Shown in pieces: positions 1 through 44,186 of a stretch of DNA of 44,186 bases. A model generated the notes under the pieces. That model was not told where the DNA came from. It saw only the letters and a program-made list of their open reading frames with translations, and did no database searches. A program made the translations under genes and the position numbers. Numbering within the stretch: position 1 is the first letter of the stretch; every line of letters begins with the position of its first letter. This stretch comes from Kordiimonadales bacterium (GTDB taxonomy: Bacteria; Pseudomonadota; Alphaproteobacteria; Sphingomonadales; Kordiimonadaceae), in the NCBI GenBank assembly GCA_002401685.1, contig NVTU01000002.1, positions 1 to 44,186 on the forward strand, written 5' to 3'.

Positions 1-6
1 GCGGTA

Positions 7-675
7 TCAGTTTGCGGCGTTGCCCTGGCCCCTCTTCTTCTTGCAATAGGCAATTCCGAAGATGCCTGCGAAGACCATGCAAAGGACCCCGACAACGATG
101 TAGCAGATGGCAAGGAACACGTTCTTGCCTCCGAGCTCGTTGGTGGTGGAGATAACCCACGACTTCTTTCCGTCGAAATCGGCCACTGGGTAGTTGTTCA
201 CGACTGATACCTTGTACTCTCCCGCGGGCAGGTCTTGTTCAATGCGGCCCCAGAGCTTTCTGAAGTCGGGGAGGCCCGCTGTTCTCATCCAGACGATAAA
301 GTGCTCATTCTCGTGGCTGATCCACTGTTTGGTTTTGAAATCGCCCTTGTCCTTGAACTTGTATTCACGGTCGCTCTCCCATGCAATTCCAGTCTCTAAG
401 ATCTCCCTAGGCTCTGTTTCGCCGACTTTGGTGATGGTGAAGGTGTCGTTGAAGAAGGACTTGGCCACTAAACCGCAAGGGTTAGCCTGCTCATCATCGT
501 CCATTTTATCGCCATTGAGGTTGATGTTGAAACCAAGCTGCTTAACGTTTTCAATGGGGTCACAGTCTGCCAGGTCCTTGGGGAACTCTCCTCTCAGTTG
601 GTCGAAAGACCTGCTCTTCACATAACGTCTATGGTTCTGGTAGAAGTTCTCAAGCTGGTAATAGAAATAGACAGG
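7..675 (-). other. Eukaryotic CDC50/LEM3-derived segment (possible chimera or contamination)
   Basis: This stretch encodes the last 222 residues of the fused protein and matches the C-terminal two thirds of CDC50 proteins motif by motif. It keeps the second ectodomain cysteine pair (DCDP and NPCG) and the FNDT glycosylation sequon of the family. There is no intron in about 660 bases. By my count 7 of 10 Arg codons are AGA/AGG, against 2 of about 17 in the BMP part. All eight Gln codons are CAA/CAG and the stop is TGA, so a UAR-as-Gln ciliate code is not indicated. The bacterial-eukaryotic boundary lies around 671-681, beside a GGCGCC at 674-679. The donor looks like a protist; I cannot say which. 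Confidence 0.8.
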
Positions 676-1596
676 CGCCTTCATATCTTCTGTGATCAGC
701 GTTTCATTATGCTCATCAACGGCAAAATCGACGCCGCCTTCTTTGAGGCCAAGCACCGTAAGGCCCGGCTTCCAAGTGCCTGCCTTAGCTTCGTCCATAG
801 CTTTTCGAACCGCCAGATCAACACGCTTAAGCATGCTGGTCAGGACTGTACCAGGCGCAACATGGTTTTGGTTGCTATCTACGCCGATCGCAAATTTGTT
901 CTTATCTTTAGCTGCCTGGATAACACCGAGCCCAGAAGGACCTGCGGCTGAGAAAATCACATCCACACCGCGCGCATACTGTGACTGCGCCATCTCGGAT
1001 GCTTTAATTGGATCATTCCATGCAGAGGGCGTTGTGCCTACGTAATTTTCAACGAAACTAAGATCGTCCCGCACGAAAGTTGCCCCTTGGCGGAAGCCCC
1101 GTTCAAAACGGCGAATCAGTGGGATGTCCATTCCGCCAATAAAACCGATTTTTTTGGTTTCTGTCTTCATGGCAGCGATCATACCAACAAGAAATGATCC
1201 TTCATGTTCCTTGAACGTAATTGACTGTACATTCGGTAAATCTACAACAGCATCAATAACAGTAAACTTCACGTTTGGGTATTTTCTAGCGACGTTACGG
1301 ACAGCTACAGAATAGCCAATACCAACAGCAACAATCAGGTCTGCTTTGCGGCGAGCAAAACGCTTGAGCGCTTGTTCATACTGGGTTTCACTGCTTGGCT
1401 CAAAGTCTCTATAGGGAATGCCATGCTCAGCTTTAAAGGCCTCAGCACCAACGCGCGCTGCCTCGTTAAAGCTTTTATCAAACTTGCCACCAATATCGTA
1501 CAGAAGCACCGGCTTGAAATCTTGAGCAATCACTGATCCAGCAAGTAACACACCTACGGCCAAACCAGCACTTACACGCTTAAGCATTTTTTTCAT
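7..1596 (-). CDS. BMP/PnrA-like nucleoside-binding protein fused in frame to a CDC50/LEM3 C-terminal segment
   Basis: Residues 1-307 are a bacterial periplasmic BMP-family (PnrA-like) ABC substrate-binding protein, which usually captures purine nucleosides. There is a signal peptide at about 1-24, then the BMP core with VLLYDIGGKFDKSFNE and later GLKEGGVDFAVDEHNETLITEDM. From residue 308 the protein becomes a eukaryotic CDC50/LEM3 protein, the beta subunit of P4-ATPase lipid flippases. It shows NFYQNHRRYVKSR, CG..A.SFFNDTF, GIAW, FIVWMRTAGLPDFRKLW, LPAGEYKVSV.NNYPV..FDG and LGGKNVFL, then one membrane helix at about 492-517 and a basic tail. The first CDC50 helix and N-terminal ectodomain are missing, and so are the last 20 or so residues of a normal BMP protein. 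Arg codons shift from mostly CGN to mostly AGA/AGG at the join. The start is supported by the signal peptide. Both domain calls are firm; whether the fusion exists in a living cell is doubtful. Confidence 0.85.
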   Translation of the reverse strand: MKKMLKRVSAGLAVGVLLAGSVIAQDFKPVLLYDIGGKFDKSFNEAARVGAEAFKAEHGIPYRDFEPSSETQYEQALKRFARRKADLIVAVGIGYSVAVRNVARKYPNVKFTVIDAVVDLPNVQSITFKEHEGSFLVGMIAAMKTETKKIGFIGGMDIPLIRRFERGFRQGATFVRDDLSFVENYVGTTPSAWNDPIKASEMAQSQYARGVDVIFSAAGPSGLGVIQAAKDKNKFAIGVDSNQNHVAPGTVLTSMLKRVDLAVRKAMDEAKAGTWKPGLTVLGLKEGGVDFAVDEHNETLITEDMKAPVYFYYQLENFYQNHRRYVKSRSFDQLRGEFPKDLADCDPIENVKQLGFNINLNGDKMDDDEQANPCGLVAKSFFNDTFTITKVGETEPREILETGIAWESDREYKFKDKGDFKTKQWISHENEHFIVWMRTAGLPDFRKLWGRIEQDLPAGEYKVSVVNNYPVADFDGKKSWVISTTNELGGKNVFLAICYIVVGVLCMVFAGIFGIAYCKKKRGQGNAAN

Positions 1597-1784
1597 GACT
1601 TTTCACTCCCCGATGACGCAAAATCAAACATATCCCATATGCGCTGATTTCACTTGTTGGTGCAAGGGAACCAGAGCGAAGACTATTGGTCAACCATTTT
1701 TGACACTTTAGTCAGGATTCGTTCGACAACATACTTATAAAGGCTTATTAGACTATAAAACAGGGTTCCATAGAAGGTAATATA
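1597..1784. promoter_or_regulatory. Divergent promoter region between the BMP gene and upp
   Basis: This 188-base AT-richer gap separates two divergently transcribed genes, so it must hold promoters for both. A TTGACA hexamer sits at 1700-1705 on the plus strand, but I see no convincing -10 at standard spacing. A short palindrome TGGTCAACCA lies at 1687-1696. It shares TGGTCAA with the larger inverted repeat upstream of deoC at 10740-10759. A shared nucleoside regulator is possible but weakly supported. Confidence 0.4.
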
Positions 1785-2423
1785 ATGACGGCATCTGTTA
1801 CAGTTGTTGACCACCCGCTGGTCCAACATAAATTAACGCTGCTGCGACGCAAGGAAGCGAGCACGGCTGAGTTTAGAAAACTACTTCGCGAAATCGGTTT
1901 ATTTCTGGGTTACGAAGCGCTGCGCGATTTGCCTCTTGGCAAAATCATGATTGATACGCCCGTTTGCCAGATGGAAGCACCTATTCTTGCGGGTAAAAAG
2001 CTAACCTTCATTTCAGTGCTTCGCGCTGGCGACGGTTTGCTTGGCCCAATGCTGGATCTGGTACCGTCTGCGCGTGTCGGCCAAATTGGCCTTGCGCGTA
2101 ATGAAGAGACCCTCATGCCTGAGAAATATTTCTTCAAAGTACCGCGCGACACTGCGGCCCGCGTGAACGTGGTACTTGATCCTATGCTGGCGACAGGCCA
2201 TTCGGCTGTGCGCGCAGTGCAGGAAATGAAAGATATCGGCGCGAAAGATATTCGTTTTGTTTGCCTCCTTGCTGCTCCTGAGGGTATTAAGACTTTCACG
2301 GAAGCGCATCCGGACGTGCCGCTCATTACCGCATCAATTGATGAGCGGCTTAATGAGAAGGCTTATATCGTTCCGGGCCTTGGGGATGCGGGTGATCGGC
2401 TGTTTGGTACCAAAGGGGTTTAG
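1785..2423 (+). CDS. upp: Uracil phosphoribosyltransferase
   Basis: Upp converts uracil plus PRPP to UMP in pyrimidine salvage, in the cytoplasm. The 212-residue length is typical. The PRPP-binding loop is [13 protein letters not shown] at about 129-141. The conserved N-terminal [12 protein letters not shown] and the uracil-binding C-terminal end, with [15 protein letters not shown], are present. An AAGG-type ribosome site lies just before the ATG. It is the first gene of a three-gene plus-strand salvage run: the next gene starts 5 bases after its stop and PNP follows. Together they funnel free bases and nucleosides into nucleotides. Confidence 0.97.
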
Positions 2424-2428
2424 GACTC

Positions 2429-2983
2429 ATGACTGTTGTTAAAAAATTCGTAACCGCGCAGGAATTACTCGACGATTCATTCGAGCTTGGGCTGAAAATT
2501 CTGAAAAGCGATTTCCGCCCAAAGTTTATCGTTGGCGTTTGGCGTGGCGGCACCCCTACAGGGATCGCCGTTCAGGAGATCTTAGATTATTACGGCGTTG
2601 ATACCGACCATATTGCTATCCGCACGTCCAGCTACATTGGCATGCAGCAACAGAAAGAAGTAAAAGTTCACGGCTTCGAATATATCGTCAATAACATCAA
2701 TGCTGACGACAGCCTTCTTATCGTTGATGATGTGTTTGACAGTGGCCGTTCTATCGCCGCGATTATCTCGCACCTTCGGGAAAAATGCCGCCGCAATACG
2801 CCGGAAACAATTAAGATTGCGACTGTGTTCTATAAGCCAACCCGCAACGTGACCGAGTATGAGCCTGATTTCTACTGTCACGAAACAGATGACTGGCTGG
2901 TTTTCCCGCACGAACTCTCGGACATGACAAAAGAAGAGATTAAAGAGCATAAGGGCCTGTCCCTGCCAGAGATCGACATTTAG
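2429..2983 (+). CDS. Purine (hypoxanthine/xanthine-guanine) phosphoribosyltransferase-like protein
   Basis: This is a type I phosphoribosyltransferase of 184 residues. The PRPP loop LLIVDDVFDSGRS lies at about 96-108. An upstream FIVGVWRGGTPTGIAVQEIL segment forms the pyrophosphate-binding part. The C-terminal YKPTRNVTEYEPDFYCHETDDWLVFPHE is typical of the hypoxanthine/xanthine-guanine branch, where W-x-x-FPHE closes the base pocket. It probably salvages hypoxanthine, guanine or xanthine to the nucleotide. It starts 5 bases after upp, so the two are co-transcribed, and it precedes purine nucleoside phosphorylase, which would supply the bases. The exact base preference cannot be read from the sequence. 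Confidence 0.85.
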   Translation: MTVVKKFVTAQELLDDSFELGLKILKSDFRPKFIVGVWRGGTPTGIAVQEILDYYGVDTDHIAIRTSSYIGMQQQKEVKVHGFEYIVNNINADDSLLIVDDVFDSGRSIAAIISHLREKCRRNTPETIKIATVFYKPTRNVTEYEPDFYCHETDDWLVFPHELSDMTKEEIKEHKGLSLPEIDI

Positions 2984-3000
2984 TCACGCTCACTTGTTTT

Positions 3001-3022
3001 GCCACCGCGCCCTAGCGGTGGC
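3001..3022 (+). other. Intercistronic hairpin
   Basis: GCCACCGC at 3001-3008 pairs perfectly with GCGGTGGC at 3015-3022 around a six-base loop. No T-tract follows on the plus strand. It is more likely an mRNA-stability or attenuating hairpin between the phosphoribosyltransferase gene and the PNP gene than a full terminator. Confidence 0.5.
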
Positions 3023-3058
3023 ATACCCCACTTCCGACGATGCCTCAAAGGATTTGCC

Positions 3059-3880
3059 ATGACGTACGAAGCTGTTCAAGCCTGCGCTGCCCACATCAAA
3101 GAACAATACACAGGCCCAATGCCGAAAATGGCAATGATCCTTGGTAGTGGCCTTAACAGCCTAGCTGACAGCGTTGATGATGCGTCTGTATTCCCTTTCA
3201 ATGAATTGCCGGGCTTCCCAACGCCAACGGTTTCAGGCCACGCCGGCCGTATGCTCATCGGCAAACTAGACGGTAAAGGTGTGATCTGCATGCAGGGCCG
3301 TGTGCACGCCTACGAAGGCCAACCTGAAGAGAAGCTCGCCTTTGCAACACGTGTACTTTGGGCGCTTGGTGTTGAGATACTTGTCCTTACCAACGCTGCA
3401 GGCAGCCTTGACGAAGAAGCTGCACCAGGGGCGCTGATGGCAATTACTGACCATATTAATTTCGCCGGTGTTAATCCGCTCGTTGGGGTGAATGATGAGC
3501 GTTTCGGCCCTCGTTTCACTGACGTAACAACAGCGTGGGACAAAGAACTGACCGACGAACTGCACGGCTGCGCAGACACTCTCGGCTTCAAACTTCACTC
3601 TGGTGTATACCTAATGGCCAAGGGCCCTAATTTCGAGACACCTGCTGAAATCCGCGCGTTCCGTATGTGGGGCGCAAATGCTGTGGGCATGTCGACAGTG
3701 CCTGAGCTCCTGGCGGCTCGGCACTTGGGTATGCGCGTTTGTGGAATCAGTTCCATCACCAACTATGCAGCAGGCATGACAGGCGACGAGCTGACACACA
3801 GCGAAACCATGGAATACGGTGCAATTGCAGCTGTAAACCTCGAGAAACTATTGCGCGCGTTTGCAGGGAAAGTTGCCTAA
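3059..3880 (+). CDS. Purine nucleoside phosphorylase (PNP-I, trimeric type)
   Basis: It cleaves purine (deoxy)nucleosides with phosphate into base plus (deoxy)ribose-1-phosphate. Motifs of the trimeric family appear in order: GSGLNSL (29-35, phosphate loop), HAGR (61-64), QGRVHAYEG (79-87), TNAAGSL (111-117), then KGPNFETPAEIRAFR, GANAVGMSTVPE and ITNYAAGM (about 188-240). I chose the ATG at 3059, which follows AAGGA at good spacing and gives 273 residues, the family norm. The longer frame from 2999 would add 20 residues that include the hairpin. It follows the two phosphoribosyltransferases and is convergent, by 17 bases, with the TTL-like gene. Its base products feed the neighbouring transferase and its deoxyribose-1-phosphate could feed DeoC. 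Confidence 0.95.
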   Translation: MTYEAVQACAAHIKEQYTGPMPKMAMILGSGLNSLADSVDDASVFPFNELPGFPTPTVSGHAGRMLIGKLDGKGVICMQGRVHAYEGQPEEKLAFATRVLWALGVEILVLTNAAGSLDEEAAPGALMAITDHINFAGVNPLVGVNDERFGPRFTDVTTAWDKELTDELHGCADTLGFKLHSGVYLMAKGPNFETPAEIRAFRMWGANAVGMSTVPELLAARHLGMRVCGISSITNYAAGMTGDELTHSETMEYGAIAAVNLEKLLRAFAGKVA

Positions 3881-3897
3881 AGTTTTATTGCTGTTGG

Positions 3898-4839
3898 CTA
3901 AGGCTTAATCTCGATTAAACTACCAACGGGTTGATAAAACATACGCTTCAAGCAGGCTTCAAAAAACGGTATATTCACGTCTTCATTGATCTCGTCTGTG
4001 TGAACAAAATTGGGCGCGGCGTTAATTTCAATTAACTTCACCCCTTTGCCTTCCAGCATCAGCGCATCAATACCTAACATCAAAAATGTATCTTGATCGG
4101 TGGCAGCGCGGCTTTCTTCTAGAACAGGCAATAACTGGCGAATTGCCGCCGCAACCTCCCTTATTCGCTGATCCGCGTCCTCCCGCCAGGAAAGAGGGGC
4201 CATATCAATGGTGCTCGCTTCTTTTTCATACCCAGCGTGGTCGATCTGGATTTTAAAATCGCAGCTACCGGCTTCAAATGGCTTGCTGTGGATCACTACA
4301 AATGCCCGGTCAAAAAGAAAAACAGTCTGGTTCCAGATAAGCACATATATCCGTGTGGTGAATTTCCGGCCATCGAGCAGCGCAATATTATTCACACCGG
4401 CTTGGATAATCTCGTGTTTTTCAAGAGTTACCGCTTCCAATGCATCATCCGAAACCACGCGCATCCCCCGGCCACCAGTGCCATACCGGTTCTTGATAAA
4501 CCAGTTTTGGTACCGACCTCGAGGGCACTCAAGGGCCGTTTCAATTTTCACGTAAGTCGGGGGGAAAAGGCCTCGCACACCGCTATCCCGCAACATATGA
4601 GCAAGAGTTGCCTTATTGGCTAATTTATTCCGTGTCCGTTTTTCAACAATTCGGATCAAACGGCCGTTTCTATAGTTATCGCTGGATTTTAGCTCGTCAT
4701 CCCCGATTAAATAACTAAAGCAAGCTGGCTCTTGCTCAAGGGCAGGTTTTAGGGAAAGTCGCACGTTTTCAAGCGCAATTCTGAAAAGGCCACTGGCCCT
4801 GTTAGTGCGTTGTTCAACTTGCAGAGTTTTCGCCACCAT
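3898..4839 (-). CDS. Tubulin-tyrosine-ligase (TTL)-like ATP-grasp ligase
   Basis: This 313-residue protein has an ATP-grasp fold of TTL type. NWFIKNRYGTGGRGMRVV (about 112-129) supplies the ATP lysine and glycine-rich loop. DGRKFTTRIYVLIWNQTVFLFDRAFV (about 156-181) matches the TTL R-x-Y-V-L-I strand. LGIDALMLEGKGVKLIEINAAPNF (about 256-279) holds the metal-binding D, E and N. TTL-family enzymes join an amino acid to a protein or peptide carboxylate using ATP. Bacterial members are largely uncharacterised, so the substrate is unknown. No signal peptide is seen. Codon use resembles its neighbours, so recent transfer is not indicated. It stands alone, facing away from the retropepsin-like gene. 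Another ATP-grasp ligase subfamily is the main alternative. Confidence 0.65.
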   Translation of the reverse strand: MVAKTLQVEQRTNRASGLFRIALENVRLSLKPALEQEPACFSYLIGDDELKSSDNYRNGRLIRIVEKRTRNKLANKATLAHMLRDSGVRGLFPPTYVKIETALECPRGRYQNWFIKNRYGTGGRGMRVVSDDALEAVTLEKHEIIQAGVNNIALLDGRKFTTRIYVLIWNQTVFLFDRAFVVIHSKPFEAGSCDFKIQIDHAGYEKEASTIDMAPLSWREDADQRIREVAAAIRQLLPVLEESRAATDQDTFLMLGIDALMLEGKGVKLIEINAAPNFVHTDEINEDVNIPFFEACLKRMFYQPVGSLIEIKP

Positions 4840-5141
4840 ACCCTATTTACTCGCATTAGTTTGCCGCTCATCGGCAACGGCAATGACATCCTATTCGTCC
4901 TAAGTAAAGGTCGCGGTTGGCTTTGACCAGCAAATGTATGCATAGTTTTTCAGGGAAATTAGATACCTCCGTCCCCCTTCCTTCGATCATATCTCGGTCC
5001 AACGAAAAATTTGCTCGCCTCACCGAATTTTTCACACATATCTGCAAGACTAGCCTTAAGCCTCTGATGCATGAATGGCCAAGGATCAACATTGAGTAAG
5101 CGTTAATCCCGGAAACAACTATAGAGGACAAGGATTTAGGT
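4840..5141. other. Divergent intergenic region, no gene seen
   Basis: About 300 bases lie between two divergent genes and should contain both promoters. The only open frame (4917-5099, 60 codons) has no ribosome site and low-complexity composition, so I do not call it. A short GCCG/CGGC hairpin lies near 4862-4876. No RNA gene is recognisable. Confidence 0.5.
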
Positions 5142-6083
5142 ATGATTTCGCGCTTCGGACAGACGACTGATCGACTAGGAAAATCAGCGTTGATAACACT
5201 GTTTTTAATAGTAACTTTGGGGATTTCAAGCGTCGGGTCTCTGGCCAAAGTTGACGGCGAAACCGTGCTGCTGAAGCAGGCGGCAACAGGCCACCTTATC
5301 GTTGAAGCGTCAGTCAACGGAACATCCCACAAATTTATCGTGGATACGGGTGCAAGCCATACTGTTTTTGATAAAGCAGCGGCAATAGAGTTGAAGTTGT
5401 CAATCCAGCAGGACAATACCAATGAGGGTTTCGCGGCAGGCGGAACGATTACGAGCACCCTTGCTGAAGTTGAAACTCTCAAGATTGGCAACGCCTCCTT
5501 TTCAAATAGAAGTGTTTTTATTCAGGACCTTAGCGGAGTTGTCAGCCATTTTGACGGTGTCGTAGGCGTTATTGGGCAGGACATGCTGGTAGATTTAGAC
5601 GCTGGGATTGACTTGGCTGAGAGCATATTACGGCTCGGCATAAGTGATTGGTTCAAGACGCACCAAGCCCACTACAAGACACTTTCCCTTACGAGCCTCC
5701 CTATCGGGTTTGTTACTGTTAGCGCCGAGCTATCAGGCAAACCTGTAACCCTTATCATTGATAGTGGTTCTGCGGATGTGATGCTGGACAAGGCAAAATT
5801 TGACACGCTTGATCTAGGCGCACTCAAAATTATGGAAGGTGCCCAAGCCTTTGGTGCGGATGGCAACCCACTCAATATTTACACCACGCCCCAACTTGAA
5901 CTCACAGCCAATGGTATTCTACTTGGCAACCGTCCCTTTACCGTGATGGACCTAAGCCATGTAGTCACCGCGGTTGAGGCCGAGTCTGATGCAGAAATAT
6001 ACGGTGTTATCGGCAACAGCCCCTTACGAGCACTTGGGGGGATTATCCATATGAAAGCTAAGAAGCTTTATATAAAAGGCTAA
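5142..6083 (+). CDS. Retropepsin-like aspartic protease with two DTG/DSG domains
   Basis: An N-terminal hydrophobic segment (about 13-32) should act as signal peptide or anchor, placing the protein in the periplasm. Two retropepsin-like half domains follow. The first has FIVDTGASHTVFD with D68-T-G; the second has LIIDSGSADVMLD with D207-S-G. Each is followed by a beta-rich stretch ending in a V.GVIG motif (GVVGVIGQDML and YGVIGNSPLRALGG). One chain therefore carries both halves of a pepsin-like active site, or two separate non-peptidase folds. Both catalytic Asp are present. AAGGA upstream of the ATG supports the start. Substrate and role are unknown, and flanking genes give no obvious partner. 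Confidence 0.75.
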   Translation: MISRFGQTTDRLGKSALITLFLIVTLGISSVGSLAKVDGETVLLKQAATGHLIVEASVNGTSHKFIVDTGASHTVFDKAAAIELKLSIQQDNTNEGFAAGGTITSTLAEVETLKIGNASFSNRSVFIQDLSGVVSHFDGVVGVIGQDMLVDLDAGIDLAESILRLGISDWFKTHQAHYKTLSLTSLPIGFVTVSAELSGKPVTLIIDSGSADVMLDKAKFDTLDLGALKIMEGAQAFGADGNPLNIYTTPQLELTANGILLGNRPFTVMDLSHVVTAVEAESDAEIYGVIGNSPLRALGGIIHMKAKKLYIKG

Positions 6084-6101
6084 AACAATTCCGAAACACG
6101 G

Positions 6102-6128
6102 CGTAAGGTCCCGCCGCGGGACCTTACG
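6102..6128. terminator. GC-rich hairpin after the aspartic protease gene
   Basis: CGTAAGGTCCCG at 6102-6113 pairs with CGGGACCTTACG at 6117-6128, leaving a three-base loop: a strong 12-bp stem 19 bases after the stop. There is no T-run on either side, so it may be a Rho-independent-like terminator of poor quality or an mRNA 3' end stabiliser. Confidence 0.5.
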
Positions 6129-6298
6129 TAAAGGGGCCATGGCTCACAATACGAACAGACACATCAAGCGCATCAAATGCCATTTAATTTGATCACAACG
6201 CAGCAGACTGTGTGCCCGCTTCTAATGCGATACGGATCCCGCTATAGTTACGTATTCCTTTCGATCGCCGACAGGAACACTAATTAGGGAAGCAGCCA

Positions 6299-7222
6299 TT
6301 GATCGCCACCAAACCTATAATAGGAATAGCCTTATTCCTTGCCGTCCTATTCACCTGCCCCGTTACAGCAGACATGCAATTGGTGCTGCTGGGCACCGGC
6401 ACACCGAACCCTGTACCTGAGCGGGCGGGCGCGGCAACGGCGATTATTGTTGACGGCCAAGTCTGGATTATCGACGCAGGGCCTGGCGTGGTTCGGCGTA
6501 TTTCTGCAGCCCATAGGAACGGTGTAAAAGCGCTGTCGCAGCCCAGCCTCTCGAAGCTGTTGATCACGCACCTACATTCGGATCACACCTTAGGGCTGCC
6601 GGATTTAATCTATGCTCCCTGGACATTGGAACGCACAGCACCGATCGAAATACGCGGCCCAAAAGGGACGGCGAACATGGTCAGCCATATCGAGCAGGCC
6701 TACGCAAAAGATGTCACCTTTCGAATAGAAGGCGCTGAACCCGCTAATACGACAGGCTGGAAAACAAAAGTAACGGAGATCAACGGCGGCGTAATTTACA
6801 AAAGTGACACGCTCACAATTGAAGCTATCCCTGTATGCCATGGCGGCTGGGACCATGCTTTCGGTTTCAAATTCACGCACAAAGGCAAGAGCATTGTTAT
6901 TTCAGGCGACACCACCTATTGCCCTGCGCTCGAAGCGGCGGCTGCAAACGCGGATATTCTGGTACACGAAGTATATGACGCTGCAGCCTTGGCAAAACGC
7001 GACGCCAATTGGCAAGCATACCACCGCGCAGCTCATACCTCTGGGCCTGAGCTCGGCAAACTTGCGGCTAACGCAAAGCCCAAGCACCTAATTTTACACC
7101 ACCAACTTGCATGGAGCGGTAGCAAGGAAGCCATTCTAGCCCAGATCGCTCAGTCCTTCTCCGGCAAAGTTACGTGGGGCGAAGACTTGATGGTTTTTAA
7201 TGTTGGTGTAGGCGCCGATTAG
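6299..7222 (+). CDS. Exported metallo-beta-lactamase-fold hydrolase (RNase Z/arylsulfatase-like)
   Basis: Residues 1-24 are a signal peptide ending near TADMQ. The mature part starts with LVLLGTGTPNPVPERAGAATAIIVDG, typical of the RNase Z/arylsulfatase branch of the MBL fold. The zinc motif HLHSDH lies at 91-96. A later VCHGGWDHAF, SGDTTYCP (second metal Asp) and the C-terminal LILHHQLAW supply the remaining ligands. Because it is exported, a tRNA-processing role is unlikely; a hydrolase of a phosphodiester, ester or lactone in the periplasm is more plausible. The start is TTG, supported by AGGGA nine bases upstream and by the signal peptide. It ends at a shared bidirectional terminator. Confidence 0.8.
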   Translation: MIATKPIIGIALFLAVLFTCPVTADMQLVLLGTGTPNPVPERAGAATAIIVDGQVWIIDAGPGVVRRISAAHRNGVKALSQPSLSKLLITHLHSDHTLGLPDLIYAPWTLERTAPIEIRGPKGTANMVSHIEQAYAKDVTFRIEGAEPANTTGWKTKVTEINGGVIYKSDTLTIEAIPVCHGGWDHAFGFKFTHKGKSIVISGDTTYCPALEAAAANADILVHEVYDAAALAKRDANWQAYHRAAHTSGPELGKLAANAKPKHLILHHQLAWSGSKEAILAQIAQSFSGKVTWGEDLMVFNVGVGAD

Positions 7223-7224
7223 GC

Positions 7225-7259
7225 AAAAAAAAGCCACAGCAAGGGTGCTGCGGCTTTTT
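7225..7259. terminator. Bidirectional Rho-independent terminator
   Basis: AAAAAGCC.CAGCA pairs with TGCTG.GGCTTTTT across a four-base loop, with one mismatch. An A-run lies on the left and a T-run on the right, so it can terminate both the plus-strand MBL gene and the minus-strand ALDH gene that converge here. Confidence 0.9.
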
Positions 7260-7283
7260 CAATTTCTTTATCTAAAGGATTGT

Positions 7284-9689
7284 TTAGTAAGACTTACCGC
7301 CCTCGTTGGCATCGCCGTAAGGGACCCAGATGTTTTTAACTTCTGTACCGCGTTCCATCAGGCCTTTGGCATTCATATGCTCGCTACTGGTCCAGTCATA
7401 CGCTTTACCGTAATTGAGCCATGTTCGTTTCATATTATCTGCAGCTAATGCCTCGATATTGGCGCAGCCATCGCGGCTACCAAAGTACCAAATGGCATCA
7501 ACGCCGTAATGCTTGGCAAGTGGTGTCGCCATCTCGTCCCGGCCACCCGTGATGATATTCACAACGCCCGCAGGCACATCTGATGTGTCTAAAATCTGGT
7601 AGAAATCTGTTGCCAGCAGAGGATAGCGTTCCGACGGAATGATTACACTGCGGTTGCCCGTTGCCATCGCGAACGCCATTAGGGTTACAAATGCCAACAA
7701 AGGCGCTTCGTCCGGGCATACAATACCCAGTGTACCTATTGGCTCATTCATCGCCAGTGCAACACCGCGCATTGGCGGCTCATGCACGCGGCCTTCATGT
7801 TTGTCGGCGTATGCCGCAGCCGTAAACAGCCGCTGCACTGAAAGCTCAACCTCGTTCGCAGCTGCTTTTGCAGTTGCACCCGTTAGCGTGACCAAGCGGT
7901 CTTCAAACTCAGCAGCGCGCGTGCTCAAGTTTTCTGCAATATAATAAAGGATCTGCGCCTTAAGATGCGACGTAGTTCCGCCCCAGCCTGCCGCTTTAGT
8001 AGCAGCCTCAACTCCGTTACGGATATCTTTATAGTTGCCCGCACCGACCAGGCCCGCATAGTCGCCCTTCGATGTAGCAACCGCAACACTGTCACCGCCG
8101 TCAGGACGCGCCTGCTTGCCGCCAACATAGTTTTTCGCGGTTTGGTCAATGGACGGTAACCCACTGCCAGCTTTTGGTGGCTTAACGGTTTTGGCCTCAA
8201 TCGGCGTCCACTCTTTCAAGTGCTTCTCATATTTTGGCTTCATGTAAGCAAGCATGCCTTCACGCCCGCCTTCGCGGCCAAAGCCACTTTCGCGGTAGCC
8301 GCCAAAACCAACAGCCGCATCGAACATATTGGTACCGTTGATCCAAACAACACCTGCTTTAAGCGCAGGCGCCACTTCAAGCGCACGAGAAATGCTTTCT
8401 GACCATACGGTGGCCGCAAGCCCGTAGCGTGTATTGTTGGCAAGGCCTATGGCTTCGCTTTGCGTACGGAACGTAATTGCCGTCAGCACCGGGCCGAAAA
8501 TTTCTTCTTTGTAGAGAAGATTATCTGTACCGACACCTGTGATCAGGGTCGGTGGGTAAAACACACCGTTTTCAGGCATGTCACACGGCGCATGATAAAC
8601 GGTCGCGCCTTCGGCTTCGCCCTGCTTCACCATGTCAGCAATGCGTTTCTTTTGCACGCCGTCAACAACAGCGCCCATATCAATGCATTTATCAAGGCAA
8701 TCCCCAACGCGCAGCTTGCCCATACGGGCTTTCAGCTTTGTATAGAAGCGCTCAGAAATGCCTTCCTGCACCAAGAGGCGCGAACCAGCACAACATACTT
8801 CGCCCTGATTGAACCAGATGGCATCAACCAAGCCTTCAATGGCACCGTCGATGTCTGCATCTTCAAACACGATGAAAGGTGATTTGCCGCCAAGTTCAAG
8901 CGTAAGCTTCTTGCCGCTGCCTGCGACAGCGCGGCGAATGGTTTTGCCGACATCGGTTGAACCTGTGAAGGCAACCTTATCTACATCAGCTTCAACGACC
9001 ATTGCACCGACATCGCCCTTACCGGTCACGATATTCACAACGCCTTTAGGTAGCCCGGCTTCTTCGCAAAGCTCCGCGAATTTAATCGCTGTTAGCGACG
9101 TGAAATCCGCAGGCTTCATAACAACGGTGTTGCCCGCAGCCAGTGCCGGCGCGATTTTCCATGCCAGCATCAGGAACGGGAAATTCCACGGAATAACCTG
9201 CCCAGCGACACCAACGGCCTCATACCCAGCAAATTCATCGTCCATCAACTGTGCCCAACCGGCATGGTGATAGAAATGGCGCGCTACGAGCGGAATATCG
9301 ATATCGCGGCTTTCGCGGATCGGCTTACCGTTATCAAGACTTTCAAGCACGGAAATAACGCGAGAATGCTTTTGCACCAGACGAGCCAATGCGTAAAGGT
9401 AGCGTGCGCGGCCGTGGCCACCAAGAGCAGCCCACTTGCCTTGCGCAGTCCGCGCTGCAAACACAGCCGCATCAACATCTTCTTGGCGCGCAGATGTAAT
9501 ATCAGCCAAGCGCTCGCCAGTTGACGGTGCGTATGTTGGGATGCGTTCAGCGCCTTCAGGCTTCACCCATTCACCGTTAATATACATGCCAAACGACCCG
9601 CCGTGTTCGGCGATCCATTCGTCCGCTTTGGCGCGGCTTTCAGGTGCTGGGCTGTAATCCATTGTTTCAAACGTTTCTTTAAGGTTCAT
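7284..9689 (-). CDS. ALDH16-type aldehyde dehydrogenase (catalytic domain plus pseudo-ALDH domain)
   Basis: This 801-residue protein has two ALDH folds. Domain 1 (about 30-490) is complete: IPWNFP with N169, K192 in VVMKPAD, FTGST, E265 in LELGGKSP and the nucleophile C299 in FNQGEVCCAGSR. Domain 2 (about 530-801) keeps ALDH architecture (PIGTLGIVCPDEAPLLAF, AGVVNIITG) but lacks the Glu, the Cys motif and the usual C-terminal end. That is the hallmark of ALDH16, where the second domain is structural. It begins 9 bases after the deoC stop, so the two are translationally close. DeoC releases acetaldehyde from deoxyribose-5-phosphate; this enzyme would oxidise it to acetate. The substrate is inferred from context. 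Confidence 0.88.
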   Translation of the reverse strand: MNLKETFETMDYSPAPESRAKADEWIAEHGGSFGMYINGEWVKPEGAERIPTYAPSTGERLADITSARQEDVDAAVFAARTAQGKWAALGGHGRARYLYALARLVQKHSRVISVLESLDNGKPIRESRDIDIPLVARHFYHHAGWAQLMDDEFAGYEAVGVAGQVIPWNFPFLMLAWKIAPALAAGNTVVMKPADFTSLTAIKFAELCEEAGLPKGVVNIVTGKGDVGAMVVEADVDKVAFTGSTDVGKTIRRAVAGSGKKLTLELGGKSPFIVFEDADIDGAIEGLVDAIWFNQGEVCCAGSRLLVQEGISERFYTKLKARMGKLRVGDCLDKCIDMGAVVDGVQKKRIADMVKQGEAEGATVYHAPCDMPENGVFYPPTLITGVGTDNLLYKEEIFGPVLTAITFRTQSEAIGLANNTRYGLAATVWSESISRALEVAPALKAGVVWINGTNMFDAAVGFGGYRESGFGREGGREGMLAYMKPKYEKHLKEWTPIEAKTVKPPKAGSGLPSIDQTAKNYVGGKQARPDGGDSVAVATSKGDYAGLVGAGNYKDIRNGVEAATKAAGWGGTTSHLKAQILYYIAENLSTRAAEFEDRLVTLTGATAKAAANEVELSVQRLFTAAAYADKHEGRVHEPPMRGVALAMNEPIGTLGIVCPDEAPLLAFVTLMAFAMATGNRSVIIPSERYPLLATDFYQILDTSDVPAGVVNIITGGRDEMATPLAKHYGVDAIWYFGSRDGCANIEALAADNMKRTWLNYGKAYDWTSSEHMNAKGLMERGTEVKNIWVPYGDANEGGKSY

Positions 9690-9698
9690 GATGTGCCC

Positions 9699-10673
9699 CT
9701 AGCCCATTGCGTGTCTGTAAGAAGCGGAATATCCGCCCGTGGCATGATACTCTAACTGGCGTTCAATATCACCGAGCAAACTCGACGCTCCGAAGCGGAA
9801 CAGCTCAGGCTCCAGCCAATCGCGGCCAAGCTCTTCTTTAATCAGCGTCAGATACACCACGGCGTCTTTTGCAGTTTTAATGCCGCCCGCTGGTTTGTAG
9901 CCAATTTTAATACCGGTACGCTCGTAAAAATCACGGATCTGGCGGATCATCACCAGGGATACTGGCAGTGTCGCATTCACGCCTTCCATCCCGGTCGATG
10001 TTTTAATGAAATCTGCACCCGCCTGCATCGCCACCATTGAGGCTTTGCCTACCTGTGTCAGGTTGCCGTGCTCGCCAGTTGCCAAAATTGATTTCATCAG
10101 GGCTGGGCCACACGCCGCTTTGAAAGCTTTCACTTCTTCGTAAAGCGCTTCCCAGTTACCGGAAAGAACATGAGCACGGGTGATAACAATATCGATTTCC
10201 GCGGCCCCGGCCTCTACAGAGCGTTTAATCTCCTCAAGCCGGGTCTCCATCGGCGCAAGACCAGCAGGGAACCCGGTGGACACTGCAGCCACAGGAACAC
10301 CTGATCCTTTAAGGGCAGCAACAGCCGTGGGCACCATTTCGTGGTACACACAGATGGCGCCGGTTGTCAGCGGCAAATCACCGATACCGAGCGCTTCTTT
10401 GATATCCTGGCTAACCGGGCTGCGTGCCTTCAGGCAAAGGCGCTTTACGCGGCCTTCAGTATCGTCACCTGCCAGCGTTGTCAGATCGATGCAGCTGATC
10501 GCCTTTAGCATAAAGGCAAGCTGCGAAACTTTTTTGACCGAACGGCGCGTACCCACGGTACTCGTCCTGCGTTCAACTGCGCTTTTGTTCACACGAATGC
10601 CGTCCAACCAATCGGGATGGAAGCTCGTGCCCTGATTAACCAAATGTTCCGATATCATATTGCTATCCAACAA
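9699..10673 (-). CDS. deoC: Deoxyribose-phosphate aldolase
   Basis: It splits 2-deoxyribose-5-phosphate into glyceraldehyde-3-phosphate and acetaldehyde through a Schiff base. Key residues are visible: D161 in EIDIVITR, Schiff-base K224 in FIKTSTG and K260 in YKPAGGIKTA. At 324 residues it belongs to the longer DeoC group, not the roughly 220-260-residue form. The frame opens with TTG at 10673; an ATG five codons later (10658) is an equal candidate, since neither has a strong ribosome site. It sits between an NCS2-type permease and ALDH16 in a nucleoside-catabolic operon. A hairpin and a perfect inverted repeat lie in its leader, suggesting local regulation. Confidence 0.96.
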   Translation of the reverse strand: MLDSNMISEHLVNQGTSFHPDWLDGIRVNKSAVERRTSTVGTRRSVKKVSQLAFMLKAISCIDLTTLAGDDTEGRVKRLCLKARSPVSQDIKEALGIGDLPLTTGAICVYHEMVPTAVAALKGSGVPVAAVSTGFPAGLAPMETRLEEIKRSVEAGAAEIDIVITRAHVLSGNWEALYEEVKAFKAACGPALMKSILATGEHGNLTQVGKASMVAMQAGADFIKTSTGMEGVNATLPVSLVMIRQIRDFYERTGIKIGYKPAGGIKTAKDAVVYLTLIKEELGRDWLEPELFRFGASSLLGDIERQLEYHATGGYSASYRHAMG

Positions 10674-10682
10674 TTATGTGCA

Positions 10683-10700
10683 GAGACCTTGAGCGGTCTC
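10683..10700 (-). other. Hairpin in the deoC leader
   Basis: GAGACC and GGTCTC pair around a six-base loop, 10-27 bases upstream of the deoC start. It could influence translation or mark an mRNA end between the permease and deoC. No T-run follows it in the direction of transcription. Confidence 0.4.
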
Positions 10701-10739
10701 CGCGTTATTTTATACTCGATTACTCTATAAAAAGCCAAA

Positions 10740-10759
10740 TCTTGACCAAATGGTCAAGA
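10740..10759. promoter_or_regulatory. Perfect inverted repeat, candidate operator of the nucleoside cluster
   Basis: TCTTGACCA and TGGTCAAGA form perfect 9-base arms around AA. The repeat sits in the 91-base gap between the NCS2 permease and deoC, with a TATA-rich stretch (10707-10733) between it and deoC. Arm length and the TGGTCAA half site resemble dimeric GntR-like or LacI-like operators. No regulator for it is encoded beside it. It could also be a short 3' hairpin of the permease mRNA. Confidence 0.45.
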
Positions 10760-10764
10760 ACTGA

Positions 10765-12366
10765 TTATTCAGTTTTTTGCTCTTTCATCAAGCTAAACGC
10801 CAAAAGCGCAACGCCCGCAAGGACATAGCCTACGGCAAGTCGGTGTGCGAGCACTTCAAAACCACCCACTTCCGGGATGGCCCACGGCAAATACATAGCA
10901 CCAGAACCAAGAACTGAGTGGATGATTCCAAATTCCGTACAGATCGCCGCCACAAAAGCTGCCCCGGCAGCACGGATTAACCTGCGGTCAATAATCCATA
11001 CCAGCATCACACCCCAGATAAGGCTCGTTAGAATATACCCCCGCGACATAACACCGAGCAAGGCATAGCTCGCTAACCAGTCGGCACCCAGCGCTGCTTG
11101 CGCCGTCTCGCCGATACGGTTGAAAATGTCCGACACTTTCACAAACGTATAATTCATCACGGCTGGTGCAATTGCGAACAACAATACCGGTGCATGCCGC
11201 ACACTACCACCTGAGAAGGCAAGGCGCATGATATCACTAGCAACCACAACCAGGATTGGCTTAATGATAGCCGCAGGAATAAGAGCCGCAGCCAGTGCGA
11301 TCACACCGAAGAGACCACCAATAGTCATCACGCCAGCAGCGCCCAGTGCATAATTCGTGCGTGCGCCCATACGCTTGTAAGTCGCATGCCCGAAATACGG
11401 TGTGGTTTGCACCACGCCGCCAAAAAGTGCGCCAATCGCTGTTGAGGCGGCATCAAGCCTTACAACAACACCAGGGTTATACTCGTCTCCAACAACCTTG
11501 GCACCAGCGACCACATTGACGGCGCTGGCCGCAATCAACAGTGCGAAAGGAATAATGATACCAATATAATTAGAAACAGGGCCAAACATCGCCATCAGGC
11601 CTTCAAGGGTCGGCGTTGGTATTGCTGGCGTAAGGGCCGGAATTTCTTTCAGCGTATAGCCGTCACCGACACCCATAAGCGCAAGCAAATAATAAATCAC
11701 GGTACCCGCAACGATTGCGAGCACAGCACCCGGAATATTAAAGGGTAGTTTGTGGCCAGCGATAAGCGCAAAAGCCATCACCACCAGCGCAAGGAAACCA
11801 ACTTCCGGCAACTCGAAAATGCCGAATATGGCTTCCGCGCCAAGCCACACTGTTGCAATCGCTGCCATCACGCCAATGAGCGCAACCTGTGGCAGTTCGT
11901 GCTGCATCGCACGACCAAAGAAAGACAAAAAGAATTTCACCACGGCCATCCACAAGGTAGCGGCCATGCCAATAATCCACGCCTGATTAGCCGCGTCTGC
12001 GCTGTTCACTGTCTCTAAGCCAACCACGTACGCGGGGCCGACAACAAAGAAAGCCATACCGAAGGTAGTTGGCAGGTCGAGGCCGAGCGGAATGCTGGTT
12101 AGGCTCTTATTCCCTGTTGCAGCAATGGTTTTTCGCGACAACCAGTTGAATGCGAGGTTACCGACCATGATGCCAACAACAGCGCCCGGTATAATTTTGC
12201 CGAAGACCACTTCCGCAGGGAAGGCAAACACGCCCATCAACACCCCGGCGAGCACGAACATATTGACGATAACGTCTAGAAAAAACGCTACGCCTGCGTT
12301 CACGTCAGAGGCTAACTGCGTTGAACCCGCGGCACTAGCCCCCAGTACTCCTGTATCTTCTGCCAT
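10765..12366 (-). CDS. NCS2-like nucleobase permease
   Basis: This is a 533-residue integral membrane protein with roughly 12-14 hydrophobic segments. The N-terminal SDVNAGVAFFLDVIVNMFVLAGVL matches the start of xanthine/uracil (NCS2/AzgA-related) permeases. The central INVVAGAKVVGDEYN-type segment and FGGVVQTTPYFGHATYKRMGARTNYALG fit the substrate-site region of that family. It lies between an exported adenosine deaminase and deoC, so import of a nucleobase or nucleoside, such as hypoxanthine or inosine, is plausible. The family is usually 430-500 residues, so this one is somewhat long. Substrate is inferred. Confidence 0.65.
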   Translation of the reverse strand: MAEDTGVLGASAAGSTQLASDVNAGVAFFLDVIVNMFVLAGVLMGVFAFPAEVVFGKIIPGAVVGIMVGNLAFNWLSRKTIAATGNKSLTSIPLGLDLPTTFGMAFFVVGPAYVVGLETVNSADAANQAWIIGMAATLWMAVVKFFLSFFGRAMQHELPQVALIGVMAAIATVWLGAEAIFGIFELPEVGFLALVVMAFALIAGHKLPFNIPGAVLAIVAGTVIYYLLALMGVGDGYTLKEIPALTPAIPTPTLEGLMAMFGPVSNYIGIIIPFALLIAASAVNVVAGAKVVGDEYNPGVVVRLDAASTAIGALFGGVVQTTPYFGHATYKRMGARTNYALGAAGVMTIGGLFGVIALAAALIPAAIIKPILVVVASDIMRLAFSGGSVRHAPVLLFAIAPAVMNYTFVKVSDIFNRIGETAQAALGADWLASYALLGVMSRGYILTSLIWGVMLVWIIDRRLIRAAGAAFVAAICTEFGIIHSVLGSGAMYLPWAIPEVGGFEVLAHRLAVGYVLAGVALLAFSLMKEQKTE

Positions 12367-12417
12367 TTTACTTCCCCGATTTTACTTTTTTAAACTGTTA
12401 ATGAACGACAAATTACC

Positions 12418-12442
12418 GGCACCCTCGCGAGGGGAAGGTGCC
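12418..12442. other. Intercistronic hairpin between adenosine deaminase and permease genes
   Basis: GGCACC (12418-12423) pairs with GGTGCC (12437-12442), and a nested CCCTCGCGAGGG palindrome lies inside. It sits 10 bases after the adenosine deaminase stop on the minus strand. No immediate T-run follows, so it probably trims or stabilises the transcript instead of ending it. Confidence 0.5.
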
Positions 12443-12452
12443 AGTAGCTTTC

Positions 12453-14006
12453 TTAGTAGTCGTAGAATCTTAATTTGGCCCCGGGTGCTCTGAGCTCCCG
12501 TTCAAAAGTCTGCAATCTTTGCTCAAGTTCCCACTGAAGCTGTGCTTTCTCGCTAGCAGCCACAAAGGATTGGCAACTACCAGCAAGTATACCGCCTGAA
12601 GCGATCAAATCCCGGCAAGAGGCGTCTTCCCAAATACTTGTACCCGGAAGAAAACTGTACGTCAGTGAATTCCGCGACGCATAGCGAAGCTCCGAATAAG
12701 TAATATCATAGTCCCGGAAATAGCGCATATATTCATGTGTGAGATCAGACCGCGACACCCCTTCATCGTCGGTACCAATCGCGTACGGCACGTTCAGTTC
12801 GCGGTAAAAGTTGATGGGATGATCACGCCCGGATACTCCGAGAATGGTATCGTTGCTGGTGAGGCTAATCTCAACCATGATGCCTTCGTCCGCCATGCGC
12901 TTTGCAAGCGCGGCGCTATCGTCTTCAAACGTGATATCAATACCGTGGCCAATGCGTTTGGCGTGGCCAAGCTCAATCGCTTCGCGGATATGAAAGCGCA
13001 GCTGCCGCGGCCGCACAAGGCCCAGCGTTAGTTCGCCCGCATGCAATGTTACATTTTGCTCACCGTGGTTGCGATAAAGGTGATCAATCATTTTCATGTG
13101 GTAGGTATAATCACGCAGCGCAATAAAGCCGTCCTCCGGCGCTACCAGATTGATACCCACTACTTCTGGCACTTGGTCCATCACGGCCCAGCCGAGAATG
13201 ATCTGTGCATACACCATTTGAGGCGGGAACTCGCGGATCACCTGGTGAAGGAAACGAATTTTCACATCACAGCCAACAGCGCTGGCGTCCACGTCGCAGC
13301 CAAGCAAGTGGCTTTTCTTAGCCTGTGCATCTGCAATACGTTGGCGCACAGTCGCAACCAGCGTAGGGATTTGCGCTCCAAAAGGGCTCGCCATCAGAGC
13401 CGCATAATCTGCTTCCACATCACCGATTAACGTCACGCCTGCGGTGGAGCCAAACAGCTCACCCAGAACGATGGTTTCCAATAGTTCCAGGTACAGCGTA
13501 TTCTGATGTCCGGCCCGCTCAGCGACTTCCGCGAGCTGATCACCGAACCGGTGCGGCGCAGACGCCATGCGGAAAAAAGTGACAAAGAAATCATCGTGGC
13601 CAGACCAATCCAGTGTTGGCACATAGCTGCGGTTGCTGAGGCTATCGATCACGCGCTGGCGAATGCCGGCATCCGCACGTGCGGCTTCTGCGGTAATTAA
13701 ACCCGCATCAACACAGCTCTTGCCGTCCGGTTTTTGGCGGAGGGCAGGAATAGACGTTTCAACGCAGAGCCCATCTTCCGCTGCCCAGTCAAGCCAGCTT
13801 TCAGCATATATTGCACCTGTGAGATGGTTGTGCAAATCACCCCCTTTGGGGAATCTCTGCATCAATTCGCGCATGCGGCCGCTACGCTCATATTGCTCTA
13901 AAGCGACTGCCACTTTGCCGACATTTACGCGCTTGTCCTGCGCAAAAGCGCTCCCAGCAAAGCCCGCCAAAAAAGTTGTCGCCGCTACCAGAATAGCAAA
14001 CCGCAT
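12453..14006 (-). CDS. Exported adenosine deaminase (ADGF/ADA2-like)
   Basis: This metal-dependent enzyme deaminates (deoxy)adenosine to (deoxy)inosine. From the chosen ATG at 14006, residues 1-23 are a signal peptide ending AFAQ, so it acts in the periplasm or outside. GGGGAGGAATTT directly precedes this ATG; an upstream in-frame start at 14087 would bury the signal. Metal and catalytic motifs follow the ADA order: HNH in GGDLHNHLTGA (59-61), VTLHAGE (about 320), RIGHGID (about 350) and the D-D pair in AIGTDDEGVSRSDL (about 410). At 517 residues it is longer than cytosolic ADA (about 340) and closer to the secreted growth-factor-type. It heads the permease-deoC-ALDH16 run. Confidence 0.88.
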   Translation of the reverse strand: MRFAILVAATTFLAGFAGSAFAQDKRVNVGKVAVALEQYERSGRMRELMQRFPKGGDLHNHLTGAIYAESWLDWAAEDGLCVETSIPALRQKPDGKSCVDAGLITAEAARADAGIRQRVIDSLSNRSYVPTLDWSGHDDFFVTFFRMASAPHRFGDQLAEVAERAGHQNTLYLELLETIVLGELFGSTAGVTLIGDVEADYAALMASPFGAQIPTLVATVRQRIADAQAKKSHLLGCDVDASAVGCDVKIRFLHQVIREFPPQMVYAQIILGWAVMDQVPEVVGINLVAPEDGFIALRDYTYHMKMIDHLYRNHGEQNVTLHAGELTLGLVRPRQLRFHIREAIELGHAKRIGHGIDITFEDDSAALAKRMADEGIMVEISLTSNDTILGVSGRDHPINFYRELNVPYAIGTDDEGVSRSDLTHEYMRYFRDYDITYSELRYASRNSLTYSFLPGTSIWEDASCRDLIASGGILAGSCQSFVAASEKAQLQWELEQRLQTFERELRAPGAKLRFYDY

Positions 14007-14135
14007 AAATTCCTCCCCTATAGGCCTAATGGCCTTGCCCATTTTGCCGAACCTGCTTAGGCTCCCTATCCAAAGCCGTATCGGCACAGGACAATAACAG
14101 CTATTTCACAAGCTGAAAGACATTAGGGCCCCAGT

Positions 14136-14726
14136 ATGGCAAAATTGTACTTCTATTACTCCGCAATGAACGCGGGTAAAAGCACGACCCTTCTTCAATC
14201 CAACTTCAATTACCGCGAACGCGGCATGAATACGATGATATTCACGGCGGCTTTGGATGACCGGTACGGTAAAGCTGTTATATCCTCCCGCATCGGGCTA
14301 AACGCTGACGCACATCTATTTGACGAGAATCTTGACCTATTTGTCAAGATTTCTTCTGTGCTGAAAACGACACCCCTCCACTGTATCCTTGTGGACGAGG
14401 CACAGTTCTTGTCGCACGAGCAAGTAAACCAGCTGGGTGCAGTCGCAGATTCTCTGGGTATCCCGGTGCTATGTTACGGCCTGCGGACAGATTTTCAGGC
14501 GAACTTGTTTACAGGCAGCAAATGGCTTTTGGCCCTTGCAGACGAACTGGAAGAACTGAAAACTATTTGCACCTGCGGGCGCAAAGCCACCATGAACCTG
14601 CGCATCGACGAAACAGGGATGGCAGTGAATGAAGGGGCATCGATTGAGATCGGCGGTGAGGACCGCTACATCGCCCTCTGCCGCAAGCATTTTAATGAAA
14701 AAGTAGCCGCCAGCCAAAACGCATAA
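14136..14726 (+). CDS. tdk: Thymidine kinase (type II)
   Basis: It phosphorylates thymidine with ATP to dTMP. The P-loop is SAMNAGKST at 9-17, with the DEAQ box (ILVDEAQFL, catalytic E88). A lasso and zinc-site region has cysteines in TICTCGRKA and LCRKHF near the C-terminus. The 196-residue length is standard. It is transcribed away from the adenosine deaminase gene and completes the salvage set in this region: thymidine can either be kept as dTMP here or broken down through DeoC and the PreTA pathway. The ribosome site is weak. Confidence 0.96.
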
Positions 14727-14743
14727 CTCACACGGAGTTATGC
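14721..14743 (+). terminator. Hairpin overlapping the tdk stop codon
   Basis: GCATAACTC (14721-14729) pairs perfectly with GAGTTATGC (14735-14743) over a five-base loop, and the stop codon lies inside the left arm. There is no T-tract, so the terminator call is tentative. Confidence 0.45.
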
Positions 14744-14946
14744 TCAGGCGGTTGGTAGCGCTCCTTTAGGCTGCGCGTTTCGCCTCAGCAACCCAAGCGG
14801 CTTGTCTCATCTGGTAACTGGCCGTTCACCATTGCGTGCGAGGATCATTGAGCCCTGTACAATCGGCTCCCTATACCCAAAATACATTTCAACAGGTAAC
14901 TTTTCGTCCACACCATACGCTCTCGGCAGAAAGACGTTGATAGAAC

Positions 14947-16965
14947 ATGCAAAAATCCAGCGTTTTAGCGGTGGCCATAGCCATTTTTTCTGCCGCATTA
15001 TTCACACCGCAGCTACCAGTATCTGCCAAAGACGACAAACCACCTTTCAGAGAATATCTGAACAAGCGCACATCACCGGCCGAAAATTTCTTCAAGTATG
15101 CAACGGGTAATTGGCCAGTAAAGGTTGGAAGACACCCTTCCTTTGAAGGCGCCGACAGCCTGACCCAACTGGGTGTTCTAAACGCTCAAAAGCTGGATAA
15201 AACGCTTACGCACATTCGGAATAATGGCACAGATCCGACCAGCCAGCTTATCCAAACTTTCATGCAAAGTGTTGAAAACACGGAGGCCCTTAAAGCCGCA
15301 GGGCTTACGCCCCTCAAAAATAAGCTGGCCGAAATTGATGGTGCTGAAAACTTTACCGCCCTTATGATTGCCTCGGCTGACCCTGCGTTCGGCTTATACG
15401 GCCCCCTCGTCCACGCAGTACAGCCCAGCAGAACAGACCCCAACAAACATTCTGTTTATATTGCGACATACGGCTTTTCCTTACCGCAACAAGTGTTTTT
15501 CTCAAACTCCGGTCAGGCGAAGTCCATCAGGATCGCTCATGAGGCCCTACTGGCTTTTCTACTGGAGCAAACGGGTGAGCCACAGGCCAGAGCGCTCGCG
15601 CGGCATGTGATGACACTGGAGGAAAACCTCGCCCATTTGCTTGCCACTGATACTGAAGGCAGTGGCCGCAGCCTTGTCTTCACAACGGTAGAAGCACTCG
15701 CAGCCGAAAATCCGGCCTTGCCGTGGACTGAGTTTTTCAAGGCCGCCCGCCTGCCTATCGCGGGGCCTATCACCGTAGTGGGGCAAAAGCGGCTTGTTGG
15801 CCTGAGTCAATTGGCCGAAGACACGGCGCTGCTAGTTTGGAAAGCCTACTATAAAACCCAGCTATTGATCGCAAACAAAGCGTATCTACCGCCTCGCATT
15901 GAACAAGCTGCAATAGTGGCCGCCAAGACTTACGAGGGGGGAGGTACCTTTCAACCTACGCCCGCGCAAAAAACCAAAATTGAGGCCAACCAGTGGTTCA
16001 GTGAGTATATCGGGCACCGTTTCGCCGCCGACCATGTTTCAGCAACAACACGCACCAAAATCACTGAGATGACAACCGCCATCAAAGCTGCGTTCAAAGA
16101 ACGCATTCAATCCTCAAGTGTTTTCACTGCTGAGACCCGTGCGTTTGCCCTAAAGAAGCTGGACGCCATGCGCGCGGAGATCGCCGAGCCCTCCTGGCCA
16201 CTGGATTATAGCGGGCTGGCGTTTGAACCTACCGACCTGTTCGGGAACATAATGAAGCTACGCCTGAGAGACAGAGCGCTGGATGCAGAGACCCTAAAGA
16301 ACGGCGCGGGCGGTTATGTGCGCTGGAATTCGCCGGCCTACACCACCAATGCGCTTTATAGCCCCAACCAAAACGCCATCCTATTGCCTGCGGGTTTCAT
16401 GCAAACACCGCTGTATTACCCGGGCGCAGACGACGCCTATAATTACGGCAGCTTTGGCACCATCATTGGGCACGAGATAGCGCATGCGTTTGATAACCGG
16501 GGCCGTCAGTTCGGGGCGGACGGCGCGCAGGTAAACTGGTGGCAACCAGAAGATATCAAGAAGTTCAACACCCTTTCAGAGATTCTGGTGAACCAGTATG
16601 AGGCTTACGCGCGGCGCACAGGAACCACCACCAATGCCAGGCGCACATTGGGCGAAAATATCGCGGATATCATAGGCATTCAAATCGCCTACGACGCCTA
16701 TATGGCCAACCGCACTGACGGTGCTGAGGTACTGGTGAACGGCTTCACCGAACAACAGCGCTTCTACTTGGGGCTAGCCCAAAAGCGCCGCGCCCGCACC
16801 AGAAGCGAAGACGAAAACGCAATACTCGCGCTTGATACCCACAGCCACGGCGCCATCCGTTTGAACGGCGCGCTTAGGAACATAGACAGCTGGTTCGAAG
16901 CCTTCAAAGTAGGCAAAGACGATTTCCTTTACCTAACCCCAGAAAAACGCGTTAGTTTCTGGTAA
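14947..16965 (+). CDS. M13 family zinc metallopeptidase (neprilysin/PepO-like)
   Basis: An exported zinc endopeptidase that would cut peptides in the periplasm. A signal peptide spans 1-27 (ending VSA). The catalytic HEIAH is at 509-513 (GTIIGHEIAHAFDNRGRQFGADG). The third ligand is E570 with D574 in GENIADIIG. The substrate-binding NALYSPNQNAILLPAGF precedes them. The C-terminal Arg/His motif reads THSHGAIRLNG, where most relatives have HSPG..RVNG, so a Pro is replaced but His and Arg are kept. The protein ends RVSFW, as M13 enzymes usually do. At 672 residues it is full length. The gene stands alone, and its stop lies inside a short tandem duplication. Confidence 0.93.
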   Translation: MQKSSVLAVAIAIFSAALFTPQLPVSAKDDKPPFREYLNKRTSPAENFFKYATGNWPVKVGRHPSFEGADSLTQLGVLNAQKLDKTLTHIRNNGTDPTSQLIQTFMQSVENTEALKAAGLTPLKNKLAEIDGAENFTALMIASADPAFGLYGPLVHAVQPSRTDPNKHSVYIATYGFSLPQQVFFSNSGQAKSIRIAHEALLAFLLEQTGEPQARALARHVMTLEENLAHLLATDTEGSGRSLVFTTVEALAAENPALPWTEFFKAARLPIAGPITVVGQKRLVGLSQLAEDTALLVWKAYYKTQLLIANKAYLPPRIEQAAIVAAKTYEGGGTFQPTPAQKTKIEANQWFSEYIGHRFAADHVSATTRTKITEMTTAIKAAFKERIQSSSVFTAETRAFALKKLDAMRAEIAEPSWPLDYSGLAFEPTDLFGNIMKLRLRDRALDAETLKNGAGGYVRWNSPAYTTNALYSPNQNAILLPAGFMQTPLYYPGADDAYNYGSFGTIIGHEIAHAFDNRGRQFGADGAQVNWWQPEDIKKFNTLSEILVNQYEAYARRTGTTTNARRTLGENIADIIGIQIAYDAYMANRTDGAEVLVNGFTEQQRFYLGLAQKRRARTRSEDENAILALDTHSHGAIRLNGALRNIDSWFEAFKVGKDDFLYLTPEKRVSFW

Positions 16966-16997
16966 GGATGAAATTTAGTTTTTGGTGACGATGAAAT
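16952..16997 (+). repeat. 23-bp tandem duplication spanning the M13 gene stop
   Basis: Two adjacent 23-base units (16952-16974 and 16975-16997) differ at three positions. The first includes the last codons and stop of the peptidase gene; the second lies in the 3' region. In addition GTTAGTTTCTG at 16951-16961 is repeated in inverted form at 17021-17031. Confidence 0.8.
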
Positions 16998-17134
16998 AGA
17001 GAGAAACAAATCTGATATCTCAGAAACTAACTTAGTTGATCAGAGTTGGAGCTAAAACCCTATCATTCATATTCGCCCTCTTACCAATCTTACGGCAACA
17101 TTTACCGTCATGTATCATCACGTTCAGGCAACAA

Positions 17135-17166
17135 AAAATCCCTGGCTCAATTGAGCCAGGGATTTT
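17135..17166. terminator. Bidirectional Rho-independent terminator
   Basis: AAAATCCCTGGCTCAA followed directly by its reverse complement makes a perfect 32-base palindrome with A- and T-runs at its ends. It separates the convergent M13 peptidase and ALDH genes and should end transcription from both sides. Confidence 0.93.
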
Positions 17167-17192
17167 AAAGTTCGTATGCAGAACGGTCTAGC

Positions 17193-18623
17193 CTAAGCGT
17201 TGAAGCCCATCACGGATTTTATCTCCAGGAAGTCAGCAAAGGCGTGATCGCCCCACTCACGGCCATTACCGGATTGCTTGTAACCACCGAACGGTGCTGA
17301 TAAATCGCCTGCGGCGCCGTTGATGGTAACCATGCCAGTACGAAGTTTGGCGGCAACCTTCTGTGCGCGCTCAACACTAGCGGACTGCACTGCGCCCGAC
17401 AGGCCGTATTCGCTATCGTTGGCGATGCGGATGGCTTCGGCTTCATCTTTGTAGCCGATGATGGACAGCACAGGGCCAAACACTTCTTCACGCGCAAGGG
17501 TCATATCAGGTGTCACGTTAGCGAACACTGTCGGCTTCACGAAATAGCCATTTGGGTCAACGCCGTCCGGGCGACCTACACCGCCAGCCATAAGGCGTGC
17601 GCCTTCGTCGATGCCTTTTTGAACCAGCATACCAACTTTTTCAAACTGGGCACCGTGGGCGATTGGGCCCATATAGGTGTCTTCACTGGTTGGGTCACCG
17701 GTTACAACGGTTTTGGCAGCACGGCCTGCAATTTCAGCGGCTTCATCCATACGGTCATGCGGCACCAGCATACGGCTAAGCAGCGTACAAGTTTGCCCGG
17801 TGTTGCGCATTGCGTTCAGTGTTTCGCGTGTTACCACAGTTTCGAAATCAGCATCATCAAGCAGGATATTGGCTGACTTTCCGCCTAACTCCTGCGCCAC
17901 GCGCTTGATGGTTTTGGCGGCATTCGCCTGCACAGCAGCGCCCATACGGGTCGATCCTGTTACAGACATCATATCCACGCCTTCATGGCCAGAAAGCGCT
18001 TCGCCGACTGTCATGCCTTCACCGTAAACAACGTTATAAACACCGGCGGGCACGCCAGCCGCATGCACCATTTCAGTGAACAACTGGCAACTATACGGTG
18101 CCACTTCGCTTGGCTTCAGGATCATTGTACAGCCCGTTGCAATTGCAGGGGCTACTTTGCAGGCGATCTGGTTGATCGGCCAATTCCACGGCGTGATCAT
18201 GCCGACAACACCGATAGGCTCTTTCATAATCCGGGTTGGACCGCGGTCCTCATGGAAGCTGTAATTCTCAAGCACTTTAAGCGCCGTCATCAAATGACCA
18301 ATGCCTGAAGGCGCGTGCGCACCGTTCGCAAGCTTGGTCGGTGCACCCATTTCCTCGGTGATAATCGCGGCCATTTCAGGCATCCGCTTTTGGTATTCAG
18401 CGATCAGGTTCTGCAGGATTTCAATCCGGTCCTCGCGACTAACAAAAGCGAATGTTTCAAATGCGCCTTGTGCTGCGGCCACGGCCTTATCCACATCGGC
18501 TTCTGTGCCGAGGATCATCTGCCCTGATACTTTTGCTGTTGCGGGGTTAATAACATCAAGCCTGTTATTTGCGGATGACGCGACCCATTCGCCGCCAATA
18601 TAATGTTTATCAAGCTGTCGCAT
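17193..18623 (-). CDS. NAD(P)-dependent aldehyde dehydrogenase
   Basis: A single-domain ALDH of 476 residues. The cofactor site is ITPWNWP and ILKPSEVAP. VTGST and QELGGKSANI carry the general base Glu, and the nucleophile is near residue 279 in NTGQTCTLLSR. The C-terminal PFGGYKQSGNGREWGDHAFADFLEIKS is the usual oligomerisation end. GGGAGAGCAAC precedes the ATG. The substrate is unknown. It is followed upstream by an SDR and an esterase in the same direction, which hints at an ester-to-alcohol-to-aldehyde-to-acid route for some hydrophobic compound, but this is inference. Confidence 0.92.
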   Translation of the reverse strand: MRQLDKHYIGGEWVASSANNRLDVINPATAKVSGQMILGTEADVDKAVAAAQGAFETFAFVSREDRIEILQNLIAEYQKRMPEMAAIITEEMGAPTKLANGAHAPSGIGHLMTALKVLENYSFHEDRGPTRIMKEPIGVVGMITPWNWPINQIACKVAPAIATGCTMILKPSEVAPYSCQLFTEMVHAAGVPAGVYNVVYGEGMTVGEALSGHEGVDMMSVTGSTRMGAAVQANAAKTIKRVAQELGGKSANILLDDADFETVVTRETLNAMRNTGQTCTLLSRMLVPHDRMDEAAEIAGRAAKTVVTGDPTSEDTYMGPIAHGAQFEKVGMLVQKGIDEGARLMAGGVGRPDGVDPNGYFVKPTVFANVTPDMTLAREEVFGPVLSIIGYKDEAEAIRIANDSEYGLSGAVQSASVERAQKVAAKLRTGMVTINGAAGDLSAPFGGYKQSGNGREWGDHAFADFLEIKSVMGFNA

Positions 18624-18731
18624 GTTGCTCTCCCAAAGGATATATTCTGTGTACGGTACGCGCCCCGCAGCGCAGTGGCACTATTAATATGGTAGCGAAA
18701 AACCCAAGTCTTCGTGTTCGGAAGCAGTTTA

Positions 18732-19553
18732 CTAGGTAAGCGCGCTGCCGTCTTCCAATCTTTTAGCAAACTTTACCAGCCACCGGTTTGGCATCCAGCG
18801 GGAAAGCCGGTCAATCCACACGGCATCTTTGCCGACTAAAATGCGGTATTTGCCTTTATCAACGCCCGCGAGAATGATCTCAGCCGCGCGCTCGGGTGTT
18901 GTGATGGCGCTTTTCTTGAAACTCGCCTGCATTTCTTCAAGGTCGTTTGAGCCTGACATGGTGTTGATATGCTTACCGTTGGTGACAATGCCTGTATCAA
19001 CGCCGCCAGGATGCACGCTGTGCACGCTAACGCCCGTGTCCTTCAACTCGTAATGTAGGCTTTCATTAAAGCCTTTCACCGCGTGTTTTGCGGCACAATA
19101 CGCAGCTTGCGTCGGTACACCGATATGGCCAAAGATACTGGATACATTAACGATATAGCCATTGCCGCGTTTCAGCATGGCCGGCAAGAAGGCTTTGGTG
19201 CCGTGTACCACGCCCCAGAAGTCAACATCCATCACGCGTTCAAAGTCGGAGTACTCCATCTTTTCAACGGTGTCGGAGAGCGAAATGCCTGCATTATTGA
19301 AAACGATATCAATACCACCAAGCGCCTTATCAGCCTCATTAGCGGCGCTGAAAACATCGTCTTTATCAGACACATCAGTTTTGCGCGCATGCACGTTCAC
19401 TTGCTTTTTCTTTAGCTCGGCCTCAACCGTTTTAAGATTTTCTTCGTTGATGTCGGTGATAAAAACCGCCACGCCCAAATCTGCTAACCGGTGTGCCAAC
19501 GCCCGGCCAATGCCAGATCCCGCGCCAGTGATGAAAGCCGTTTTATACGTCAT
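18732..19553 (-). CDS. Short-chain dehydrogenase/reductase
   Basis: A classical SDR of 273 residues. The Rossmann motif TGAGSGIG lies at 9-16, NNAG at 86-89, and the catalytic Ser in VNVSS (138-139), Y152 and K156 in YCAAKHAVK. The C-terminal region (GVDKGKYRILVGKDAVWIDRLSRWMPNRW) resembles SDRs annotated for lipid-like or steroid-like alcohols. It probably oxidises or reduces a secondary alcohol with NAD(P). It lies 50 bases after the esterase gene and about 100 before the ALDH, all on the minus strand, so the three may share a transcript. Confidence 0.9.
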   Translation of the reverse strand: MTYKTAFITGAGSGIGRALAHRLADLGVAVFITDINEENLKTVEAELKKKQVNVHARKTDVSDKDDVFSAANEADKALGGIDIVFNNAGISLSDTVEKMEYSDFERVMDVDFWGVVHGTKAFLPAMLKRGNGYIVNVSSIFGHIGVPTQAAYCAAKHAVKGFNESLHYELKDTGVSVHSVHPGGVDTGIVTNGKHINTMSGSNDLEEMQASFKKSAITTPERAAEIILAGVDKGKYRILVGKDAVWIDRLSRWMPNRWLVKFAKRLEDGSALT

Positions 19554-19602
19554 ACTCTTGAAACTTCCTGATTGTTGCCCGCAGTGGTTACTTGTTACCT
19601 TG

Positions 19603-20514
19603 TTATGCAGCCCAAAGGGGCTCGCAGAAATCTCTGATATCTGTCATGGCTTTACGCGCTTCTGGCACGATGGCGGCCGACCGGTGCCAAACATGATATA
19701 CCTTCGGCCATACATCAAGTTTCACGGTACCGCCTGCCGCTTTGATTTTAGCCGCAAGCCGCACACTATCATCCCGCAGTATTTCATCCTGTCCAACCTG
19801 CAGCAGCGTTGGTGGTAAATCATTCTGTTCCGCAAACAGCGCAGAACATATGGGATCATCAGCGGCTAACTCACCGCGGAAACCGTCCGCAGCCATTAGC
19901 AAACTACGTGCATCCAGCAGGCTCTCTTTCCACAGGTTATCTTTCACACTGTCGCCAGACCCGGTAATATCAACCCAAGGCGCAATCAAAGCAGATCCTG
20001 CCAAGGCTTTGCGCCCGGTATCACGAATGGCAATGGTGGTTGAATGGGCCAAGCCGCCGCCTGCACTGTCGCCGCCAATAACGATGCTCGCGTCCGGATA
20101 CTTGGCGATAACATGGTCGTAACCGGCCAGGCTTTCGTTCAACTGTGTTGGTGCCTGCACCTCTGGCGCCAATCCGTAATCAAGCAGGAACACGCGTGCC
20201 TTACAAAGCTTTGACAGCCGGTATCCCATGTCGTGGTACGCCTTTGGGCTTCCCCACACATAGCCGCCACCGTGGAGATAATAGAAAACACGGTCGTCCC
20301 GAGCGCCCGGCGCGCTGATCCAATCCCCACGAACTGCACCTTCTGATACAGGGGTGATCACGGCATCTTTCGGCGCGCCCGGCATTTTGCCTTCAAGGCC
20401 CGTCAGGGTTTTAGCGAAGTGTTCACCGATCACTTCCACAGACGCATCCCGGTGCGCCTTTGGGCGAAACATTTTTCTGACTTGGCGCTTAACCAACCAT
20501 AACCGTAACGTCAT
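19603..20514 (-). CDS. Alpha/beta hydrolase, hormone-sensitive-lipase family esterase
   Basis: A 303-residue carboxylesterase of the HSL (bacterial family IV) group. The oxyanion HGGG is at 81-84 (YYLHGGGYVWGSP) and the nucleophile S150 in GGDSAGGGLA. The Asp of the triad sits in VGQDEILRDDS and the His in KVYHVWH near the C-terminus. No signal peptide is clear, so it is probably cytoplasmic. It would hydrolyse short acyl esters. It is divergent from the long GST gene and upstream of an SDR and an ALDH. Confidence 0.9.
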   Translation of the reverse strand: MTLRLWLVKRQVRKMFRPKAHRDASVEVIGEHFAKTLTGLEGKMPGAPKDAVITPVSEGAVRGDWISAPGARDDRVFYYLHGGGYVWGSPKAYHDMGYRLSKLCKARVFLLDYGLAPEVQAPTQLNESLAGYDHVIAKYPDASIVIGGDSAGGGLAHSTTIAIRDTGRKALAGSALIAPWVDITGSGDSVKDNLWKESLLDARSLLMAADGFRGELAADDPICSALFAEQNDLPPTLLQVGQDEILRDDSVRLAAKIKAAGGTVKLDVWPKVYHVWHRSAAIVPEARKAMTDIRDFCEPLWAA

Positions 20515-20574
20515 CTCACCACCACTTCCTTGTAAAGTTCTTGTGCATTGATATTTACATGGGCCTAATACTAA

Positions 20575-20590
20575 TGTGATTCATTACACA
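20575..20590. promoter_or_regulatory. CRP/FNR-like half-matching site in a divergent promoter
   Basis: TGTGA-N6-ACACA differs from the CRP consensus TGTGA-N6-TCACA by one base in the core arm. It lies between the divergent esterase and GST genes, where a regulator could control both. A single near-match of this length can arise by chance. Confidence 0.25.
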
Positions 20591-20640
20591 GTCAATTTTT
20601 CCACACCTAAAACGCGCGTGGGCATTTTTTGGAGTTTCTA

Positions 20641-21813
20641 ATGTCGGTCAATACTAGTGCAGGTAATGGTTACATAATGTACGGCAGTCCTGTTTCCTTA
20701 TTTACAGGAAAACTGCGCAGCTATATGCGCAAAAAAGGCATCCCTTACCGCGAACGCCTAACAAGCCATCCGGATTTCGCAGCAAAGATATTTCCTGTCG
20801 TTGGCCGCATGGTCATTCCTGTTATTGAGACTCCAAACGGTGATATTTTGCAGGACACCTGCGAAATTATGGATACGCTTGAACTCCGCCATGAAGGTGC
20901 TTCGATATACCCAACCACGCCGCGGCAACGTCTGGTCTCGCACATCATAGAGCTGTTCGGCACTGAAGGCCTGATTAAGCCTGCCATGCATTACCGCTGG
21001 AATTTTGACGCAGAGAACGACCATTTCATCTCGCTTGAGTTCGGGCGTTTTATGAACCCACAAGCGGAGGACGCTGAGGCAAAAGATCTGGCGAAATTGC
21101 CCAAGTCAATGATGAGCGGGCTTGTTAAAGTGCTCGGCGTGACAGAAGAAACCATCCCGACCGTAGAGGCTGGATACGAAGCTTTGCTCGCCGCCCTTGA
21201 TGCCCACTTCCTCAAGTACCCCTATTTATTTGGCGGGCGGCCTACAGTTGCTGATTTCAGCTTATATGCCCCCCTTTATGCGCATTTGGCGCGTGATCCA
21301 GCCCCTGCAATGCTGATGAAGCAAAAGGCTAACAGGGTTTGGCGGTGGGTAGAACGCATGACAGTCGCTGACTGTGACATGCCGGAATTTCCAGATATGG
21401 CGGAAGAACTTCTTGCTGATGACGAGATCCCGGAAACCCTTATTAAGGTCTTAAAAGTTATCGCCGAGGATTACTTGCCGGAGTACGAAGGCTTGGTGGG
21501 TTTCATGAACGGCTATTTAGCGGAAAATTCAGTAGAAGAAGGCGCATCGCTGCTGCCTGATCCAAGCAAACGGTCGCTTGGATTCTTCAATTGCACGCTC
21601 CGGGGGCAGGAATTTAGCCTTGTTGCGCGAAATTATTCGCTCTGGTTGGCGCAACGGATTCACGCGGCATACGATAACTTATCAGGCGTTGATAAAAACG
21701 CAGCAAACGAGCTACTCGCAGAAACTGGCCTTGCTGCACTTTGCAACAAACGCTGTAACCAATTGATTTCAAGGAAACAATTCAAAGAAGTTTGGGATAC
21801 GGCGCGCCCTTAA
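20641..21813 (+). CDS. Glutathione S-transferase family protein (extended, 390 residues)
   Basis: The N-terminal thioredoxin-like GST domain covers about 15-90 (YGSPVSLFTGKLRSYMRKKGIPYRE, then MVIPVIETPNGDILQDTCEIMDTLE with the cis-Pro and the Asp that hold glutathione). A helical C-terminal domain follows, with KYPYLFGGRPTVADFSLYAPLYAH. The chain then continues for about 150 more residues, so it is much longer than ordinary GSTs (about 200-230). I chose the ATG at 20641 because GGAG lies six bases upstream; the TTG four codons earlier overlaps that site. The substrate is unknown. It begins a run of GST and regulator genes. Confidence 0.82.
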   Translation: MSVNTSAGNGYIMYGSPVSLFTGKLRSYMRKKGIPYRERLTSHPDFAAKIFPVVGRMVIPVIETPNGDILQDTCEIMDTLELRHEGASIYPTTPRQRLVSHIIELFGTEGLIKPAMHYRWNFDAENDHFISLEFGRFMNPQAEDAEAKDLAKLPKSMMSGLVKVLGVTEETIPTVEAGYEALLAALDAHFLKYPYLFGGRPTVADFSLYAPLYAHLARDPAPAMLMKQKANRVWRWVERMTVADCDMPEFPDMAEELLADDEIPETLIKVLKVIAEDYLPEYEGLVGFMNGYLAENSVEEGASLLPDPSKRSLGFFNCTLRGQEFSLVARNYSLWLAQRIHAAYDNLSGVDKNAANELLAETGLAALCNKRCNQLISRKQFKEVWDTARP

Positions 21814-21828
21814 TAGAATTTCAATTAC

Positions 21829-21868
21829 GGGGCGAAATACAGCGCTGTACCCTTCGTTTTTTCGCCCC
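21829..21868. repeat. Nested inverted repeats between GST and TetR genes
   Basis: GGGGCGAAA at 21829-21837 pairs with TTTCGCCCC at 21860-21868, and a perfect 12-base palindrome TACAGCGCTGTA (21838-21849) lies inside. The outer stem could end the GST transcript. The inner palindrome has the size and symmetry of a TetR-type operator and lies 140 bases upstream of a TetR-family gene. Confidence 0.5.
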
Positions 21869-21989
21869 AAAGCTATCTGCCGACTTGCGTGACACCAATT
21901 TTGGACTGAAACCTTTTATTCTGCACTTGCACTATTCATCGAAGTCATTAAAAATTTCTCCACGTTCAGAGTAAAGCGAGGGGCAAAAC

Positions 21990-22640
21990 ATGGCAGCAGA
22001 CAGTACTGACGGCAAAACAAAACGCGCAGACGCCACCCGGGCAGCCCTTATGGCAGCGGCGGAAAGGTTGATTGCACAAAAGGGCATTGCCGAGGTTTCG
22101 ACCCGAGACATCCTTAAAGAGGCGGGGCAAAAAAACCAATCTGCATTGCAGTATCATTTCGGCTCACGCGGGGCGCTTATCAACTCCGCTATCAATGCTC
22201 GTACGCATCAGCTGGATGCCTACAGAGAAGCCCTTATGGATGCTTTAAGCGACAAGCCATCCTTGTATGACGTGCTTGTTACGATCGTCCGCCCCCTTTG
22301 CAATTTGGTGGAAGATGACGAGGCCGGTAAGAATTATATTATTTTCCTATCGCAAGCCATCACTCAGCCCGACTGGGACCTCCGGCAAGCGATTATCGAC
22401 TATAAAATCGTCATCCTTGAACGCACGTACCAAGTGTATGACGCCCTATTAAGCCATTTACCAGACCAAGAGCGCCTGCTACGCCAAGACTTAGGATTCG
22501 ACCTGATGATCCTAACGCTCAAGCGCTGGTGCGTTGCGAAAACGCCGCCAGACCGGTCCCTGCATGAGCTTGAAGACTTCATCATCAACGCAATTATTTC
22601 AGTAATTGAGGCTGATTATAAACTGCCAGAATCTACCTAA
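21990..22640 (+). CDS. TetR/AcrR family transcriptional regulator
   Basis: A 216-residue repressor-like protein. The N-terminal helix-turn-helix spans about 14-60 (ATRAALMAAAERLIAQKGIAEVSTRDI, then QSALQYHFGSRGALINSAI, the YHF.S recognition end). The rest is a helical ligand-binding and dimerisation domain. AGCGAGGGG precedes the ATG. It sits between one GST gene and a GST-GST-enoyl reductase run on the same strand, so control of these genes in response to a hydrophobic ligand is likely. The ligand cannot be read from the sequence. Confidence 0.92.
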   Translation: MAADSTDGKTKRADATRAALMAAAERLIAQKGIAEVSTRDILKEAGQKNQSALQYHFGSRGALINSAINARTHQLDAYREALMDALSDKPSLYDVLVTIVRPLCNLVEDDEAGKNYIIFLSQAITQPDWDLRQAIIDYKIVILERTYQVYDALLSHLPDQERLLRQDLGFDLMILTLKRWCVAKTPPDRSLHELEDFIINAIISVIEADYKLPEST

Positions 22641-22845
22641 GCCGGCATGCATAAAACTGATTAATTGCAGCCTGGTCAGACAGGGTGGCATCCCTGCGAT
22701 CAGGGTTTAGGCAGCGTCATTGATTTTTCAAAAACCGCGCTAGTTTAGAGTGCGAGGGCCACCCCAGAACTTGCCGCAGGTCATAACTGCGCCAAGCTTG
22801 TTCGGTCGACATATATATTAGAGCAATAACAGCGAGGAATACCCA

Positions 22846-23538
22846 ATGACACTAACCGTTTGTGGTCTTATAGGCTCACCTTTTGTGCGTAAAGTATGCA
22901 CTCAGCTCAATGAAAAAGGCGTCGAGTATACCTTTGAAAACCTAAGCCCTTTTCAGGCAGACGAAGACTTCACTACGCTAAACCCTTTACGGCGCATTCC
23001 GATCCTAAAGGATAGCGACAACGGAGATGACTTTATACTGCCGGATTCTACAGCGATTTGCCACTATATCGAACGCAAATTCCCGGCCTCACCGATGATG
23101 CCGTCCGATCATGCTGAATATGGCCGTGCCCTTTGGATCGAAGAATATGCGGACACCGAAATGGCGACCAAGTTTGGTCTTGGCGTATTTCGGTCCATCA
23201 TCTTCCCGCAAATGGCAGGCAAAAAACCAGATACCGAGACCGCGCTTAAATGCATCCGTGAGCAATTGCCGACAATCCATGACTATCTGGAAGGCCAGTT
23301 GGAAGGAAAAGATTGGTTCGCAGGCAACGCTTTTAGCCTCGCTGACATTTCCGTTGCGGTACAGTACGGTAATTTGGCTTTCGCTGGTTACTCACCTTCA
23401 GCAGAGCGTTGGCCAAACCTGGCAGCCTTTATGAAGCGCGTCGGCGAAAAGGAAAGTTTTACAAGCCTGCACTTGAAAACCGCGCTGGTATTTGCGCAAA
23501 TGCAGAAGATGGAAGTTGATCCTTCGGAGGGCCTATAA
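22846..23538 (+). CDS. Glutathione S-transferase
   Basis: A 230-residue GST. The N-terminal domain has [26 protein letters not shown], with a Ser in the catalytic position, then [11 protein letters not shown] and the glutathione-binding [14 protein letters not shown]. The C-terminal helical domain has [17 protein letters not shown], the N-capping box motif. Its stop overlaps the start of the next GST by one base (TAATG), so the two are translationally coupled. It probably conjugates or reduces an electrophile. Confidence 0.93.
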
Positions 23539-24221
23539 TGATTGAGCTTTACACATCATCGACACCAAACGGGTGGAAAGCCTCGGTCACGCTGGAAGAG
23601 CTTGGCCTTGACTATACAGTGAATGCGATCAGCCTGATGGAAGGTGAGCAGAAGAAGCCAGAGTTTCTAGCCCTTAATCCTAACGGCCGCATCCCTGCAA
23701 TAGTTGATACTGACGCCGATAACCTTGCGGTTTTTGAGAGCGGTGCGATCATGATTTACCTGGCTGAAAAAACAGGAAAACTACTGCCAACCAGCGGTGT
23801 TCGCCGCAGTGAAGTGATGCAGTGGTTGATGTTTCAGATGGGCGGCGTTGGCCCGATGATGGGACAAGCCAATGTATTTTTCCGCTATATGGAAGAAAAA
23901 ATTCCAACAGCGATTGAGCGTTACCAAAACGAAACAAAACGGCTATTTGGGGTATTGGACGGCCATCTGGCAGACAATGAATATCTGGCTGGAGAGTATT
24001 CCATTGCAGATATAGCCAACTGGTGCTGGGTGCGTACCCACAAATGGTCCGGTGTGGAAATTGATGAGTTTGAAAACCTGCAGCGCTGGGTAAACGCGAT
24101 TTACGAACGGCCAGCAGCGGCAAAAGGAATTACTGTTCCTGAGGATATGTCCAAGATTTTGCAGGAAGCCGACGATGCTGATAGCTTTATCAAAGGCGCG
24201 CGAAACATTGTAACAAAATAA
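23538..24221 (+). CDS. Glutathione S-transferase (YfcG/Ure2-like, nu class)
   Basis: A 227-residue GST. The start [25 protein letters not shown] has the T-P-N-x-x-K/R signature of the YfcG/Ure2-like nu class, which often has disulfide-bond reductase activity. It continues with [27 protein letters not shown] and [17 protein letters not shown], also characteristic of that class. It overlaps the previous GST by one base, and the enoyl-reductase-like gene follows 27 bases later. Paired GSTs of different classes in one operon suggest conjugation followed by reduction or glutathione removal. Confidence 0.93.
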
Positions 24222-24248
24222 CTAGAATACGGGTGGGGAGCTAAGAGC

Positions 24249-25313
24249 ATGGCAAAAGCTGCGACAAACGACTGGATTATATACGGCGCAACCGGATATA
24301 CGGGGCGTCTCATCACTGAAATGGCGGTCTCTCGGGGCTTAAAGCCCACGCTGGCAGGCCGCAACGCTGATAAAGTAAAAGCCATTGCGGCAGAGTTTGA
24401 CCTGCCGTGGACAGCTTTTTCCGTAGATGACCCCGACGCTGCTGCTGTGGCTCTGGAGGGAAAGAAGCTGCTTCTATCGGTGGCAGGGCCATTTTCGGCA
24501 ACAGCCGATCAAATGATGAATGCCTGCATTAAAGCTGGCGCCCATTATCTGGACGTAACTGGTGAGATCGACGTTTTCGAGTTAGCCGCAAGCAAAAGTA
24601 AAGCTGCTAAAAAAGCTGGTGTTACCCTGCTACCCGGTGTTGGCTTTGATGTCGTGCCAAGCGATTGTCTGGCAGCCCATACGGCCGCCAGATCAAAGAA
24701 CCCTGTTTCGTTGAAGTTGATTATCAACGGCCTTGGCAACGCATCGCGCGGCACCGCCAAAACTGGTGTTGAAAGCCTTGGCATGGGCACGGCGGTTCGG
24801 CGCGGTGGTAAAATCACCAGTATCAAAGCTGGAAGCAATATTCAGTCATTCGATTTTGGCAACGGTGCTGAAGAATTTATTGGTGTCTCGTGGGGCGATG
24901 TATCCACGGCGTACCACAGCACCAGCATTGCAGATATCGATGTCTTTTTCCCGAATGCTGGGCCCATTAAAACTATGATCAAAATGTCGCGGTATTTGGG
25001 CCCGTTGATGAGCATGGGTTTCGTGAAAAACTTCCTCAAAAAACAGATCGACAAAATGCCGCCTGGACCAACTGAGGCGGAGCGCGGGAAAGCTGGCGCG
25101 GTTATACGTGCAGAAGTGACAGACGAAAGCGGTGCAATTTTCATTACGCACTTAGAAACACCAAACGGCTATAGCCTCACCGCAGACTCGGCTGTGTCCT
25201 GTGCTGAGAAGCTTCTCGCCGGCGGCATTGAACACGGCTTCAAAACCCCGTCCCTAGCCTTTGGTCCCTCTTTCATCAATGAAGTGGCGGGCTGCAAGCT
25301 GACAGATCATTAG
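24249..25313 (+). CDS. Saccharopine dehydrogenase-like (trans-acting enoyl reductase family) oxidoreductase
   Basis: A 354-residue NAD(P)-dependent protein. The N-terminal Rossmann motif is WIIYGATGYTGRLITEMAVSRG (about 9-30) and LAGRNADKV follows. LLSVAGPFS and CIKAGAHYLDVTGEIDVFE give the saccharopine-dehydrogenase-like core, then TLLPGVGFDVVPSDCLAAH. This arrangement is typical of the trans-acting enoyl reductase-like group known from mycobacterial lipid synthesis. GGTGGGGAG precedes the ATG. It ends the GST run, so it may act on the same hydrophobic compound. The true substrate is unknown. Confidence 0.85.
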   Translation: MAKAATNDWIIYGATGYTGRLITEMAVSRGLKPTLAGRNADKVKAIAAEFDLPWTAFSVDDPDAAAVALEGKKLLLSVAGPFSATADQMMNACIKAGAHYLDVTGEIDVFELAASKSKAAKKAGVTLLPGVGFDVVPSDCLAAHTAARSKNPVSLKLIINGLGNASRGTAKTGVESLGMGTAVRRGGKITSIKAGSNIQSFDFGNGAEEFIGVSWGDVSTAYHSTSIADIDVFFPNAGPIKTMIKMSRYLGPLMSMGFVKNFLKKQIDKMPPGPTEAERGKAGAVIRAEVTDESGAIFITHLETPNGYSLTADSAVSCAEKLLAGGIEHGFKTPSLAFGPSFINEVAGCKLTDH

Positions 25314-25323
25314 CCTTAAATTG

Positions 25324-25357
25324 AACAAGCAGGTGGAGAAGTACCCATCTGCTTGTT
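25324..25357. terminator. Hairpin between convergent enoyl-reductase and EAL genes
   Basis: AACAAGCAG (25324-25332) pairs with CTGCTTGTT (25349-25357), with part of the 16-base loop able to pair further (GTGG with ACCCAT). It lies in the 54-base gap between convergent genes. The T-rich tract after it is short. Confidence 0.6.
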
Positions 25358-25367
25358 GGGTCAATTT

Positions 25368-26960
25368 CTAGAAGTTAACTCGTGGGACGATTAAACCGGC
25401 GCTCGGTTTTCCGAAGTAATAGCCCTGCCCGTAGTCAACGCCCATGTCCCTCAATAGAACAGCATGTTCTTTGGTCTCAATCCATTCGCCAACTGTGACA
25501 ATGCCTAAGTCTTGGCAGAGTGTTACCATTGACCGCAAATATGCTCGGTCCTCTTTGTTGGTAATAGCATCGCGAATATAATCGCCGTCAATTTTAAGGG
25601 CATCTACCTTCAGTTTTTTGAGATACTGAAACCCAGCAGCTCCTGCGCCGAAATCGTCCAGATAAACCTTAAACCCTACTGCCCGGATTTCCTTAAGGGC
25701 ATCCCCTAGCGTATCCAGATCATGAATTTGAGCAGACTCGGTAATCTCGATCGCAAGATGCGCCTTCAAATCCTTATTGCCCTTTAGAACACTCACTAGA
25801 TCCAGCAAAAACTCAGCGTCCGACAGGGACCGTCCGGATACATTCACGGCAATGCCCGGCGCTGCGCCTGCGCGCTGTAACTCCCGCAATTTCTGGATCG
25901 TGCGGTTCATAACAGCGGTATCAAACTCTGGGATCAACCCAACGTCTTCGGCAAAGCGGATCATTTCCCACTGCGAATTTATCATGGACGGCAGATCGAA
26001 ACGCGTTAGGGCTTCAAAGTGGTGCGTCGTGCCCTTTTTCAAATGCACAATTGGCTGATACACCAACGTGAAGGAGCCATTTTCCAGCACATCTCTAAAC
26101 GCCGCCACGCGCTCGGTGTTTTCACCAATTAGCGTCGCGCATTTATCTTCAATCTCAGAGGCATTATACCCTTCGCTTTTCCGCGCAAACTGCTGCAAGC
26201 TAAACACCATAGCGCGCATACTATCCTGATCACTCAGTTTGGCTTCGGCAGCATCAACCGTTGCTGCATCAATTTGTATTCCTGTCGCCTTTTTAATTTC
26301 GGTTGCGAAATCAACTTTTTTCGCGCCGTCGGCATCCTTCTCATGAACAAAGGCAAACCTGTCATCGCCTAACATTGCAGCGTGGTTGCCGCCCAGTGAA
26401 AAACTATTAAGATAATCTTCAATCTCTTGCTGTTGCCTGCCGTCCAGAACTTCACCCTCAGCCGCACCTACAAATGTCACTTGCATATTTTCTTCAGCTT
26501 CAGCGTTACCTTCAAAAAGGCCTTCTAATCTGCTGAAAAACTCAGTCTTATTCTCTTCAATACGTACGGGCCCAGTTGTCGGTTCACTTTTTGCCGAGTT
26601 CGTCCCTAAGCGGTATGGTTTGGAAAGCACAAAGTAATATCGGTTTGGCGCATGAGGAAGTTTGGCCATAAACACAACATACTGTTCTTTGGCGCTGCCG
26701 TTCTCGCCTACATGAATATTGAATGGCCCCAATCGATTTGCGCCAGTTAAGGTTTTTGCAGAAGCTTGGATAATGCCTCGGCCGCGTTCGGTCAGTAGAC
26801 TCAGAAAATCACAAGGGTCATCATCAGCCCCTACCTGAATGCCAAGCGTACTGCGCACTGCACCGTCCGCATTCATGATACCAAAGTCGAGGTCCAGCTC
26901 AAGCAGCAGGTCTCCCACGCAAAAAGCGTATCCTAAAAACCTCCCAGGCACCTTATTCAT
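25368..26960 (-). CDS. EAL-domain cyclic-di-GMP phosphodiesterase with uncharacterised N-terminal region
   Basis: The EAL domain covers about 285-525 and keeps the catalytic signature: E316 in FEALTRF, NVSGRSL, EITES, DDFGAG, KIDG, the E in VGEWIETKEH and the Gln in GQGYYFGKP. So it should hydrolyse c-di-GMP to pGpG. Residues 1-120 look like a sensory fold, possibly PAS-like (LELDLDFGIMNADGAVRSTLGI and YYFVLSKPYRLG), but I cannot name it. Residues 135-285 are acidic, helical and unassigned. No GGDEF domain or membrane segment is seen, so it is cytoplasmic. It stands alone. Confidence 0.9.
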   Translation of the reverse strand: MNKVPGRFLGYAFCVGDLLLELDLDFGIMNADGAVRSTLGIQVGADDDPCDFLSLLTERGRGIIQASAKTLTGANRLGPFNIHVGENGSAKEQYVVFMAKLPHAPNRYYFVLSKPYRLGTNSAKSEPTTGPVRIEENKTEFFSRLEGLFEGNAEAEENMQVTFVGAAEGEVLDGRQQQEIEDYLNSFSLGGNHAAMLGDDRFAFVHEKDADGAKKVDFATEIKKATGIQIDAATVDAAEAKLSDQDSMRAMVFSLQQFARKSEGYNASEIEDKCATLIGENTERVAAFRDVLENGSFTLVYQPIVHLKKGTTHHFEALTRFDLPSMINSQWEMIRFAEDVGLIPEFDTAVMNRTIQKLRELQRAGAAPGIAVNVSGRSLSDAEFLLDLVSVLKGNKDLKAHLAIEITESAQIHDLDTLGDALKEIRAVGFKVYLDDFGAGAAGFQYLKKLKVDALKIDGDYIRDAITNKEDRAYLRSMVTLCQDLGIVTVGEWIETKEHAVLLRDMGVDYGQGYYFGKPSAGLIVPRVNF

Positions 26961-27285
26961 ACAAATCCAACTTTAGATAGAAAAGCCACGTCATTGTTCT
27001 ACGACGACTCAAAACTAAGTGTCCATTTTTTTTTACCTTACCTATTTTCGCATACCGCTGGTTATTAAAAGGTAAATTATAAAGCACACATACTCCATAA
27101 ATATAAAAATCATGAATCCGTAACGTAAAATCGAGCTCAATTCGAAGTAACAATTTGAAGCCTGAAATAGTTTTCTAGTTTTTATTTGGAATCATCCAAA
27201 AACCCTAAGCTGAGCTTGCTATTCCCCAACCGCCCAGTAAATTCATACCTGCTGGTTAACGATCATAAAAAAGGGAAACAGGGCA
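26961..27285. other. Divergent AT-rich intergenic region, no gene seen
   Basis: About 325 AT-rich bases lie between the EAL gene and PhoD and must contain both promoters. No RNA gene or convincing small ORF is visible. Minus- and plus-strand open frames here are 60-66 codons and lack ribosome sites. Confidence 0.5.
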
Positions 27286-29133
27286 ATGTCGGACAATTCG
27301 AGGACTATTCTTTCACGCCGCGCAGTAATTGGCGCACTTGGCATTGGAACTGGATTAGCCGTTATAGGTAGCCCAACAAGCGCCGCAGACACCGGCATTC
27401 AATTCACCCACGGTGTCGCTAGCGGGGATCCACAAGCGACAAAAGTTATTTTATGGACCCGTGCGCTCGATTTGTCTGATCAGGCAAAAAATATCTTGGG
27501 AAAATGGGAAATATCCGCTACCGAAGATTTCCGTGCCCTCGCAGGTACCGGCACTTTTAAAACCGGCCCCAAGCGCGACCATACAGTTAAAATTGATGCG
27601 TCCGGCCTTGAAGCCGGAACCAAATATTTTTACCGCTTTTTAGTGGGCGATGTAACCAGCCTGGTTGGCCACACAAAGACACTGCCAATAGATGATACCA
27701 ACATCGATTTGGCCATCGTATCTTGCTCCAACTACGGGCAAGGCTTCTTTCATGTTTACGGTGAAGTCGCCAAGCGTGATTATCAGGCAGTTGTGCACCT
27801 AGGCGACTATATCTACGAATATGCCGAAGGCGGATACGACAACCCTGAAGTATTAGCCCAAGGCCGGAAAGCCGAACCAAAAACCGAAATTCTGTCGCTC
27901 GAAGATTACCGCAAACGTTACGCTCTGTACCGCACGGACCCCGATTTATTGGCAGCCCACGCGGCGCACCCATTCATTTGTGTTTGGGATGACCACGAAG
28001 TGGCCAATGACACATGGAAAGACGGCGCGCAAAATCACAGCGATGACGAAGGTGATTTCAAAAAACGCCAGTCTGCAGCGTTCAGAGCCTATATGGAATG
28101 GCTGCCAATCCGCGAAAGCGATGATACCAGCGCCGGCAAGATTTATCGCACTTTTGAGATGGGCACAAATGCCAGTTTGATTATGCTCGACACTCGTCAT
28201 ATCGGCAGGGATCGTGGGCTTACCTACGGTGAAGACCTACCGATGCGGACCACAGCTTTCCATTTTGCTGAAGACAAAACACCGGTGGCGGTTCTCGACC
28301 CTGCGGAAGTTGCCAAACTGCCCGCCGCAAGCATCAAACATATTACTGTGCCGTTCCTTATCAGCAAAGACGGTGCAAAACCGATGACAGACTGGGAACA
28401 AGTGAAGGTGCTGGACCCAGCTGCCCTTCCTGCAGGCTATAGTTTCATCCCCGATGCGCCGAAGTTTGCAAAGGACGTGCTCGGCAATGCTGAACGCAGC
28501 ATGCTCGGCACGGAGCAAGAAGGTTGGTTCTCAGGAGAGCTTGCCAAGTCAAAAGCAAAAGACACGCCGTGGCAGATCATTGGGCAGCAGCTTCTTATCG
28601 GTAAGGTCGGCATTCCGCAGTTGCAAGACAACGAGATCGACTTTACCAAAAGTAAGTTTATCAACGCCAAGCTTATGGGCTTCTTCCGCATGCTCGGCCA
28701 GATGGGCCTGCCGATGAACCTTGATGCGTGGGACGGCTACCCAGCCGCCCGCGACCGCGTCCTTGCAGATATAAAAGCGAACGCCAATAACGCGGTGTTC
28801 CTTGCAGGTGACACCCACAACGCATGGGCCTTCGATGTAGCGGATGCGACTGGCGACAAGGTGGCCGTTGAGATGGCAACGCCGGGAATTAGCTCACCAG
28901 GTTTTGAAAGCTTCCTGCCCGCCGATACCAAGCGCACAGAGGAAGCGCTGCTAAAAGTCAGCCCTGAAATGAAATATGTGAATGCTAATGATCGCGGCTG
29001 GATGGACCTAACCATCACATCAGACAAGGTTTCAGCACAGTGGTACTTCGTATCCACCGTTACCAAGCCTGAGTATGAAGTGAGTAAGGGTCCTATGAAG
29101 CACACCCTGAAGGGCACACACACTTTAGCCTAA
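27286..29133 (+). CDS. phoD: PhoD-like alkaline phosphatase/phosphodiesterase
   Basis: A Tat signal is present: LSRRAVIGALGIGTGLAVIG with R11-R12, ending SAA near 34. That means folded, metal-loaded export to the periplasm. A PhoD N-terminal beta domain (about 38-130) follows with FTHGVASGDPQATKVILWTR. The metallophosphatase core has VSCSNYGQGFF, HLGDYIYEYAEGGYD, VWDDHEVANDTW and FLAGDTHNAWAF. PhoD releases phosphate from phosphomonoesters and diesters and uses calcium and iron. At 615 residues it is somewhat long for the family, with an insertion at about 315-430. It could supply phosphate from nucleotides, fitting the nucleoside theme of the window. A strong terminator follows. Confidence 0.93.
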   Translation: MSDNSRTILSRRAVIGALGIGTGLAVIGSPTSAADTGIQFTHGVASGDPQATKVILWTRALDLSDQAKNILGKWEISATEDFRALAGTGTFKTGPKRDHTVKIDASGLEAGTKYFYRFLVGDVTSLVGHTKTLPIDDTNIDLAIVSCSNYGQGFFHVYGEVAKRDYQAVVHLGDYIYEYAEGGYDNPEVLAQGRKAEPKTEILSLEDYRKRYALYRTDPDLLAAHAAHPFICVWDDHEVANDTWKDGAQNHSDDEGDFKKRQSAAFRAYMEWLPIRESDDTSAGKIYRTFEMGTNASLIMLDTRHIGRDRGLTYGEDLPMRTTAFHFAEDKTPVAVLDPAEVAKLPAASIKHITVPFLISKDGAKPMTDWEQVKVLDPAALPAGYSFIPDAPKFAKDVLGNAERSMLGTEQEGWFSGELAKSKAKDTPWQIIGQQLLIGKVGIPQLQDNEIDFTKSKFINAKLMGFFRMLGQMGLPMNLDAWDGYPAARDRVLADIKANANNAVFLAGDTHNAWAFDVADATGDKVAVEMATPGISSPGFESFLPADTKRTEEALLKVSPEMKYVNANDRGWMDLTITSDKVSAQWYFVSTVTKPEYEVSKGPMKHTLKGTHTLA

Positions 29134-29150
29134 CCAGTAAAGCATCACCC

Positions 29151-29192
29151 AAAAAAGGCTGCGCATTCCTTAGGGACCACGCAGCCTTTTTT
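29151..29192. terminator. Rho-independent terminator after phoD
   Basis: AAAAAAGGCTGCG pairs with CGCAGCCTTTTTT across a 16-base loop, 17 bases after the phoD stop. The T-run ends transcription on the plus strand. Confidence 0.9.
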
Positions 29193-29621
29193 ATTGGTAC
29201 GAAGCAATGGTTATCTTTTGACAGCTCACGCCGCCCTTTGGCCATGCTCATTTTGGTGAAATCTGAGTATTCTTTTTTAGTGGGCTTACCGGCTGGCTTT
29301 CGTGAGCGTGTAAATACTGTGGGGCACGGATGACCAGATAAATACACCCCTGCCCGAACCCTTTTCGAAATAGTGCCGTCAATAAATATATGACTGAAAC
29401 ACTCCTGACATTTTGTGACGCAGGGCTGAGTAAAAATAAATTATAAAAATATACTTTGTAATTCAAAGTTCTTTGCATATATGTAAGAGGAATGAGCCGA
29501 TGAAGGTGTTTTTTTCATCCAGTACAAACAGTAGTAATTACTGCTATAGATACAATATAGATTAGTATACGTGCCCACGAACCACCCAATCAATGGTGTG
29601 GTTCCCGGCGGGGAGAGTGAT
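29193..29621. other. AT-rich intergenic region upstream of the exporter operon
   Basis: About 430 bases carry no supportable gene. A 10-base palindrome AGTAATTACT lies at 29533-29542 and a TACAAT -10-like hexamer at 29551-29556, so this is where the exporter operon promoter and a possible operator should be. Minus-strand frames in this stretch look like chance. Confidence 0.4.
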
Positions 29622-30674
29622 ATGGCAGAAAAAAGCGACCTATTAAACCAGTTGAAAATTGACCGAACGGCAGAGCCGGAGAAAAAGGGCATCTCATGGA
29701 TCGCGCTTACCGCGGTCGCTGCAGTTTCTATCGCGCTCGGAGGCTTCGGAGCGCGGGAGTTTCTTGCTCCCGTCGCAGTAGAAGCTGCTACAGGCGCAGT
29801 GAAAACAGCTAAAAGGGCTGCGACAAAACCAGTAGCAGGCAGCGAGCAAACGTCAGATACTGCAACAGTTGCAGCGGTTCGCGAGATCGCACCAGACAAC
29901 AAAATATTGAATGCATCCGGGTATATAACTGCCCGCCGTATCGCCACTGTTTCAGCCCAGCTAACCGGCCTTATCACTGAAGTGAATGTCGAAGAAGGCA
30001 TGACGGTAACAAAAGGCCAAATACTGGCTAAACTCGACGACGCTGTGGCCTCTGTAAACCTCCGGTTCGCTGAAGCTCAAATCACAGCCAACGAAGCTCG
30101 TCTAGGGCGTATCCATGCCAGCCTTGCAGAGGCAAAACGTGTGCTCGTCCGTGTTTCAAAACTAAGCGACGCCGACTTCTCAAGCAAAGCCTCCCTCACC
30201 CGCGCGCAGGCAGATGTTGAAGGACTGTCAGCCGACCTCGTCAGCGCGAAAGCAGATATCGCCGTTTCAAAAGTGGAAGCACAACGGCAACGGGAACGGT
30301 TGGACGACCATACAATTCGCGCCCCATTCGACGGTATCGTTACAGTTAAAAACGCGCAGCCAGGCGAGATTATTTCACCAGGTTCAGCCGGCGGTGGTTT
30401 CACGAGAACTGGCATATGCACCATAGTTGACATGGCGTCGCTTGAGATTGAAGTCGACGTACCAGAGGCTTTCATTGGCCGCGTGTTTGCCGACCAGAAA
30501 GTGGAAGCGAACCTGGATGCCTACCCGGACTGGGATATCAAGGCGTCGGTGATCGCAATTATCCCGACTGCGGACCGTGCGAAAGCAACTGTACGCGTCC
30601 GCATTAGAATTGAAGAGAGCGACAACCGGATACTGCCTGATATGGGCGTAAAAGTGGCGTTCTTTAAAGCCTGA
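29622..30674 (+). CDS. Periplasmic adaptor protein (HlyD/MacA-like) of an ABC exporter
   Basis: A membrane-fusion protein of 350 residues. A single membrane helix at about 24-42 anchors it in the inner membrane. The biotinyl-lipoyl halves follow: ASGYITARRIATVSAQLTGLITEVNVEEGMTVTKGQILAKLDD and the later DHTIRAPFDGIVTVKNAQPGEIISPG. They flank a coiled-coil hairpin at about 140-230 rich in Ala, Glu and Arg. I chose the ATG at 29622, which follows GGGGAGAGTGAT, over the GTG at 29571. It heads an operon with one ATPase and two FtsX/MacB-like permeases, so it bridges them to an outer-membrane channel. No such channel gene is in the window. Confidence 0.9.
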   Translation: MAEKSDLLNQLKIDRTAEPEKKGISWIALTAVAAVSIALGGFGAREFLAPVAVEAATGAVKTAKRAATKPVAGSEQTSDTATVAAVREIAPDNKILNASGYITARRIATVSAQLTGLITEVNVEEGMTVTKGQILAKLDDAVASVNLRFAEAQITANEARLGRIHASLAEAKRVLVRVSKLSDADFSSKASLTRAQADVEGLSADLVSAKADIAVSKVEAQRQRERLDDHTIRAPFDGIVTVKNAQPGEIISPGSAGGGFTRTGICTIVDMASLEIEVDVPEAFIGRVFADQKVEANLDAYPDWDIKASVIAIIPTADRAKATVRVRIRIEESDNRILPDMGVKVAFFKA

Positions 30675-30714
30675 ACAACAGATAATAACCCGAGAAACGA
30701 CCGAGGAAAAAACC

Positions 30715-31410
30715 ATGAATGACGAAATTCTCTATGACCTGAAAAGCATTTCCAAAAGCTTCGTAAAAGGCAAAGAACAAGTTACGGTTTTTGACGGACT
30801 AAATATGTCAATCAAACAAGGCGACTTTCTTGCCATTATGGGCCCGTCGGGCTCAGGGAAAACCACACTTCTAAACATGCTTGGCGGCGTAGACCAACCA
30901 ACCGGGGGCGAAGTATGGTTTGATGGCAACCGAGTTGATACACTCAGCGAAAACGGCCTCGCCCAGTGGCGCGCCAACAATATCGGCTTCATCTTTCAGT
31001 TCTACAACCTGATGCCTATGTTGAATGCGGCGCGCAACATTGAACTGCCGTTGCTGCTTACCAACCTTAGCAAAGCACAGCGCAAGAAGAGCGTTGCAAC
31101 AGCGCTTGAACTTGTTGAGCTATCTGACCGCGCTAAGCACATGCCAAATGAATTATCCGGAGGCCAGCAGCAACGCGTTGCGATTGCTCGGGCAATCATC
31201 TCTGATCCCAAACTACTTTTGTGTGATGAGCCAACGGGTGATCTGGACAGGCATACAGCAGATGAGATCCTGCAAATGCTGCAGCTTCTCAATGAGAAAT
31301 TCGGCAAAACCATCGTTATGGTAACCCATGACCCAAGGGCTGCTGAATTTGCAAAACGTACGCTTCATCTCGACAAGGGAGAGTTCGTAGAGAAGGATCT
31401 AGCAGCATGA
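30715..31410 (+). CDS. ABC transporter ATP-binding protein (MacB/LolD type)
   Basis: A 231-residue nucleotide-binding protein. Walker A GPSGSGKTT is at 43-51, the signature LSGGQQQR begins near 147, Walker B LLLCDEPTGDLD near 167-174, and the H-loop is VMVTHDPRAAEFAKRTLHLDKG. The DEPTGDLD and QQQR forms are typical of the MacB/LolD/FtsE group, which work with FtsX-fold permeases. CGAGGAAAAAACC precedes the ATG. Its last bases overlap the first permease start (ATGA), which implies translational coupling. It powers a mechanotransmission-type exporter with the neighbouring genes. Confidence 0.95.
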   Translation: MNDEILYDLKSISKSFVKGKEQVTVFDGLNMSIKQGDFLAIMGPSGSGKTTLLNMLGGVDQPTGGEVWFDGNRVDTLSENGLAQWRANNIGFIFQFYNLMPMLNAARNIELPLLLTNLSKAQRKKSVATALELVELSDRAKHMPNELSGGQQQRVAIARAIISDPKLLLCDEPTGDLDRHTADEILQMLQLLNEKFGKTIVMVTHDPRAAEFAKRTLHLDKGEFVEKDLAA

Positions 31411-32561
31411 GCGACCTATACCTTATCTTCAAAAACCTAACACGAAAGAAGCTGCGTCTATTTTTGACCATGTTCGCAACTTTTATCGCGTTTCTTATTT
31501 ACGGTACGATCACATCGTTTCAAGCAGCGCTTGACGCAGGTGTAGAGTTATCCGCAGATGACCGCTTGGTATCCGTAAATAAAATCAACTTTACCCAGCC
31601 CCTGCCTATTTCCTATGTAAATAAAGTACGGGGTGTAGCAGGCGTCGAAGAAGTGGTTCATATGAACTGGTTCGGCGGCTATTATCAGGACCCGCGCAAT
31701 CAGGTTCAGACGTTTGCAGTGGATAAAGATACGCTTCTGGGTGTTTATACTGAAATCATTCTCACTGACGAAGAAGAAGCAAACTGGCTACAGAACCGCC
31801 AAGCCATTCTTGTCGGGGAATCGATTGCCCGTACTAACGGCTGGAAAGTTGGTGACCGCCTGCCGTTAAACTCCAATATATTCTCACAAGCAGACGGTAA
31901 AACTGTGTGGCAGTTCGATATTGTCGGTGTGTACACCGGCGCAGATGCGCAGACCGATACCAACAGCGTTTACATTCACTATAAGTATTTCAATGAAACA
32001 CAGTCCTTTGGCGGTAATTACATTGGTTGGATGGGCGTTAAAACAGCCAGCCCCGACCTGAATGAACAGGTTATCAAGAGCATCGATGACTTGTTCGTCA
32101 ACTCGCCGTTCGAAACTGAGACAGTACCGGAGAAAGCGTTTCAAAAAGCCTTTATCGAACAAATTGGTAATATCGGTTTGATCCTCACGTCCGTTATTGG
32201 TGCAGCCTTTTTCATTATTCTTGTGATTGTTGGCAATTCCATGGTGTTGGCGGTTCGGGAACGCACAGCTGAAATCGGTGTTATGAAAACACTGGGCTTC
32301 AAATCAGTGCGCATTTTCCGAATGGTTTTAGGAGAGTCGATGTTGCTCGCCCTTATGGGTGGCGGCCTAGGCTTGCTAGCTTCGCTCGGCATGATTGGTC
32401 TTATGAATTCCGTACCTGCTCCACTTCCGACACTTATCATGGACGCTGATGTGGTCCTGAAGGCCGTTGGAGTGATGCTTGCCTTAGGGCTCATCACAGG
32501 GATCATCCCTGCAGTCAGTGCGCTGCGTCTCAATATTATAACCGCCCTCAGTCGCGGCTAA
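31407..32561 (+). CDS. ABC transporter permease (MacB/FtsX type)
   Basis: A 384-residue protein with the MacB arrangement: one N-terminal membrane helix (about 15-37), a long periplasmic domain, then three helices near the C-terminus (about 255-285, 305-330 and 345-375). ERTAEIGVMKTLGFKSVRIFRMVLGESMLLALMGGGLG is the coupling segment that meets the ATPase. It overlaps the ATPase gene by four bases. Paired with the next permease, it probably forms a heterodimer. The exported substrate, such as a peptide, lipid or drug, is not evident. Confidence 0.93.
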   Translation: MSDLYLIFKNLTRKKLRLFLTMFATFIAFLIYGTITSFQAALDAGVELSADDRLVSVNKINFTQPLPISYVNKVRGVAGVEEVVHMNWFGGYYQDPRNQVQTFAVDKDTLLGVYTEIILTDEEEANWLQNRQAILVGESIARTNGWKVGDRLPLNSNIFSQADGKTVWQFDIVGVYTGADAQTDTNSVYIHYKYFNETQSFGGNYIGWMGVKTASPDLNEQVIKSIDDLFVNSPFETETVPEKAFQKAFIEQIGNIGLILTSVIGAAFFIILVIVGNSMVLAVRERTAEIGVMKTLGFKSVRIFRMVLGESMLLALMGGGLGLLASLGMIGLMNSVPAPLPTLIMDADVVLKAVGVMLALGLITGIIPAVSALRLNIITALSRG

Positions 32562-32573
32562 CGGAGAAACATT

Positions 32574-33764
32574 ATGACAAGTATATTCTCCCAAATTTGG
32601 GCCGTTGTAGCGATGAACATCCGCAGCTTGCCTCGGCGCTTGTGGATGTCCCTAGCTGCAGTATTTGCAGTAACCGTTGTGGTGGCAGTGTTACTTTCAT
32701 TCCTATCAATGGCGCGCGGCTTTTCGCAAACCCTTGAGGGCGCGGGATCAGAAAGCACTGCGATAATTACACGCAGCGGATCACGGTCTGAGCTGAACAG
32801 TTCCATGAGCAATGAAACCGTTAAGATCCTTTCTACTGCCCCAGGCATTGCAAGGGATGCCAATGACAATCCGATCTATTCTGCCGAACTTTATGTCATT
32901 GTCGACGGTATTAAACGCACAAGTAAAACCGAAGCCAACATCCCAATGAGGGGTATTAGCCCAGTTGGATTTGACCTGCGCGAAAATGTTGAGATCATTG
33001 AAGGCAGGCTGTTCACAACTGGCCGGAACGAGATTATTGTCGGCGCTGGGGTATTGCGCGAATTCGAAGGGTTCGAAATTGGCAAAGAGCTCAGATTTGG
33101 CAACACCGAGTGGACCGTGGTTGGTGTATTCTCAACGGGCGGCTCCGCCTTTGAGAGCGAGCTATGGACTGACGCGCGGACTGTGCAAACACAGTTCAGG
33201 CGCGGCTCAAGTTACCAAACCATGCGCGTGTTACTCGAAACTCCTGGCGACGTTTCAGGCATGGTTGAATTGGTTGAAAATGACCCACGACTAAACCTGG
33301 ATGTAGAAACTGAAGCGGCCTTTTTTGCAGAGCAAGGTGAAGCCCTGTCCTATATCGTCATTGTCGGCTGGGTCATCAGCTTTCTGATGGCGCTAGGAGC
33401 TTTGGCCGGCGCACTGAATACAATGTATACATCGGTATCATCCCGAGCAGCTGAAATAGCCACGCTGCGAGCCCTAGGCTTTAGCAACACGTCGGCCTTT
33501 GTCGGCACACTCGTAGAATCGGTGCTGCTTTCCCTGATCGGCGGCGCAATTGGTGCTTTCTTGTCCTACATCTTTATGGACGGCATCAGCACCTCAACAC
33601 TTGGTGCCAGCTTCACGCAAGTAGTGTTCACCTTTAGCCTCACCTCCGACCTATTTATCAATGGTGTATGGCTCGCACTAATCATTGGTGTTGTCGGTGG
33701 CTTCTTCCCAGCATGGCAAGCCGCTCGCCTGCCGGTAATGGTGGCTTTCCGCCAAGGAAACTAA
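32574..33764 (+). CDS. ABC transporter permease (MacB/FtsX type), second subunit
   Basis: A 396-residue paralogue of the previous gene, with the same one-plus-three helix layout and a large periplasmic domain of about 45-260. The coupling motif reads SRAAEIATLRALGFSNTSAFVGTLVESVLLSLIGGAIG. Its ATG follows ACGGAGAAACATT, 12 bases after the first permease. The sequences have diverged enough that the two likely form an asymmetric pair with one ATPase homodimer. A hairpin follows the stop. Confidence 0.93.
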   Translation: MTSIFSQIWAVVAMNIRSLPRRLWMSLAAVFAVTVVVAVLLSFLSMARGFSQTLEGAGSESTAIITRSGSRSELNSSMSNETVKILSTAPGIARDANDNPIYSAELYVIVDGIKRTSKTEANIPMRGISPVGFDLRENVEIIEGRLFTTGRNEIIVGAGVLREFEGFEIGKELRFGNTEWTVVGVFSTGGSAFESELWTDARTVQTQFRRGSSYQTMRVLLETPGDVSGMVELVENDPRLNLDVETEAAFFAEQGEALSYIVIVGWVISFLMALGALAGALNTMYTSVSSRAAEIATLRALGFSNTSAFVGTLVESVLLSLIGGAIGAFLSYIFMDGISTSTLGASFTQVVFTFSLTSDLFINGVWLALIIGVVGGFFPAWQAARLPVMVAFRQGN

Positions 33765-33774
33765 CAAATATTCG

Positions 33775-33798
33775 CTCGGCCTAAACCCTAGGCCGGGC
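33775..33798. terminator. Hairpin after the exporter operon
   Basis: CGGCCTA (33777-33783) pairs with TAGGCCG (33789-33795), and the stem extends by further base pairs including one G-T. It follows the last permease stop by about 10 bases. There is no T-tract beyond it, so efficiency is uncertain. Confidence 0.5.
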
Positions 33799-34097
33799 GA
33801 TTGCATTTCGTCCATTCCGTCTGGCATCCCATATACACACCGACTATCCTGACAAAGTGGCTATCTCTTCGCGGTTAATTCTGCCTTCGCGCGCGCTTAT
33901 TCCTGCAAAATGACCGATTTAAAAACGACCCTACATACGAGCCCAAACTGGTCCAAATAACACGGGCTTGGCACACTCCTTCAATACCCTAATGGTGCCT
34001 ATTCATGCTTACGGCCTCGCGAAGCTAACCCCTTGCAATCCGAAAATGTCTTTTGTAACCTCCAGTGGGGGTGCGAAGGTTTCGAGGGAACAGCACA
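33799..34097. other. Intergenic region holding the leading copy of the sulfotransferase flank repeat
   Basis: No gene is supported in these roughly 300 bases. The stretch around 33870-33925 (CTTAT followed by TCCTG.AAAATG) resembles the downstream flanks of both sulfotransferase genes (about 34895-34945 and 35930-35985). The 60 bases before the first gene resemble those before the second. So this gap contains the left boundary of the duplication unit. Confidence 0.55.
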
Positions 34098-34799
34098 ATG
34101 ATCCTGTCTCATGATCATCAATTTATTTTTGTAAAAACCGAAAAAACCGCCGGTACAAGCGTCGAAATGGCCCTTACAAGTCATTGCGGGCCGCTCGATA
34201 TTGTCACGCCCATCGCGCCTGAAGACGAACGCAAGCGCGCCGCCTTAGGGTTGGCACCAAAAAATCGCATCATTACGGGCCCCTATAAGGCCGGCTCGGA
34301 AATTCCAGATGGCGTCGACTTCGCAAAACACATCAACAGAAACCAGGTTTTGTTTCGCTTCAAAAATCATAGCGGTGCGCGTCAGATCAAGGAACAGATC
34401 GGCGACAAATTATGGGACCGGTATTTCAAATTCACGATCGAACGAAACCCGTGGGACAGCCAGGTTTCTCTCTATTTTTATTGGAAAAGTGTAAATCCAA
34501 AATTCACTATGAACTTTGGCACCTTTCTTCAAAGAGCCAACGAGCCTCTCAACTGGGAAAGGTATACCATTGACGACAAGATCGTCGTTGATGAAGTGAT
34601 CCAGTATGAGAAGCTCACAGAAGGTCTGGCCGCAATTAAAGACAAAATCGGTATCGACATTTCTCAATCATTACCGCGGGCAAAATCCAATACAGGCCGA
34701 AACAAACGCGATTACCGCGAGCTCTATAATGCAGAGCTAAGACAACGGGTAGCCAAGGGATATGAAAAAGTCATCGATACATTTGGGTATACTTTTTAG
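34098..34799 (+). CDS. Sulfotransferase-like protein, copy 1
   Basis: A 233-residue member of the Sulfotransfer_2-like families that transfer sulfate from PAPS. FIFVKTEKTAGTSVEMAL (about 10-25) is the 5'-phosphosulfate-binding loop with its conserved Lys. FTIERNPWDSQVS (about 112-124) is the 3'-phosphate-binding motif with R116 and the Ser. YRELYNAELRQRVAKGYEKVIDTFGYTF is the typical C-terminal end. I chose the ATG at 34098 after GAGGGAACAGCACA; this gives the same length as copy 2. It may modify a glycan or a cell-surface polymer; no glycosyltransferase lies next to it. Confidence 0.8.
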   Translation: MILSHDHQFIFVKTEKTAGTSVEMALTSHCGPLDIVTPIAPEDERKRAALGLAPKNRIITGPYKAGSEIPDGVDFAKHINRNQVLFRFKNHSGARQIKEQIGDKLWDRYFKFTIERNPWDSQVSLYFYWKSVNPKFTMNFGTFLQRANEPLNWERYTIDDKIVVDEVIQYEKLTEGLAAIKDKIGIDISQSLPRAKSNTGRNKRDYRELYNAELRQRVAKGYEKVIDTFGYTF

Positions 34800-35133
34800 C
34801 CATCCCCCCTGAACACACCAGCTCAGGAACACTGGATATAAATCGGCCTACTTGCTGAAAAATAGCGTAATTCCCAACAAAACACCCAACTCTTTACTGG
34901 CGGACCTGCCTTTGCACGAGCTTATTCGTAAAAATGGCCCATTGAAGAAACGCCCATACACACGCACTGAAAAAGGTCCAAACGCCACGGGTTTGGGTTA
35001 CATCTTTGGAAGGGCCTTCGCCGCACCGTTGCGCTCTCATCAGGTTTCAGACTGCAACACTGTGCCCTTGCAATGCCAAAACGTCTTTTGTACCCTCCCA
35101 GAGGGGGCGCGAAGGTTTCGAGGGAAAAACACA

Positions 35134-35835
35134 ATGATCCTGTCTCATGATCATCAATTTATTTTCATAAAAACAAGGAAGACTGCAGGCACAAGTGTCG
35201 AAATGGCGCTTACAGGTCACTGTGGTCCGCTCGATATTGTCACGCCGATCGCTCCTGAAGATGAACGCAACCGCGCCGCCCTAGGTTTAGCCCCCAAAAA
35301 CCGCATCATCACCGGCCCCTATAAAGCCGGCTCGGAAATCCCAGAAGGCGTCGACTTCGGGAAATACAGCAACAGCAGCAAGGCTCTATCCCAATTCCAA
35401 AATCACAGCCCTGCCCCTGAGATCAAGAAACAGATCGGCGACTTATTATGGGATCGGTATTTTAAATTTACAATCGAACGAAACCCGTGGGACAGCCAAG
35501 TCTCTCGCTATTTTTATCAGAAACATATGAACCCAAATTTCACAATGGACTTCGGCACCTTTCTTCAAAGAAACCATGTGTCCCTCAACTGGGGAACATA
35601 TACCATTAACGACAAAGTCGTCGTTGATGAAGTGATCCTGTATGAGAAGCTCACAGAAGGCCTAGCCGCAATTAAAGACAAAATCGGCATCGACATTTCC
35701 CAATCACTGCCGCGGGCGAAATCCAATACAGGCCGAAAAAAACGCGATTACCGCGAGCTCTATAATGCAGAGCAAAGACAACTGGTAGCCAAAGGGTTTG
35801 ATAAAGTCATCGATACGTTTGGCTATACGTTTTAG
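35134..35835 (+). CDS. Sulfotransferase-like protein, copy 2
   Basis: A tandem paralogue of the preceding gene with identical length (233 residues) and the same motifs (KTRKTAGTSVEMAL and TIERNPWDSQVS). By eye about 40 residues differ, many bunched at about 76-98 and 125-160, while both PAPS-binding loops are nearly identical. The same ribosome site and 5' context precede the ATG at 35134. The frame stays open upstream to 34852, but that 94-residue extension falls in the repeated intergenic flank and is not counterpart-supported, so I reject it. The spared cofactor sites and varied middle suggest a shift in acceptor specificity. Confidence 0.8.
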   Translation: MILSHDHQFIFIKTRKTAGTSVEMALTGHCGPLDIVTPIAPEDERNRAALGLAPKNRIITGPYKAGSEIPEGVDFGKYSNSSKALSQFQNHSPAPEIKKQIGDLLWDRYFKFTIERNPWDSQVSRYFYQKHMNPNFTMDFGTFLQRNHVSLNWGTYTINDKVVVDEVILYEKLTEGLAAIKDKIGIDISQSLPRAKSNTGRKKRDYRELYNAEQRQLVAKGFDKVIDTFGYTF

Positions 35836-36020
35836 CCACTGCCGGTGAACACTGCAGCTCAGGAACCAGGGCATAAGCCAGCGTAACTGGCTGAAAATAC
35901 AGCGTAATTCCTGACCAAACAGTCAACTCTTTACAGTTGACTCTGGCTTCCCGCACTCTTATTCGTAAAAAATGGCCGGCTAAGAAGCCGACCAAGTTTG
36001 AAGGGAGTGTCGAGAGGGCG

Positions 36021-37469
<1,449 letters not shown>

Positions 37470-37480
37470 CTATTCTCCTA

Positions 37481-38902
37481 TCACCGTTTTCGCAGCAGCA
37501 TGTAAACGCCAGCTGCGATAAACAGACCTACAAACCAAGCATACGCATAGATACTATCAAAAATCACAGGTACGCTTTCAACAACACCCGCCGCGTGCAA
37601 GAAGCCCGGCACGTTCGGTAATATACCCAGCGTAAGCGCGATCAAGCTCGCAGCATTCCATGTACCGTATTCACCGCGGTGATCAAATAAGGCCTCAGCC
37701 TTAAGCTCTCGTTTCCGCAGGAAGAAATAATCCGCTATCAATATGCCAGCAATAGGGCCGAGCAAGGCTGAATAACCAACCAGCCATACAAAAATATAAC
37801 CCTGCGACGTTTCAATCAGTTTCCAAGGGAAAATCGCAATGCCGATACCCGCGGTAATATAGCCGCCCATTTTGAAGCTGATCTTCTTCGGGCTTAAGTT
37901 CGAAAACCCGTAAGCAGGGGCCACCACGTTAGCGGCCAAATTAGTTGTCAGCGTCGCCACCACAAGCGCTGCCAGCGCCACGACAACACCGAGGCCGCCC
38001 ATACGGCCAGCAAGCTGCACGGGGTCCCATATCGCTTCGCCGAAAATAGTCACTGTCGCAGACGTAACCGCAACACTGATAAAAGCGAACAACGCCATCG
38101 GTAACGGCAGGCCTACAGCTTGGCCAATTATCTGGTCACGCTGGGATTTCGCAAAGCGGGTGAAATCCGGAATATTAAGCGCCATTGTCGCCCAAAAGCC
38201 CACCATGCCGGTTAAGCTAACCGCGAACACAGACCAAAACTGGCCCTCTTTTGCCCCGCCCTCAATGAACTGTGACGGCGCAGATAACATCGCACCGAAG
38301 CCACCAGCGGCGAAATAGGCCCAGCCAAGCAGCACAAGCCCCATCAAAATAAGAAACGGCGCTGCGTATGTCTCCAAGGACCGAATGCTCTCCGTACCGT
38401 TTTTAATGAAATACAAATGCATGGCCCAGAAAGCGATGAAGCAGGCGAACTGCCCAAGATCTATACCCAGAACCGCTATATCAGCGCCGACGATCGCGTC
38501 ACCAGTAAGCGCATTGACGATTACATAAATCGCCGAGCCGCCAACCCAGGTATTGATACCAAACCAACCGCAGGCTACCAACCCGCGGGCAAGCGCCGGA
38601 ATACGGGCACCTTTGGTACCAAAAGAGGATCGTAATAAAACAGGGAACGGAATACCGTGTTTGGCACCAGCGTGGCCAATAAGCATCATAGGGAACAGCA
38701 CAATCAGGTTACCGAGCAGCACAGTGAGCACGGCTTGCCACCAGGACATGCCCGATGCGATCAAGCCGCCGGCCAACATATAGGTCGGTACGCAGACAAC
38801 CATCGCAACCCAAAGCGCGCTGTAGGCTTTCCAGTCCCAGGTACGCATTTCTGGCCTTGTGGGTGCTAAATCGCGGTTCCACAAATCATCGGCGATAACC
38901 AC
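37481..38902 (-). CDS. NCS1 family pyrimidine/allantoin-type permease
   Basis: A 473-residue permease of the NCS1 family with about 12 membrane helices. The N-terminal LWNRDLAPTRPEMRTWDWKAYSALWVAM matches the cytosine/uracil/allantoin permease start. GILIADYFFLRK and the loop SQRDQIIGQAVGLPLPM are also family motifs. In this operon it most likely imports uracil, thymine or a dihydropyrimidine. The frame as shown opens with GTG at 38902, whose ribosome site is poorly spaced. An in-frame ATT at 38923 lies seven bases after GGGAG and would add seven residues, so the true start is unsettled. It lies 14 bases upstream of hydA. Confidence 0.9.
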   Translation of the reverse strand: MVIADDLWNRDLAPTRPEMRTWDWKAYSALWVAMVVCVPTYMLAGGLIASGMSWWQAVLTVLLGNLIVLFPMMLIGHAGAKHGIPFPVLLRSSFGTKGARIPALARGLVACGWFGINTWVGGSAIYVIVNALTGDAIVGADIAVLGIDLGQFACFIAFWAMHLYFIKNGTESIRSLETYAAPFLILMGLVLLGWAYFAAGGFGAMLSAPSQFIEGGAKEGQFWSVFAVSLTGMVGFWATMALNIPDFTRFAKSQRDQIIGQAVGLPLPMALFAFISVAVTSATVTIFGEAIWDPVQLAGRMGGLGVVVALAALVVATLTTNLAANVVAPAYGFSNLSPKKISFKMGGYITAGIGIAIFPWKLIETSQGYIFVWLVGYSALLGPIAGILIADYFFLRKRELKAEALFDHRGEYGTWNAASLIALTLGILPNVPGFLHAAGVVESVPVIFDSIYAYAWFVGLFIAAGVYMLLRKR

Positions 38903-38930
38903 GCCTTTTTCTGACTGTTGAATGGTATTA

Positions 38931-38935
38931 CTCCC
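38931..38935 (-). promoter_or_regulatory. Ribosome binding site that favours an ATT start for the NCS1 permease
   Basis: GGGAG lies seven bases upstream of an in-frame ATT (38923-38921), followed by codons for QQSEKGVV and then the annotated GTG-initiated frame. The GTG itself has AAGG only about two bases before it. AUU initiation is rare, so this stays a hypothesis. Confidence 0.3.
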
Positions 38936-39037
38936 TTTTCCGTCCTGCTAATCAAGCCGAGCCCGTTTTTCACAAGGCTCAGCCTGACAATTTAGCCGCC
39001 CCCGCAGCCAAATTTTCTTCCAACAGTGGGGCGAGAA

Positions 39038-39922
39038 TTACTCGCCGTCTGTTAGCCTTGCATAGGTACTAGGCCGACGGTCACGGAAGAATTGCCATCC
39101 GTTCCGTACTTCCTGTACCAAGCTCATATCCATATCATGGATGATAAGCTCATCCTTGTCACGGCTGGCTTCTTTTTCGATCTGACCGCGTGGGTTGACG
39201 AAATAGCTCTGGCCGTAAAACTCACCAATATTCCACGGAGCTTCGGTACCAACCCGGTTGATGGCGCCAATGTAACACCCGTTTGCAGCAGCAGATGCAG
39301 GCTGTTCCAGCTTCCACAAATACTCAGACAAGCCAGCTACAGTGGCAGACGGATTAACGATGTATTCCGCGCCGTTCAGGGCCAGCGCACGCCAGCCTTC
39401 AGGGAAGTGACGGTCATAACAAATATAAACGCCGAGCTTGCAGTACTGGGTCTGGAACACTGGCCAGTTTGAGTTGCCCGGCTTGAAGAAGAATTTCTCC
39501 CAAAAGCCCTTAACCTGCGGGATGTGCGTTTTGCGGTATTTACCAAGGTAGCTACCGTCTGCGTCTATCACTGCAGCAGTATTATAATAAATGCCGGTTA
39601 CATCATCTTTCTCGTAGATCGGAACAACGATAACCATTTTGTATTTTTTGGCATATTCCTGCATCAAAACAGTGGTGGGGCCGCTTGGGATACTTTCAGC
39701 GCTGGCGTACCATTTCTCGTCCTGGCTTGGGCAAAAATAAGGCTGCGTGAATACTTCCTGGAAGCAAAGCACCTGCACACCTTTTTCGCCGGCTTCTTCG
39801 ATCAGCGGAATATGTGCTTCGATCATTGCCTGGCGAATGGTCTCTGGATCATTATCCGTTGATGACTTTAGCGCCATCTGGATCAAACCGCCGCGCAGCG
39901 TTGCATTTGTATTTATAGCCAT
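39038..39922 (-). CDS. Nitrilase-superfamily N-carbamoyl-beta-alanine amidohydrolase (beta-ureidopropionase)
   Basis: It hydrolyses N-carbamoyl-beta-alanine (or the methyl analogue) to the beta-amino acid, CO2 and ammonia. The Glu-Lys-Cys triad of the nitrilase fold is present: E56 in CFQEVFTQPYF, K131 in KYRKTHIP and C168 in YICYDRHFPEGWR. The PYFCPSQDEKWY loop resembles beta-alanine synthase-type members. It is 294 residues long. GGGGAGACATA precedes the ATG. Downstream (on its strand) lies the NCS1 permease, about 115 bases on, and upstream lies mmsA, 30 bases away. N-carbamoylputrescine amidase is the main alternative; operon context favours the pyrimidine role. Confidence 0.9.
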   Translation of the reverse strand: MAINTNATLRGGLIQMALKSSTDNDPETIRQAMIEAHIPLIEEAGEKGVQVLCFQEVFTQPYFCPSQDEKWYASAESIPSGPTTVLMQEYAKKYKMVIVVPIYEKDDVTGIYYNTAAVIDADGSYLGKYRKTHIPQVKGFWEKFFFKPGNSNWPVFQTQYCKLGVYICYDRHFPEGWRALALNGAEYIVNPSATVAGLSEYLWKLEQPASAAANGCYIGAINRVGTEAPWNIGEFYGQSYFVNPRGQIEKEASRDKDELIIHDMDMSLVQEVRNGWQFFRDRRPSTYARLTDGE

Positions 39923-39952
39923 TATGTCTCCCCTTTTCCCTATGTGCCCAGC

Positions 39953-41449
39953 TTAACCGAGGCTTGGGAACGTAAATTCAGCTCCTTCGCGGATACCCGT
40001 AGGCCAACGCGAGGTTACTGTTTTAAGTTTCGTATAAAAATTAACTGCTTCAGGCCCGTAAATGCCGTGCGCCCCAAAGATTGAGCGCTTCCAGCCGCCA
40101 AAGCTGTGATAAGCCACTGGCACAGGAATTGGCACATTGATGCCAACCATGCCGACTTGCACTTTGGCTGCAAATTCGCGCGCAGCGTCGCCGTCCCGCG
40201 TGAAGATCGCCGTGCCGTTGCCGTACTGATGCGAATTGATCAGATCAAGCGCTTCATCATAGCTTTTCGCCCGCAGGACAGAAAGCACAGGACCAAATAT
40301 TTCTTCTTTATAAACAGTCATTTCAGGCGTTACATGATCAAGCAGTGTGCCGCCAACCCAGAAACCTCCCTCATAACCCTGCAGCTTGTGTCCGCGACCA
40401 TCTACAATCACTTTAGCGCCCTCTTTCTCACCTTGTGAGATCAGGCCTTCGATCCGCGCTTTCGCTTCGGCTGTAATAACCGGGCCCATTACGGCGTCCG
40501 GGTCGTCATGTGGCCCAATGGCCATCGCTTGCACCTGGGGGGCAAGTTTTTCAATTAGTTTATTAGCAGTTTCTTCGCCAATAGGTACCGCCACGCTGAT
40601 AGCCATGCAGCGTTCGCCAGCAGACCCGAAGCCCGCGCCCATCAGGGCATCAGCGGCTTGGTCAATATCAGCATCAGGCATAATGATCATATGGTTCTTG
40701 GCACCGCCCAGGGCTTGCACGCGCTTACCAGCTGCACAGCCGCGGTTATAAACATATTCCGCAATCGGTGTTGAGCCAACGAAACTGATCGCTTGCACGT
40801 CTTTATGATCCAGCAGCGCATCAACAGCATCTTTGCCGCCATGCACAACATTAAGAACACCAGCAGGCAAGCCAGCTTCCTTGAACAGTTCGTGCACCAG
40901 ATTGGCGCTCGACGGGTCCCGCTCAGAGGGCTTCAAGATGAACGTATTACCAGTGGCGATCGCCATTGGGATCATCCACAACGGCACCATGGCGGGGAAG
41001 TTGAACGGCGTAATGCCTGCCACAACGCCCAGCGCCTGACGCTCAGAACAGGTATCAATACCCGGTCCGACATCGCGGCTGAACTCGCCCTTCAGTTTCT
41101 CAGGGATACCGCAGGCATATTCCACGACTTCGAGAGCGCGGGTGACTTCACCGAGTGCATCATCGTGGGTTTTGCCGTGCTCTAAGCTGATCGCCCGCGC
41201 CACATCATCAGCGCGGCGCTCAAGAATATCGCGCAGCCGGAACATAACCCGCGCCCGCTTTGCAGGCGGCGTTGCAGACCATGTCACGAACGCTTTCTTA
41301 GCGGAGGCAACGGCCATATCAATTTCTGAGGCACCGCCCAGCAGGACCTCGCCCGATTGCTCACCCGTTGCCGGGTTAAATATAGGCGCGCGGTTGCCGG
41401 ATGTTCCAGCGGTCAGCTCATTGTCGATGATATGTTTTACAAGTGTCAT
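39953..41449 (-). CDS. mmsA: CoA-acylating methylmalonate/malonate-semialdehyde dehydrogenase
   Basis: It converts malonate semialdehyde to acetyl-CoA and methylmalonate semialdehyde to propionyl-CoA, with NAD and CoA. The 498-residue chain has the MmsA features: GITPFNFPAMVPLWMIPMAIATGNTFILKPSERDPS, VGSTPIAEYVYNRG, LGGAKNHMIIMPDAD (where most ALDHs have the catalytic Glu) and the nucleophile near residue 280 in AGERCMAISVAV. It ends with NVPIPVPVAYHSFGGWKRSIFG. Its start lies 2 bases after the aminotransferase stop, so translation is coupled. It closes the pathway from uracil and thymine to central metabolism. Confidence 0.96.
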   Translation of the reverse strand: MTLVKHIIDNELTAGTSGNRAPIFNPATGEQSGEVLLGGASEIDMAVASAKKAFVTWSATPPAKRARVMFRLRDILERRADDVARAISLEHGKTHDDALGEVTRALEVVEYACGIPEKLKGEFSRDVGPGIDTCSERQALGVVAGITPFNFPAMVPLWMIPMAIATGNTFILKPSERDPSSANLVHELFKEAGLPAGVLNVVHGGKDAVDALLDHKDVQAISFVGSTPIAEYVYNRGCAAGKRVQALGGAKNHMIIMPDADIDQAADALMGAGFGSAGERCMAISVAVPIGEETANKLIEKLAPQVQAMAIGPHDDPDAVMGPVITAEAKARIEGLISQGEKEGAKVIVDGRGHKLQGYEGGFWVGGTLLDHVTPEMTVYKEEIFGPVLSVLRAKSYDEALDLINSHQYGNGTAIFTRDGDAAREFAAKVQVGMVGINVPIPVPVAYHSFGGWKRSIFGAHGIYGPEAVNFYTKLKTVTSRWPTGIREGAEFTFPSLG

Positions 41450-41451
41450 AG

Positions 41452-42783
41452 TTAATCCAGTGCCTTAATAACTTTTGCGAGCGTGTCGAACGCAAAATCA
41501 ATATCGGATTTTTCAATAATTAGCGGCGGCGACAGTGCGATGGTATCGCCCGTCGTGCGAATAAGCAGGCCCGCTTCGTAAGCCTCAAGGAAAGCATCAA
41601 AGGCCCGTGCGCCAACCTTGCCTTCCCGTGACCGCAGTTCAATCCCTGCAATCAAGCCCATGTTCCGAACATCGATCACATGCGGCAGGTCCGCCAAAGA
41701 ATGCGCTGCGTCCTGCCAATAATCGGAAAGCTCTGCACCGCGGGTCAGCAAGCCCTCTTCCTCATGGGTATCGAGGGTCGCAAGCGCCGCAGCACACGCC
41801 ATCGGGTTACCGGAGAAAGTATAGCCGTGGAAAAACTCCACCATATTCTCAGGGCCCGTCATAAAGGCATCGTAAATTTTGTCTTGCACGAACACGGCAC
41901 CCATCGGGATAACACCGTTCGCTAGGGCTTTGGCCGTGGTGATGATGTCAGCTTCAATATCGAACTGGTTGCTGGCAAACGGTGTACCGAGCCTACCGAA
42001 CCCAGTGATCACTTCGTCTAGGATCAAAAGGATGCCGTTATCAGTACAAATCTTGCGCAGGCGCTCAAGGTATCCCTTTGGCGGCAGAATGACGCCCGCG
42101 GACGCTGCCAGTGGCTCCACGATCACCGCAGCGATTGTAGAGGCATCATGCAGCTCGATCATGCGGATCAAATCATCCGCATATTCCGCACCGTTTTCAG
42201 GCTGGCCTTTTGAGAAGCGGTTGCCTTCAATGCCGTGCGTGTGGCGCAGGTGATCAACACCCGCGACCAAATTGCCAAACATCTTACGGTTCGCAGGCAT
42301 ACCGCCCACGGCCATGCCGCCGAAGTTCACACCGTGGTAGCCTTTTTCGCGGCCAATCAACCGTGTGCGGTGGCCTTCGCCCCGGACACGGTGATAGGCA
42401 ATTGCCATTTTCAGCGCCGTTTCAACGGATTCAGACCCACTGTTGGTGAAGAATATTTTATTCAGATCGCCCGGCATCATGCGCGCTAGGCGGCTCGCTA
42501 GCTCGAACTGCTTCGAGTGGCCCATCTGAAACGCTGGCGCGTAATCTAATTCAGCAGCCTGCTTCTGGATTGCTTCTACAATACGCGGGCGGTTATGGCC
42601 TGCGTTGCAGCACCACAAACCAGCGATGCCGTCCAACAGTTTCCTGCCGTCCGACAAGGTGAAGTGCATCCGGTCGGCGCCGACCACCATACGGGGGTTG
42701 GCCTTGAAATGCCGGTTCGCCGTGAAAGGCATCCAGTAGGCGTCAAGGTCGTTGGCTTTCATGCCTGCTTCTAGATTAGTCAT
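41452..42783 (-). CDS. Class III omega-amino acid:pyruvate aminotransferase
   Basis: This PLP enzyme most likely transfers the amino group of beta-alanine or beta-aminoisobutyrate to pyruvate, giving the semialdehyde used by MmsA. Family motifs are DAYWMPFTANRHFK (start), GLWCCNAGHNRPRI, FTNSGSESVETALKMA, and ILLILDEVITGFGRLGTPFA with the PLP Asp. The PLP lysine is near residue 286 in TTAKALANGVIPMGAVFV. GYTFSGNPMACAAALATLD follows. It is 443 residues, the class norm. AAGGGGAACTG precedes the ATG. It sits between preA and mmsA, exactly where a beta-alanine transaminase is needed. Confidence 0.94.
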   Translation of the reverse strand: MTNLEAGMKANDLDAYWMPFTANRHFKANPRMVVGADRMHFTLSDGRKLLDGIAGLWCCNAGHNRPRIVEAIQKQAAELDYAPAFQMGHSKQFELASRLARMMPGDLNKIFFTNSGSESVETALKMAIAYHRVRGEGHRTRLIGREKGYHGVNFGGMAVGGMPANRKMFGNLVAGVDHLRHTHGIEGNRFSKGQPENGAEYADDLIRMIELHDASTIAAVIVEPLAASAGVILPPKGYLERLRKICTDNGILLILDEVITGFGRLGTPFASNQFDIEADIITTAKALANGVIPMGAVFVQDKIYDAFMTGPENMVEFFHGYTFSGNPMACAAALATLDTHEEEGLLTRGAELSDYWQDAAHSLADLPHVIDVRNMGLIAGIELRSREGKVGARAFDAFLEAYEAGLLIRTTGDTIALSPPLIIEKSDIDFAFDTLAKVIKALD

Positions 42784-42800
42784 CAGTTCCCCTTTCGGCC

Positions 42801-44075
42801 TTATTCGGCAGCTTTCATTGGGTTAAGCGGATGCTCTGGCCATGTCATGGCTGGTTTACCGTTATCAACGGGCCGCATTTCAATACATTCAGGTACCGGG
42901 CAGATCATGGCACACAGGTTACATCCAACGCATTCTTCGTCCACTACGGTGAAGGTGCGCTTGCCGTCCTCGGCCACTGAAAATTCAATGGCTTGGTGCG
43001 CGGTATCTTCACAGGCAATGTGACAGCGCCCGCATTCGATGCAGCTGTCAGGGTCAATATAGGCCTTGGTATCAAAGTTCATATCAAGCGCGTTCCAGTC
43101 GACGGTGTTTGGCACTGCCATCCCGCGGAAATCGCTGATTGTTTTATAGCCTTTTTCGTCCATCCAACCTGACAGACCCGCGATCATATCATCAACAATC
43201 CGAAAGCCGTAGAGCATCGCAGCCGTACAGACCTGCAGGCCTTCAGCGCCGAGCGCAATAAACTCAGCAGCGTCGCGCCATGTCTCGATGCCGCCAATGG
43301 CTGACATTGCAAGGTCACTTGTTTCCGGGTTACGGGCAATTTCCGCAACCATATGCAAGGCGATAGGCTTCACCGCAGAACCGCAATAGCCGCCGTGTGT
43401 GCCTTTGCCGTTCACAACCGGCGTCGGCGCCATTGCGTCCAGATCAACAGACACAACGGAGTTCACCGTATTGATCAAAGACACCGCATCCGCGCCGCCC
43501 TTTTGCGCGGCTTCTGCGGACCACAGGATATTGGTGATGTTCGGCGTAAGCTTGGTGAAGACAGGAATATCAACAACATCCCGCACCCAGCGCGTTACTT
43601 TTTCCACCATCTCCGGTACTTGGCCAATGGCAGAGCCCATGCCGCGCTCACACATACCGTGCGGGCAACCAAGATTAAGCTCGATGCCCTGAACGCCAGA
43701 GTCTGCAATGCGGACAGCCAGCTCTTTCCAGATATCTTCTTCAATCTCAGCCATCATCGAGCCAATGATCACCCGGTCCGGCCATTCTTTGCGAAGGCGT
43801 CGGATTTCTTCCAGGTTGGTCTCAAGCGGCCGGTCAGAGATCAGCTCGATATTATTAATACCGAGAATCGCCTGGTTACCGTTTTTGTGGACGCCGTAGC
43901 GGCTCGACACATTGATAACCGGCGGATCGATGCCGAGTGTTTTCCAAACCACACCGCCCCAGCCTGCTTCAAAGGCACGGACCACGTTGATGTATTTATC
44001 TGTAGGCGGCGCTGAGGCCAGCCAGAAAGGATTGATGCTCTCGACACCCGCTATATTACAGCTTAAGTCTGCCAC
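42801..44075 (-). CDS. preA: NAD-dependent dihydropyrimidine dehydrogenase, subunit PreA
   Basis: The catalytic half of bacterial dihydropyrimidine dehydrogenase, which reduces uracil and thymine using electrons from PreT. Residues about 1-320 form an FMN-binding DHODH-like barrel with GGVVWKTLG, NLGCPHGMCERGMGSAIGQ, KLTPNITN, INTVNS and SAIGGIETW. The C-terminal part carries two 4Fe-4S motifs: CIECGRCHIAC (from about 343) and CVGCNLCAMIC then P. The start is GTG at 44075, after AGGAGG, 9 bases beyond the preT stop; the ATG one base upstream is out of frame. C142 sits where other bacterial PreA proteins, as I recall, have Ser. Confidence 0.96.
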   Translation of the reverse strand: MADLSCNIAGVESINPFWLASAPPTDKYINVVRAFEAGWGGVVWKTLGIDPPVINVSSRYGVHKNGNQAILGINNIELISDRPLETNLEEIRRLRKEWPDRVIIGSMMAEIEEDIWKELAVRIADSGVQGIELNLGCPHGMCERGMGSAIGQVPEMVEKVTRWVRDVVDIPVFTKLTPNITNILWSAEAAQKGGADAVSLINTVNSVVSVDLDAMAPTPVVNGKGTHGGYCGSAVKPIALHMVAEIARNPETSDLAMSAIGGIETWRDAAEFIALGAEGLQVCTAAMLYGFRIVDDMIAGLSGWMDEKGYKTISDFRGMAVPNTVDWNALDMNFDTKAYIDPDSCIECGRCHIACEDTAHQAIEFSVAEDGKRTFTVVDEECVGCNLCAMICPVPECIEMRPVDNGKPAMTWPEHPLNPMKAAE

Positions 44076-44084
44076 ATCCGCCTC

Positions 44085-44186
44085 CTAATTCGCAGCAAGA
44101 TACGCATCGATGGCGTATGCTGCTTGTTTACCGTCTTCAACCGCCTGAACGGTTAAATCTTCACCTGATTTGACGCAGTCGCCGCC
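44085..44186 (-). CDS. preT: Dihydropyrimidine dehydrogenase subunit PreT (partial, C-terminal end)
   Basis: Only the last 33 codons lie in the window; the gene continues beyond its right edge. GGDCVKSGEDLTVQAVEDGKQAA is the closing FAD-binding segment of the glutamate-synthase-small-subunit/PreT family. The TAG stop is followed 9 bases later by preA, which is the usual preT-preA order. PreT would pass NAD(P)H electrons to PreA. Confidence 0.85.
   Translation of the reverse strand, partial: GGDCVKSGEDLTVQAVEDGKQAAYAIDAYLAAN

Follow-up and report, generated by a model that had tools for sequence, protein, structure and literature searches.

Does the frame at the tip of this bacterial contig, part binding protein and part subunit of eukaryotic flippases, represent a genuine gene fusion, or is the edge of the contig an artefact? 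The window (the whole stretch of DNA analysed, 44,186 nucleotides) corresponds to bases 1-44186 of contig C51 (119,835 bases), window base 1 being contig base 1, and C51 belongs to a genome bin of 63 contigs and 2,684,488 bases, with completeness rated at 76.96% and contamination at 1.03%. A single minus-strand frame of 529 amino acids runs without interruption through 7..1596, with its stop codon at 7-9 and the contig tip 6 bases beyond (Table 1). On the evidence below, the joined frame is almost certainly a chimera of assembly (or of library preparation or amplification) and not a real gene.

Pfam assigned residues 34-306 of the translated frame to Bmp (PF02608; E 1.1e-62, 212.3 bits against a curated cut-off of 24.1) and residues 301-522 to CDC50 (PF03381; E 5.7e-74, 249.5 bits against a curated cut-off of 28.6). 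The CDC50 part also matched solved human and yeast CDC50 chains in a PDB sequence search (best E 1.2e-38), whilst in NCBIfam one BMP-type model was found at 77.1 bits, far under its cut-off of 400. The product is of BMP/PnrA type up to residue 307 and of CDC50/LEM3 type after it. Translation, Pfam and the PDB matches confirm the observation of a BMP-CDC50 frame in the preliminary description of this DNA, including its coordinates and domain split. The join had been placed at 671-681, which also holds, the last BMP-like base being window 677 in an alignment with another contig of the same bin, C22.

Table 1. Coordinates, strand and supporting evidence for features around the BMP-CDC50 join; positions refer to the window.
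Feature	Position	Strand	Evidence
Open reading frame at contig tip, 529 aa, almost certainly chimeric	7..1596 including stop codon	minus	translation, Pfam
BMP/PnrA-type binding protein, residues 1-307, ordinary last 26 residues absent	677..1596	minus	Pfam, relatives, C22
CDC50/LEM3 fragment, starting shortly ahead of the NFYQNHRRY motif and ending with the stop codon	7..676	minus	Pfam, PDB matches, codon choice
14-nt stretch, same in C51 and C22, directly before the join	677..690	minus	C51-C22 alignment
Contig end, 6 bases past the CDC50 stop codon	1..6	no strand	sequence
Neighbours on the intact side: uracil phosphoribosyltransferase, phosphoribosyltransferase-domain protein, phosphorylase-superfamily protein	1785..3880	plus	Pfam; gene order in 6/6 relatives

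Neither part is complete. The first resembles the BMP/PnrA-like ABC-transporter substrate-binding proteins (PF02608) over residues 34-306, and its gene stands beside nucleobase and nucleoside salvage genes, but on C51 it lacks the last 26 residues usual in these proteins. The second resembles the CDC50/LEM3 family, the beta subunits of P4-ATPase flippases (PF03381), over profile positions 48-285 of 286; it differs in that the start of the family profile is absent and the remainder runs on from a bacterial gene at the end of a contig. A complete CDC50/LEM3 protein, whose ectodomain would be flanked on both sides by membrane helices, was not found here, the residues ahead of profile position 48 being those of BMP. 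The first CDC50 membrane helix presumably lies in the missing family start. Host DNA flanks the foreign part on one side; on the other the contig ends, leaving the far side out of view.

CDC50/LEM3 proteins are described in one published account as present in all eukaryotes (PMC4937031). Among 398 genomes drawn from the phylum, CDC50 was detected in one, the bin studied here, leaving 0 of the 397 others, and in 0 of 14 control genomes. Written as a degenerate DNA pattern, the motif NFYQNHRRYV had a single occurrence in the window and none in 100 shuffles. A peptide pattern matched 21 stretches in genome_contigs and four in viral_contigs, none of them a relative by tblastn, and the exact NFYQNHRRYV pattern was found in neither collection (0 in each), both of which may omit records very near the genome studied. 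No match was returned by a search of PHROGs, and when a second copy of the CDC50 DNA was sought in the bin the window itself was the sole match. A partner P4-ATPase was sought with PF16212, which is uninformative here: the bin's own genome, 77% complete, gave no match, but neither did the controls.

An ordinary end of the BMP gene is present elsewhere in the bin. Contig C22 (39,442 bases) terminates within the same BMP gene; its BMP frame starts at the equivalent of residue 182, is 152 residues long and reaches an ordinary end 26 residues past the join point. Next comes an ABC-type ATPase gene, so named on visual inspection of its P-loop. The two contigs align without gaps and collinearly over 378 nt (window 677-1054 against 1508-1885 of the fetched C22 stretch), of which 327 are identical (86.5%). 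This alignment ends at window 677, where similarity stops, and its final 14 nt (677..690), which encode EDMK and two bases of an Ala codon, are identical.

Relatives gave the same picture of an ordinary gene. The BMP part had one match in each of the 18 other same-genus genomes (18/18), ending at query residue 306-308. Of 21 relatives with a match, two yielded no locus, and in all 19 that were fetched (18 of the same genus and one of the same family) the gene carried an ordinary BMP tail without CDC50, extending 24-27 residues past the end of the alignment (query residue 306-309). In six relatives inspected from among the 18 same-genus genomes, BMP lay between salvage genes (pnp, hpt-like, upp) and the ATPase gene (6/6). 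Because this order of salvage genes, BMP and ATPase forms one locus in all six, C51 and C22 carry the two flanks of what in those relatives is a single locus. The complete BMP C-terminus and the adjoining ABC-type ATPase gene are both absent from C51, and both are found on C22 and in the relatives (tail 19/19, ATPase 6/6).

The overlap between the two contigs differs by 13.5%, and C51 and C22 are therefore not two copies of one molecule. Probably the bin mixes two close lineages, or else there are two BMP genes in the strain; with a single BMP match in each of the 18 relatives, a second copy would not be expected.

For three amino acids the codon choice of the added part is foreign. Arginine, lysine and phenylalanine codons in the CDC50 stub are not adapted to the host: AGA/AGG supplied 7 of 10 arginines (121/727 in the reference; binomial P 2.7e-4), AAG 15 of 19 lysines (196/580; P 7.3e-5) and TTC 15 of 16 phenylalanines (233/493; P 1.2e-4), the reference being the pooled longest frames of 40 contig starts, C8 and C22 included. 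Third-position G+C was 0.71 in the CDC50 part and 0.43 in the BMP part, with the former above host segments (z +3.1) and the latter also displaced (z -2.5). By summed codon log-likelihood the CDC50 part was indistinguishable from 39 host segments (z 0.24), in a test that treated all open reading frames from 250 aa upwards as genes and may include false ones. AGA/AGG also made up at least half of the arginines at two other contig starts, in short frames (C13, 5/6; C58, 2/4).

Horizontal transfer would explain the frame as a real fusion, a eukaryotic CDC50 having entered the BMP gene so that the last CDC50 helix tethers a periplasmic binding protein to the inner membrane. In favour of this, strand and frame are kept across an uninterrupted join, and the C22 BMP end, differing by 13.5% in DNA, could be a second copy. 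In this reading one strain of the genus would carry a CDC50 ectodomain and helix fused in frame to BMP together with the ordinary BMP copy of C22 beside its ATPase gene, and we regard such a strain as very improbable. The fusion lies where the contig ends, is followed by no bacterial sequence, is absent from 18/18 other same-genus genomes and has the foreign codons described above; the single BMP match in each relative argues against a second copy, and in 6/6 relatives inspected the sequences of C51 and C22 are the two sides of one locus. The 13.5% divergence between C22 and C51 in their overlap leads us to retain a small probability for a real fusion. As one of its two readings the preliminary description had offered a genuine receptor held in the membrane by a eukaryotic helix, which is not borne out: no relative searched has the fusion, the ordinary end lies on C22 and eukaryotic-type sequence stands at the tip. 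It had also named the same fusion in an independent genome as support, and none was seen in the 18 same-genus genomes, nor any CDC50 in the 397 from the phylum.

Alternatively, eukaryotic DNA might have inserted into this strain's BMP gene and simply disrupted it, leaving a pseudogene; this would account for the lost BMP tail on C51 and for the foreign codons of the added part. The points that weigh against a real fusion apply to it equally, and the contig ends, so that the far side of any insertion is out of sight; we consider it extremely unlikely. The reverse case, in which the contig tip would be eukaryotic nuclear DNA with a captured bacterial BMP gene, could draw on the presence of eukaryotic-type DNA in the bin. 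The length of the contig (119,835 bases) weighs against it, and it is already contradicted by the genes beyond BMP, which match the order in 6/6 relatives inspected, leaving it a vanishingly small likelihood.

Other genes of the window were recorded in passing. A minus-strand frame at 3898-4839 matched the tubulin-tyrosine-ligase family, with a counterpart in only one of the 18 other same-genus genomes (53% identity). A 533-aa frame (10765-12366, minus strand) with no Pfam match at E 1e-5 is flanked by genes of the DeoC/LacD-aldolase and adenosine-deaminase families. At 36021-44075, also on the minus strand, are genes for an amidohydrolase, a cytosine/purine-type permease, an aldehyde dehydrogenase and a dihydroorotate-dehydrogenase-family protein with a 4Fe-4S domain, which could serve pyrimidine or hydantoin breakdown.

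Contamination would lead one to expect other eukaryotic DNA in the same bin, and such DNA was found in the form of contig C8. Of the 62 other contigs, 60 (all but C62 and C63) were surveyed over their first 1,500 bases only, and among these starts C8 was the one clear G+C outlier at 27%. It is 9,539 bases long, with 24-36% G+C per kb (mean about 29%), and carries 11 tRNA genes, LSU and SSU rRNA genes with full-length matches to bacterial models (1659.7 and 960.4 bits) and genes for rps11, rps13, rpl2, rps19, the rps3 C-terminal domain and rpl16. The order rps19, rps3, rpl16, with rpl22 missing, is one of mitochondria rather than of bacteria. C8 also has a match to YMF19, the mitochondrial protein of atp8 type (33.3 bits against a cut-off of 22.6), for which there was no PDB match. 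The best solved relative of its S19 was mitochondrial S19, whereas for L2 bacterial-type chains scored best and mitochondrial L2 lower. From this gene content C8 looks mitochondrial and is taken to be so. C8 supplies the only bacterial-model SSU rRNA in the bin, which is uninformative as to the absence of another, four of four relatives rated 100% complete also showing none. The sample was probably mixed, and CDC50 and C8 may come from one eukaryote.

The chimera is thus the reading we favour. The real bacterial gene would encode an ordinary binding protein of BMP/PnrA type, about 333 residues long, and be followed by the ABC-type ATPase gene; at window about 677-690 the contig would have been wrongly extended into a eukaryotic CDC50 coding sequence, for about 670 bases to the tip. 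The false join may have formed at a stretch alike in BMP and CDC50, where an assembler, or template switching during amplification, could cross over. The residues ahead of the join, ITEDMK, are ordinary BMP (as in C22 and the relatives). When the pre-join residues were offered, the yeast Cdc50 match started at fusion residue 301 and rose from 119.7 to 123.9 bits (a comparison of ranges and scores only), and the Pfam CDC50 match likewise starts at residue 301. Judged from sequence, the patch at 677..690 seems to fit both families. That assembling mixed data can yield chimeric sequences through the merging of similar regions is stated in at least one published account (PMC8862208). The present case resembles the chimeric contigs and eukaryotic contamination of prokaryote bins treated there in having a foreign piece at a contig end and a foreign-looking contig, and differs in that the join is in frame and so resembles a gene fusion (PMC8862208).

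Several observations count against a chimera. The frame is kept across the join, which has a chance of about 1/3 once the strand is right; the 13.5% difference means that C22 does not just continue the same molecule; and the codon log-likelihood (z 0.24), the bacterial-type L2 of C8 and the YMF19 protein without a PDB match point the same way. The preliminary description had offered a chimeric left edge as its fallback, and this is the part of its interpretation that we adopt, in view of the contig tip, the BMP tail on C22, the loss of similarity at 677, the relatives, the foreign codons and the mitochondrial-type C8 in the bin.

The case is a warning: a chimera that is in frame and sits at the end of a contig can be mistaken for a cross-domain gene fusion and could reach databases labelled as a bacterial CDC50. 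It likewise draws attention to a prokaryote bin that, although rated 1.03% contaminated, holds a mitochondrial-type contig.
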